NCBI GenBank assembly: GCA_029782135.1
Contig: JAKOVI010000161.1
Coordinates: forward strand, 1-45,601
Source of the DNA: Bacillota bacterium
GTDB taxonomy: Bacteria; Bacillota; UBA4882; UBA10575
Direction of reading: 5' to 3'
Length of the DNA: 45,601 nt
Shown: piece by piece, positions 1 through 45,601 of the stretch
Layout of the letters: each line of letters opens with the position of its first letter
Numbering within the stretch: the first letter of the stretch is position 1
The notes under the pieces: generated by a model
What the model was told of the DNA's origin: nothing
Databases searched by the model: none
Seen by the model: the letters and a program-made list of their open reading frames with translations, nothing else
Translations under genes and position numbers: made by a program

Positions 1-497
1 CGGAACGGGCTTACCGCAGCGAGGAAGATGTTTTTGCCGCTCATAACCAGGAAGAACGGAATCGCCTTTTTGGCGTACCGCCCGCTACGGTCTGGGAGAC
101 CATTGCCAATCTTGAGAAGTATCCGGAGAAAGTGGCGGTGCTGAACGAAGGCGGTGTTTTCTCCCCCAAGCTGATTAAGTCTTATTCCCTGGCGATGTTG
201 AACCAGTGGATGACCGAGTTATGTGATCGGATTCTCCCCGAGTATGCGGAGGAAATCCGGGCGATTGTGCCGTTTAACAACGATAACCCGCTGGATGCAG
301 CGCGCTGGCGCCGGATTGATGCGCTCCGGAGTGCCTTAATGAAGGACCGGATGGATTATACCTCGCTCTTTACCCGGTTGCGCCAGGCGATCGCGGCGCG
401 GAAATACGAACTAATCTCCCAGCTCCAGCTCGAAATTGAACGGAGAATGAAAGAGTTAAAACAACTTTATCTGGAATATAAGCGAAATCTCTTCTAA
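1..497 (+). CDS. C-terminal part of a glutamine-synthetase-like protein (5' end outside window)
   Basis: The reading frame is open from base 3 to the TAA at 495-497, so this is the last 164 residues of a longer protein. An internal ATG at 132 lies inside continuous coding sequence and is not the start. The C-terminus is helical and charged, ending in a segment with IERRMKELKQLYLEYKRN. From memory it resembles the C-terminal tail of long glutamine synthetases of clostridial Bacillota, which would make glutamine from glutamate, ammonia and ATP. No catalytic motif is inside the window, so the name rests on this tail alone. It is followed by a fresh promoter at 524, so it ends its own transcription unit. 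Confidence 0.5.
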   Translation, partial: ERAYRSEEDVFAAHNQEERNRLFGVPPATVWETIANLEKYPEKVAVLNEGGVFSPKLIKSYSLAMLNQWMTELCDRILPEYAEEIRAIVPFNNDNPLDAARWRRIDALRSALMKDRMDYTSLFTRLRQAIAARKYELISQLQLEIERRMKELKQLYLEYKRNLF

Positions 498-523
498 GAG
501 ACTGTCCCTTTTTATGGCGACCT

Positions 524-551
524 TTGACTTGTTAGCGTTTTTTGGTAAAAT
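524..551 (+). promoter_or_regulatory. Sigma-A promoter of the polyol dehydrogenase gene
   Basis: TTGACT (524-529) and TAAAAT (546-551) are separated by 16 bp, a near-consensus housekeeping promoter. Transcription would begin near 558, about 30 nt before the TTG start at 587. It separates the dehydrogenase gene from the upstream glutamine-synthetase-like gene. Confidence 0.75.
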
Positions 552-586
552 AAACGTGAGAGCGATGAAGGGGAGGATTAGTTGAA

Positions 587-2155
587 TTGAGGCTACTTGA
601 GCAAAGATTATTGATGGACAAGAAATTCTGGGAAGGGAAAAAGGTGGAACTGCCCAAGTTTGAGCGCGACCGCTTGCCGGTCAAGTCAATCTGTTTTTCG
701 GCGGGCAGGATGGCGTATGGACATACCGGGGATATTTTGCAGGATCTCCTCAACAATGATCCGGAGATCGGGGTTATGATCGGGGTGGAAACCTATGCCC
801 CCAAATATGTAACGGAACTGGCTGCTTCGAACTTTCTGATGACGCAGTTGGTCTTCGGCAACAAAAAAGGAGAGGTTCATCCTAAAATCATCGGGACGAT
901 TGAACGGGTGCTTTTCTTGGACGGGAACATGAATAGTCTTGGTTGGGCCAAACTCTTGGAGCTGGCCAGGGATCCCCAGGTGCAATTTGCCACGATTAAC
1001 GCGCCGGAAGGGGCTTACGGGGTGAGTTATACCGGCGGCGAATATGCCGAGCCGATCTACGATACTGTGAAAAAGGATATGGAAGAGGGGACGGTGAACT
1101 CCGACCCTGCGAAATGGACTGCTTTTGCCCGTGAAAGGTTTAAAGCCGGTTTAAATTTTGCGCTGGTCAGTTGTACGAACTTTTCAGCGAATGGTCATTA
1201 TACGGCGGCGACGGTCAAAATGATGGCCAAAGCCTGGGAGGAGAAAGGATTTGCCCCGAAGGGATTTGTGGCTTATCTCTCTGATCCCAAACGCTTTTCT
1301 TTTCCGAACTGCATGATCGACCGGATTGCCGTGCCCCCCGATGCGGAAACGACGAAAATCCTGGAAGAACTTGGGATCAGATCAAATCTGGTCGTCACCG
1401 AGAAGGCACGGTACTGGGCGGTCGAGGATCTCTTCCCGGCCGGCCGGCCTCCTTTTGAAAAGGCGGCCGGGGTTTTCATGGAAGAGAGTTATGAAGAGAT
1501 CAAAAAATATGAAGATATGAAACTCCGGATCCTCAATATGAGCCATTCCGTCATTGCCGGCCTGGGGGTTTTACTTGGCTACCGTGGACCGTATGGGATT
1601 TACCGGGCGATGCAGGACCCGGAAATTACGGCACTTATTAAAAAGATCATTTCGTTTGTCATTCAAACGATCGAGCGGCCGAAGAAGCTGGATCCGGAGA
1701 CATTTGCCCAGGATACTTTTGAACGCTTGAACAATCCGAATATTCCTGACGACCCGATGCGGATTGCCCTGAATGCTTCGGCGAAGATGCTGCCGCGCTT
1801 CCTCGATACTTACTTTGCCGCACGGGAGAAAGGCTTCAGTGAGGATGAACTTGATCCGGTTCTACTCCCGGTCGCCGGTTTCCTCCGCTATACTTTGGGC
1901 CTTGATGATCAGGGCGAAAAGTACAATCTGGAGGATGATCCGCGGAAAGAATTACTGGTCAGCTGCGGTCAAACCGCCAAGCTTGGAGAAGCGGAGTCCG
2001 CTGCGGCCTTTAAAGAACTGATTGCCTTGCCGGATGTGATGGGGAAAAACCTTTATACCTATGGGACAACCGGTGAGCGGCTGGAGAAAATGGTTGGGAG
2101 GATGCTTGAGCGTCCCGGGGCCGTCCGTGCCATCCTGAGTGAGATGGTTAAATAA
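587..2155 (+). CDS. Mannitol dehydrogenase / fructuronate reductase family oxidoreductase
   Basis: A 522-residue NAD(P)-dependent long-chain polyol dehydrogenase homologue. The family (UxuB, MtlD, mannitol 2-dehydrogenase) interconverts sugar alcohols or aldonates with keto sugars. The family signature K-x4-N-x2-H is visible as K312, N317 and H320 in KLRILNMSHS, in the C-terminal helical domain. The N-terminal nucleotide-binding loop reads FSAGRMAYGHTGDIL rather than the usual glycine-rich GxGxxxRGF form, so cofactor use may differ from characterised members. The start is TTG 587 with GGGGAGG about 10 nt upstream; an in-frame ATG at 614 has no SD. It is monocistronic, with its own promoter at 524 and a terminator at 2161. 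The substrate cannot be told from the sequence. Confidence 0.8.
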   Translation: MRLLEQRLLMDKKFWEGKKVELPKFERDRLPVKSICFSAGRMAYGHTGDILQDLLNNDPEIGVMIGVETYAPKYVTELAASNFLMTQLVFGNKKGEVHPKIIGTIERVLFLDGNMNSLGWAKLLELARDPQVQFATINAPEGAYGVSYTGGEYAEPIYDTVKKDMEEGTVNSDPAKWTAFARERFKAGLNFALVSCTNFSANGHYTAATVKMMAKAWEEKGFAPKGFVAYLSDPKRFSFPNCMIDRIAVPPDAETTKILEELGIRSNLVVTEKARYWAVEDLFPAGRPPFEKAAGVFMEESYEEIKKYEDMKLRILNMSHSVIAGLGVLLGYRGPYGIYRAMQDPEITALIKKIISFVIQTIERPKKLDPETFAQDTFERLNNPNIPDDPMRIALNASAKMLPRFLDTYFAAREKGFSEDELDPVLLPVAGFLRYTLGLDDQGEKYNLEDDPRKELLVSCGQTAKLGEAESAAAFKELIALPDVMGKNLYTYGTTGERLEKMVGRMLERPGAVRAILSEMVK

Positions 2156-2160
2156 AAAGG

Positions 2161-2190
2161 GAAAGCGGGGCATCCCGCTTTCTTTTTTTT
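2161..2190. terminator. Bidirectional intrinsic terminator
   Basis: A perfect 9-bp stem GAAAGCGGG (2161-2169) / CCCGCTTTC (2174-2182) with a 4-nt loop is followed by eight T (2183-2190). On the minus strand the same hairpin is followed by CCTTTTTATTT. It therefore serves both convergent genes, the dehydrogenase (+) and the NlpC/P60 protein (-). Confidence 0.9.
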
Positions 2191-2199
2191 AATACCTTT

Positions 2200-2616
2200 T
2201 CAGACTAATCTTCTGGCGCCTTGGAGCCGCCGTTTCCAGGCACGGGTGAGGCGGGCAACATGAACGCGCTGCCCGTTCATCACATGGAGGAAGGCGTCTT
2301 CATCCAGCATGACGCCGGCGTGGGTGATGGCGCCGCCGATCTTAAAATAGACTAAGTCCAAAGGTTTTAACGGTTCCGTTGCGAGGGAAACTTCTCTTCC
2401 AACCTGCTGAAGTCCCCGCCAGAAACGGTCCGGATCTTTTTTGTACCAGTCGAGGGTGTACTCCTGACCGTCATGATCAGGGAGGTTGATCCCTAATTTT
2501 CTATAGAAAAGGCAGAGTAAGCCCAGGCAATCTACCCCTTGACGGTCACGCCCTCCGTGGCGGTACGGAATACCGATTAAATCCTGTGCCAGTTTATAAT
2601 ATTGGTTCCGCTCCAT
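2200..2616 (-). CDS. NlpC/P60 (C40) family cysteine peptidase, single domain
   Basis: A 138-residue stand-alone NlpC/P60 domain, the fold that cleaves peptide cross-links of peptidoglycan, usually gamma-D-Glu to diamino acid. The catalytic triad is recognisable: C30 in GVDCLG, H99 in ITHAGV and H111 in FLHVMNG. There is no signal peptide and no SH3 or LysM domain. The protein starts directly at the catalytic domain, as phage tail-tip peptidases and some cytoplasmic cell-wall recycling enzymes do. No phage genes are nearby. The ATG at 2616 is preceded by AAGGAAAGG on the minus strand. Whether it acts on recycled muropeptides or reaches the wall is not visible. Confidence 0.85.
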   Translation of the reverse strand: MERNQYYKLAQDLIGIPYRHGGRDRQGVDCLGLLCLFYRKLGINLPDHDGQEYTLDWYKKDPDRFWRGLQQVGREVSLATEPLKPLDLVYFKIGGAITHAGVMLDEDAFLHVMNGQRVHVARLTRAWKRRLQGARRLV

Positions 2617-2717
2617 TCTTCGGTCCTTTCCTTGACCGCTGCTCCGCTAGGTCTAAACTGAAAGCGCGGTGCTGCAGCGGCTTTTCAACAATATATGAAA
2701 GCGGAACCCAATTGTTG

Positions 2718-2921
2718 TCAGAGTAAAGTTAAATAAATGAAGATCGTTTTCCGGTAACAGTCTTCATATAAGCGATCCCGGTTCCAGTGGGGGAAAGCTT
2801 TGAGACTGGCCAAATAGAGAAGAAGAGTCGCTGTGCGGAGCTTTCCTTGATAGAGATAGCGAAGATATTTAAGCAGATCAAAATCGGTAACCTGTGATAT
2901 GGTTTCGATCGAGATTGACAT
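2718..2921 (-). CDS. Small hypothetical protein (67 aa)
   Basis: A 67-residue reading frame starting MSISIETISQVTDFDLLKYL. The ATG at 2921 has a strong upstream SD (AAAGGGGTGGAG) on the minus strand, the main reason to accept it. The product is rich in Leu and Tyr with basic residues and has no obvious membrane helix or known motif. It lies about 100 bp upstream of the NlpC/P60 gene on the same strand and could be co-transcribed. The interval between them (2617-2717) shows no clear promoter. I do not recognise the family. A longer frame on the opposite strand over the same bases (2899-3174) has no convincing SD. Confidence 0.45.
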   Translation of the reverse strand: MSISIETISQVTDFDLLKYLRYLYQGKLRTATLLLYLASLKAFPHWNRDRLYEDCYRKTIFIYLTLL

Positions 2922-3173
2922 TCTTCTCCACCCCTTTCGCGCAAAACTTCCGGCCGGTCAAGTTGATCATGGACAAGCCTGGTACGGTATTATGATATGT
3001 TCAAAGGAGATAAAGTATTACCAAAAAATAACCGGCAGGGAATTAATTGTCAGCTTTTGGTTATCCTTGATCGTAGGATTAACGGTCAAGGGGGAGGGGA
3101 AAACCGCCTTTTGTCGAAACTGTTGTACAGATCGTTGTCCGTATGGGTTGACTGAGCAAAGAGGGGGCTTGTG

Positions 3174-4079
3174 ATGAAGCATATTGTCAGTGTAAGCCTC
3201 GGCTCCTCCACACGTGACCACCGGGTCGTCATGGAACTTTTGGGTGAAGAATATGTCATTGAACGGGTTGGAATGGATGGGGACTTGGAAAAACTGAAGG
3301 CAACTATTGGGCGATTGGACGGTAAGGTGGATGCGCTGGGGCTGGGTGGAATAACGATGTTCTTCCCGGTCGGGGCGAAAACGTATTTTCTACGGAGCGC
3401 CAGGCCGTTGATGTGCGCCGCAAAGCAGACGCCGATTGTCGATGGAACAGAACTTAAAATGGTCTTGGAGAAAAAGGTGATTTTGGATCTGGACCGTGAG
3501 GGGAGCGTGCCCATCAAGGGGAAAAAAGTCTTGCTGACCGTGGCTTTTGACCGGTATAGTATGGCGCAGGCTTTTGCCGAACTTGGTTGCGATTTGCGTT
3601 GCGGTGATTTAGTCTTCTCCTTTGGGTTGCCATTTTTAATCCCAAGTTTTAAGGCTTTTCACCGGGTAGCCAGAATTCTGGCGCCGCTGGTTTGTCTTCT
3701 CCCTTTTCACCTGCTCTATCCGACCGGCAAGAAAGAGGAGTATGTTGAAGACCCGCAAAAATACGCCCATTATTATCAGGAACAAGATATTATCGCCGGT
3801 GATTACCTTTATATCCAACGGTTTATGCCCGATGATTTGCAAGGAAAAGTAATTATCACCAATACGGTTACCGCGCAGAATATCGAGGACTTAAAGGCCC
3901 GCGGCGTTAAGACACTAGTGACGACCACCCCCAACATGGGCGGGCGTTCGTTCGGCAATAATCTGATCCAAGCGGTGATCGTGGCTGCTTTGGGTAAGCG
4001 GCCGCATGAGATTACGGGTGAGGAGTACCTGGCGATGCTCGAAAAGTTAGGTTTTAACCCCCGGGTGGAGAATCTGTAA
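3174..4079 (+). CDS. Conserved protein of the family usually labelled quinate 5-dehydrogenase
   Basis: A 301-residue protein beginning MKHIVSVSLGSSTRDHRVV. It resembles a family common in clostridial Bacillota that databases often name quinate 5-dehydrogenase. The GSS-x-RDHRV start, the DALGLGGIT segment and the VTTTPNMGGRSFGNN segment look like family hallmarks. I see no clear GxGxxG Rossmann loop and no shikimate-dehydrogenase Lys/Asp pair, so the enzymatic name is doubtful. The start is taken at ATG 3174 rather than GTG 3171 because GAGGGGG (3161-3167) sits about 7 nt upstream. About 20 bp separate it from the ABC importer genes, so it may be the first gene of that operon, but a functional link is unproven. 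Confidence 0.6.
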   Translation: MKHIVSVSLGSSTRDHRVVMELLGEEYVIERVGMDGDLEKLKATIGRLDGKVDALGLGGITMFFPVGAKTYFLRSARPLMCAAKQTPIVDGTELKMVLEKKVILDLDREGSVPIKGKKVLLTVAFDRYSMAQAFAELGCDLRCGDLVFSFGLPFLIPSFKAFHRVARILAPLVCLLPFHLLYPTGKKEEYVEDPQKYAHYYQEQDIIAGDYLYIQRFMPDDLQGKVIITNTVTAQNIEDLKARGVKTLVTTTPNMGGRSFGNNLIQAVIVAALGKRPHEITGEEYLAMLEKLGFNPRVENL

Positions 4080-4101
4080 GCAGCAACGGAGGCATCAAGG
4101 A

Positions 4102-5007
4102 TTGAAGAAGTTACCTGGTACGCAAAGAAATTCGTTGTTCGTTCTCTTCTTTCTTCTCATCATGGTCATCAGCAACAGTTCCACCGGCGCGGGGAAGTAT
4201 CCATTGGTCATCCGGGACCAATTTGGCCGTCCCGTGATGATCAATAGCCTGCCGCAACGGATCGTTTCGGGTTCGCCCGGCAACACGGAACTCCTTTTTG
4301 CCTTGGGATTGGGGGAACGGGTGGTGGGGGTCACCGATTGGTGCGACTTTCCGCCGGCGGCCAAAAGCAAAGCGCGGATCGGCAGTATCGCCCCATTGAA
4401 CATCGAAAAGGTGTTGTCGCTCCGGCCCGATCTGGTCCTGGCCTGTAATTTAAACGGCAAAGAACCGGTGGAAAAACTGACGGAACTGGGGGTTCCCACC
4501 TTTGCCCTTAACCCGGTCTCCTTTGCGGAGATTATCGAGGCGGTCAGCCTGGTCGGTCAGATCACCGGCCAAGAGGAGCAGGCGGCCGAACTGGCAGCGA
4601 CTTTTACGCGTACGCTGGACCAGGTAAAACAGAAAGGGCAAACAATGGGGAGACCGATGAAGGTCTTCATTGCGATCGGCGACGATTTACAGGACCTGTG
4701 GACCGCCGGCCGCGGGACTTTTCTGGATGAAGCGGTCGCGCTGTGCGGGGGAGAGAATATTGCCGCCGGGCTTGGTTTCAGCTGGGGACGCCTGGGAATG
4801 GAATATATCTTGAAAATGGATCCCGATCTGATCCTGACTGAACTTGACCCCCAAGTTTTTTTGGCGGATCCCTTTTTCCGTGCGTTGACGGCCGGGCGCA
4901 AACGCCAGATCTATCAGATTGATGTTGACCTCTTTTCGCGGCCGGGGCCGCGCTTACTTGAGGCTTTAAACGAGTTGGTTCAGATTTTTGAGCAGGTGGC
5001 CAGATGA
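4102..5007 (+). CDS. Cobalamin/siderophore-type ABC transporter substrate-binding protein (BtuF/FecB-like)
   Basis: A 301-residue periplasmic-binding protein of the helical-backbone class that captures corrinoids, haem or ferric siderophores and hands them to a BtuC/FecD permease. Residues 10-28 form a hydrophobic export signal. The mature part starts with the family pattern DQFGRPV and then RIVSGSPGNTELLFALGLG. There is no lipobox cysteine after the signal helix, so the protein should be soluble and secreted rather than lipid-anchored. That is unusual for a monoderm Bacillota importer but normal for a periplasm. The start is TTG 4102 with GGAGG (4088-4092) 9 nt upstream. Its stop overlaps the permease start (ATGA). 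The ligand cannot be read from the sequence. Confidence 0.85.
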   Translation: MKKLPGTQRNSLFVLFFLLIMVISNSSTGAGKYPLVIRDQFGRPVMINSLPQRIVSGSPGNTELLFALGLGERVVGVTDWCDFPPAAKSKARIGSIAPLNIEKVLSLRPDLVLACNLNGKEPVEKLTELGVPTFALNPVSFAEIIEAVSLVGQITGQEEQAAELAATFTRTLDQVKQKGQTMGRPMKVFIAIGDDLQDLWTAGRGTFLDEAVALCGGENIAAGLGFSWGRLGMEYILKMDPDLILTELDPQVFLADPFFRALTAGRKRQIYQIDVDLFSRPGPRLLEALNELVQIFEQVAR

Positions 5008-6074
5008 ATGTGAAAATGACGAAGCGATCTTGCCCGGTTCAACGGAGACCATTATCCTTCTGGCTGGCGGTTTTAGTGCTGCTGTTGGTCTTCCTGTCCT
5101 GCGCCGCGTTGGCCTTGGGCCCCGCCCGGCTGAGCGTGGCCAATGTCCTGCAGGCGATCCTCGGCTCAACTCCCTTGGGGAAGCGTTTTTTCCCCGGGGA
5201 AATTGATCCCCTTACCCAAAAGATCCTCTTCGAATTAAGGCTTCCCCGGATCATCCTTGCCATCCTGGTGGGCGCCGCCCTTGCCGTGGCCGGGGTTGTT
5301 TTTCAGGGTCTTTTCCGCAATCCACTGGCCGACCCCTATATCTTAGGGGCTTCCTCCGGCGCGGCTTTCGGGGCGGCGATCGCACTGGTCTCAGGTTCCA
5401 GGCTGCTTCTTTTCGGACTGGGTGCCCGTCCGCTCTTCGCCTTTGCCGGCACCTTGCTGACGACGGTCCTGGTGTACCGGATTACCGGGAAAAGCGGGCG
5501 TTCTTCCATTACGACTTTACTCCTTGCGGGGATTGCTGTCAGTGCGTTTATCTCCGCGTTGACCACCCTCCTGCTCTACTTTTACCAGGAAGAACTGGGA
5601 AGGGTCATCTTCTGGACGCTCGGCGGTTTTTCCTATACCCGCTGGGGGGAAGTGCAAGTTGTCTTGCCCTATCTCATTTCCGGTTTTGCCTTGGCCTACC
5701 GGTATGTCCGGGAACTCAACCTTCTTTTATTAGGTGAGGAGAAAGCCCACCAACTTGGCTTGGATGTTGTGAGGCTGCAAAGATCTTTATTGTTTGCCGC
5801 CTCCTTGCTCGTTGCGGCGGCGGTCAGTGTCGCCGGCACGATCGGCTTTGTCGGTCTGGTTGTTCCGCATGTCATGCGCTTGTTGTTGGGTCCGGACCAT
5901 CGTTCTCTCCTTCCCTTATCGGCCTTGGCCGGCGGAGTCTTTCTCCTGGCCGCCGATACTCTGGCCCGGATGCTCCTCGCCCCGGTTGAACTGCCGGTCG
6001 GGATTTTAACCTCTTTTGTCGGGGGCCCCTTCTTCCTCTATTTATTACGGAATAACCGGAGGATCATGCATTGA
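5004..6074 (+). CDS. FecCD/BtuC-family ABC transporter permease
   Basis: A 356-residue integral membrane protein with about ten hydrophobic helices, the transmembrane half of a vitamin B12/iron-complex importer. Family features include LRLPRIILAILVGAALAVAGVV near residue 75, the GLGxxxGASSGA-type segment (ILGASSGAAFGAA), and the C-terminal GFVGLVVPHVMRLLLGPDH segment that contacts the ATPase. The start overlaps the binding-protein stop by 4 nt (ATGA at 5004-5007), implying translational coupling; the local SD is weak. The ATPase follows 16 nt downstream, so the three genes form one operon. Confidence 0.93.
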   Translation: MNVKMTKRSCPVQRRPLSFWLAVLVLLLVFLSCAALALGPARLSVANVLQAILGSTPLGKRFFPGEIDPLTQKILFELRLPRIILAILVGAALAVAGVVFQGLFRNPLADPYILGASSGAAFGAAIALVSGSRLLLFGLGARPLFAFAGTLLTTVLVYRITGKSGRSSITTLLLAGIAVSAFISALTTLLLYFYQEELGRVIFWTLGGFSYTRWGEVQVVLPYLISGFALAYRYVRELNLLLLGEEKAHQLGLDVVRLQRSLLFAASLLVAAAVSVAGTIGFVGLVVPHVMRLLLGPDHRSLLPLSALAGGVFLLAADTLARMLLAPVELPVGILTSFVGGPFFLYLLRNNRRIMH

Positions 6075-6090
6075 AAGGTAGGTTACCAAC

Positions 6091-6963
6091 GTGTTTTTAA
6101 GTAACTTGCTGTCTTCCAAGTTCAAGGCAACCGGAGATGAAATGGTGAAACCGGAGGATGATTGCCCGGAAATTGAGCTGCAAGAGGTCTCATTTGCCTA
6201 TGGGGAAGAAACAATCCTTTCCCGGATCAGTTTTACCGTGCCGAAGCGGGGTTTTACCGGCCTGATCGGGCCGAACGGCTCCGGGAAGACTACCTTGCTT
6301 AAATGTCTGGACAAGACCTTGACGCCGACTGCCGGCCGGATTTTGCTGGCAGGAAAGGATTTAATGCAGATTGACCTGAAAACGCTGGCACGGATGGTCG
6401 GGGTGGTTCCGCAGCAATGGGAGGTTGATTTTGCCTTTTCGGTGTGGGAAATCGTGATGATGGGGCGTTATCCTTTTCTTTCCCCTTTTGCCAGGGAAAG
6501 CAGGGAAGACCGGGCGATTGGGCGTGCGGCAATGGAAGCCACCAACACCTTGGCCTTCGCCGACCGGCCGGTTACCGAGTTGAGCGGGGGCGAACGGCAA
6601 CGGGTCCTGGTGGCGCAAGCCCTGGCGCAGAAACCTGAATTACTCCTGCTGGACGAACCAACTTCCCACCTTGATATCAATCATACCCTGGAACTCTGTG
6701 AATTATTAAAAAAGCTCCAGCGGAGTGAGAACTTAACCATCCTGGCGGTCTTTCATGACCTGAATCTGGCTGCCCGGTACTGCGATCAGCTGGTCTTGTT
6801 GAACGAGGGGAAAGTATATGCCTGCGGTGCGCCGGAGCAGGTGCTGAGCACGGAAAACCTCGAAGCGGTTTTTGGCGTTCGGGTCCGGCTCCGGCCGGAG
6901 ACGGAGACGGGACGGCCCACGATCATCTTTTTGCCGAAAACAGAGCCGGAGGTTGAAAGTTAA
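6091..6963 (+). CDS. ABC transporter ATP-binding protein (BtuD/FecE-like)
   Basis: A 290-residue ATPase that powers the importer. Walker A is GPNGSGKTT (from residue 60), the signature is LSGGERQ, Walker B is LLLLDEPTSHLD and the H-loop is VFHDLN. Sequence similarity is to the iron-siderophore/cobalamin importer ATPases. GTG 6091 has AAAGGTAGG upstream and is used here. An in-frame ATG at 6142, with GGAG 5 nt upstream, would remove 17 residues that are atypical for the family and is a real alternative. It is the last gene of the importer operon; the rpsB promoter begins 9 bp after its stop. Confidence 0.93.
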   Translation: MFLSNLLSSKFKATGDEMVKPEDDCPEIELQEVSFAYGEETILSRISFTVPKRGFTGLIGPNGSGKTTLLKCLDKTLTPTAGRILLAGKDLMQIDLKTLARMVGVVPQQWEVDFAFSVWEIVMMGRYPFLSPFARESREDRAIGRAAMEATNTLAFADRPVTELSGGERQRVLVAQALAQKPELLLLDEPTSHLDINHTLELCELLKKLQRSENLTILAVFHDLNLAARYCDQLVLLNEGKVYACGAPEQVLSTENLEAVFGVRVRLRPETETGRPTIIFLPKTEPEVES

Positions 6964-6971
6964 AGAATTTC

Positions 6972-7000
6972 TTGTCAGAAAATCACGAGCATGGTATACT
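6972..7000 (+). promoter_or_regulatory. Extended -10 sigma-A promoter of rpsB-tsf
   Basis: TTGTCA (6972-6977) and TATACT (6995-7000) are 17 bp apart, and TG sits one base upstream of the -10 (TGGTATACT), making an extended -10. The same TGGTATACT string occurs in the infC promoter (26346-26354). The predicted start near 7007 leaves a leader of about 107 nt before rpsB. Confidence 0.85.
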
Positions 7001-7029
7001 AATATCTGGTGTTTATTACACACGCTTTT

Positions 7030-7093
7030 GGACCTGGGGCCGGGTGCCCGTCAGGGTTGGTCCGGGGAGGAAGAAAGCGGAGGAAAAACCGGA
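7030..7093 (+). promoter_or_regulatory. Structured rpsB leader with alternative pairings
   Basis: GGACC (7030-7034) can pair with GGTCC (7059-7063), closing over an inner GGGC (7037-7040) / GCCC (7046-7049) stem. The bases TCCGG (7061-7065) can instead pair with CCGGA (7089-7093), just upstream of the rpsB SD at 7100. The two pairings exclude each other. This fits an autoregulatory r-protein leader, but it is inferred from base pairing only. Confidence 0.35.
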
Positions 7094-7113
7094 CAGAAGG
7101 GAGGTGACCTGAT

Positions 7114-7926
7114 ATGGCAGTGATCTCTATGAAACAGCTCTTGGAAGCAGGGGTTCATTTCGGTCACCAGACGAGACGTTGGAATCCGAAAATGGCGCCG
7201 TATATTTTTACGGAGCGGAATGGCATCTACATTATCGACCTGCAGAAAACCGTAAAAATGGTCGAGGAAGCCTATAATTTCATCCGTGAAGTCGCCGCGA
7301 ACGGGGGTACCATTTTATTTGTGGGAACCAAGAAGCAGGCGCAGGAGGCCATTCGGGAAGAGGCGATCCGTTGCGGCATGTACTATGTCTCCCAGCGTTG
7401 GCTGGGTGGAATGCTGACGAACTTCCGGACGATCCGTTCACGGGTGGAGCGCCTCAAGAAGATCGAACAAATGGCAGAGGATGGTTCGTATTCGGTTCTG
7501 CCCAAAAAAGAAGTTCTCCAGTTGGAGAAGGAACGGGAGCGGCTGGAGAAGTTTTTGAGCGGTGTGAAGGAGATGAACCGTCTACCGGATGCCCTGTTTG
7601 TGGTCGATCCGCGGAAAGAACGGATTGCGATCGCCGAAGCGCGCAAACTTGATATTCCGATTGTGGCGATTGTTGACACCAACTGCGATCCGGACGAAGT
7701 GGATTATGTGATTCCCGGGAATGATGATGCCATCCGGGCCGTGCGTCTGCTCTCCGCGAAGATGGCTGATGCGGTCATCGAAGGCCGTCAGGGAGAACAA
7801 CTCTCCGAGGCGGTAACCGATACTGAGGAAGCCGACCAAGCGACGGTGGAGAGCATGCTGGAAACGGAGCCGATGGCTGAGGAGGATTCCCCGGCCGCCG
7901 AAGAGTTTGAAGCGGTGGAGGATTAA
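7114..7926 (+). CDS. rpsB: 30S ribosomal protein S2
   Basis: A 270-residue S2, a late-assembling protein of the small subunit that helps dock S1-type proteins. The N-terminus [20 protein letters not shown] and the segment [20 protein letters not shown] are diagnostic, as is [19 protein letters not shown]. The last 45 residues are an acidic tail, longer than in most S2 proteins. GGAGGTGA (7100-7107) is 6 nt before the ATG. The gene is followed by tsf, the usual arrangement, after a 125-bp spacer with no obvious terminator. Confidence 0.98.
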
Positions 7927-8051
7927 GGAATGAAGGGGTGAGCGGCAGGGTTGAAAAGCCTTTCCCTCCCCCTTTTTTTAAGCCTCTGAATGGGGAATGC
8001 TTTAAAAGCGATGAAATGAAGAGAAAAGAAGAAAGAAGTGGAGGAATGAGC

Positions 8052-9005
8052 ATGGAAATTTCCGCTTCCGTGGTAAAAGAGCTTCGGGAAAGAACCGGAG
8101 CGGGGTTTATGGATTGTAAACGCGCTCTTGAACAAAGCGGTGGGGATATCGAAAAAGCCGTCGAGATCTTACGGGAAAAGGGTCTGGCTTCGGCAGCCAA
8201 GAAAGCCGGCCGGGTGGCGGCCGACGGTCTGGTTGGTTCTTTCATCAGTGCCGACCGGAAAACCGGAGCGTTGGTTGAGGTGAACTGCGAGACCGACTTT
8301 GTGGCGAAAACTGAAGATTTTCAGAAATTTGTCCAGGATCTGGCCGAACATATTGTGGTTGAAGCTCCGCAGAGCCTTTCGCCGGAGGAAGGCGGCGCCG
8401 GTCCGTACTTACTGGAACAGACCTTCAAAGGCCAGGCCAAACTGAGTGATTATGTCACGCAATTAGTTGCTTCCACCGGCGAAAAGATTACCGTCCGGCG
8501 GTTTGTCCGGTTCAATGTGTCCGGTGCGGGTTTGGTCCAAGATTACATCCATATGAACGGTAAAATTGGAGTGCTGATTGAATTGGCGCTCGGCCAAGAA
8601 GGCTTAAGTGCGAATGAAGAGGTTTTAAACTTGGCCAAAGACCTGGCGATGCAGGTAGCGGCCGCCCGGCCGGACTATGTCAGGCGGGACGAGGTGCCCC
8701 AGGATGTGATCGAGCATGAAAAACAGATCTTCAAAGCCCAAGCAATGAATGAAGGTAAGCCGGAAGCGATTGCGGAAAAGATTACGATGGGCCGGTTACA
8801 AAAAATGTATAAAGAGATCTGTTTGGAAGAACAACCTTTTATTAAAGATGATCAATACTCCGTATCCCAGTTGGTGGCGGAGACCGGGAAAAAACTGGGG
8901 ACCGAAATCAAGATTGTGCGTTTTGCCCGGTTTGAAAAAGGAGAAGGGATCGAGAAGCGGAAAGATGATTTTGCTTCGGAGGTTATGTCCCAGATTAAGT
9001 CGTAA
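8052..9005 (+). CDS. tsf: Elongation factor Ts
   Basis: A 317-residue guanine nucleotide exchange factor that recycles EF-Tu. The N-terminal UBA-like domain (VVKELRERTGAGFMDCKRAL) and the TDFVAKTEDFQ motif that contacts EF-Tu are both present, and the protein is full length rather than the short thermophile form. The start is set at ATG 8052, because GGAGG (8040-8044) is 7 nt upstream; ATG 8046 would leave only 1 nt, and a more upstream GTG would add a nonconserved extension of about 38 residues. A terminator overlaps the stop codon. Confidence 0.97.
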   Translation: MEISASVVKELRERTGAGFMDCKRALEQSGGDIEKAVEILREKGLASAAKKAGRVAADGLVGSFISADRKTGALVEVNCETDFVAKTEDFQKFVQDLAEHIVVEAPQSLSPEEGGAGPYLLEQTFKGQAKLSDYVTQLVASTGEKITVRRFVRFNVSGAGLVQDYIHMNGKIGVLIELALGQEGLSANEEVLNLAKDLAMQVAAARPDYVRRDEVPQDVIEHEKQIFKAQAMNEGKPEAIAEKITMGRLQKMYKEICLEEQPFIKDDQYSVSQLVAETGKKLGTEIKIVRFARFEKGEGIEKRKDDFASEVMSQIKS

Positions 9006-9032
9006 GGGGACACCAAGGGTGTTCCCTTTTTT
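9004..9032 (+). terminator. Intrinsic terminator overlapping the tsf stop
   Basis: An 11-bp stem (9004-9014 with 9018-9028, one G-U pair, loop AAG) runs into T 9027-9032. It starts inside the tsf stop codon. pyrH begins only about 60 nt further on without a well-spaced promoter, so termination may be partial. Confidence 0.75.
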
Positions 9033-9089
9033 GCAGGATATTTTAGGGAAGAACGAGAATTAAAATACAAAACTGGGGGTAATGGCAAG

Positions 9090-9812
9090 ATGGAAAAGCC
9101 CAAATACCGGCGGATAATGCTTAAGTTGAGTGGCGAAGCCCTCGCGGGTGAGCGTGGTTTTGGTCTGGACCATGAAGTAGTACAAGGGATTGCGCAGCAG
9201 ATTCAAGAAGTGGTCAAGTTAGGGACTGAAGTTGCCGTAGTCGTCGGGGGAGGGAATTTTTGGCGCGGGGCGAAAGCCAGCGCGCAGGGGATTGACCGGG
9301 CGACGGCCGATTACATCGGCATGTTGTCGACGGTAATGAATGCCTTAGTCCTCCAGGATGCTTTTGAAAAAATCGGGATGGAAACGAGAGTACTGACCGC
9401 CATTGAGATGCGTGAAGTGGCGGAACCTTATATCCGGCGCCGGGCGATCCGCCATTTGGAAAAAGGACGGGTGGTCATCTTTGGCGCCGGGACAGGGAAC
9501 CCGTTTTTCTCCACTGATACCGCAGCGGCTTTGCGGGCGATCGAGGTGGAGGCCGAGATTATCCTGAAAGCAACCAAGGTCGATGGGGTCTATGAGAAAG
9601 ATCCGGTGCTCGATCCCCAAGCGAAGAAGTTTGATGATCTCAAGTTTATCGAGGTTCTTAACAAACGCTTGGGTGTGATGGATTCGACTGCTACCTCTTT
9701 ATGTATGGATAATAATATTCCGATTGTTGTGTTTAACCTTAACGAGTTTGGCAATATAAAACGGATTGTCATGGGAGAAAAAATTGGAACTTTAGTTAAG
9801 GAGGATGATTAA
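9090..9812 (+). CDS. pyrH: UMP kinase
   Basis: A 240-residue amino-acid-kinase-fold enzyme that phosphorylates UMP to UDP in pyrimidine nucleotide synthesis. Visible motifs are KLSGEALAG at the N-terminus, [11 protein letters not shown] for phosphate binding, [17 protein letters not shown], and the C-terminal [15 protein letters not shown]. The ATG at 9090 has GGGGG (9075-9079) upstream; a nearer ATG at 9082 is out of frame. frr follows after 3 nt. A TAAAAT box (9061-9066) lies upstream but without a correctly spaced -35. Confidence 0.97.
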
Positions 9813-9815
9813 CAA

Positions 9816-10379
9816 ATGGAATTGATAAAAGAGGTGTGCCAAGATGTTGAAGCCCGGATGCAAAAAGTCATTGAGCTGGCAAAGAAAGATTTTGGGGCGA
9901 TCCGGACAAGCCGGGCCAATCCGGCGATCCTTGACCGGGTGATGGTAGAGTGCTACGGTTCGCAGATGCCCCTCAACCAGGTGGCGAATGTTTCGGCGCC
10001 GGAACCACGGATGATTCTGGTGCAACCTTGGGATAAAACGATTCTGGGACAGGTCGAAAAAGCGATCTTAAAGGCTGACCTTGGGTTTAACCCGGTCAAC
10101 GACGGTAATGTGATCCGCCTGGCCATTCCGCAGTTAACCGAGGAACGCCGCCGCGAGTTTGTGAAGATCTTAAAGAAAGATGCGGAAGAAAAACGGGTGG
10201 CCATCCGTGGCGTCCGGCGTGATGCCAATGAAAAACTGAAAAAAATGGAGAAAGACGGCGAGATTACCGAGGACGAGCAGAAGAAAGGGATGGATGAGAT
10301 CCAAAAGCTCACCGACAAGTACATTGCCGAAATCGACAAATTGATGGCCAGCAAAGAGCAGGAAATTATGGAGGTCTAA
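9816..10379 (+). CDS. frr: Ribosome recycling factor
   Basis: 187 residues, the family's usual length. Together with EF-G it splits the post-termination ribosome. The segment AIRTSRANPAILDRVMVECYG and the C-terminal helix (EIDKLMASKEQEIMEV) are characteristic. AAGGAGG (9798-9804) lies inside the end of pyrH, 11 nt before the ATG, so it is co-transcribed with pyrH. Its own last codons carry the SD for uppS. Confidence 0.97.
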   Translation: MELIKEVCQDVEARMQKVIELAKKDFGAIRTSRANPAILDRVMVECYGSQMPLNQVANVSAPEPRMILVQPWDKTILGQVEKAILKADLGFNPVNDGNVIRLAIPQLTEERRREFVKILKKDAEEKRVAIRGVRRDANEKLKKMEKDGEITEDEQKKGMDEIQKLTDKYIAEIDKLMASKEQEIMEV

Positions 10380-10382
10380 TTA

Positions 10383-11177
10383 TTGAACTTATTCTCCCGT
10401 TTATCAGCGGGCCTCTGGAAGAAGAAACCGACGGCCGCAGGCTTTTTGAAACCGGGCGATCCCGGGCTGCCGCAACATGTTGCCATCATTATGGATGGAA
10501 ACGGGCGCTGGGCGCAGAAGAAAGGCCTGCCCCGTACTGCCGGCCATCAAGCCGGTTTAAAGCGGGTCAGGCAGATCACCGAGGAGTGTGCCCACTTAGG
10601 GATTAAATACTTAACCCTCTATGCTTTTTCCACGGAGAACTGGCAACGACCGGCGGAAGAAGTCAATTTCCTCATGGACCTCTTTTACCAGACCTTGAAG
10701 AGCGAAATTGAACAACCGTACAGCAAAGGGGTAAAAATACAGTTTATCGGTTTCCCGGACCGGCTTGACCCTAAGTTACTGGAGTTAATGAAAGAATGCG
10801 CAGCGAAAACGAAGGGGAACGACCGGATAACCTTAAACCTGGCGATCAATTACGGCGGCCGGATGGAGATTGTCAATGCGGTCCGGAAGCTTTTACAGGA
10901 GGCTGCCGGACACGGTTTAAGACCGGAAGCGGTAACCCCCGAGTTGTTTGGGGAATATCTTTTTACTGCCGGACAACCCGATCCGGACATGATCATCCGG
11001 ACCAGCGGGGAACAGCGGATTAGTAATTTCCTGTTATGGCAGGGCGCTTACGCCGAACTCTTTTTTACCAAGACCCTCTGGCCCGATTTTGACCGTGCCG
11101 AATTTCACCAACTCCTCAGGGAATATAAAAGACGCTCCCGTCGCTTCGGCGGACTGGAAGAAGGAGGGGGAACATGA
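10383..11177 (+). CDS. uppS: Undecaprenyl diphosphate synthase (cis-prenyltransferase)
   Basis: 264 residues. It condenses isopentenyl diphosphate onto farnesyl diphosphate to make the C55 carrier for peptidoglycan and other wall polymers. Motifs are HVAIIMDGNGRWAQ (catalytic D38), YAFSTENWQRP and the C-terminal RTSGEQRISNFLLWQ with AELFFT. TTG 10383 is chosen because GGAGG (10370-10374), inside the end of frr, is 8 nt upstream. The first 28 residues precede the conserved core and are poorly conserved. Its stop overlaps cdsA by ATGA. The substrate is supplied by the MEP pathway genes dxr and ispG downstream. Confidence 0.96.
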   Translation: MNLFSRLSAGLWKKKPTAAGFLKPGDPGLPQHVAIIMDGNGRWAQKKGLPRTAGHQAGLKRVRQITEECAHLGIKYLTLYAFSTENWQRPAEEVNFLMDLFYQTLKSEIEQPYSKGVKIQFIGFPDRLDPKLLELMKECAAKTKGNDRITLNLAINYGGRMEIVNAVRKLLQEAAGHGLRPEAVTPELFGEYLFTAGQPDPDMIIRTSGEQRISNFLLWQGAYAELFFTKTLWPDFDRAEFHQLLREYKRRSRRFGGLEEGGGT

Positions 11178-11983
11178 AAACCCGTATAATATCAGGGACG
11201 ATCGGCAGTGTCATCTTCCTTTTTCTCATTCTAAAGGGGGGTGCGCTCCTGGCCATTGCCGTGGGCTTGTTGGTGGCCTTGGGGACCTGGGAACTGTCGA
11301 GGATCGCGGCCGCGGCCGGGATTAAGTTGTCGCTTCCGCTTCTGTTGGCGGTTAATCTACTTTACATCCTGGCGCAAGCCCTCGCACTGAACGGGCGGGC
11401 GTCCCTGCATTGTGGGATCGAGGGTTTGTTTTTTGTCCTCATTTTGCTCTTCTCCTTTTTGTTAAACTTGAAAGCGGGAATATCCCGGGAAGGATTACTC
11501 TCGATCCTGGCTCATCTTTTTGGCCTGGTCTACCCGGGGATGCTCTTTAGCTATACACTTTGGCTCCGTACGCTTCCGGAAGCTTACGGTTGGAAACTGC
11601 TATTCTTGGCCTTTTTGGTGATCTGGGGTTCCGATACCGGGGCTTATTTTATCGGTACCGCCTGGGGAAAAACCCCCTTGGCGCCCCAACTCAGTCCGCG
11701 CAAATCGGTCGAAGGCGCGTTGGCAGGCATCTGCACCGGAGTGTTGGCCGGCGTCTTCTGCGCGCTCTTCTTCCAGCTTCCCCTCTTTTGGACGGTTGGA
11801 ACCAGTCTCCTGGCCAGTATCGGCGGAGAACTGGGCGATCTCTTTGAATCCTTGTTGAAAAGAATCGCCGGAGTGAAGGATTCCGGGTCCTTTTTACCGG
11901 GGCACGGCGGGGTCCTTGACCGGTTTGACAGCGCCTTGTTTGCTTTACCCATTGTTTATTACTTAGCTTTATTAATCATTTAA
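11174..11983 (+). CDS. cdsA: Phosphatidate cytidylyltransferase (CDP-diglyceride synthase)
   Basis: A 269-residue membrane enzyme that makes CDP-diacylglycerol from phosphatidate and CTP, the branch point for all phospholipids. It has several hydrophobic helices and the family signature near the C-terminus, SPRKSVEGALAG then GDLFESLLKRIAGVKDSGSF and LPGHGGVLDRFDS. The ATG overlaps the uppS stop and has AAGGAGGGGG at 11161-11170. The order uppS-cdsA-dxr-rseP is widespread in bacteria; here an AI-2E-family gene is inserted before dxr. Confidence 0.96.
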   Translation: MKTRIISGTIGSVIFLFLILKGGALLAIAVGLLVALGTWELSRIAAAAGIKLSLPLLLAVNLLYILAQALALNGRASLHCGIEGLFFVLILLFSFLLNLKAGISREGLLSILAHLFGLVYPGMLFSYTLWLRTLPEAYGWKLLFLAFLVIWGSDTGAYFIGTAWGKTPLAPQLSPRKSVEGALAGICTGVLAGVFCALFFQLPLFWTVGTSLLASIGGELGDLFESLLKRIAGVKDSGSFLPGHGGVLDRFDSALFALPIVYYLALLII

Positions 11984-12027
11984 AATCGGGGGAATGATCA
12001 CTCCGGACGGCGCGTAAGCTTAACAGG

Positions 12028-13095
12028 GTGGTGCCTGTGCAGACTCGGGAACGGCTCCGTCTGGTTTTAATGTTGTTCCTACCGGCCTTGGTTTTCTTGT
12101 TTCTTATTAAATACTTATTCCCCTTCCTGGCGCCGTTTCTTTTCGGTTCCGCGATTGCCTACCTGATTAAACGGCCGGTTGGATTTGTCCAGCATCGTCT
12201 GGGTTTTAACCGCCAGGTGGCGGTGCTAGTGGTGCTGGTGATCACCGTAGTGTTCGTGGGTTTTCTGCTGACCTTTTGTGTAGCCCGCTTCTATCACGAG
12301 GCCCGTTTTTTATTATCTCTCTTACCGGAGCAAGTAAGGATCTGGAGTGCCCGGATCGAGCGGTTAAACGACAGAATAGCGGCTTGGCTCCGGCTTCCGG
12401 GAGGATTTTGGGATTTTAACTACTTGAAGCCGGAGCATTATTACGCCACCGTCAGCCGTCTCCTGCAGCGCTGTTTAAATCTGGGCAAACGGTTTCCGGC
12501 TTTTCTTTCCCAACTTTTTCTGAGTGGATTTGCGGCTTACTTTTTCTGCCGGGACCAGGAAAAAATCGAGCAATTATTTATTGCGCTTCTCCCGGCGGCC
12601 TGGAAAAAACCGGTCCTCCAGATCGGTCGGGAGATTCTCCGCTCCGTTTCCGGTTATTTCAATCTTCAACTCCGGCTGGGGACGGTCACCGCTCTCCTCT
12701 CGATGCTACTCTGGTGGCTCTTTGGTCTGCCCCGGCCTTGGTTGTTTGGTTTATTCCTGGGCCTGCTCGATCTAGTGCCGGTGTTCGGACCAGCTTTGCT
12801 TTATTTGCCGTGGATCGGCTGGGAACTGGCGACCGGAGATCTGAAAACCGTCCTGGTTCTCGCCTTCATTTTGTTCGTGACATTAGGGGTAAGGCAATTT
12901 CTAGAAATCAGACTGGTTGGGGGGAAAATGGGCGTCCATCCATTACTGGTGTTGCTCGTCCTCTATTTAGGGGTTAAAACGATGGGCGGCTTCGGTTTTC
13001 TCGCCGGCCCGGTTCTGCTTATGATGGTCCGCGCTTGCTACAAGGAGATAACTGCTTTTGCACATGAAAGGTACACAACAGATGAAGGTGATTAA
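12028..13095 (+). CDS. AI-2E family (PerM/UPF0118) membrane permease
   Basis: A 355-residue membrane protein with about seven or eight hydrophobic helices, the pattern of the AI-2E/PerM family whose members export small molecules or act as Na+/H+ exchangers. A helical hairpin near residues 30-90, a soluble stretch near 95-145, and the C-terminal LVPVFGPALLYLPW and VGGKMGVHPLLVLLVLYLG segments fit. GTG 12028, 12031 and 12037 are all possible starts; AGGGTGG fits 12037 best (MQTRERLR), a difference of 3 residues. It ends 2 nt before dxr, so the genes are co-transcribed. Substrate unknown. Confidence 0.85.
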   Translation: MVPVQTRERLRLVLMLFLPALVFLFLIKYLFPFLAPFLFGSAIAYLIKRPVGFVQHRLGFNRQVAVLVVLVITVVFVGFLLTFCVARFYHEARFLLSLLPEQVRIWSARIERLNDRIAAWLRLPGGFWDFNYLKPEHYYATVSRLLQRCLNLGKRFPAFLSQLFLSGFAAYFFCRDQEKIEQLFIALLPAAWKKPVLQIGREILRSVSGYFNLQLRLGTVTALLSMLLWWLFGLPRPWLFGLFLGLLDLVPVFGPALLYLPWIGWELATGDLKTVLVLAFILFVTLGVRQFLEIRLVGGKMGVHPLLVLLVLYLGVKTMGGFGFLAGPVLLMMVRACYKEITAFAHERYTTDEGD

Positions 13096-13097
13096 TC

Positions 13098-14261
13098 ATG
13101 ACCACCAATGTCGCAATTATCGGGGCAACCGGTTCGATTGGACGCCAGACCATTGAAGTGGTGGAAGCACTCGGCCCGGACTACCGGATTTATGGATTGT
13201 CCGCCCATCGTCAAAGTGGGCTCCTGGCAGAACAGATCAAACGGTGGCGTCCGGCAAAAGCCGTCGTGACTGACCCCGCTCACTATCAGCAAGTTGCGGC
13301 CGCCGTTTCCGGCTGGGAGGGGGAGCTCTTAGCCGGACCGGAAGGGTTGCTTGCCTTGGTGACCGATCCCCAAGTTGATCTGGTTGTCTCCGCCCTGGTC
13401 GGGGCCGCCGGGATCCAGCCGACCCTGGCGGCGGTGAAAGCCGGGAAGCGGGTGGCTTTAGCGAACAAAGAGAGTTTAGTAGCGGCCGGCGCTGTGATCA
13501 TCCCGGCGCTTGCGGCAAGTGGCGCTACCCTCCTGCCGGTCGACAGCGAACACAGCGCGATCTTCCAATGCTTACAGGGACAAGCACCAGAGAACTTGCA
13601 GCGGATTCATTTGACCGCCTCCGGCGGCCCTTTTCGCCAACTGTCACTTCCGGAGATGGAAAGGATCACCCCGGAAGCGGCGCTTCAGCACCCCACCTGG
13701 CAGATGGGGGGGAAGATCACGATTGATTCGGCAACGATGATGAACAAAGGGCTTGAGGTGATCGAAGCCCATTGGTTGTTCGGCCTTGACTATGAACGGA
13801 TTAGAGTTGTGATTCACCCCCAAAGTATTGTCCATTCTTTAATTGAAATGGTGGACGGTTCTTTCCTGGCCCAGTTGGGGCCGGCTGACATGCGCTTGCC
13901 GATCCAGTTGGCCTTGACATATCCCAAGCGGCAACCGCAACCTTTCTCCCGCTTGGACCTCTACCACCTGGCCAAGTTGGAATTTTATCCGCCTGATTTT
14001 AAGCGTTTCCCCTGTTTGGAGTTGGCCTATGAAGCCGGAAAGACCGGGGGGACGATGCCGGCCGTCATGAATGCTGCAAACGAAGAAGCTGTTTATTCCT
14101 TTTTAGAAGGGAGAACCGGCTTTTTAAAGATCCCGCGTCTCATTGCGGAAGTGATGAATAAACATATACAGATGGTGTGCCGGCAGCCGGATGTGGAGAC
14201 AATACTAGAAGCCGACCGCTGGGCGCGCTACTTCACCCGGGAACTGATCGAGAGAGGGTAA
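13098..14261 (+). CDS. dxr: 1-deoxy-D-xylulose 5-phosphate reductoisomerase
   Basis: 387 residues. It converts DXP to 2-C-methyl-D-erythritol 4-phosphate with NADPH, the committed step of the MEP isoprenoid pathway. The NADPH loop GATGSIGRQT is at residues 9-18, ALANKESLV follows, and the metal site is D149-S150-E151 (PVDSEHSAIFQ) with the third acid in MMNKGLEVIEAHW. LTASGGPF is the substrate loop. AAGGTGAT precedes the ATG. It supplies precursors to uppS in the same block; ispG, a later pathway enzyme, lies 1.8 kb downstream. Confidence 0.97.
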   Translation: MTTNVAIIGATGSIGRQTIEVVEALGPDYRIYGLSAHRQSGLLAEQIKRWRPAKAVVTDPAHYQQVAAAVSGWEGELLAGPEGLLALVTDPQVDLVVSALVGAAGIQPTLAAVKAGKRVALANKESLVAAGAVIIPALAASGATLLPVDSEHSAIFQCLQGQAPENLQRIHLTASGGPFRQLSLPEMERITPEAALQHPTWQMGGKITIDSATMMNKGLEVIEAHWLFGLDYERIRVVIHPQSIVHSLIEMVDGSFLAQLGPADMRLPIQLALTYPKRQPQPFSRLDLYHLAKLEFYPPDFKRFPCLELAYEAGKTGGTMPAVMNAANEEAVYSFLEGRTGFLKIPRLIAEVMNKHIQMVCRQPDVETILEADRWARYFTRELIERG

Positions 14262-14297
14262 ACCGCGGGACGGCAATGGGCGAAGGAGGGGTTTCTT

Positions 14298-15377
14298 TTG
14301 TCGTGGTCGACGATCCCGGTCTTTATCATCCTGTTTGGTGTCTTGGTTGTTGTACACGAGTTTGGACACTTCTTTTTTGCCCGCTTCTTCGGGGTGACGG
14401 TTTATGAGTTTGCGGTAGGCCTTGGTCCGGTCATTTGGCAGACCGAGCGGCGGGGGGTTTTGTATTCGCTCCGTGCCATCCCCTTTGGGGGATTTGCGAA
14501 AGTGGCCGGGATGGAGATCGCGCTGGAAGGGAAGGCTGAACCAAAACCGGGGGAGCGCCTTTTTCGCGACCTGCCCGTCGGGAAAAAGGTCATGGTTTTA
14601 GCCGCCGGGTCATTGAACAATCTGGTTTTGGCCATGTTGACCTTTATTTTCATCGCGGCGGTCTTGGGACTCCCGGATCAACTCCAAAGCGAGCGGGCGC
14701 TGGTCGGCTTTGTGGAGCCGAAATCACCGGCCTGGGAGGCGGGACTGTCGGCCGGCGATGAGATCATTGAGCTGGACGGCCAGAAGATCACCCGTTGGGA
14801 AGAGGTTGCCCGGCTTATTCACCATTCGCCCGAGCAAAAACTGAAAATCAAGTTCCGACGGGGAGAAGAGACCTTTACGCGGGAGATCACCCCTTTTTAT
14901 GATCCGGCTTTGAAAGCCGGGAGAATCGGGATCCTGCCGGCCTATACCGTGAAAAGGCTCCCGCTTTGGGAGGCAATCCGTTATGGGGTGAGGGTTACCG
15001 CTTACCAGTTGTTTGCTTTTCCGGTTACGATCGTTAAAATTCTCCTCGGGCAGGAGCGGGCGCAGTTTCTCGGGCCGATCGGGATGGTCGGGGTGGTTGA
15101 TCAGGCTTTAAAATCCGGTTGGTACTTGTTCTTTACGATGTTTGCCAGCTTCAACCTGTTCCTGGGGGTCTTTAATTTACTGCCGATCCCACTGCCGCTC
15201 CTGGATGGCGGGTGGATTGTCCTTTACCTCTTAGAACACTTCCGAAAGAAGGAGTTTACACCGGAACAAAAAGCGAACGCACAGCTAATCGGTTTATTAC
15301 TGATTGCTGCTTTTTACCTGGCGGTGATCGGCGGCGATCTAACCAGCGTCCTCCGGCGCCTCCTGCCGAAAAGTTAG
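14298..15377 (+). CDS. rseP: Site-2 intramembrane zinc metalloprotease (RseP/RasP)
   Basis: A 359-residue intramembrane protease that cuts transmembrane anti-sigma factors and remnant signal peptides. The zinc site is H20-E21-x2-H24 (VVVHEFGHFFFARFFG), with the second ligand D303 in LLPIPLPLLDGG. A single PDZ domain lies around residues 130-210 (EPKSPAWEAGLSAGDEIIEL). TTG 14298 has AAGGAGGGG 7 nt upstream. A terminator covers its stop codon, so the zinc-ribbon gene downstream needs readthrough or its own promoter. No anti-sigma factor target is in this window. Confidence 0.95.
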   Translation: MSWSTIPVFIILFGVLVVVHEFGHFFFARFFGVTVYEFAVGLGPVIWQTERRGVLYSLRAIPFGGFAKVAGMEIALEGKAEPKPGERLFRDLPVGKKVMVLAAGSLNNLVLAMLTFIFIAAVLGLPDQLQSERALVGFVEPKSPAWEAGLSAGDEIIELDGQKITRWEEVARLIHHSPEQKLKIKFRRGEETFTREITPFYDPALKAGRIGILPAYTVKRLPLWEAIRYGVRVTAYQLFAFPVTIVKILLGQERAQFLGPIGMVGVVDQALKSGWYLFFTMFASFNLFLGVFNLLPIPLPLLDGGWIVLYLLEHFRKKEFTPEQKANAQLIGLLLIAAFYLAVIGGDLTSVLRRLLPKS

Positions 15378-15393
15378 TTTCGGCTTTTAGTTT
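15365..15393 (+). terminator. Intrinsic terminator enclosing the rseP stop codon
   Basis: GCCGAAA (15365-15371) pairs with TTTCGGC (15378-15384). The TAG stop codon (15375-15377) is in the loop, and TTTTAGTTT follows. Confidence 0.7.
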
Positions 15394-15492
15394 GCGTGGC
15401 AACCAGGAAAAAGGGGGACGAAAGAAGAGAAGGGATTGGGCGATCCGTCACGGAGCCATTGGCGGTCCGGTCCAGTTAACGGAGGAAGAACG

Positions 15493-15915
15493 ATGCCTGG
15501 GAAAACAAAGAATCCATGGCTCGACCCGAACAAGGAAGGGAAGGGGCGAGGGAGACGGGCAAAACGCTATTGTGCACGTTGCGGGAATACGGTGCAACAA
15601 AGCAGAATCTTAAAAGCCTATAATCTTTGTGAATTCTGCGTCGAAGAACTGAAAAGGAAGAAGGATAAAAACTGGGTCTGTCTTGGTTGTGGGCAGTGGG
15701 CGCCGCAAGAGGTGAGGGCCGGAGGAGGTTATTGCCGGAAGTGTCTTTGCCCGGCTTGCGGGAAACCGGACCCGCAATATGTAGAAACCGCCGGTTTATG
15801 CCGTAACTGTGCGCAGACGATCGGCGATTTCTGCCGCAAATGCGGGAAGGAGGCCCCGGGACAAGTCCGTAAATATAAAGGTTTCTGTGCGGCTTGCGCC
15901 CAGAAAAGGGTTTAA
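15493..15915 (+). CDS. Small protein built of four tandem CxxC...CxxC zinc-ribbon units
   Basis: 140 residues with sixteen cysteines in four regular units: C27/C30-C46/C49, C63/C66-C81/C84, C86/C89-C103/C106 and C114/C117-C132/C135. Within each unit 13-15 residues separate the pairs, and each first pair reads CxxCG. Every unit should bind one zinc. The first 25 residues are basic (GKGRGRRAKR), suggesting RNA or ribosome contact, but this is inference. ATG 15493 is chosen because GGAGG (15481-15485) is 7 nt upstream. It sits between rseP and ispG. I do not recognise a named family. Confidence 0.75.
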   Translation: MPGKTKNPWLDPNKEGKGRGRRAKRYCARCGNTVQQSRILKAYNLCEFCVEELKRKKDKNWVCLGCGQWAPQEVRAGGGYCRKCLCPACGKPDPQYVETAGLCRNCAQTIGDFCRKCGKEAPGQVRKYKGFCAACAQKRV

Positions 15916-15974
15916 AGCGGACAAGCCGTGCCGGTTTAGAGTTTCAAATGTTATCCGGTGTACAACTATAAGTC

Positions 15975-16011
15975 TCTCCCTTCCTTACCGCGCTTTCGCA
16001 GGTGAGGGAGA
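15975..16011 (+). promoter_or_regulatory. Interrupted hairpin upstream of ispG
   Basis: Stems 15975-15979/16007-16011, 15984-15989/16001-16006 and 15990-15992/15997-15999 stack with small bulges and a CTTT loop. No T tract follows, so it is not a terminator. It ends about 15 nt before the ispG SD. Confidence 0.4.
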
Positions 16012-16036
16012 AGAGAACCATAAAAGAGGATGGAAA

Positions 16037-17122
16037 ATGCTGAAGCGAAGAAACACCCGGGCGGTGAAAGTTGGCCGGCTGCTGATCGGCGGCGGCCACC
16101 CGGTTGTGGTTCAATCAATGACCAATACTGATACAAAGGATATTGACGCCACTTTAAACCAGATTCACGAACTGGCCGCGGTTGGTTGCGAGTTGGTCCG
16201 GGTTGCCGTACCCGACCAGGCCGCCGCAGCTGCATTGGGGGAGATTGTGAAGCGTTCGCCCCTCCCGGTGGCGGCCGATATTCATTTTGACTACCGCCTG
16301 GCGTTGGCGGCGATCGAAGCCGGGGTGGCGAAACTGCGAATTAATCCTGGTAATATCGGCGGTCTTGACCGGGTAAGAATGATTGTCCAGGCCGCGCAGG
16401 AGAACCAAGTCGCGCTCCGCGTGGGAGTGAATGCCGGCTCGGTGCACCGCAGTTATCTCGAGAAGACCCACGGCGATGTGGTCAAGGCGATGTTGTTAAG
16501 CGCTGAAGACCAGCTGAAGTTTTTGACGGAAGAGGGATTTGGCCAGATTGTCGTCTCGCTTAAATCCTCCGATGTCCTTGAGACTGTGCAGGTTTGTACC
16601 GCGTTTTCCGCCCGCTGGGATTTCCCCCTCCACCTGGGGATTACCGAAGCCGGAACCAAGTGGCGCGGTACGATCCGTTCGGCAGTCGGCTTAGGTGTCC
16701 TCCTTGCACAGGGGATTGGTGATACCATACGGGTCTCGCTCACCGGTGACCCGCGCGACGAGGTAATGGCGGCGTATGAGATCCTGAAAGCCCTGCACTT
16801 ACGGGAACGGGGACCGGTGCTGATCTCTTGTCCGACCTGTGGCCGCTGCCAGATCGGGCTGGAGAAGCTCGCTGCGGCGGTGGAGGAACTAGCCGGGAGA
16901 CTCCCTTATCCTTTGCATCTCGCAGTGATGGGGTGTGTAGTGAATGGCCCGGGGGAGGCTTCCCGGGCTGATCTGGGACTGGCCGGGGGAAAGGGAGAAG
17001 GGATTATCTTCCGGGAGGGCAAAGTCATCCGCAAGGAAACGGAGGCTCATCTTTTGCCGGCCTTTAAAGAAGAATTGGTTAAATTGATAAAGGAAAAGTA
17101 TGGAACGGAGGTTTTACTATGA
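16037..17122 (+). CDS. ispG: 4-hydroxy-3-methylbut-2-enyl diphosphate synthase (flavodoxin/ferredoxin)
   Basis: 361 residues. This [4Fe-4S] enzyme reduces MEcPP to HMBPP in the penultimate MEP step. The N-terminal TIM barrel carries VQSMTNTDTKD; the C-terminal domain has the cluster ligands C265 and C268 (CPTCGRC) and C300 (GCVVNGPGEA). ATG 16037 is selected because conserved homology begins at LKRRNTRAVKVG and AGAGGA lies 6 nt upstream; the frame is open further upstream but only over the preceding spacer and zinc-ribbon gene. Its stop overlaps proS by ATGA. Confidence 0.96.
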   Translation: MLKRRNTRAVKVGRLLIGGGHPVVVQSMTNTDTKDIDATLNQIHELAAVGCELVRVAVPDQAAAAALGEIVKRSPLPVAADIHFDYRLALAAIEAGVAKLRINPGNIGGLDRVRMIVQAAQENQVALRVGVNAGSVHRSYLEKTHGDVVKAMLLSAEDQLKFLTEEGFGQIVVSLKSSDVLETVQVCTAFSARWDFPLHLGITEAGTKWRGTIRSAVGLGVLLAQGIGDTIRVSLTGDPRDEVMAAYEILKALHLRERGPVLISCPTCGRCQIGLEKLAAAVEELAGRLPYPLHLAVMGCVVNGPGEASRADLGLAGGKGEGIIFREGKVIRKETEAHLLPAFKEELVKLIKEKYGTEVLL

Positions 17123-18834
17123 GGTACTCACAGTATTATATTCCAACCTTAAGGGAGATCCCGGCCGAGGCGGAGATCGACAGCCATAAGCTGATGCTGC
17201 GCGCCGGGATGATCCGGAAAGCGGCCGCCGGAATGTATAGTTTTCTCCCTTTGGCTTACCGGGTGTTGCAAAAAATCAGGAGAGTCGTGGAGGAAGAGAT
17301 GGACCGGGCCGGTGGTCAGCAGGTGTTGCTTCCGATCGTGCAACCGGCTGAGATCTGGCATCAGACCGGGCGCTGGGACGTCTACGGTGAAGAGATGTTC
17401 CGTTTACAAGACCGGCATCAACGTGATTTCTGTTTGGGGCCCACCCATGAAGAGATGATTACTACCCTGGTCAAGAATGAAGTCCGTTCCTACCGGGAAC
17501 TTCCCCTCCGGCTTTACCAGATTCAGAACAAATACCGGGACGAGATCCGGCCCCGTTATGGGGTGATGCGGGCCCGGGAGTTTATCATGAAAGACCTTTA
17601 CTCGTTCGACCGGGACGAAGAAGGTTTGAACCGGAGTTATGAAGCGATGTATGAAGCGTATTCACGGATCTTTACGCGTCTTGGCTTGAAGTTCCGGGCG
17701 GTGGAGGCTGATTCGGGGGCGATTGGCGGGGATGTCAGTCACGAGTTTATGGTGCTGGCCCCCTCCGGTGAATCCGTTATCCTTTACTGTGAGCAATGCG
17801 ACTATGCCGCCAATAACGAGAAAGCATCGGCGGCGCTCCCGGCCAAAGGCGAAGAAGCATTCTTGCCCTGCGAAGAAGTGCATACCCCGGGACAGGCAAC
17901 GGTGCCGGAAGTCACCGCCTACCTGGGTGTTGAGGCTTCACAGTTGATTAAGACGCTCTTCTACCAAGTAGGCGAAGAACTGGTTGCCGTTCTTGTCCGC
18001 GGCGATGATGAGCTTAACGATATCAAACTGGGGAATCTCTTTAATCAACCCTACCGGTTGGCTCCGCCCGAGGAGGTCGCCGCGCAGTTGGATCTCCCGG
18101 TCGGTTATGTTGGACCGGTCGGCCTCCGCACCAAAAAGGTGAAAATAATTGCCGACCACCGCATTAAAACAATGGTTAATGCGGTTTGCGGCGCGAACCG
18201 CCGCGATTATCACCTCCGGAATGTTAATTTGGAACGCGATTTTACGGTGGATACCTTTGCCGATCTCCGGTTGGCAAAAGCCGGTGATCCTTGTCCGCAC
18301 TGCCAACAACCCCTCCTGGAAACCCGGGGAGTGGAAGTCGGCCATATTTTCAAGCTGGGAACCAAGTACAGCAGTGCCCTCCGGGCTTATTTCCGTGACG
18401 AAAACGGGGAGGAAAAACCGTTCATCATGGGCTGCTACGGGATTGGGATTAGCCGGATTGTTGCCGCGGCGATTGAACAAAATAACGATCAGGATGGAAT
18501 CAAATGGCCGGTGCCGATTGCGCCTTTCCAGGTCCTGATCCTGCCGATAACCAGCGAACAACTGGCAACGGCGGAGGAGATTTACAGACAGCTCCGCGCC
18601 GCCGGGGTCGAGGTCCTCTTGGACGACCGGGAGGAGCGGGCCGGCGTGAAATTTAAAGATGCCGATCTGATCGGAATCCCCCTCCGGATCACCGTCGGTC
18701 CCAAAGGCCTGGCCCAGGGTGAAGTTGAAGTTAAAGTCCGGTTGACCGGTGAGGAATTCCGGTGGCCGCTAGCGGACGTTACCTCACAAGTCCTGGCATA
18801 TTTAGCGAAGAATACACCCGTGGTAAATGACTAA
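17119..18834 (+). CDS. proS: Prolyl-tRNA synthetase, bacterial type
   Basis: A 571-residue class II synthetase that charges tRNA-Pro. Motifs include TGRWDVYGEEMFRLQDR, FCLGPTHEEMITTLV and RPRYGVMRAREFIMKD. An inserted YbaK-like editing domain between about residues 240 and 380 removes mischarged Ala. The C-terminal anticodon-binding domain ends the protein, so this is the full-length bacterial form. GGAGG (17107-17111) is inside ispG and the start overlaps its stop, so the two are translationally coupled. Confidence 0.97.
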   Translation: MRYSQYYIPTLREIPAEAEIDSHKLMLRAGMIRKAAAGMYSFLPLAYRVLQKIRRVVEEEMDRAGGQQVLLPIVQPAEIWHQTGRWDVYGEEMFRLQDRHQRDFCLGPTHEEMITTLVKNEVRSYRELPLRLYQIQNKYRDEIRPRYGVMRAREFIMKDLYSFDRDEEGLNRSYEAMYEAYSRIFTRLGLKFRAVEADSGAIGGDVSHEFMVLAPSGESVILYCEQCDYAANNEKASAALPAKGEEAFLPCEEVHTPGQATVPEVTAYLGVEASQLIKTLFYQVGEELVAVLVRGDDELNDIKLGNLFNQPYRLAPPEEVAAQLDLPVGYVGPVGLRTKKVKIIADHRIKTMVNAVCGANRRDYHLRNVNLERDFTVDTFADLRLAKAGDPCPHCQQPLLETRGVEVGHIFKLGTKYSSALRAYFRDENGEEKPFIMGCYGIGISRIVAAAIEQNNDQDGIKWPVPIAPFQVLILPITSEQLATAEEIYRQLRAAGVEVLLDDREERAGVKFKDADLIGIPLRITVGPKGLAQGEVEVKVRLTGEEFRWPLADVTSQVLAYLAKNTPVVND

Positions 18835-18997
18835 GCAGTTGGAGTGTAAAAGGTAAGAAATAACCAGCTCCAAGGGCGGTTGGTGCAAGCGATCGATTGC
18901 AACAGGATGGGGCGAGTTTTTTAAAGAGCATGGAAAAGACACCTGCGAGTTCAGTGCGAAAAAGAATGCACATTACGGAAGAGTAAGGTGGTTGATG
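18835..18997 (+). promoter_or_regulatory. Structured spacer before the glycosyltransferase
   Basis: TTGGAG (18839-18844) can pair with CTCCAA (18868-18873), and GCAA (18885-18888) with TTGC (18897-18900). A possible promoter is TTGCAA (18897-18902), 17 bp, TTTAAA (18920-18925). The stretch AGGGCGGTTGGTGC loosely recalls a T-box loop but does not match it. Confidence 0.3.
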
Positions 18998-19636
18998 ATG
19001 AAGATTACTGCCGTAATCCCGGCCTACAACGAAGAGAAAACTCTTCGTGGCGTTCTGGAACCGGTGATGCAATGTGACGAAATATCACAAGTGATTGTCG
19101 TCAACGATGGCTCGACGGACCGGACTGCCGAAATCGCCGGGGAGATGGGGGTCGACTTGATTACTTTACCTTATAACCAAGGGAAAGGGGCGGCCGTCAA
19201 GGCCGGAGTCGCAGCCACTCAGGCGGAGATCATTCTTCTACTCGATGCCGACCTCGTCGGGCTGACCACGGATCATATTAGGGCTCTCCTTTCGCCGGTC
19301 ATCAAAGGGGAGGCAATGATGACGGTCGGGGTGTTTACCGAGGGAAGAATCAGCACAGACATCTCGCAACAGGTTGCCCCGGTTTTAAACGGCCAACGGG
19401 CAGTCCGGCGGGAGCTGGTGGTGGCGCTACCGGATCTCGACCAAACGAAATACGGGATTGAGGTGGTCTTAACCCGCTACGCCCGTACACACCACTGCAA
19501 GGTGGTCTGGGTACCGTTGCCGAAACTGACGCAGGTGATGAAAGAAGAAAAACTCGGATTTTACCAGGGGTTTAGAGCGCGAATGCGTATGTATTGGCAG
19601 ATTATCAAAGTGCTGGTCGCCACCAAAACCCCTTAA
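18998..19636 (+). CDS. Family 2 glycosyltransferase, small soluble form
   Basis: A 212-residue GT-A fold protein beginning MKITAVIPAYNEEKTL. The nucleotide-sugar site is VVNDGSTDRT and the metal-binding acidic motif is LLLDADLVGL. It has no transmembrane anchor and is shorter than polymer-forming GT2 enzymes, so a single transfer to a lipid or small acceptor is likely. The start is ATG 18998, as AAGGTGG lies 6 nt upstream; TTG 18992 and ATG 18995 are too close to it. It is placed between proS and polC with spacers on both sides, so no pathway link is evident. Confidence 0.85.
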   Translation: MKITAVIPAYNEEKTLRGVLEPVMQCDEISQVIVVNDGSTDRTAEIAGEMGVDLITLPYNQGKGAAVKAGVAATQAEIILLLDADLVGLTTDHIRALLSPVIKGEAMMTVGVFTEGRISTDISQQVAPVLNGQRAVRRELVVALPDLDQTKYGIEVVLTRYARTHHCKVVWVPLPKLTQVMKEEKLGFYQGFRARMRMYWQIIKVLVATKTP

Positions 19637-19774
19637 AGATTGGCGGGTCTTTCTGACTGGAAGGTCCGTTAAAGACCTGCTCACCCAGTTCGGGTAGGGA
19701 AATAGATCTCAAGCCGGCTTACCAGATCAAGCCGGCCTTTGTACCGGTCGATCCACCAAAAGCTGGAGGTCATC
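19637..19774 (+). other. Hairpin-rich spacer before polC
   Basis: GGTCTTT can pair with AAAGACC within about 19648-19680. A perfect 8-bp hairpin GCCGGCTT (19713-19720) / AAGCCGGC (19729-19736) follows, with only CTTTG after it. No clear sigma-A promoter was found. Confidence 0.35.
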
Positions 19775-22700
19775 ATGGTCAAGCAGTACATACTACAACC
19801 TAAGTCTAAATACTTGTCTGAGTTAAGGGGGATGGAAACGATCTCCCTTTTGTTTCCGGATCAAAGTATCCTGGGGAAGATTGAGATCGAAAAGGTCGTG
19901 ATCAACAGCGCAACAAAGGATGTAACCGTATATCTGAAAGCGCCCGTTGCGCTTGATGAACAACTCCGCGCGAAGATTGAAGAGCAGTTCTCCGCTCAGT
20001 TACAAGCGAAGTGCCAAATCAAACTGCGGGCGGAGAAGGTTGACGGCTTATCCGCAGACCGTGAACAACACTTCTCTGACCTTGATGCACTGACGGAGGC
20101 GATTAAAAAACAATTTGCCGGGGTTTATGCCTGGCTAACCTCAACCCCGCTGGCTTGGGAGGGAGAGGGGGCGCTCGTCGTCAGAGTCAACTCGGCTTTG
20201 GCCTTGGATTATATCAGGCCGCGGGAGAGGCAGTTATTAAACTGTTTACAGGAGCGGGCCGGGAAAAAAATTAAAATCCGCTATGAAGTGGTAGAGGAGG
20301 AACGGCCGCTTCCGGAGTCTCCGGAGGAATATCCCTTGCTTGAACCGCCGGGGCAACCGGCGGCGACGCCCAAACCCGCGCCGGCTCACGGGCAGGTCCT
20401 CCTCGGCGCCAAGATCCGCGAAGCTGCCTGCGCGATAAAAGAAATCACGGCGGAAGTTGAAGAGGTGGTAATCGAGGGCGAGGTGCTTACGACTGAGGTC
20501 CGGAGCTTGAAATCCGGCCGTAATTTATTGCTCTTTGATCTGACCGACTATACCGATTCCATATCGGTCAAAGCCTTTGCCTCGAAGAAATATGATCCGT
20601 CGGCGACCGTCCAAACGGGAATGTGGCTTAAGATCAAGGGGAAGTTGCAATATGATGATTATGCCAAAGAACAGATTATCATGGCGGACAGTATTCAGAT
20701 TGCCGCCGCGCCGGAATTGAAGGACGAAGCGGAAACGAAACGGATCGAATTACATTTGCATACCAAAATGTCGGCGATGGACGGTTTGCTTGACTTGGAA
20801 AAAGCGATTCAAACAGTTGCGAACTGGGGACATGAGGCGATCGCGATCACCGACCATGGGGTGGTCCAGGCTTTTCCGGAGGCCGCCCGGTTGGGAAAGA
20901 AATATGGCGTGAAGATCCTCTACGGGATGGAAGGGTATTTGGTCGATGACCAGGAACCGGTCGTAACCGCACCCCCCGATTGTGCTTTTTTTGACCTCCC
21001 GTTAGTGGTGGTTGATATCGAAACCACCGGTCTGAATCCGCAGCGGGCGGAGTTGTTGGAGATCGGCGCCGTTAAAGTGGAGAAGGGGAAAGTAACGGCC
21101 GTCTTTAACGAGTTGGTCCGGCCTTCGCAACCGATTCCATATAAAATTACCCAGTTAACCGGCATTACGGAGGAGATGGTAAAGGATGCCCCTTTCCCGG
21201 CTGAGGTCCTCGGCCGGTTTAAAGAATTTGCCGCCGGCGCCATCCTGGCCGCGCACAATGCCCGTTTCGATCTCGGCTTTTTGCGGGAAAAGTTTAAAGT
21301 ATATTTGGATGAAGAGTTTGCACCGCCGGCCGTCGATACGCTGGCGTTAAGCCGGGTTTTGCGGCCGGAGTGGAAAAGCCACCGCCTGGATGCGGTCGCG
21401 AAAGGGCTGGGGATCATTCAGGAACAGCACCACCGGGCGGGTGATGATGCGTTGACCGCCTGGAAGATTTTGGAGAAAGGGCTGGAACGCTGCCGGGAAA
21501 AGAACTGTACAAAGTGGACGGAGCTTAATGCGTTGAGCACGGCAGCCCATCCGGAGAGCTTGCATTCCTACCATATCCTACTGTTGGTGAAGGACCAAAC
21601 CGGTTTGGCAAACTTATATAAACTCGTCTCGGAGTCGCATTTAAAATACTACCACCGTCATCCCCGGATCCCCCGCTCCTTGTTGGCCGAGTACCGCGAG
21701 GGGCTCCTGCTGGGGACTGCCTGTGAGGCCGGCGAACTCTTTTCCGCCCTGCTGAACGGTGCCGAAGAACAGCAGGTTGAAAGGATTGCCGCGTTCTACG
21801 ATTTTCTTGAGATTCAACCCCTGACCAACAATGAGTTTCTCGTCCGGGAAGGGCGGTTGACGAAAGAGGAGTTAATCGAGTTGAACCGCCAGATCTGCCG
21901 TCTCGGCGAAAAACTGGGCAAACCGGTGGTCGCCACCGGTGATGTCCATTTTCTCCGGCCGGAGGATGAGGTGTTCCGCCGGATTTTGATGGCCGGGCAG
22001 GGATATAGCGATGCTGAAGAACAACCCCCGTTATACCTGCGGACGACCACCGAGATGCTGGCCGAATTCTCTTACCTGGGCGAAGAATTGGCCTACCAGG
22101 TCGTGGTGGCCAATCCAAGGCGGATCGTCGCCGAGATTGGCGACGTCAAGCCGGTTCCGGACCAGTTTTACCCGCCGAAGCTCCCGGGGGCGGAGGAGGA
22201 GATCCGGACAACCGCTTACCGGCGGGCGGAAGAATTATACGGTAAGCCGCTCCCCAAAATCGTGGCGGAGCGTTTGGAACTCGAACTGAAGAGTATTATC
22301 GGCCATGGTTATGCGGTCTTATATTTAATTGCGCAAAAACTGGTGAGAAAGTCCCTCGATGATGGCTATCTGGTTGGTTCGCGGGGTTCGGTCGGTTCCT
22401 CCCTGGTGGCGACGATGTGTGGAATTACGGAAGTGAATCCCCTACCCGCACATTACCGCTGCCCACATTGTTTTTACAGCGAGTTTATGGAGACGGGGGC
22501 TGTCGGTTCCGGCTTCGACCTGCCGGCGAAAGATTGCCCGCAGTGTGGGCAGCCGCTGGTGAAGGATGGTCAGGATATCCCGTTCGCCACCTTTATGGGA
22601 TTTGAAGGGGACAAAGAACCGGATATTGACCTTAATTTTTCCGGTGACTACCAGCCGGTCGTCCACCGGTATACGGAAGAGTTATTGGGAAAAGGCTTTG

Positions 22701-24043
22701 TCTTCCGCGCCGGCACCATCACCGGGCTGGCGGAGAAGACCGCTTATGGTTTTGTCCGGGGTTATATGGAGGAAAAAGGAATTACCCTCCGGCAGGCGGA
22801 GATTAACCGCTTGGTCCAGGGGTGTACGGGGGTCCGCCGTTCGACCGGGCAACACCCCGGTGGGATGATCGTTCTCCCTCAAGACCAGGAGATCTATAAG
22901 TTTACCCCTATTCAGTATCCGGCAAACGACCAGAACGCGGAGTGGGTGACGACCCATTTCGATTACCATGCCGCTTTGGAGGGGCGCCTGGTGAAGCTGG
23001 ATATCCTGGGGCATGATGACCCGACGGTCATCCGGATGCTGTACGATTTGACCGGGGTTGATCCCTTAACGATCCCGTTTGATGAACCCCGGACAATGAA
23101 GCTCTTCTCCTCGGTGGAACCCCTGGGTATTACCCCCGAAGAACTCGGTTTTGACCTGGGGACCTTGGGGATCCCGGAATTCGGAACCGGTTTTGCCCGG
23201 CAGATGCTGGAAGAGACGAGACCGAAATCCTTCTCCGAACTGATCTGTATCTCCGGCCTCTCGCACGGGACGAATGTGTGGTTGGGCAACGCGCAGGAAT
23301 TGATCAAAGCCGAGCAGGCGACCTTGTCGGATGTCATTTCAACCCGGGACAAGATCATGACGGATCTTATTTACCGTGGCGTCCCCCCCAAACAAGCCTT
23401 TACGATCATGGAGAAAGTCCGGAAAGGCCGTAATCTGGACGAGGCCGATATTCAGCTCTTAAGGGAGCATCAGGTTCCCGAATGGTATATTGATTCCTGT
23501 TTAAAAATCAAATATCTTTTCCCCAAAGCTCATGCCGCCGCCTATGTGATGATGGGGTTCCGGATCGCTTACTATAAGGTGTATTACCCGGAAGCCTTTT
23601 ACGCTGCTTATTTTTCGATCCGGGCCGATGAATTCAATGCCGAACTGGTCTTACAGGGGGTAGATTACGTCAGGAAGTATCTCAAAGAGCTTGAGGCGAA
23701 AGGGAACGGGCTGACGGCGAAAGAGAAGAACCTCTATACCATTCTGGAGGTGGCGCATGAGGCAATGCTGCGCAAGATCAGATTCCTCCCGGTTGATCTA
23801 TACCGCTCCGATGCGACCAAGTTCCTAATCACTCCGAACGGCTTGTTGATGCCGCTGGTGGCGATTCCCGGGTTAGGGGAGACTGCAGCCCGGGCGGTCG
23901 TTAAAGCCCGCGCCGAAGGCGAGTTTGTCTCGGTAGAGGATCTGAAGAACCGCGCCCGGCTTTCTTCCAATGTAATCGAGGTTTTAACGGAACAGGGCTG
24001 CCTGAAAGGATTACCGGCGACCAATCAACTTACCCTGTTTTAA
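19775..24043 (+). CDS. polC: DNA polymerase III alpha subunit, PolC type
   Basis: A 1422-residue replicative polymerase of low-GC Gram-positive lineages with built-in proofreading. In order: N-terminal domain (1-225), OB fold (about 230-310), PHP domain split around the exonuclease (H327 and H329 in ELHLHTKM), DEDDh exonuclease starting at D414/E416 (VVDIETTGLN), a CPHC...CPQC zinc site, and the polymerase core with catalytic D950 and D952 (PDIDLNFSGDYQ). ATG 19775 is chosen with GGAGG (19765-19769) 5 nt upstream. The presence of PolC is the best single taxonomic marker here. Confidence 0.98.
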   Translation: MVKQYILQPKSKYLSELRGMETISLLFPDQSILGKIEIEKVVINSATKDVTVYLKAPVALDEQLRAKIEEQFSAQLQAKCQIKLRAEKVDGLSADREQHFSDLDALTEAIKKQFAGVYAWLTSTPLAWEGEGALVVRVNSALALDYIRPRERQLLNCLQERAGKKIKIRYEVVEEERPLPESPEEYPLLEPPGQPAATPKPAPAHGQVLLGAKIREAACAIKEITAEVEEVVIEGEVLTTEVRSLKSGRNLLLFDLTDYTDSISVKAFASKKYDPSATVQTGMWLKIKGKLQYDDYAKEQIIMADSIQIAAAPELKDEAETKRIELHLHTKMSAMDGLLDLEKAIQTVANWGHEAIAITDHGVVQAFPEAARLGKKYGVKILYGMEGYLVDDQEPVVTAPPDCAFFDLPLVVVDIETTGLNPQRAELLEIGAVKVEKGKVTAVFNELVRPSQPIPYKITQLTGITEEMVKDAPFPAEVLGRFKEFAAGAILAAHNARFDLGFLREKFKVYLDEEFAPPAVDTLALSRVLRPEWKSHRLDAVAKGLGIIQEQHHRAGDDALTAWKILEKGLERCREKNCTKWTELNALSTAAHPESLHSYHILLLVKDQTGLANLYKLVSESHLKYYHRHPRIPRSLLAEYREGLLLGTACEAGELFSALLNGAEEQQVERIAAFYDFLEIQPLTNNEFLVREGRLTKEELIELNRQICRLGEKLGKPVVATGDVHFLRPEDEVFRRILMAGQGYSDAEEQPPLYLRTTTEMLAEFSYLGEELAYQVVVANPRRIVAEIGDVKPVPDQFYPPKLPGAEEEIRTTAYRRAEELYGKPLPKIVAERLELELKSIIGHGYAVLYLIAQKLVRKSLDDGYLVGSRGSVGSSLVATMCGITEVNPLPAHYRCPHCFYSEFMETGAVGSGFDLPAKDCPQCGQPLVKDGQDIPFATFMGFEGDKEPDIDLNFSGDYQPVVHRYTEELLGKGFVFRAGTITGLAEKTAYGFVRGYMEEKGITLRQAEINRLVQGCTGVRRSTGQHPGGMIVLPQDQEIYKFTPIQYPANDQNAEWVTTHFDYHAALEGRLVKLDILGHDDPTVIRMLYDLTGVDPLTIPFDEPRTMKLFSSVEPLGITPEELGFDLGTLGIPEFGTGFARQMLEETRPKSFSELICISGLSHGTNVWLGNAQELIKAEQATLSDVISTRDKIMTDLIYRGVPPKQAFTIMEKVRKGRNLDEADIQLLREHQVPEWYIDSCLKIKYLFPKAHAAAYVMMGFRIAYYKVYYPEAFYAAYFSIRADEFNAELVLQGVDYVRKYLKELEAKGNGLTAKEKNLYTILEVAHEAMLRKIRFLPVDLYRSDATKFLITPNGLLMPLVAIPGLGETAARAVVKARAEGEFVSVEDLKNRARLSSNVIEVLTEQGCLKGLPATNQLTLF

Positions 24044-24054
24044 AGTGGAAGGAG

Positions 24055-24101
24055 CTTGGGTCCCAAGAGATCCTTGACAAAGCTTTGGTTCTCAATAATA
24101 A
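24055..24101 (+). promoter_or_regulatory. lspA promoter with an adjacent dyad
   Basis: TTGACA (24074-24079) and TAATAA (24096-24101) are 16 bp apart. Seven bases upstream of the -35 lies the dyad CTTGGG-T-CCCAAG (24055-24067). The promoter overlaps an in-frame TTG at 24085, arguing against that codon as the lspA start. Confidence 0.7.
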
Positions 24102-24132
24102 TATGATCAGCTTCGAACATGGAGGTTTTGTC

Positions 24133-24624
24133 TTGCTTGGTTTTCATCTGCTTTTCCTGCTTGTCATTCTCCTCGACCAGAGTACAAAGTACTTTGTCCA
24201 ACGTTTCCTGCCTTTAAACGGAGGAATAACGGTTCTGCCCGGAGTTTTATCCCTGACTTACATCAATAACCCGGGCGCGGCTTTTGGGATTTTGCCGTAC
24301 AAAACAGTCTTGTTGGTTGTCCTGACATTTCTCCTGTTCTTTTTGGTCTTTCTTTTCCGGAACCGGATCCCCCGCCAGCCATCCTTTCTGCGCTGGGGTT
24401 TAGCCCTGGGATTGGGAGGAGCCACCGGGAATCTGATCGACCGGTTGCGTTTCGGCAGCGTGATCGATTTTATCGATCTGCGCTTTTGGCCGATGAAAAA
24501 TTTTCCGATCTTCAACATCGCCGATCTGGCCATTTCCTGCGGTGTACTGCTGATCTTGTGGTATTTGCGCAAGCAGGAACAAACGACCGGTGATGAAGAG
24601 AAAGCAATAGAGCAAGGGGGTTGA
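24133..24624 (+). CDS. lspA: Lipoprotein signal peptidase (signal peptidase II)
   Basis: A 163-residue membrane aspartyl protease with four hydrophobic helices that removes signal peptides from diacylglyceryl-modified prolipoproteins. Conserved parts are LLDQSTKYF, YINNPGAAFGIL, GNLIDRLRFGSVIDFIDL (catalytic Asp) and FNIADLAI (second catalytic Asp). TTG 24133 has GGAGG (24121-24125) 7 nt upstream and gives the usual family length; ATG 24103 and TTG 24085 lie in or beside the promoter. It is followed after 4 nt by lgt, which acts one step earlier in the same pathway. Confidence 0.93.
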   Translation: MLGFHLLFLLVILLDQSTKYFVQRFLPLNGGITVLPGVLSLTYINNPGAAFGILPYKTVLLVVLTFLLFFLVFLFRNRIPRQPSFLRWGLALGLGGATGNLIDRLRFGSVIDFIDLRFWPMKNFPIFNIADLAISCGVLLILWYLRKQEQTTGDEEKAIEQGG

Positions 24625-24628
24625 TTGG

Positions 24629-25420
24629 ATGTATCCGGTCCTGTTCTCGATCGGCAGATTAAATATTTACTCCTGGGGTCTGATGGTTGCCCTGGCTTTG
24701 CTTTTTGGGATCATCTGGGTCGGTAAAAGCGCAGAGAAAAGAAAGGTCGCGACCTTTGATCAGATCCTTGATTTGGCGCTCTATGTAATCGTCGGCGGCT
24801 TCATCTTTGCCAAAATTGTTAGTGTCCTCTACGAATTTGAATCTTTCCGGCAGGATCCGCTCGCCTTTTTTTCCGGTTATTCCGGCTCCTTTTTCGGGGC
24901 GGTGATCGGCGGGGTTCTGCTGGGTGTCTACTATACAAAGCGGGCTAAGCTCGACACCTGGCGGTTGGCGGATCTAGTGGCAGTTTATATCCCGCTTGGG
25001 CATATCCTGGGCCGGATTGGTTGTTTTCTGGGCGGATGCTGTTATGGGGTGGTGTCGGATCTGCCATGGGCATTGCCGTGTGCCGTCTCCGATCAACTGC
25101 CGCGCCATCCGACCCAGATCTATGAGATCATCGGGAATCTCTTCCTCTTTGCGGTACTGTTTTTGGTCAGCCGGCGGCAAGAAAAACGTGGAAGCGGGCA
25201 TTTCCCAGGGTTCATCTTCTGGCTGTATGTCGGACTTTATTGTCTACTCCGGATTGTTGTGGAGATTTTCCGGGATAGTCAGATGTTGGCGTTTGGGTGG
25301 TTACGGATCACCCAAGCTTTTGCCTTCCCCATCGCCGTCGTGGTCTTTGTCTATATCTGTTACCGGTTGAAAAAGGAAGCAAGGAAGGAGCAGCATGCCG
25401 CTTCGACAATACAGCGTTAG
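24629..25420 (+). CDS. lgt: Prolipoprotein diacylglyceryl transferase
   Basis: A 263-residue membrane enzyme that moves diacylglycerol from phosphatidylglycerol to the lipobox cysteine. The family region is GHILGRIGCFLGGCCYG, followed by RHPTQIYE; the usual Asn of GRIGN is Cys here, as in many Bacillota homologues. About seven hydrophobic helices are present. ATG 24629 has AAGGGGG upstream. The gene overlaps rluD by 26 nt. With lspA it shows that lipoproteins are made, although the binding protein at 4102 is not one. Confidence 0.9.
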   Translation: MYPVLFSIGRLNIYSWGLMVALALLFGIIWVGKSAEKRKVATFDQILDLALYVIVGGFIFAKIVSVLYEFESFRQDPLAFFSGYSGSFFGAVIGGVLLGVYYTKRAKLDTWRLADLVAVYIPLGHILGRIGCFLGGCCYGVVSDLPWALPCAVSDQLPRHPTQIYEIIGNLFLFAVLFLVSRRQEKRGSGHFPGFIFWLYVGLYCLLRIVVEIFRDSQMLAFGWLRITQAFAFPIAVVVFVYICYRLKKEARKEQHAASTIQR

Positions 25421-26318
25421 ACCGGAAGATGAAGGCGTCAGGATTGACCTTTTTCTCGCGCGGATGCCCGGGTTACCATCCCGGACTTATGCCCAGAAAC
25501 TTCTGAAGAAAGGGAAGGTTGCGGTGAATGGCCAGACGGTAAAGGCCAGTTACCTTCTGCAAACGGGCGACCTGATCACGCTTGATTTCGAAGAACCAAA
25601 GCCGCCAACGGTCGAAGCGGAGGATATCCCACTGGACATCCTCTATGAAGACCAGGATCTGGTCGTCGTGAACAAACCCCGCGGCCTGGTTGTTCATCCG
25701 GCGCCCGGGAACCAACAGGGGACTTTAGTGAACGCCCTCTTGAACCACTGTACGGATCTCTCGGGGATCGGCGGCGTAATCCGGCCGGGGATTGTCCACC
25801 GCCTGGACAAGGATACGTCCGGGGTTTTGGTGGTGGCAAAAAACGACCAGGCGCATCTGACCTTGGCGCGACAGTTAAAGCAGCGGACAATGGCCCGGAT
25901 CTACCTTGCCTTGGCGCATGGGCGCCTGCCGGCGCCGGAGGGGACGGTTAGCGCACCGATCGGGCGCCATCCCGTCCACCGCAAAAAGATGGCGGTCCGG
26001 GCCGACGGACGCCCGGCGACCACGCATTACCGGGTCCTCGAGGAACTGGGGCCTTACACTTTCCTCCAGTTGAAACTGGATACCGGCCGCACCCATCAGA
26101 TCCGTGTCCATCTCCAGTACATCGGGCATCCGGTCGCCGGGGATCAAGTGTATGGACGGGGGACGGAACCCTTTGCCATTGACGGGCAGGCGCTCCATGC
26201 CGCGGCCTTACGTCTGCTTCATCCCCGGACCGGCCAGGTGATGGAGTTTACCGCGCCGCTCCCGGCGGATTTTCAGGCGGCGCTTGCTTATTGCCGGGAA
26301 AAATGGGGAAAAAATTGA
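25395..26318 (+). CDS. RluD-family 23S rRNA/tRNA pseudouridine synthase
   Basis: 307 residues. An N-terminal S4 RNA-binding domain (about 15-75, RIDLFLARMPGLPSRTYAQK) precedes the catalytic domain with HRLDKDTSGVLVVAK, which holds the catalytic Asp. DTGRTHQIRVHLQ completes the family pattern. It isomerises uridine in large-subunit RNA, as RluD and B. subtilis YlyB do. The start lies 26 nt inside lgt with GGAAGGAG upstream, and lspA-lgt-rluD share the promoter at 24074. The exact target uridines cannot be told. Confidence 0.93.
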   Translation: MPLRQYSVRPEDEGVRIDLFLARMPGLPSRTYAQKLLKKGKVAVNGQTVKASYLLQTGDLITLDFEEPKPPTVEAEDIPLDILYEDQDLVVVNKPRGLVVHPAPGNQQGTLVNALLNHCTDLSGIGGVIRPGIVHRLDKDTSGVLVVAKNDQAHLTLARQLKQRTMARIYLALAHGRLPAPEGTVSAPIGRHPVHRKKMAVRADGRPATTHYRVLEELGPYTFLQLKLDTGRTHQIRVHLQYIGHPVAGDQVYGRGTEPFAIDGQALHAAALRLLHPRTGQVMEFTAPLPADFQAALAYCREKWGKN

Positions 26319-26325
26319 GATTTAC

Positions 26326-26354
26326 TTGACCAAGAAAGATAATAATGGTATACT
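26326..26354 (+). promoter_or_regulatory. Extended -10 promoter of infC-rpmI-rplT
   Basis: TTGACC (26326-26331), 17 bp, TATACT (26349-26354), with TGG before the -10 (extended form). It is very similar to the rpsB promoter at 6972. Confidence 0.85.
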
Positions 26355-26381
26355 CTTGATGAAAAGTTGATCTTTTTAAGT

Positions 26382-26496
26382 AGAAGCCTCTGCTTCTCAC
26401 CCAGCGGTCTTCACCAGCTTGGGTTCACAGTCAAGCGCGAAGAATATTGTGGGATTTTCCGGAGCGAGCAGAGGTTTTTGCTCGTTTTATTTTTAT
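26382..26496 (+). promoter_or_regulatory. L20-type attenuator leader of infC
   Basis: The terminator is CGAGCA (26465-26470) / TGCTCG (26479-26484) followed by TTTTATTTTTATT. A competing long-range pairing joins CCTCTGCT (26387-26394) to AGCAGAGG (26467-26474), which would break the terminator stem. The upstream bases can also fold locally as AGAAGC (26382-26387) / GCTTCT (26392-26397). In B. subtilis, ribosomal protein L20 represses this operon through such a leader, so excess L20 is expected to favour termination here. Confidence 0.8.
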
Positions 26497-26523
26497 TCAT
26501 TTTTAAGCAGGAGGTGGCGGCTG

Positions 26524-27036
26524 ATAAATATTGAGCTGCGTGTAAACGAAGATATCCGGGCGAGAGAGGTAAGGGTAGTCAGTGCTGACGGTGAACAGTT
26601 GGGGATCTTACCCCTGAAGGAAGCACTCCGGATTGCCCGGGAGAAGGATCTGGATTTGGTGGAGGTTGCGCCGACGGCCAAACCACCGGTCTGCAAGATC
26701 ATGGATTATGGCAAGTACCGGTATGAGCAGAGCAGACGGGAGCGTGAAGCGCGCAAACGTCAGAAAGTGGTTAACGTGAAAGAGATCAGGTTAACACCGA
26801 AGATCGAAACGCACGATTTCCAAGTTAAAGTGCGCCAAGCCCTGAAATTTTTAGAAGGCGGCGACAAAGTGAAAGTTACCGTGCGGTTTCGAGGACGGGA
26901 GATTGTTCATGCCGAGTTAGGCAAAAGCCTTCTAATGCAGCTTTACGAAGCCGTTAAGGAAAAGGCTACCCTGGAAAGAGCGCCGAAGGTCGAAGGTCGT
27001 AATATGATAATGGTTCTTTCCACGAAACAGGAATAA
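26524..27036 (+). CDS. infC: Translation initiation factor IF-3
   Basis: About 170 residues. IF-3 binds the 30S subunit, blocks premature joining and checks start codons. The conserved N-terminus INIELRVNEDIRAREVRVV and the central APTAKPPVCKIMDYGKY are typical. No ATG occurs in frame until codon 60, so initiation must use a non-AUG codon. ATA 26524 (9 nt after GGAGG at 26510-26514) and CTG 26521 (6 nt) are the candidates; ATT 26530 is further away. Rare infC start codons are a known autoregulatory device, since IF-3 discriminates against them. The frame reads upstream to 26419, but that part lies in the leader. Confidence 0.93.
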   Translation: MNIELRVNEDIRAREVRVVSADGEQLGILPLKEALRIAREKDLDLVEVAPTAKPPVCKIMDYGKYRYEQSRREREARKRQKVVNVKEIRLTPKIETHDFQVKVRQALKFLEGGDKVKVTVRFRGREIVHAELGKSLLMQLYEAVKEKATLERAPKVEGRNMIMVLSTKQE

Positions 27037-27075
27037 TACAAGAAACTGAATATTACTGAGTAAGGGGAGAAAGTT

Positions 27076-27270
27076 ATGCCAAAAATGAAAACGCACCGCG
27101 GGGCGGCAAAAAGATTTGCCCTCACCGGGAGCGGGAAGATTAAAAAGAACAAAGCATTTCACAGCCATATTTTGGAGAAAAAGGCGCCTGACCGCAAAAG
27201 AAAACTGCGGAAAGCCGATTTAGTGAGTGCAGCAGACCAAAAACGGGTCAAGAGGATGTTAGGTGTATAA
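27076..27270 (+). CDS. rpmI: 50S ribosomal protein L35
   Basis: A 64-residue, strongly basic protein with the typical start [20 protein letters not shown]. It is a component of the large subunit near the tRNA exit side. AAGGGGAGAAAG precedes the ATG. It lies between infC and rplT, the standard order, and is under the same leader. Confidence 0.97.
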
Positions 27271-27312
27271 AGAAGACGACCACAATCATGGTGATGAATA
27301 GGAGGAATAACT

Positions 27313-27666
27313 TTGGCACGCGTTAAAGGTGGTTATGTGACACGCCGGCGTCACAAAAAGATATTAAAACTGGCGAAAGGTTACCGCGGCGCGAAGGGCC
27401 GTCTCTTTCGAGTGGCTAACCAACAGGTCTTAAAATCATTAACCTACGCTTACCGGGACCGGCGGAATAAAAAACGGGATTTCCGGAAGCTTTGGATCGC
27501 GCGGATCAATGCCGCCGCCCGGATGAACGGTTTATCTTACAGCCGGTTTATCAGCGGGTTGAAAAAAGCCGGTGTCCAGATCAACCGTAAGGTCTTAGCC
27601 GATTTGGCAGTCAATGACGGACCCGCTTTCGAACAATTGGTAACTCTCGCGAAAGAGCAGAAATAA
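27313..27666 (+). CDS. rplT: 50S ribosomal protein L20
   Basis: A 117-residue basic protein needed early in 50S assembly and the expected repressor of its own operon through the leader at 26382. [19 protein letters not shown] and [17 protein letters not shown] are characteristic. The start is TTG 27313 with GGAGG (27301-27305) 7 nt upstream. A strong terminator follows directly. Confidence 0.97.
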
Positions 27667-27688
27667 AACGGCCGGAAGGCCGTTTTTT
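27665..27688 (+). terminator. Intrinsic terminator of the infC operon
   Basis: ACGGCC (27668-27673) pairs with GGCCGT (27678-27683) around a GGAA tetraloop, with flanking A and T tracts (T 27683-27688). Confidence 0.9.
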
Positions 27689-27713
27689 AGCAAGTAAATA
27701 AGGGGGCAAACGT

Positions 27714-28550
27714 TTGGCCTTCCTAACCAGTAGAGATAATCCTTTGATTAAAACCGTGATCGCGCTGCAGACCCGGAAAGGCCGGGAGAAGCACCAGCAA
27801 TTTTTGGCAGAAGGGCCCCACTTGCTGGAAGAAGCGTTAAAGTCGAGTTATGAAGTGAAAGCGGTGCTGACCAAAGGGGATGTTCAGCGGCAGGGCACGA
27901 TCTGGGAGCGGATTACAGCACAAGGTATACCGGTCTATGCCGTCGCGCCCAAGCTTTTTAACGAACTGACCGAGACCGAAAACCCGCAGGGGCTCTTGGG
28001 CGTAGTAGCCCGGCCGCCGGCACCGGCCGGGTTTCCTGCAGTCGAACCGGATTTTTTGGGTATAGGGTTGGTGCAAATTCAAGATCCGGGTAATCTCGGA
28101 ACAATCCTCCGGACAGCCTGGGCTGCCGGCTTTTCGCATCTTTTTGTCACACCCGGTACGGTCGACCCATACAGCGGAAAAGTAGTCCGCGCTTCCCAAG
28201 GCGGGATTTTTAATTTGCGGCTTTACCATGTTTCTTTACCGGCGCTCTTATCCTGGGCCGAAGAGCAGCGGATTAAGGTATGGGCGGCCGATCCGGACGG
28301 TCCGCTCTTGTATTTTCAGGCGGATTATACTGGGCCTACCCTGTTCTTATTCGGCAATGAAGCGCACGGCTTTGCCTTAGCGGGTTCGCTCACCCCAGCG
28401 GTGGTCAAGCGGGTAAGGATTCCCCTGCCGGGCGGGGCGGACTCGCTAAATGTGGGAATTGCTGCCGGGATTATGCTCTTCGAGGCTGTTCGCCAGCGTT
28501 TTGAACGGGAACTCCCGGCGGGTAAACTGAGGGAAAAAGGAGTAGAGTAA
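27714..28550 (+). CDS. SpoU/TrmH-family RNA 2'-O-methyltransferase
   Basis: A 278-residue SPOUT methyltransferase with an N-terminal substrate-binding domain (FLAEGPHLLEEAL) and a C-terminal knot. The three family motifs are present: DPGNLGTILRTAWAAGF, LFLFGNEAHGF and IPLPGGADSLNVGIAAGIML. It should methylate a ribose in rRNA or tRNA with S-adenosylmethionine. TTG 27714 has AAGGGGG upstream. It follows the rplT terminator, a common neighbourhood in Bacillota, and abuts the malic enzyme with no spacer. Confidence 0.9.
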   Translation: MAFLTSRDNPLIKTVIALQTRKGREKHQQFLAEGPHLLEEALKSSYEVKAVLTKGDVQRQGTIWERITAQGIPVYAVAPKLFNELTETENPQGLLGVVARPPAPAGFPAVEPDFLGIGLVQIQDPGNLGTILRTAWAAGFSHLFVTPGTVDPYSGKVVRASQGGIFNLRLYHVSLPALLSWAEEQRIKVWAADPDGPLLYFQADYTGPTLFLFGNEAHGFALAGSLTPAVVKRVRIPLPGGADSLNVGIAAGIMLFEAVRQRFERELPAGKLREKGVE

Positions 28551-29780
28551 ATGGATTTACGAACAGCTGCGTTAAATCTCCATAAAACGAAGCGCGGGAA
28601 GATCGAAATGCGCAGTAAAGTGAAGATTGAGGAGCGCTATGATCTTAGTCTGGCTTATACGCCGGGGGTTGCCGAACCCTGCCGCGAGATCAAGAAGGAT
28701 CCCGCTTTAGCCTATGAATACACAAATAAAGGGAATACGGTGGCTGTGATCACCGACGGCACGGCTGTCCTTGGTTTGGGAAACATCGGACCGGAAGCGG
28801 CGTTACCGGTGATGGAGGGGAAAGCCCTTTTGTTCAAGGAATTTGCCGATATCGATGCGGTCCCACTTTGTTTAAACACCCAGCGGGAGGAGGAGATCAT
28901 CGAGACCGTTGCCCGGCTTGCGCCCAGTTTTGCCGGGATCAATCTGGAGGATATCTCTGCCCCCCGTTGTTTTAAGATTGAAGAAGAACTGGATGCGCGG
29001 CTTGAGATTCCGGTCTTCCACGATGACCAACACGGCACCGCGGTGATTGTCCTGGCCGGTCTCTTCAATGCATTGCGGGTCGTGGGGAAGAAGCTTGAAG
29101 AGGTTAAGATTGTAGTGAACGGCGCCGGGGCGGCTGGCCAGGCGATCACCAAGCTCCTCTACAAGGCGGGCGCGCGGCGGATAAGAGTTTGCGATTTGGC
29201 GGGTATTCTGCATCCTGGTTTAGAGGGGATGAACCCACCCCAGCGGGCCCTGGCCGAGCTGACCAATGCCGAAGGGGAACAAGGAGATTTGCGTGTTGCA
29301 CTGCAAGACGCTGATGTCTTTATCGGCGTTTCGGCCGGCCGGATTGTCACCGGGGAGATGGTGAAGGCGATGGCGCCGCGTGCGATTGTCTTTGCGATGG
29401 CCAATCCGGAGCCGGAGATTGATCCGGTGGAAGCGAAGTTTAGCGGGGCGGCGATTGTTGGAACCGGCCGTTCCGATCAGCCTAACCAGATAAACAATCT
29501 TCTCGGCTTCCCCGGCATCTTCCGGGGAGCCCTTGATGTGCGGGCGCGAAAAATTTCCGAAGGGATGATGATGGCGGCGGCGCGGGCGATTGCCGGTCTG
29601 ATTAAACCGGAAGAGCTCTCCGTTGATTATGTAGTGCCCAGTCCTTTGGACCGGCGGGTCGTTCCGGCAGTCGCGTTCGCGGTCGGGCTTCAGGCTCTGC
29701 AAGAAGGCTTGGCGGGTTTACCGCTTACGGCTGAACAGTTGAAGGCCGGGCTTAAGGAGAGATTCGGTTCCTGGGAATAA
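28551..29780 (+). CDS. NAD(P)-dependent malic enzyme (malate dehydrogenase, decarboxylating)
   Basis: 409 residues, the short bacterial form. It oxidises malate to pyruvate and CO2, feeding NAD(P)H and pyruvate. YTPGVAEPC is the substrate loop, FHDDQHGTA the divalent-metal site and GAGAAGQAI the nucleotide-binding loop; the catalytic Lys lies in NKGNTVAV-type context near residue 60. AAAAAGGAG in the end of the preceding gene gives the SD. It begins directly after the methyltransferase stop and is probably co-transcribed with it, though the functions are unrelated. Confidence 0.93.
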   Translation: MDLRTAALNLHKTKRGKIEMRSKVKIEERYDLSLAYTPGVAEPCREIKKDPALAYEYTNKGNTVAVITDGTAVLGLGNIGPEAALPVMEGKALLFKEFADIDAVPLCLNTQREEEIIETVARLAPSFAGINLEDISAPRCFKIEEELDARLEIPVFHDDQHGTAVIVLAGLFNALRVVGKKLEEVKIVVNGAGAAGQAITKLLYKAGARRIRVCDLAGILHPGLEGMNPPQRALAELTNAEGEQGDLRVALQDADVFIGVSAGRIVTGEMVKAMAPRAIVFAMANPEPEIDPVEAKFSGAAIVGTGRSDQPNQINNLLGFPGIFRGALDVRARKISEGMMMAAARAIAGLIKPEELSVDYVVPSPLDRRVVPAVAFAVGLQALQEGLAGLPLTAEQLKAGLKERFGSWE

Positions 29781-29790
29781 AGAAGACATA

Positions 29791-29842
29791 AACCCTCCGC
29801 CAAAATCATAGCTTATAAAGAGTTTTGGCACCGAGGAGGGTT
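29791..29842 (+). promoter_or_regulatory. Hairpin enclosing the SD of the TrkA-C membrane protein
   Basis: AACCCTCC (29791-29798) pairs with GGAGGGTT (29835-29842), and inside it GCCAAAA (29799-29805) pairs with TTTTGGC (29823-29829). The right arm holds the SD GGAGG (29835-29839) of the gene starting at 29849. There is no T tract, so translational control is more likely than termination. Confidence 0.65.
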
Positions 29843-29848
29843 GACCTG

Positions 29849-30481
29849 ATGAGTGGTTTCTTCCTTTTTCTTCTCTTCTTTCTTCTCTGGAGTACCGGCT
29901 TTTCTCTCCAACTGCACGCCCTCTGCAAACAGGCCGGCTTTTCGACAGCCGTTTCCTATCTCCGGCGTTCCGTCTTCAACCGTTACCCCCTTGACTTGAA
30001 CGGCGGAGGAGATGAGCTTGTGCGCTTGCTGTTCGGGATCTTCCTGATGCTGCGGGCGGGGAAAATACTTTTGTTTTCCCTCCTGCTCAGAGTGGTGATC
30101 TTTGCCCGGCGGGCCGAGGCGTTCCTTCTGATCCTGCTCCTTTTCCTCTTGGGGGTTGTCCTTTATTATCTGTTCTTTCTCAAACCTGGGCGAGAACATC
30201 CGGCCGGTTACCGGAGTGTTTATTCCCTTGCCGGGGATTTTGGCGTTTATGAAATTATCCTGGCGCCCGGGGGGTTTTGTGCAGAGTGGATCGGCGCAAC
30301 CTTAGCCGAACTGGATCTCCGGAAAAAAGATCTGTTAGTTCTTTCGATTCTCCGGGCCGGGAAAGTGATTGTTTTCCCGAAAGGTCCGGAGGTCTTATTC
30401 GCCGGTGATCGTTTACTGGTGTTTGGGAAAAACACTACCCTACCGTTGCCGACGCGGCCGGACGATGGAGTTGAGGTTTGA
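29849..30481 (+). CDS. Membrane protein with C-terminal TrkA-C (RCK_C) domain
   Basis: A 210-residue protein. An N-terminal helix (residues 1-20) and two further hydrophobic helices between about 58 and 115 anchor it. The last 80 residues (EIILAPGGFCAEWIGATLAEL to DRLLVFGKN) look like the ligand-binding RCK_C domain that senses nucleotides or ions in K+ channels and transporters. There is no ion-pore sequence and no N-terminal RCK_N domain, so it may be a sensor or regulatory subunit. ATG 29849 is used, with GGAGG 9 nt upstream; a TTG at 29825 lies inside the hairpin. Target unknown. Confidence 0.6.
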   Translation: MSGFFLFLLFFLLWSTGFSLQLHALCKQAGFSTAVSYLRRSVFNRYPLDLNGGGDELVRLLFGIFLMLRAGKILLFSLLLRVVIFARRAEAFLLILLLFLLGVVLYYLFFLKPGREHPAGYRSVYSLAGDFGVYEIILAPGGFCAEWIGATLAELDLRKKDLLVLSILRAGKVIVFPKGPEVLFAGDRLLVFGKNTTLPLPTRPDDGVEV

Positions 30482-30547
30482 GCGGGGAAAGAAGGGTCGT
30501 AAAACCAGGGCAACAGGGCTTATCAGTGTAAGCGGGGGGATCTTTTC

Positions 30548-30584
30548 CCCGGAAGCTTTACCGGGTTGGCCTTACGCTTCCGGG
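30548..30584. other. Inverted repeat between convergent genes
   Basis: CCCGGAAGC (30548-30556) and GCTTCCGGG (30576-30584) form a 9-bp stem with a 19-nt loop, between the convergent TrkA-C gene and the AraC gene. No T tract follows on either strand, so a terminator role is uncertain. Confidence 0.35.
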
Positions 30585-30589
30585 TGGGA

Positions 30590-31432
30590 TCAGAGGGGAT
30601 GTTGGGAGGATTTCCGGAATTTCATCGGGGAAAGCCCGGTGATGGACTTAAAAACCCTGCCAAAATGAGTTAAGCTTTCGTAGCCGACCTTTTCCGCAAT
30701 TTCCGTAATCGTTAAGGATGTTTCCTTTAAAAGTTTCTGTGCTTCCTTAACCCGGATACTGTTTAAATACTCAATAAAGGAGAAACCGGTGGCTTTATTA
30801 AAGATCCGGCTGAGATAATAAGGGCTGATGTTGAACTTGGCGGAGACATTCTTTAGGGACTGGTGCTGCGCATAATGGTCGTTAATGTAGCGCACAATCT
30901 CCGAGACTTTTTTATGCATTAATCCGGGGAAATCGGCCGAATCATCCTCCTGGTAACTTTGGAGACGGTGAATTGTAATTAACATTTCCAGCAATAAGAC
31001 ACGGAGATAGAGATTGGTCTCCGGTAAGTTCTTTTTGTTCTCATCGATCATGCGGAAGAGCAGATTCTCGATGACACTGCTATCCTGTTTTTCCGGACGG
31101 ATTACTTTGGCCCCGCTGAAGCAGACTAGCGGGTTATAATCCTGGTCGGCCAACAGATCCTTAATGAATTCCTCGCGGAAATAAATCAGAATCCGCTCAT
31201 GACTGTCCGAACCGGCTTCCAGCGTTTTGTGGATTTCATTAACATTGATGAGAACCAAATCCCCCTGGTGGACATGATAAGTACGGTTTTTGATAAAATA
31301 AAGCCTTTCCCCGGACCAGAGGTAATATAGCTCATAATAATCATGATAATGCTTGGAAGACATACTATATGGGGTTGTTTTCTTTACCCACTCAATACGG
31401 AAAAGATTCGGATCAACGGCTGGTTCTTTCAA
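30590..31432 (-). CDS. AraC-family transcriptional regulator with cupin sensor domain
   Basis: 280 residues. The N-terminal cupin-like half (HYHDYYELYYLWSGE and GDLVLINVNEIHKT) should bind a sugar-like or other small ligand. The C-terminal half is a double helix-turn-helix: SLKNVSAKFNISPYYLSRIFNKATG and then ITEIAEKVGYESLTHFGRVFKSITG. TTG 31432 is chosen, since GAGGTGAG is about 8 nt upstream and a perfect TATAAT overlaps the more upstream GTG (31459). No sugar-utilisation genes are next to it, so its regulon is not evident; the noncoding interval upstream could include targets. Confidence 0.9.
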   Translation of the reverse strand: MKEPAVDPNLFRIEWVKKTTPYSMSSKHYHDYYELYYLWSGERLYFIKNRTYHVHQGDLVLINVNEIHKTLEAGSDSHERILIYFREEFIKDLLADQDYNPLVCFSGAKVIRPEKQDSSVIENLLFRMIDENKKNLPETNLYLRVLLLEMLITIHRLQSYQEDDSADFPGLMHKKVSEIVRYINDHYAQHQSLKNVSAKFNISPYYLSRIFNKATGFSFIEYLNSIRVKEAQKLLKETSLTITEIAEKVGYESLTHFGRVFKSITGLSPMKFRKSSQHPL

Positions 31433-31450
31433 GAAGCTCACCTCGTTAAT

Positions 31451-31480
31451 ATTATACACTAAAATATTTCATCAGCATAA
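31451..31480 (-). promoter_or_regulatory. Probable promoter of the AraC gene
   Basis: A perfect TATAAT lies at 31456-31451 on the minus strand. The -35 is poor (TTATGC at 31480-31475, 18 bp away), which would suit an activator-dependent promoter. The predicted transcript would begin almost at the SD. Confidence 0.5.
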
Positions 31481-31572
31481 TGAATCTCTCCTGCTTCGGT
31501 CGTGAAATACGGAGCATTGCTTGTTTCTCGTTATCCTCCGTTATACGTATATAATGAATAGTTAACTTAGCC

Positions 31573-31683
31573 GGAGCCGGATGGTCTTTCTTCCGGTGTA
31601 TTTCTTGGACGATTCTAAAGCTCAGCTTTGCTAAGAATACTAAACCAAGAAATTCAAGTCAACGGGGAACACCATCCGGCTCC
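31573..31683. other. Large nested hairpin in a gene-free interval
   Basis: The outer arms GGAGCCGGATGGT (31573-31585) and ACCATCCGGCTCC (31671-31683) match perfectly over 13 bp. Inside, TTTCTTGG (31601-31608) pairs with CCAAGAAA (31645-31652), ATTCT (31612-31616) with AGAAT (31634-31638), and AAAGC (31617-31621) with GCTTT (31625-31629). A TATAAT (31550-31555) lies upstream on the plus strand, without a good -35. The interval 31460-31803 has no convincing gene. The element may be a structured RNA or a small inverted-repeat element. Confidence 0.6.
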
Positions 31684-31803
31684 AGCTGTGCAGTGCGGAT
31701 AATATCCTTGGTTACACACCGGGAATGTGGAAAACATATTTTGGCTCCGGTATAGTATGTTACTAGGGTGGTTTGCCTCACTTTCTTGGCAGAGGTGGCG
31801 ACT

Positions 31804-31968
31804 TTGGCCGGTGTGGTAATTGGGGCGGGTAGTTTTAATCGGACAAATTTTGCAAACAGCATGATGGTTTGGTCCCTGATCCGAACGGTGGCACATATAA
31901 TGATCCTAGCATCAAGGAGACGACGCACCTTTAGGATAATGTCTGAGAGTTTGACGGGAGGGTTTTGA
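31804..31968 (+). CDS. Putative 54-aa membrane micro-protein
   Basis: A TTG-started frame (31804) with SD AGAGGTGG at 31791-31798. The product begins MAGVVIGAGSFNRTNF, has a hydrophobic stretch SMMVWSLIRTVAHIMILA (about residues 20-37) and then a basic SRRRRTFR. Its TGA directly abuts the ATG of the next small frame, as in a translationally coupled pair. No family is recognised, and it could be a chance frame or a gene remnant. A frame on the opposite strand also exists but is rich in isolated basic residues. Confidence 0.3.
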   Translation: MAGVVIGAGSFNRTNFANSMMVWSLIRTVAHIMILASRRRRTFRIMSESLTGGF

Positions 31969-32112
31969 ATGTCTTTACGCTTTGCGAATTCGCCGTTTTC
32001 ACCCTTTACCCTTTTTTTAATCCTGATCTTGTTGTTGTTGATTTTCTCCGGGGACCGCGCGGCAGTGCATCCGGGGGCGGAAAGTACGGGTTACCAAATT
32101 AGTCAGGTTTAG
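31969..32112 (+). CDS. Putative 47-aa membrane/secreted micro-protein
   Basis: ATG 31969 has GGGAGGG (31956-31962) 6 nt upstream. The product reads MSLRFANSPFSPFTLFLI and continues with a Leu/Ile-only run to about residue 27, then a polar tail ending TGYQISQV. A single membrane helix or uncleaved signal is clear. The composition recalls the tiny hydrophobic proteins common in spore-forming Bacillota, but no name can be given. It starts exactly where the 54-aa frame stops. Confidence 0.5.
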   Translation: MSLRFANSPFSPFTLFLILILLLLIFSGDRAAVHPGAESTGYQISQV

Positions 32113-32197
32113 GAGGGATGCCGGTCAAGGTTGCCCGCGTGCCGTCCTTGTCTCCCACAATGAGCTGGGAAGCGGGAGGATTCATGTTGCTAATAAA

Positions 32198-34303
32198 TTA
32201 TTCTTTGCTAACGTCCTCTCCGGCCAAGAGCCGGCGGAGACGTTCCGGATCCGTAGTGGGGAAATGGCAATGGTAGTTTTGGCAGACATAGGCCGTTGCT
32301 TGATCTTCAATTGCTGTGAAATTGGCGAAAGGGGCGTGACTGGCGAGGAGAGAGTGCTCCTCGTTGACCGGCAGGAAGAGGACGACTTTATTCGGGTGAA
32401 ATCCTTCGTCGACCACCGCAAGCATTTCTTCGGTGGTTTTATCATGGCGCCGGCCAACGATGACGATCTCATGGGCCGGTCCGAGGGCAAAGTCCAACGC
32501 ACAAAGGAGTTGGGTATGGCTGGCTGGTGCCGTTGCGACCACCCGGGAAAAGGCTTTGGTGAGACGGCCGGCTTCTTTTTCCAGCGACGGATCAGCCGTG
32601 AAGCGCGCCAGCCTGATGAGATTGAACAGCATGACGGAATTACCGGAAGGGATCGCCCCGTCATAGCTCTCTTTGGGGCGTAATAAAATATCCTTGTTGG
32701 TATTTGCCACTTGAAAGAAGCCGCCGTTTTCTTCATCGGCAAAGTGGCGCCGGACGTAAGCGGTAAGTTCGAGGGAGGCTTCCAGATAATAGAAGTTAAA
32801 AGTTGTTTCGTACAGTTCAATTAAACCCCAGACCAAAAAGGCGTAATCATCCAGAAAGGCCGGGTACGCCGGCTGCCCATGGCGATAACGGTGCCAAAGG
32901 CCTCCGTCCGGGGTCCGCATTTTCGTGAGAAAGAAGTTCGCCGCTTTAACCGCGGCTGCCGTCCATTTGGCCTCTTTTAACACCCGGTCGCCTTTTGCGA
33001 GGGCGGCGAGGAGGAGGCCGTTCCAGTCAGTGAGGATTTTATCATCTTTATAAGGGTGGACTCTTTTTTCCCGTAGGGAAAGGAGTTTTTGCCGTGCCGA
33101 ATTGAACAAACGGACAGCCGTCGCCGCGTCGATCCGGAGCGTGCGGGCGGTCTCCACGAGCGGAGCGGTTAAATACGGCAGGTTGTATCCATCCCCAAGT
33201 TCCGGGGCTGGCGGGTAATTCCCCTTTTCCTCCAGGTTAAAGTGCTTAAAGATTAGTTCTGCTTCTTCCGGTGTTAGGGCTGCGCGGAGCTGATCTTCCT
33301 TCCAGAGGTAGAACTTACCTTCCACCCCCTCGCTATCGGCATCTTCGGCGGTAAAAAAACCCCCGCTTTCATCAGCCATGACCGTACAGACATACGTAAA
33401 GATTTCGGCGGCGGTTTGGCGGTAAAGGGCGCCACCGGTAATTTGGTAGGCTTCCAAGTAGGCAAGGGCGAGGAGGGCTTGGTCATAAAGCATCTTTTCA
33501 AAATGCGGCACGAACCAGTGCTTGTCGGTGGAATAGCGGTGGAAGCCGAAGCCAATCTGATCGTAGATCCCGCCGTAACGCATGGCGGTCAGGGTCGTCT
33601 CGACCATCCGGAGGGCCTTTTCCTCCCCGGTCCGCCGCCAGTACCGCATCAAAAAGAGTAAATGGTGGGGGGTGGGAAACTTCGGGGCATAACCAAAACC
33701 GCCGTGTTGTTCATCGTAAGACTCCACCAACTGCTGGTAAGCCATCTCCAGGGTTTCCCGGCCCAGTTCCCCGCCAGGCGGGATCGCGGTTGCGGCTTTT
33801 AAGACCGAGATGTTCTTCTCCGCCATGCGCAGGATATCCGCGCGGCGGTTCGTCCAGAGTTCTTTGATCCGGGCGGCAAGTTCAAGGATCCCGATCCGGC
33901 CGAACCTGCTTTCTTTCGGGAAAAAAGTTCCGGCGAAAAACGGTTTTTGGTCGGGAGTGAGGAAGACCGTCAACGGCCAGCCGCCGCTCCCGGTCATTGC
34001 CTGGCAGACCGACATATAGAGACTGTCAAGATCCGGCCGTTCTTCCCGGTCCACCTTAATGCAGACAAAGGCTTCATTGAGGACGGCCGCCACGTCAGGA
34101 TCGGCAAAGGACTCTCTCTCCATTACGTGGCACCAGTGGCAGGTGCTGTAACCGATCGAAAGGAAGACCGGTTTATCCTCATTTTTTGCCTTGGCAAAAG
34201 CCTCCGGTCCCCAGGGGAACCAGTCGACCGGATTATAAGCATGCTGTAGAAGATAGGGGCTTTTCTCCTTAATCAGGCGATTGGGCATTTTGGGGTGCGA
34301 CAT
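32198..34303 (-). CDS. Thioredoxin-domain protein of the YyaL/SSP411 (DUF255) family
   Basis: A 701-residue protein. The N-terminal thioredoxin-like domain has the family start [21 protein letters not shown] and an unusual active site C55-H-W-C58 in STCHWCHVM. The rest is an (alpha/alpha)6 barrel like those of cellobiose epimerase and N-acylglucosamine epimerase ([16 protein letters not shown]). The function is unproven in bacteria. The ATG at 34303 has GGAGG 8 nt upstream on the minus strand. It is divergent from the acyltransferase gene. Confidence 0.92.
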
Positions 34304-34465
34304 CGGATCATCCTCCAGCGTTGGTCATATCTTTAAATTTCCCCAAAATGGGTGGAAACTTCTGCCCGTTGGCGAAAGGGAAGGACAGTTTGTGGAATAG
34401 CGGTCAGAGGTGGAGAAATAATATGTTCGGCGTTCAGTAGCAAAGAAGTGGGTTGGAGGAAGCGC

Positions 34466-35488
34466 TTGGCAACACGGATCGAAGTGATGGATCTACTCCG
34501 GGGAATGGCGATTTTGGGGGTGGTGATTGGGCATATCAGCGCGGAAACACTCTATGAAAAAATTACCCTCCCTGGTCTTTTCTTTAACCAGCTTATCCGT
34601 TTTGCCGTCCCGGTCTTTATTTTCCTCTCCGGATTGGGGTTAAGCCTGTCCCGAAAACCGCGGTTGAGTTATTCTCACTTTATCTGGGACCGCCTCCGTA
34701 AACTTATGCCGCTTTATACCTTCTGGAGCTTTGTTTATTTAATCGTGGGAGACTCGACCGCGCAACCGTTGACCCTGGAACGCGCCGGTCTGGCGCTTAT
34801 CAGCGGCGGCGCGGCTTACCACTTGTATTTTATCCCGCTGATTCTCCAGTTTTATTTGGTCTTTCCTTACCTGGAACAATATTTCCGGCGTACAAGCGGT
34901 CTTCTGGTCGCGCTGGCCATAACCCTCGCTCTTCAGTTTGCAAAGATCTATCTGCCACTCCCGGTACCGTGGGTTTACTTTATTGACCAAAGGAATTTCT
35001 TGGGCTGGCTTTTTTATTTTGCGCTGGGAATTTGGTGCGGCCCCCGGCTTCCTCTTGTGGAACGCTGGGCTAAACAAAGAGAGACGCTCCTTTTCTTCCT
35101 CCTCTTGCCCGCACTTGGCGGATTGACGATCGAAGCCTTGCTTTATCTCAAACAGGGATGGGGCTTGAACCTCGCTCTAACGCAAATGCGCCCCAGTGTG
35201 CTGCTTTACAGTCTCGTCGTGGGGCTTTGGGTCTGGGCCTCTTCCCCCTGGCCGGCCGGGGTTAAGTCGTGCCTTGCTTTCCTCGCACGGCTTTCTTATG
35301 ATTTGTTTCTGATCCACGTTTTCGTCCTGACGCTCTTTACCCGGTTTTATCTTTCCACCGGGCAAAAGAGAGCAACGCTGCTTTATGGCTGCTCGGCATT
35401 GGTAGTAGTCCTCGCCGGCTCTCTTTTCCTCGCGCTTACCGAAAGGGGGTTGGTAAAGCGGTATGGAAGAGGCCGAAAAGGAGATTAG
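34466..35488 (+). CDS. Acyltransferase 3 family membrane protein
   Basis: A 340-residue protein with about ten hydrophobic helices, of the family that O-acetylates or O-succinylates surface polysaccharides, lipids or antibiotics. The N-terminal RIEVMDLLRGMAILGVVIGH carries the conserved Arg and His, and the segment YHLYFIPLILQFYLVFP is the second conserved region. TTG 34466 is chosen because GGAGG (34455-34459) is 6 nt upstream; the frame is open further upstream but that part is not conserved. No polysaccharide cluster is nearby, so the acceptor is unknown. Confidence 0.88.
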   Translation: MATRIEVMDLLRGMAILGVVIGHISAETLYEKITLPGLFFNQLIRFAVPVFIFLSGLGLSLSRKPRLSYSHFIWDRLRKLMPLYTFWSFVYLIVGDSTAQPLTLERAGLALISGGAAYHLYFIPLILQFYLVFPYLEQYFRRTSGLLVALAITLALQFAKIYLPLPVPWVYFIDQRNFLGWLFYFALGIWCGPRLPLVERWAKQRETLLFFLLLPALGGLTIEALLYLKQGWGLNLALTQMRPSVLLYSLVVGLWVWASSPWPAGVKSCLAFLARLSYDLFLIHVFVLTLFTRFYLSTGQKRATLLYGCSALVVVLAGSLFLALTERGLVKRYGRGRKGD

Positions 35489-35555
35489 TTATGCAAGCGG
35501 TGGAGGGTGTTGCCAAAAGCAAAGGCCAAAGAGGAAGCTTATACTTGAAGACAGG

Positions 35556-36518
35556 TTAGAGTTGGTGGTTCTGGGGATCGTAAGGGACGTGGTCATCGGT
35601 GAGGACAGGGATCTCATTGAACCAGGCGTCCTCCAGATCCGCTTCCTCGATTAAAGTAGCGACAAAGTCCGGAACCTCTTCGGTGATCAGTTTCTGTTTG
35701 TAGCAAGCAGCAGCCTTACTTTGCCAGACCTTCCTATCCCATCTGTCCGGGGTTAAAGTTGCCACCAGGATGATATTCCGGACTGTGACGTCACTCTCGC
35801 CCGCCCAGCCCCCGACCGGAAAGAGATAGATCTGGGGAAAGACCGTACCGTAGGTCCGGACCATGGAGCGAAAGAACCGGCTGTGGGGACCGCTGAGGGC
35901 ACCGATGAGGTTGGCGACGACCACCCCGCCCGGGGAGAGGATTTTCCGGACGGCCCGGAGAAATTCAAAAGTGGTCAGGTGGCGAGGGATGGCACTGGCC
36001 GTAAAGGCATCGATGATCACCAAATCGTAAGGATTGGTGTGACCGGCGGCAATCGCCGGTCCGCTTTGTTCAACGAACAAACGCCCGTCGAGGATGCTGA
36101 TCTTGAGGCGTGGATCAGCGGGGAGGGCAAAATAGGTGCGGGCAATCTTAACGACTTCGGGATCGATCTCCACCGCATCCACTGTTGTTAACGAAGGATA
36201 ATCGTGAAGGAATTTCCGGATGGCCGAACCGCCGCCGAGCCCGATGAAGAGCGCTTTTGCCGGTTGGGGGCGGGCGACCACCCCTAAATGCAGGTAGGAA
36301 GTGTACGGAAAGACCATCCGTAAGGGATCATCCAAATCAAGCGCGCTTTGGTTGGAGTTTTTAAAACGTAAATAACGAAGATTCCCGTTTTGGATCACGG
36401 AGATCTGTTGATAAGGTGAGTTCCGCTCATAGAGGACTTTCTGGCCGGAGGCTTCACCAACGGGAGTGGAGGAGACCCAAATTAACCAGAAAAGGATGAT
36501 CAGAATGAGGATTAACAT
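35556..36518 (-). CDS. Spermidine-synthase-like protein with N-terminal membrane anchor
   Basis: 320 residues. An N-terminal hydrophobic helix (1-16) precedes a methyltransferase-like fold: YERNSPYQQISVIQNG, then FIGLGGGSAIRKF (about 90-102), DAVEIDPEVVKIA and DLVIIDAFTASAIP. The aminopropyltransferase active site of true SpeE (a YHE/D pair around DVIxxDxxDP) is replaced by DAFTASA, so polyamine synthesis is unlikely; such proteins are usually called fused or membrane-bound spermidine synthase homologues. AAGGAG is about 13 nt before the ATG, which is long. It is convergent with the acyltransferase. Confidence 0.75.
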   Translation of the reverse strand: MLILILIILFWLIWVSSTPVGEASGQKVLYERNSPYQQISVIQNGNLRYLRFKNSNQSALDLDDPLRMVFPYTSYLHLGVVARPQPAKALFIGLGGGSAIRKFLHDYPSLTTVDAVEIDPEVVKIARTYFALPADPRLKISILDGRLFVEQSGPAIAAGHTNPYDLVIIDAFTASAIPRHLTTFEFLRAVRKILSPGGVVVANLIGALSGPHSRFFRSMVRTYGTVFPQIYLFPVGGWAGESDVTVRNIILVATLTPDRWDRKVWQSKAAACYKQKLITEEVPDFVATLIEEADLEDAWFNEIPVLTDDHVPYDPQNHQL

Positions 36519-36634
36519 GACCCTAGCACTGCTCTCCTTACGAAAAATTCTCCTGCACCATTAAATATTTCGGTGGGGGAGCGGAAATCTCCTGTTTTTA
36601 AAAGGTTGGCCGGAAGGAGAATTTTTCCATCACG

Positions 36635-36656
36635 CTTGGATATACTAAAATCCAAG
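36635..36656 (+). promoter_or_regulatory. Dyad spanning a -10-like box before the small membrane protein
   Basis: CTTGGAT (36635-36641) and ATCCAAG (36650-36656) form a perfect 7-bp inverted repeat with an 8-nt spacer. TATACT (36641-36646) lies within it. No good -35 is present. It could be an operator over the promoter of the gene at 36678. Confidence 0.4.
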
Positions 36657-36677
36657 TAAGGTGATGGAGTGATCAAA

Positions 36678-36926
36678 ATGAGATGGTTATATAATGTCGA
36701 TTTATTCTTCTGGAACCTGCAGAAGATTTCTACTTTGATCATCGTCGGTTGGTTATTGCGCCTTTGGTGGCGGCGATCCCGCGGACAAATAGAGGCTTTC
36801 GTGGGCCAGTTGAAGGAGAAGGAGTTGTTCAGGCGGTTCGTAATGAAGCTGCGGACATACCGTTCCCGGATCCGGGGGCAGGTGGCGCTGGTTTTCGGGC
36901 GTATTAAAAACTTGACCAATAAGTAG
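36678..36926 (+). CDS. Small single-helix membrane protein (82 aa)
   Basis: 82 residues: MRWLYNVDLFFWNLQKIS, then a hydrophobic LIIVGWLLRLWW, then a long basic amphipathic region with many Arg and Lys. ATG 36678 is preferred because GGAG (36666-36669) is 8 nt upstream; GTG 36669 overlaps that SD. No family is recognised. A basic C-terminal half after one membrane helix suggests a cytoplasmic tail that touches lipid or nucleic acid. It lies upstream of murD with about 120 bp between, in the same direction. Confidence 0.6.
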   Translation: MRWLYNVDLFFWNLQKISTLIIVGWLLRLWWRRSRGQIEAFVGQLKEKELFRRFVMKLRTYRSRIRGQVALVFGRIKNLTNK

Positions 36927-37047
36927 GCGGTGGAAGCGGCCTTCCTTATAAAAGAATCTATTGTCAATTGGGTTGCTCTTGTAATAAGATAAATAGGAAT
37001 ACTTCCCCCGGGATCTTGGTCCGGGAGGGGAAGGAAGGTGTTTACTT

Positions 37048-38469
37048 CTGAAAAAGGGTGTAGCTGTCCTGGGGCTTGGGATCGAAAATTTAGCCTTGGC
37101 CGAGTATCTTGTCGAGCAAGGAGAAAAAGTGACGGTTTGTGACAACCGGAGCGCGGAAGAACTAGGTGAGCGGTACCAGAGGCTGGCCGCGCGGGGGATA
37201 GATTTCCGGCTGGGGGAGCGGAGCATGGAGCAACTTGACGACTTTGCCGTTCTCTATCGTTCTCCCGGTTTTCCTTTATTTCACCCTGCCATCACTCAAG
37301 CCCGGGCGAACGGTGTCAAAGTGACCAGCGCGATCCGGTTATTTCTGCAACTGTGTCCTTGCCCGGTGATTGGGGTGACCGGCACCAAGGGGAAAGGAAC
37401 CACGTCCACTTTGATCTGTCGGATGTTGGAACACAGCCAGCGTCAAAAAGGGGCCCGGGTTTATCTGGGCGGGAATATCGGAGTGGCGCCGTTTTCTTTC
37501 TATCCGTTGTTACAACCGGACGACCTGGTCGTTCTGGAGTTATCCAGTTTTCAGTTGGAGGATCTGGAGGAAAAGGTGGAGATTGCGGTCTTTACCAATA
37601 TTACCGAAGACCATCTGGCGCCGGCCGATCCGGTGAACCCAAATTACCATCCATCCCGTGAAGCTTACATTCAGGCGAAAGCGAATCTCCTACGGTATCA
37701 ATCTCCCACCGGGGTCGCGATTCTGAACCAGGATGACCGGACCTGCCGGGACCTGGTTTCCCTGGTGCGTGGCCGTTTGCTACTTTACGGCAGTGTCCAG
37801 CCGGCCGCCGGGGCGTGGTACGAGCGGTTGCCGGGTGGGGAGTACGGCGTATACTGGAATCTGACCGGGACGCCTGAATTGCTGATTACCAGCAAAGAGA
37901 TTAAGCTCCGGGGTGAACATAATCTTTTAAACATCGCAGCGGCAGCCTTGGCCAGTTTCACCGCCGGCGCCGGCCGGGACGCCATTATCCGGGCGATCAC
38001 CGAATATAAGGGACTGGAGCACCGTTTGGAATATGTGACGACGATCAACGGGGTGCAGTATTTTGATGATTCCTTTGCGACCTCACCTGAGCCAACGATT
38101 GTGGCCTTGCGGGCTTTTCAAGAACCCGTGATCCTGATCGCCGGCGGCGCCGATAAGGGGACGGATTATACCGGTTTAGCCGAGACCATTCTTCATAGCT
38201 CGGTGAAGGCTGTGGTTCTGATTGGAAAAATGGGACCGGTGATCGGGGCCGCGATCAGGCAGGCGGCGGAAAAGATGAAGTGCCGTCTCCCCATCCTGGT
38301 GGACGGGGGCAGTGATATGAAAACGATTGTCGCGCGGGCCAACCAGTATGCCACCCCCGGTGATGTGGTCCTGCTGTCGACGGCGTGTGCCAGTTTCGAT
38401 CTCTTCAAAAACTATAAAGAACGCGGCGCTCTTTTCAAGGAGCAGGTCCTGGCGCTCAAAGAGCTGTAA
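37048..38469 (+). CDS. murD: UDP-N-acetylmuramoylalanine--D-glutamate ligase
   Basis: About 473 residues; adds D-glutamate to UDP-MurNAc-L-Ala in cytoplasmic peptidoglycan synthesis. Conserved N-terminal Rossmann sequence (KKGVAVLGLGIENLALAEYL) extends upstream of the first TTG (37096), so that codon is internal. The only suitable start is CTG 37048, with GGAAGGTG about 8 nt upstream. The ATP loop is GVTGTKGKGTTSTLI, a GTKGKGTT variant of the usual GTNGKT/STT. ELSSFQLED, FTNITEDHLA and GLEHRLEYV are typical. No other mur/fts genes are adjacent, so this murD stands outside a division-cell-wall cluster. Confidence 0.88.
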   Translation: MKKGVAVLGLGIENLALAEYLVEQGEKVTVCDNRSAEELGERYQRLAARGIDFRLGERSMEQLDDFAVLYRSPGFPLFHPAITQARANGVKVTSAIRLFLQLCPCPVIGVTGTKGKGTTSTLICRMLEHSQRQKGARVYLGGNIGVAPFSFYPLLQPDDLVVLELSSFQLEDLEEKVEIAVFTNITEDHLAPADPVNPNYHPSREAYIQAKANLLRYQSPTGVAILNQDDRTCRDLVSLVRGRLLLYGSVQPAAGAWYERLPGGEYGVYWNLTGTPELLITSKEIKLRGEHNLLNIAAAALASFTAGAGRDAIIRAITEYKGLEHRLEYVTTINGVQYFDDSFATSPEPTIVALRAFQEPVILIAGGADKGTDYTGLAETILHSSVKAVVLIGKMGPVIGAAIRQAAEKMKCRLPILVDGGSDMKTIVARANQYATPGDVVLLSTACASFDLFKNYKERGALFKEQVLALKEL

Positions 38470-38480
38470 ACCGGATGCGC

Positions 38481-38500
38481 TTATCTGATTGAGCAGATAA
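38481..38500 (+). other. Hairpin after murD
   Basis: TTATCTG (38481-38487) and CAGATAA (38494-38500) pair perfectly around ATTGAG. No T tract follows, so it may be an operator or an mRNA end rather than a terminator. Confidence 0.4.
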
Positions 38501-38548
38501 CGATCTGTCTTGATTTCAATAATTACATGAATGAAAGTTGGAGAAGTA

Positions 38549-39691
38549 ATGGCTTATGATGTAACGTGTGTTATCCCCAGGTGGGGAAGGACCTTTGAAA
38601 ATGTGATGAAAAAGTTCGCAACGCTCTCGCCGGATAAAGTGGAGCTTGACCGGGTCAGAGCATTGGTGGCCACCGGGAAAGAGCACGCTTCCGCCGATCC
38701 GGCTGTGGCCAAACGGCATCTGGACAGGCTCGACTGTCCCTATCTTACCCTGGCGCCGGACCGTAAACGGGCGGAACGCTGTTACCGGGTCGCTTTTTTA
38801 GGGATGGAGATCAGAGTTGACGATCTGGTTGTCCGCCTGGAGGGAGATGAACCGCATAACGGCTCATCCCTGATCAGGCTGGATGAAGTTGATCTGACCG
38901 TCGTCGGGATGGATGAACTTCTCTCCATGAATCAGCACTTTCTGCGCCGTCCGGAACTGGTCCGCAAATGGGGGATGTATAACTACAATATTGATAAGGA
39001 TACCGACCTCCGGATTGCCGGTTCAGCGAATCTTAAATCCTTTAATCGCATCGCCGGACGGGAGATCACGGATTTTGTCGGGTTTTTTCTGATCGCCAAC
39101 CGGGAGACGGTCGATTACAACCTCGGTTACGAAAAATTAATCCGGCACGGTGTTCCGATCTTTGTCAAGGGACGCTATGAAGGGCTGGTGCATACGCTGC
39201 TCCCCGGCTCGAAGACCGTTCCCGTCGAGAACGTCGAGGATGCGGTTTTGGCCCATAAAGGGGGTGTGGGGATTGAGATTATCCAGTCCGGGACGACGAT
39301 CAAAGAGAAAGGGTTAACGGTTTACGGTCCCCCTCTCTTCCTTTCGGAAAGCCTTTATGTTGCGGACTACCGCCGTTACCTCAAGAATGAAAAGCTCCGC
39401 CGCTTGCTTGCTTATCTTAAGCCTTTGGGTTACTTTGACCGGGAGCACATTTTAAACTATGTTGCCTGGTTTAAAGCCTTGGCCGCCAACTTACAAGACA
39501 GCTGGATCAATAAACCTCTGCCCGGTGAGATCTTCTGTACCTTGGATGAGATGAAAAACGGCTTGCGGCCATACCGGCTGCGCACCAGGGGATGGGTGCC
39601 TTCGGATGATTACAAGGTGGATGAAGCCGTGGCGTTGGTCTTAAAAAGTCTGGCCTTGATCGAAAAAGAATATGAAAAACCCCAGGTTTAA
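38549..39691 (+). CDS. HisG-like protein (ATP phosphoribosyltransferase fold), function unknown
   Basis: A 380-residue protein. VIPRWGRTFENVMKKF near the N-terminus recalls the HisG start, DLTVVGMDELL its VGxD motif, and IEIIQSGTTIKEKGL (G248-T249-T250) the PRPP-binding loop of ATP phosphoribosyltransferase. The protein is longer than either HisG form (about 210 or 290) and has an extra C-terminal region (about 300-380) that is not an obvious ACT-like regulatory domain. There are no other his genes nearby. A related PRPP-dependent or ligand-binding role is possible. ATG 38549 is used, with GGAG 5 nt upstream, over ATG 38531. A terminator covers the stop. Confidence 0.45.
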   Translation: MAYDVTCVIPRWGRTFENVMKKFATLSPDKVELDRVRALVATGKEHASADPAVAKRHLDRLDCPYLTLAPDRKRAERCYRVAFLGMEIRVDDLVVRLEGDEPHNGSSLIRLDEVDLTVVGMDELLSMNQHFLRRPELVRKWGMYNYNIDKDTDLRIAGSANLKSFNRIAGREITDFVGFFLIANRETVDYNLGYEKLIRHGVPIFVKGRYEGLVHTLLPGSKTVPVENVEDAVLAHKGGVGIEIIQSGTTIKEKGLTVYGPPLFLSESLYVADYRRYLKNEKLRRLLAYLKPLGYFDREHILNYVAWFKALAANLQDSWINKPLPGEIFCTLDEMKNGLRPYRLRTRGWVPSDDYKVDEAVALVLKSLALIEKEYEKPQV

Positions 39692-39707
39692 AACCCGGGG
39701 TTTTTTT
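39675..39707 (+). terminator. Intrinsic terminator over the stop of the HisG-like gene
   Basis: AAAAACCCC (39675-39683) pairs with GGGGTTTTT (39697-39705), with GGTT/AACC inside and T 39701-39707 following. The TAA stop is in the apical loop. Confidence 0.85.
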
Positions 39708-39748
39708 GCCGGATGGTTAGGGCGTTCAGGAGACAGGGCATTTGAGGG

Positions 39749-41059
39749 TTAATCCACGAACGCGTAATAAATCCGGCGTACGGCTTCTTCGAAATCCTTG
39801 TTTTCAACGCCGATGATAATATTGATCTCGCTGGATCCTTGGTCAATCATACGGACGTTAATTTCGGAGAGGGCGGAAAAAAGCCGGCCAGCGATCCCCG
39901 GGGTATAAGCCATTCCCAGGCCGACGGTGGTAATCAGCGCAATATCATGGACAACCTCGATCGAATCCGGCTGGCAGTCCCGTTTAATCTCGGCCAAGAC
40001 TTTATCCAGTTTCTTATTGAGCTGCGTATCGGCGATCACGAGAGAAATCGTGTCGATCCCGGACGGCATGTGATCAAAGGAGATACCGTTATTTTCGATG
40101 ACGGAGAGCAGCCGGCGGCCAAACCCCAGTTCCGAATGCATCAGGTTTTTCTCAACGGTAATAATGGTAAAACCTTTCCGGCCGGCGATCCCGGTGATCG
40201 AACCCGGTTTTTTTGGTCCGCCGTTGTCCCCGACAATTAAAGTCCCCGGGTCATCCGGGCGGTTCGTATTTTTGATCTGGATCGGGATCTTGGCTTCGCG
40301 GACGGGAAAGATTGCTTCGTCGTGCAAGACCGTAGCCCCCATATAGGCCAATTCACGGAGTTCGCGGTAGGTCAACTGTTCAATCGGTTTCGGATTTGTA
40401 ACGATGCGGGGATCGGCCATCATAAAACCGGAAACATCGGTCCAGTTCTCATAAAGATCAGCCTGCACCCCCCTGGCGATCAGCGCACCGGTGATATCGG
40501 AGCCGCCACGGGAGAAAGTTTGTACCTGGCCGTCGGGTCGCGCACCATAAAAACCGGGAATGACCACATTCGTTTTCCTGGTCAACGCATTGTTAATTGT
40601 GCTTTGGGTCTTTTCGATCGCCAAATTCCCCTGCGTATCGAAGAAGATTAAGCTTGTCGGATCGACGAACTCAAAACCGAGATAGGCGGCGAGGATTAAC
40701 CCGTTAAGATATTCGCCGCGGCTTGCGGTGTAATCAGCAGATGCCCCGGCGGCAATCCGGTTTCTGATCTCTTCAAGCGCCGGCGTCAAATCCAGATTTA
40801 GGCCCAAATCTCTGATGATTCCTAAATAACGGCCGGCAATTAATGAAAAAATATCCTCGAATGGGTGTCCCTGTTGTGCAAGGTCATGACACTGGTAGAG
40901 GAGATCGGTGATTTTGTGATCCTGGGGATGACGTTTACCCGGAGCGGAGGGTACGATGTAGCGACGGCTCCGGTCGGCCTCTATGATTGCGCGGACTTTG
41001 CGAAACTGTTCAGCATCGGCCAGAGAAGTTCCCCCAAATTTGGCGACTTTGATACTCAT
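39749..41059 (-). CDS. Aspartate kinase
   Basis: A 436-residue monofunctional aspartokinase, catalysing the first step from aspartate to lysine, threonine, methionine and diaminopimelate. KVAKFGGTSLA is the kinase N-terminus; FSRGGSDITGALIA and YENWTDVSGFMMADPR bind substrates. Two ACT domains fill the last 140 residues (FTIITVEKNLMHSELGFG and ALITTVGLGMAYTPGIAGRL), so feedback inhibition is expected. ATG 41059 has AAGGAGG 5 nt upstream; a more upstream ATG (41101) adds 14 nonconserved residues. The leader is too short for a lysine riboswitch. Confidence 0.93.
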   Translation of the reverse strand: MSIKVAKFGGTSLADAEQFRKVRAIIEADRSRRYIVPSAPGKRHPQDHKITDLLYQCHDLAQQGHPFEDIFSLIAGRYLGIIRDLGLNLDLTPALEEIRNRIAAGASADYTASRGEYLNGLILAAYLGFEFVDPTSLIFFDTQGNLAIEKTQSTINNALTRKTNVVIPGFYGARPDGQVQTFSRGGSDITGALIARGVQADLYENWTDVSGFMMADPRIVTNPKPIEQLTYRELRELAYMGATVLHDEAIFPVREAKIPIQIKNTNRPDDPGTLIVGDNGGPKKPGSITGIAGRKGFTIITVEKNLMHSELGFGRRLLSVIENNGISFDHMPSGIDTISLVIADTQLNKKLDKVLAEIKRDCQPDSIEVVHDIALITTVGLGMAYTPGIAGRLFSALSEINVRMIDQGSSEINIIIGVENKDFEEAVRRIYYAFVD

Positions 41060-41079
41060 TGGGTTCCTCCTTTTGGTGG

Positions 41080-41160
41080 GTAAATGCAATATATATCCCA
41101 AATTTATTATCCATTTACTTGCAATCGCCTTTAACCGTAACTATTTTTTAATGATAAAAT
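41080..41160. promoter_or_regulatory. Divergent control region between aspartate kinase and the DUF445 gene
   Basis: An inverted repeat GTAAATG (41080-41086) / CATTTAC (41112-41118) lies in an AT-rich stretch upstream of aspartate kinase. On the plus strand an extended -10, TGATAAAAT (41152-41160), precedes the DUF445 gene, with weak TTAACC (41131-41136) 18 bp upstream of the hexamer. Confidence 0.45.
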
Positions 41161-41182
41161 TTCGTTAGGAGGTGACGGAAAG

Positions 41183-42391
41183 ATGATCGCCAAACCGAAA
41201 GAGCCTTCCCGCTTGGCGGCGCCGGAAGACCCGGCGGTTTTCAATGACTTCTCTGCCGGACGTTTCCTCGAAAAGTGGGGAAGGAGGGTGGCAACTGATT
41301 TCCGGACCAGGCTCCGGCAAGACTCTGGACCCGGAACCAAGGAAGAGGCTTTCGTCAAGTCCGGAAAAACACCGTTCTCGTTACGCCTTGCCTTTATCTT
41401 AAATCTGCTGAATTATCCCTTGTTTTTCCTCGGGATCGTCCTGGCGCTCTGGATGGTGGCGGAACTGATTCTCCGGCTGATGTTGCCGGAGGATTCATGG
41501 CAAACCATCCAAGCTTATAGCGCCCCCGTCATCTCCGTTCTCGGTCCGGCGGCGGTCGGTTACTGGACTAACTGGTTGGCGATCAAAATGCTTTTTCATC
41601 CCCGCCGGCCCAATGCCGTTTGGCAAGGGTTGATCCATGCACGGCGGGAGGCGCTCGTAGCGAGCATGGCCAGCGGAATCATCTCATCTTTAATCTCTCC
41701 GGAAATCGTCGAACTTTACCTCCGCGAAGAAGGAATCTGCGGGAAACTCACCAGCAGTCTCTCCCGGACGCTCGCTGAAGTCTTTCAAGAAACGGAGTTC
41801 CGGACGGAATTAAAAGCAGCCTTATTTGAGCTGGTTGACCGGTTGGTGAACAACGACGAAACCCGGGCTGCGGTGGATCAGTTTCTGGTGCGGGCGATTG
41901 CGGAGTGGCGAGGGAGGAGCTTCGGGGAGAAGATGATCGAGTGGACGAAAGAGTTTTGGGGGGAGGCCGTACGGAAAGAAGCCCTTGCCTTTTTGCCGGA
42001 GATTCCAAAGGTCGTTGAAACAGTCTTTCCCCGGCTCGAGGCCCACCTCCAAACGCTTCCGCAAACAATCGAGGAAAGTGGAGCAGTCCTTGAACCCTTG
42101 GTTGCCGGAGCGATCGTCGACGGATTACGCAGTCTTGATTTGGAAGCGGTGATCCGCGGGCAACTGGGGAAACTGGATGCGGCCGCTTTGGAAAAACTCT
42201 TGACCTCCAATGTCTCCGCCGAGTTGGTTTTCATCCAGACATCCGGCGGGATCTTCGGTTTTTTGGTCGGACTGGCGATCATTTACCGGCCCCTGCGTTT
42301 ACTTTTGATCGCCGGAGGCTTCTTGCTATGGGGCCTTTATCAACTTACGGTTGAAAGAAAGGAAGCGGGCAAAACACGTGAACGGACTTAA
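41183..42391 (+). CDS. DUF445 family membrane protein
   Basis: 402 residues. The signature GYWTNWLAIKMLFHPRRP lies after two N-terminal membrane helices (about 68-130). A long helical soluble region (about 150-350) and a C-terminal helix pair (GIFGFLVGLAIIYRPLRLLLIAGGF) complete the family pattern, also seen in B. subtilis YheB. The first 60 residues are an extra polar extension. The function is unknown. GGAGGTGA (41168-41175) precedes the ATG. It is divergent from aspartate kinase. Confidence 0.85.
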   Translation: MIAKPKEPSRLAAPEDPAVFNDFSAGRFLEKWGRRVATDFRTRLRQDSGPGTKEEAFVKSGKTPFSLRLAFILNLLNYPLFFLGIVLALWMVAELILRLMLPEDSWQTIQAYSAPVISVLGPAAVGYWTNWLAIKMLFHPRRPNAVWQGLIHARREALVASMASGIISSLISPEIVELYLREEGICGKLTSSLSRTLAEVFQETEFRTELKAALFELVDRLVNNDETRAAVDQFLVRAIAEWRGRSFGEKMIEWTKEFWGEAVRKEALAFLPEIPKVVETVFPRLEAHLQTLPQTIEESGAVLEPLVAGAIVDGLRSLDLEAVIRGQLGKLDAAALEKLLTSNVSAELVFIQTSGGIFGFLVGLAIIYRPLRLLLIAGGFLLWGLYQLTVERKEAGKTRERT

Positions 42392-42397
42392 AAAGGC

Positions 42398-42426
42398 AAA
42401 AATGAAAAGACCGGCGAAAGCCGGTC
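42398..42426 (-). terminator. Intrinsic terminator of the aminotransferase gene
   Basis: On the minus strand GACCGGC-TTTC-GCCGGTC (42426-42409) is followed by TTTTCATTTTT. The stem overlaps the TGA stop of the aminotransferase. On the plus strand no T tract follows, so it acts in one direction. Confidence 0.85.
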
Positions 42427-43750
42427 ATCCAGTTTTGGCGGTTTGCACCGAGGACAAAGTAATGGTTTCGGCAGCCCGGTCCATGAGGATCTTTTCAATA
42501 CTGGCGAGTTGCACGCAGAGTGAAAACAGTTCCATGGCTGTTTTTAACTCGTGAAGCGGGGGATAGGTAGGGGCAATGCGAATATTTTGGTCGAGTGGAT
42601 CATAACCGTATGGGAAAGTCGCCCCCGCTTTGGTAAAGATGACGCCGGCTTCGGCGGCCAGCTGGACCACTTTCTTGGCACAACCTTCCAGGGTGTTCAG
42701 GCTAATGAAATACCCACCCCTTGGCTTGGTCCACGTCGCGATCTTTTTATCCCCCAATTCGCGCTGGAGGATATCCTGGACCAATTGAAATTTCGGGCGC
42801 AGGATCGCGGCGTGTTTTTTCATATGGGCATGGATGTTTTCGAGATCTTTAAAGAAACGGACATGGCATAATTGGTTTAATTTATTCGGACCGATCGTTT
42901 GCAGGGACATTAATCTGGCCAGCCGGCGGATATTCTTCACACTGGAGGCAACCATCGCCACGCCGGCGCCGGCATAAGAGATCTTGGAAGTGGAACTGAA
43001 AATATAAACACGGTCCGGGTTGTTCGCCTCCCGGCAAACCTCGAGGATATTGAGGAGACGGTCCGGTTGGTCGGTTAAATGATGGAGAGCATAGGCATTA
43101 TCCCAGAAGATCCGGAAATCCGTGGCTTTGGTTTTCATGGTCGCCAGGCGGGTGACCACTTCGTCGGAGTAGGTGACACCGGTGGGATTGCTGTACATCG
43201 GCACACACCAGATCCCCTTAATGCTTGGGTCGTGTGCGACCAATTCTTCTATCTGGTCGATCGCCGGCCCGTCATCCCGCATGGGGACCGGAATCATTTC
43301 GATCTTAAACAGTTCACACAAGGCAAAATGACGGTCGTAACCAGGGCAGGGACAGAGAAACTTCACCGGCCCCTCTCCCCAGGGGCGTTCCTGGTCATCA
43401 ACCCCGAAGAGCATGGCACGGGCAATCAGGTCATGCATCAACGCCAGGCTCGAGTTGCCGCTGACAATAATCTCCTCCGGCTGGACCCCCAAACAGGAGG
43501 CAAAGAGCCGGCGGGCTTCCGGTAACCCTTCAACCCCGCCGTAATTCCGGCAGTCGGTTCCATCTTCCGCCAGATAATCTCCATTAAGACAGGAGAGTAA
43601 CCCGTCGGTAAGGTCCAATTGTTCCGGACAAGGCTTGCCACGGGACATATCAAGTTTTAAGTTTTTCTGCTTAAATCCTTCGTATTCGAGGAGCAGTTTT
43701 CTGTGGAGACTCCTCAGGGTATCGGAGTCGTAAGTTGTAAAGCCGGCCAT
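42425..43750 (-). CDS. Class I PLP-dependent aminotransferase, aspartate aminotransferase Ic type
   Basis: A 441-residue transaminase. LDMSRGKPCPEQLDL binds the substrate carboxylate, VPMYSNPTGVTY is the class I motif, FWDNAYALHHL holds the PLP-contacting Asp and Tyr, and SSTSKISYAGAGVA has the Schiff-base Lys. The GKPCPEQLDL start is typical of the subgroup Ic enzymes that convert aspartate and 2-oxoglutarate to oxaloacetate and glutamate. AGGGGGAT is 5-7 nt upstream of the ATG at 43750. Aspartate kinase lies 1.4 kb away, so aspartate metabolism clusters loosely here. Confidence 0.92.
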   Translation of the reverse strand: MAGFTTYDSDTLRSLHRKLLLEYEGFKQKNLKLDMSRGKPCPEQLDLTDGLLSCLNGDYLAEDGTDCRNYGGVEGLPEARRLFASCLGVQPEEIIVSGNSSLALMHDLIARAMLFGVDDQERPWGEGPVKFLCPCPGYDRHFALCELFKIEMIPVPMRDDGPAIDQIEELVAHDPSIKGIWCVPMYSNPTGVTYSDEVVTRLATMKTKATDFRIFWDNAYALHHLTDQPDRLLNILEVCREANNPDRVYIFSSTSKISYAGAGVAMVASSVKNIRRLARLMSLQTIGPNKLNQLCHVRFFKDLENIHAHMKKHAAILRPKFQLVQDILQRELGDKKIATWTKPRGGYFISLNTLEGCAKKVVQLAAEAGVIFTKAGATFPYGYDPLDQNIRIAPTYPPLHELKTAMELFSLCVQLASIEKILMDRAAETITLSSVQTAKTG

Positions 43751-43782
43751 GAAAATCCCCCTGAACAGATTGTGATATCGTT

Positions 43783-43820
43783 ATTATACTCATTATAAGA
43801 AAGGCGGGAGTAAAAAGCAA
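43783..43820 (-). promoter_or_regulatory. Promoter of the aminotransferase gene
   Basis: On the minus strand TTGCTT (43820-43815), 17 bp, TATAAT (43797-43792). A second TATAAT (43788-43783) follows 3 bp later. Transcription would begin about 35-40 nt before the ATG. Confidence 0.75.
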
Positions 43821-43833
43821 CAAAGCCTGAAAA

Positions 43834-43847
43834 GTATACATGTATAC
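43834..43847. promoter_or_regulatory. 14-bp palindrome GTATACATGTATAC (candidate operator)
   Basis: A perfect palindrome about 13 bp upstream of the -35 of the aminotransferase promoter and 240 bp upstream of exbB. The form resembles operators of GntR-type regulators, but no regulator of that family is in the window. The 43751-44086 interval also has a GGGGA/TCCCC hairpin (43867-43886). A TTGACA (44003-44008) before exbB has no properly spaced -10. Confidence 0.5.
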
Positions 43848-44086
43848 CTTACAGCCTTTTTTATCCGGGGAAAAAGCGTAATCCCCTGTGAAGAAAAGAC
43901 AACGACAAACCAAATTTTAACTCAATGATTAACGGGAGGATTTTCCGGTTGATCATAGAAATCTTAAAAAAGTGATAAGCTATACATATAAATTAGTATT
44001 TCTTGACAGAGAAAACATTAATATCCAGGAAAAAGAAGCATTTGCCATTGACTGTCCAGTAGTTTAATGCTGAGGAGGAGAAGAAA

Positions 44087-44704
44087 ATGTGGCAAGTTTT
44101 TTTAAGCGGCGGTCCGGTGATGTATCCTCTGTTATTATGTTCGGTACTTGTGTTGACCATTACGATTGAGCGGCTTTGGTATTTTCTCAGCCAGCGTGGT
44201 GATCTTGATGAAATTAGAAGAATCGTTTTTCGTTTAATGGATAAGGATGCTCCTCTGGAAGCAATTCAATATTTGCAAAAGATAAATCAACCGGTAGCCC
44301 GGATGTATCAGGCTGCTTTGTTATATTACGGGAAAGAGCGGGCCCAGATTGAGGCCAGCCTGCGTGACGCTGGTGAACTGGAGATTAAGAAGATGGAGCG
44401 GGGTTTGGGACTGCTTGATGTGATTATCACTGCTGCTCCTCTGCTCGGCTTGTTGGGAACCGTGACGGGAATTATTGACAGCTTTAACATTCTTGCCGTG
44501 GCGCAAGGTTTGCCCTCAGCGACCGAACTCAGCCGGGGAATTGCCGAAGCCCTGATCACGACGGCGTTTGGTTTAATGATCGCCATTCCTTCCCTCTTCC
44601 TGATGCACTGGCTCAACCGGATGATTGATAAGAACCTGACCAACATGAACCAAATGAGCAAAGAGTTTCTGGAGAACTACGGAAACAGGGGTGAACAATC
44701 GTGA
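44087..44704 (+). CDS. exbB: ExbB/TolQ/MotA-family proton channel protein
   Basis: 205 residues with three hydrophobic helices (about 8-28, 110-135 and 155-178). The pore motif PLLGLLGTVTGIIDSFN in the second helix is diagnostic. With ExbD it forms the inner-membrane proton channel that drives TonB. GGAGG (44074-44078) is 8 nt before the ATG. The stop overlaps exbD by one base. TolQ is an alternative name, but the tonB gene that follows supports ExbB. Confidence 0.93.
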   Translation: MWQVFLSGGPVMYPLLLCSVLVLTITIERLWYFLSQRGDLDEIRRIVFRLMDKDAPLEAIQYLQKINQPVARMYQAALLYYGKERAQIEASLRDAGELEIKKMERGLGLLDVIITAAPLLGLLGTVTGIIDSFNILAVAQGLPSATELSRGIAEALITTAFGLMIAIPSLFLMHWLNRMIDKNLTNMNQMSKEFLENYGNRGEQS

Positions 44705-45108
44705 TGTTCAGCCGGAAAGCAAAAATACCCCGTTTGGATATTGTCCCCCTGATCGATCTGACCTTCTTTATCATGGTTTTCTTTATGTACTCGATGACAT
44801 TCAAAACGGCGGTTTCCGGGGTTCCGCTGAATCTGCCATCGTCCAGCCAGGCCGTCAGTCTGGAACGAAACCGGATTGTTGTAACGATCGACCAGAAGGA
44901 GACGGTCTATTACGGCGCCGAGCCAGTTACCCTTGAGCAACTGACCAGGACCCTGGCGCCGTTAGCGAGCAAAGACCCCAACTTGTTAGTGATCATTAAT
45001 GCCGACACAAAAGTCAGTTATGGGAAAGTAATCTCCGTGATGGATGCGATCACCGAAGCCGGGGTCTCCCAACCGGCCTTCGGGGTGGAAAGGAAGAATA
45101 AGCGCTAA
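44704..45108 (+). CDS. exbD: ExbD/TolR-family protein
   Basis: 134 residues. One membrane helix (about 13-32) carries the essential Asp in PRLDIVPLIDLTFFIMVFF; the rest is the periplasmic TolR/ExbD domain (VVTIDQKETVYYG to VMDAITEAGVSQPAF). It carries protons together with ExbB. ATG 44704 overlaps the exbB stop (TGATG); GTG 44701 would add one residue. Confidence 0.93.
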   Translation: MFSRKAKIPRLDIVPLIDLTFFIMVFFMYSMTFKTAVSGVPLNLPSSSQAVSLERNRIVVTIDQKETVYYGAEPVTLEQLTRTLAPLASKDPNLLVIINADTKVSYGKVISVMDAITEAGVSQPAFGVERKNKR

Positions 45109-45140
45109 ACAGGAGGGCGTCCCGCGAGGAGGTTTCGACG

Positions 45141-45601
45141 ATGAACAAGCCCCGCTCCGGAGATTTAAATAGATTGGCCGGCTCTTTCCTGCTGGCCGTG
45201 GTATTGCATGCCCTCCTTTTTCTGTTGCAGATTAACGGAATCTGGGGAGCGCGCGGGGGCAGCCTTGAATACACATTAATTCATCCGCGGGTGATCGAGC
45301 TCGAACCGGCGCAAACCGTGGCGCCAAAAGCAGAAGCGAAGGTTACCCCGGCGGAAAATCCGCCGGCACCGCCGAAACCACCGGCGCCGGAGAAACCACC
45401 CGCCCGGCCAACGGAAGAAGCCGTCGCACAACTCAGAGAGGTTCACCAGGAACAACCGGCGGCGCGGGAAACAAAAGCCGAACAAGAAGAGCCGGTGACG
45501 ACCAGGCCGGAAGAGCCGGACCCGGCTGCGGACGCGACGGAGAGCGGTGAAGTCCAGGCTGTCCAAGCACCGGCGGAACCGGCTTTACCACCTTTGGGGA
45601 C
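45141..45601 (+). CDS. tonB: TonB energy transducer, 3' end cut by the window
   Basis: The visible 153 residues begin MNKPRSGDLNRLAGSF, followed by the membrane helix LLAVVLHALLFLLQI (residues 18-32) with the conserved His of TonB (H23) and then a long Pro/Glu/Ala-rich linker (PPAPPKPPAPEKPPARP) that spans the periplasm. The C-terminal receptor-binding domain is beyond the window. GAGGAGG (45126-45132) is 8 nt before the ATG. It follows exbB-exbD as one operon. TonB contacts outer-membrane receptors, so it implies an outer membrane. Confidence 0.9.
   Translation, partial: MNKPRSGDLNRLAGSFLLAVVLHALLFLLQINGIWGARGGSLEYTLIHPRVIELEPAQTVAPKAEAKVTPAENPPAPPKPPAPEKPPARPTEEAVAQLREVHQEQPAARETKAEQEEPVTTRPEEPDPAADATESGEVQAVQAPAEPALPPLG

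Follow-up and report, generated by a model that had tools for sequence, protein, structure and literature searches.

What does a TonB system do in a member of the Bacillota? The window (the whole stretch of DNA analysed, 45,601 nt) ends in an apparent exbB-exbD-tonB operon. TonB systems serve outer-membrane receptors, and most Bacillota lack an outer membrane. The first-pass annotation had therefore pointed either to a diderm lineage or to a TonB system with another role. Our results favour the two readings together.

An ExbB-ExbD-TonB operon at the end of the window

The matches of exbB to PF01618 (MotA_ExbB; E 2.8e-30) and of exbD to PF02472 (E 5.8e-27) lie far outside chance, and ExbD homologues were recovered from 32 of the 41 relatives searched, the window's own genome included. 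The third reading frame encodes a membrane helix with a central conserved His, followed by a Pro/Glu-rich linker. On its own this part matched no Pfam family, and its NCBIfam match was weak (tolA_full, 28.1 bits vs a cut-off of 59.45). Over the shared portion, however, it is 72% identical to a complete gene of 268 aa in a genome of the same genus (G001), and because the C-terminus of that gene matches TonB_C (E 2.8e-13), we identify the third frame by homology as tonB. TonB_C is present in 19/21 aligned rows, the cut row of the window being among the 21. The Pfam matches and the homology to G001 thus uphold the annotation of exbB, exbD and the TonB helix with its Pro-rich linker as one operon.

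In NCBIfam, the top matches of exbB were tolQ (89.5 bits; cut-off 221) and exbB (66.4 bits), both below the curated cut-offs, and exbD scored 64.3 bits for tolR, below the cut-off of 127.3. These scores fail to separate Tol from Ton; a canonical Ton system of this genome likewise has its higher scores for tolQ/tolR. Elsewhere the window carries a BtuF/BtuC/BtuD-like ABC transporter, whose BtuF-like binding protein has a signal segment and, by eye, no lipobox Cys, as would be usual for an unanchored periplasmic protein of a diderm. Coordinates are collected in Table 1.

Table 1. Location of the operon genes and of other features mentioned in the text. Locations are window positions or the genome, contig or locus handle.
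Feature	Location	Strand	Description
exbB	44087..44704	+	205 aa, MotA/TolQ/ExbB-family proton channel; gene 1 of the five-gene operon
exbD	44701..45108	+	135 aa, ExbD/TolR-family stator; 4-base overlap with exbB
tonB, 5' part	45141..45601	+	153 aa, no stop; gene cut by contig end
ABC transporter	4102-6963	+	BtuF/BtuC/BtuD-like
X, window's genome	C134:203-2116		719-aa frame; E 9.7e-249
Receptor N-terminal part	G000:C88:1-650 (L057)		Plug match, contig edge
Second tonB-exbB-exbD set	G000:C149:20-1867 (L001/L056)		start of contig
Gene beside receptor-tonB operon	L149:65-1153 (G003)		DUF4892 + OmpA domain, divergent
Cell-wall hydrolase	L078:8617-9225		PF07486, directly 3' of S
Cell-wall hydrolase	L080:8684-9268		PF07486, directly 3' of S
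X N-terminal domain	G202:C1:395145-396296		Omp85-negative genome
X N-terminal domain	G176:C1:360325-361452		Omp85-negative genome
X N-terminal domain	G205:C74		Omp85-negative genome
X N-terminal domain	G180:C164		Omp85-negative genome
X N-terminal domain	G039:C29		Omp85-negative genome
S-like protein	L157:1348-2052 (G000:C51)		234 aa, stand-alone

The window is an entire contig (C48) of a 2.38-Mb genome assembled in 163 contigs and 96.6% complete, so tonB is cut by the contig end. Another contig of this genome, C134, begins with the final ~20 codons of tonB (L141), and comparison with G001 indicates a gap of ~280 bp between the two contigs, in which ~94 codons are absent. The first-pass annotation had advised looking past position 45601 for the TonB C-terminal domain. 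The last codons are on C134, while the domain itself, as judged from the G001 gene, falls inside the gap; PF03544 matches only the other TonB of the genome, on C149. Beyond the end of tonB, C134 encodes a protein that we call X and then one of 225 aa that we call S, followed, by eye, by a small Cys-rich protein gene, plsX, fabD, fabG, acpP and fabF. In G001, exbB, exbD, the complete tonB, X (702 aa, secreted) and S (231 aa, SLH) form one operon.

A conserved five-gene unit

The complete unit is exbB-exbD-tonB-X-S. In a five-protein profile search, all five were found together in each of the 20 neighbourhoods fetched from relatives at the level of family, order, class and phylum, with S running off the contig in one. 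A scan for X covered 84,980 named prokaryote species and found 120 encoding stretches, 80 of which were listed. The carriers among the matches listed are Limnochordia and Hydrogenispora MAGs, Halanaerobium, Halanaerobacter, Frackibacter, UBP13 and other Bacillota. Wherever the contig has room, the gene order is intact in 80/80 of the listed loci: 66 have the plain arrangement, one differs in an over-long start of TonB, and contig ends truncate the other 13. Median gaps in the 67 complete loci are -8, 15, 6 and 0 bp, and 266/268 gene pairs lie <=150 bp apart. The 20 neighbourhoods and the 80 loci share genomes and are not independent. Alignments drew on 51 of 80 X proteins, 32 of 77 S proteins (mostly the shorter ones) and, in two other cases, 18 of the 20 neighbourhoods. 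A chance or contaminant origin of the operon was rejected on its recurrence in the 20 neighbourhoods and the 80 listed loci.

The TonB of the unit has a helix with the His in 71/71 cases and a Ser at position -4 in 57. A strict ExbD motif fails in 5/71; by eye, four of these have the Asp in a variant motif, and the fifth has a wrong ORF start.

The operon in relation to the outer membrane

A single row of genes on contig C17 encodes BamA (cut), OmpH, LpxD, LptF/G and two LptD_N proteins (LptA/LptD_N), and two further Omp85 proteins are encoded on C142 and C119. By its gene content, then, the genome is that of a diderm Bacillota, the first of the two readings originally offered. Of the genes suggested at that stage as a check, BamA, LptD_N and a receptor plug are present; a barrel-bearing OmpM with an SLH domain gave no match above threshold in this genome. 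The first-pass annotation would have been contradicted by a genome with no BamA, receptor or LPS/OmpM genes; BamA, LpxD and a receptor plug were found. Contig C142 also carries a porin-like piece (L059) with weak SlpA_C and Porin_4 matches. A horizontal copy from a Gram-negative bacterium is not supported, the genome having a full outer-membrane cluster.

Across 199 genomes of the phylum, Omp85 was detected in 49 and full-length X in 45, all of them among the 49, and full-length X was found in 0/150 Omp85-negative genomes; a Fisher test on such counts takes no account of how closely the genomes are related. Weak, partial-span X matches (19/199 genomes), some of them in Omp85-negative genomes, are excluded from the count of 45. 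The four Omp85-positive genomes without X (G056, G168 and G197 of family f33, and G097 of f64), which may be Negativicutes, all have receptors, up to eight.

A separate, receptor-linked Ton system

The window's genome contains one Plug match, the N-terminal part of a receptor at the edge of contig C88, and its contig C149 opens with a further tonB-exbB-exbD set. In G001 (L146) and five other family members, receptor, tonB, exbB and exbD form one operon (6/7 examined); in the seventh (L152), only a cut exbD is visible. The ExbD proteins of the receptor-linked operon form a separate clade with support of 100/98. The ExbD tree took in 70 of the 80 loci, the rest being without exbD or failing the length filter, and, having few columns and long E. 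coli branches, was used only for this clade of seven receptor-linked ExbD. A divergent gene beside the receptor-tonB operon in L149 encodes a protein with DUF4892 and an OmpA domain, and L150 (G008) is alike by eye.

Among the 199 genomes, Plug was found in 19 and the receptor barrel in 16, all within the Omp85 set. A receptor is carried by 15/45 X genomes, and the other 30 gave no match to either PF07715 (Plug) or PF00593 (barrel), three of them being single-contig assemblies (G174, G200 and G213). In these 30, TonB_C was found only on the contig of X in 20 genomes, gave no passing match in nine and was found twice in one (G218). The unit is thus judged to track the outer membrane and not receptors, because all 45 X genomes are Omp85-positive, 30 of them are receptorless, and the four Omp85-positive genomes without X all bear receptors.

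Another account would be an ordinary Ton import operon whose receptor is merely unlinked. There is one receptor in the window's genome, and tonB genes are often unlinked from receptors according to the accessible text of PMC12204202. Nevertheless, the family of that receptor has its own tonB-exbB-exbD operon, with its own ExbD clade, and two-thirds of the genomes with the unit have no receptor match. Because of these receptorless genomes and the separate receptor-bearing Ton system, we rejected an ordinary import system; it is largely refuted and, in our estimate, very unlikely. The other suggestion made from the window, a TonB system with another role, is therefore very probably right.

Protein X: a predicted binding module with a cohesin-like end

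X is a secreted protein of ~700 aa composed of a mutarotase-like β-sandwich, Ig-like domains and a cohesin-like end. A hydrophobic signal segment is present in 79/79 members with a start; a lipobox-like string occurs in 12/79, and most members have none. Searches of Pfam with 18 X proteins returned partial matches to the CARDB, NEW3 and cohesin families (PF00963 in 11/18). An AlphaFold2 model built from 51 sequences had a mean pLDDT of 90.0 and a pTM of 0.82. Residues 45-321 of the model align with galactose mutarotase 3mwx (Z 17.0, 213 residues, rmsd 2.8), and in fold this N-terminal domain resembles galactose mutarotases as well as the sandwich domains found in glycoside phosphorylases (Z 15-17). 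Residues 552-692 align with cohesin 2xdh (Z 15.2, 129 residues, rmsd 2.5), and type II cohesins are also found by sequence with the X profile (E 1.3e-14; 3l8q). Foldseek with the whole of X returned only long Ig-like chains such as integrins, an effect of common arrangement, and was not used.

The invariant residues of X are concentrated in the N-terminal domain, and none of the columns conserved fully or almost fully across the 51 sequences holds a His. Galactose mutarotase catalysis relies on His residues. Mutarotase chemistry is thus unlikely for X, and we read its N-terminal domain as a putative binding module. The same domain also occurs in Omp85-negative genomes, there as part of large proteins (frames of 608-2248 aa; Table 1).

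A carbohydrate-type fold beside a complete set of Ton proteins, TonB_C domain included, could suggest an unusual form of import, in which TonB would energise a plug-less outer-membrane channel and X, located in the periplasm or at the surface, would bind carbohydrate and pass the substrate on. However, none of the 80 listed loci (of 120 found) has a channel gene as an operon member, and what always follows X, given room, is a wall-binding SLH protein. The operon is, moreover, near-universal in these diderms regardless of lifestyle, whereas receptors are patchy (15/45). We consider such import fairly unlikely.

The motor could instead serve wall remodelling or envelope sensing, using X to work on glycans of the wall or a cell-wall hydrolase, with S as the anchor. 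This would suit the carbohydrate-type fold of X as well as the PF07486 cell-wall hydrolase gene that lies directly 3' of S in Halanaerobiales (L078, L080). It is quite improbable, however, since the hydrolase is not in the operon in the window's family, where S is followed by the Cys-rich gene and plsX-fabD-fabG, and the invariant residues of X, without His, make mutarotase chemistry unlikely. By eye, L075 and L124 resemble L078 and L080 in having a PF07486-type hydrolase gene 3' of S, with one further gene in between in L075.

The cohesin-like end of X, together with an SLH protein, evokes cellulosome anchoring, so X and S might form a surface scaffold, with ExbBD-TonB powering export or movement. 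Such surface display or secretion is highly unlikely in our judgement: full X is missing from every one of the 150 Omp85-negative genomes and, to our knowledge, the cellulosome anchors of monoderms work without a motor. The cohesin-like C-terminus of X (fold Z ~14-15) also differs from the type II cohesins of cellulosome scaffolds in being part of a motor operon and in being confined here to Omp85-positive genomes.

Protein S: an OmpM-type SLH domain without a predicted barrel

S combines an OmpM-type SLH domain, found in 32/32 members scanned, with a coiled coil and a short hydrophobic C-terminus. The predicted model (pLDDT 87.3, pTM 0.47) is all-helical, with one long helix at 108-225 and no strand from which a β-barrel could be built. 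Its SLH region best fits the SLH domain of OmpM1, 8bz2 (Z 9.0, 77 residues, rmsd 3.1, 40% identity); the next row in this second-look alignment was unrelated and scored 7.2. Against PDB sequences, the S profile matched Deinococcus SlpA (1.4e-23) and Veillonella OmpM (1.5e-23) best, and the S-layer protein Sap at 3.7e-10. A W-A/T-Y motif is present in 74/77 S proteins at the position of OmpM W34/Y36, and Y36 is reported as a mark of OmpM in diderm Firmicutes in the accessible part of PMC10628300. A strict cut found a hydrophobic 17-mer within the last 40 residues of 65/76 complete S proteins, vs 2/444 interior stretches; the tails of the other 11 are shorter, yet hydrophobic by eye.

S therefore resembles the OmpM/SlpA tethers in SLH type (E ~1e-23), coiled coil and W-x-Y motif, but differs in ending in a short hydrophobic segment where they have a β-barrel. 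Matched by description, Thermotoga OmpA1 (Ompα) also has an N-terminal SLH domain, a long coiled coil and a hydrophobic C-terminus, although its gene sits beside the porin gene ompB, and the accessible text of PMC3387000 mentions no motor operon.

A Tol-Pal-like arrangement of unrelated parts

Like TolQ-TolR-TolA-TolB-Pal, and in the operon order of E. coli, the unit encodes two motor proteins, a TonB/TolA-like arm, a soluble exported protein and a wall-binding tether. The parts differ. X has a β-sandwich/Ig/cohesin fold and no TolB_N, S has an SLH domain and a hydrophobic tail where Pal has an OmpA domain and a lipid, and exbB and exbD fall below the TolQ/TolR equivalog cut-offs. TolB_N (PF04052) was detected in 0/199 genomes of the phylum with a profile that matches the E. 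coli control. The search for a Pal-type protein was read in the window's genome, where the only OmpA-domain match is MotB beside MotA; phylum-wide, OmpA-domain profiling is uninformative, with MotB-like matches everywhere. By membership, as far as its sequences tell, the operon is not Tol-Pal, but in layout it is strikingly alike. With the Ton system it shares the MotA_ExbB and ExbD domains, TonB_C and a helix of the Ser-x3-His type, and it differs in its fixed linkage to X and S and in the many genomes that have it with no receptor. PorE of Bacteroidota has likewise been put forward, in the accessible text of PMC12204202, as a Tol-Pal-like tether distinct from classical tol-pal, but it is a CpoB-TolB-Pal fusion, with domains unrelated to those of the unit.

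We propose, with about even confidence, that the five-gene operon works like Tol-Pal, as a proton-driven system for tethering the outer membrane that uses a non-homologous adaptor and tether. Proton flow through ExbB-ExbD would move the TonB-like arm through the wall, where its C-terminal domain would engage X, a soluble periplasmic adaptor; X, once engaged, would bind or release S. S would grip the wall by its OmpM-type SLH domain and anchor its short C-terminal helix in a membrane. In line with the proposal for Thermotoga OmpA1, this is most likely the outer membrane, although such a helix would also fit the inner one. S may thus be a mobile, barrel-less OmpM tether that lost the barrel making OmpM immobile, so that S would be to OmpM as Pal is to OmpA. 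The motor might then concentrate or reset S tethers, for example where the cell divides, and thereby make the outer membrane follow the constricting wall. The weakest steps of this mechanism are the membrane assigned to S and the direct contact between TonB and X.

The parallel was built on layout and co-occurrence, the operon having, by our analysis, neither a TolB-like propeller nor a Pal-like lipoprotein, and several observations run against it. Ompα-like and OmpM tethers elsewhere operate motor-free. The predicted resemblance of the X N-terminal domain to carbohydrate-active folds would suit glycan handling equally. The N-terminal stretch of X, which might be the site of a TolB-like TonB-binding segment, is flexible and short in many members (median of 22 residues from the signal helix to the first conserved Asn). 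Finally, a third of the X genomes (15/45) do have a receptor.

More generally, and with slightly less than even confidence, we suggest that diderm Bacillota, beyond those with only classical Ton, carry a general proton-driven machine for tethering and constriction whose origin is independent of Tol-Pal. A TonB paralogue would have captured a barrel-less OmpM (S) through the adaptor X, mirroring the origin proposed for TolA/Pal in Gracilicutes. The accessible text of PMC12204202 (2025) argues that Pal owed its usefulness to being a mobile lipoprotein in place of an immobile OmpA-like barrel, and it reports Tol-Pal solely in Gracilicutes and, within diderm Firmicutes, detected Ton systems in Negativicutes alone. 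Antunes 2016 (PMC5007114) notes that the outer-membrane cluster in Halanaerobiales includes SLH proteins, and ExbB, ExbD and TonB go unmentioned in its accessible text. A full-text literature search, with Taib 2020 and Witwinowski 2022 outside its coverage, found no paper joining ExbB with SLH and Tol-Pal in diderm Firmicutes, TonB with ExbD in Halanaerobium, or OmpM with ExbD. Within the literature searched, a conserved motor-plus-tether operon of diderm Bacillota has apparently not been described so far.

On the Terrabacteria side of the bacterial tree, the means by which outer membranes lacking Pal, Lpp or TolB are anchored to the wall and divided is an open question. If our reading is correct, the operon of Limnochordia-like bacteria and Halanaerobiales, which tracks Omp85 almost one to one, would fill this gap in tethering, and it would represent a second origin of force-driven outer-membrane tethering.

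S proteins range in length from 198 to 1447 aa (median 266), mostly through variation in the middle part, as though each lineage had adjusted the length of its tether. A second S-like protein, encoded by a stand-alone gene on contig C51 of the window's genome (Table 1), also consists of an SLH domain, a coiled coil and a hydrophobic tail.
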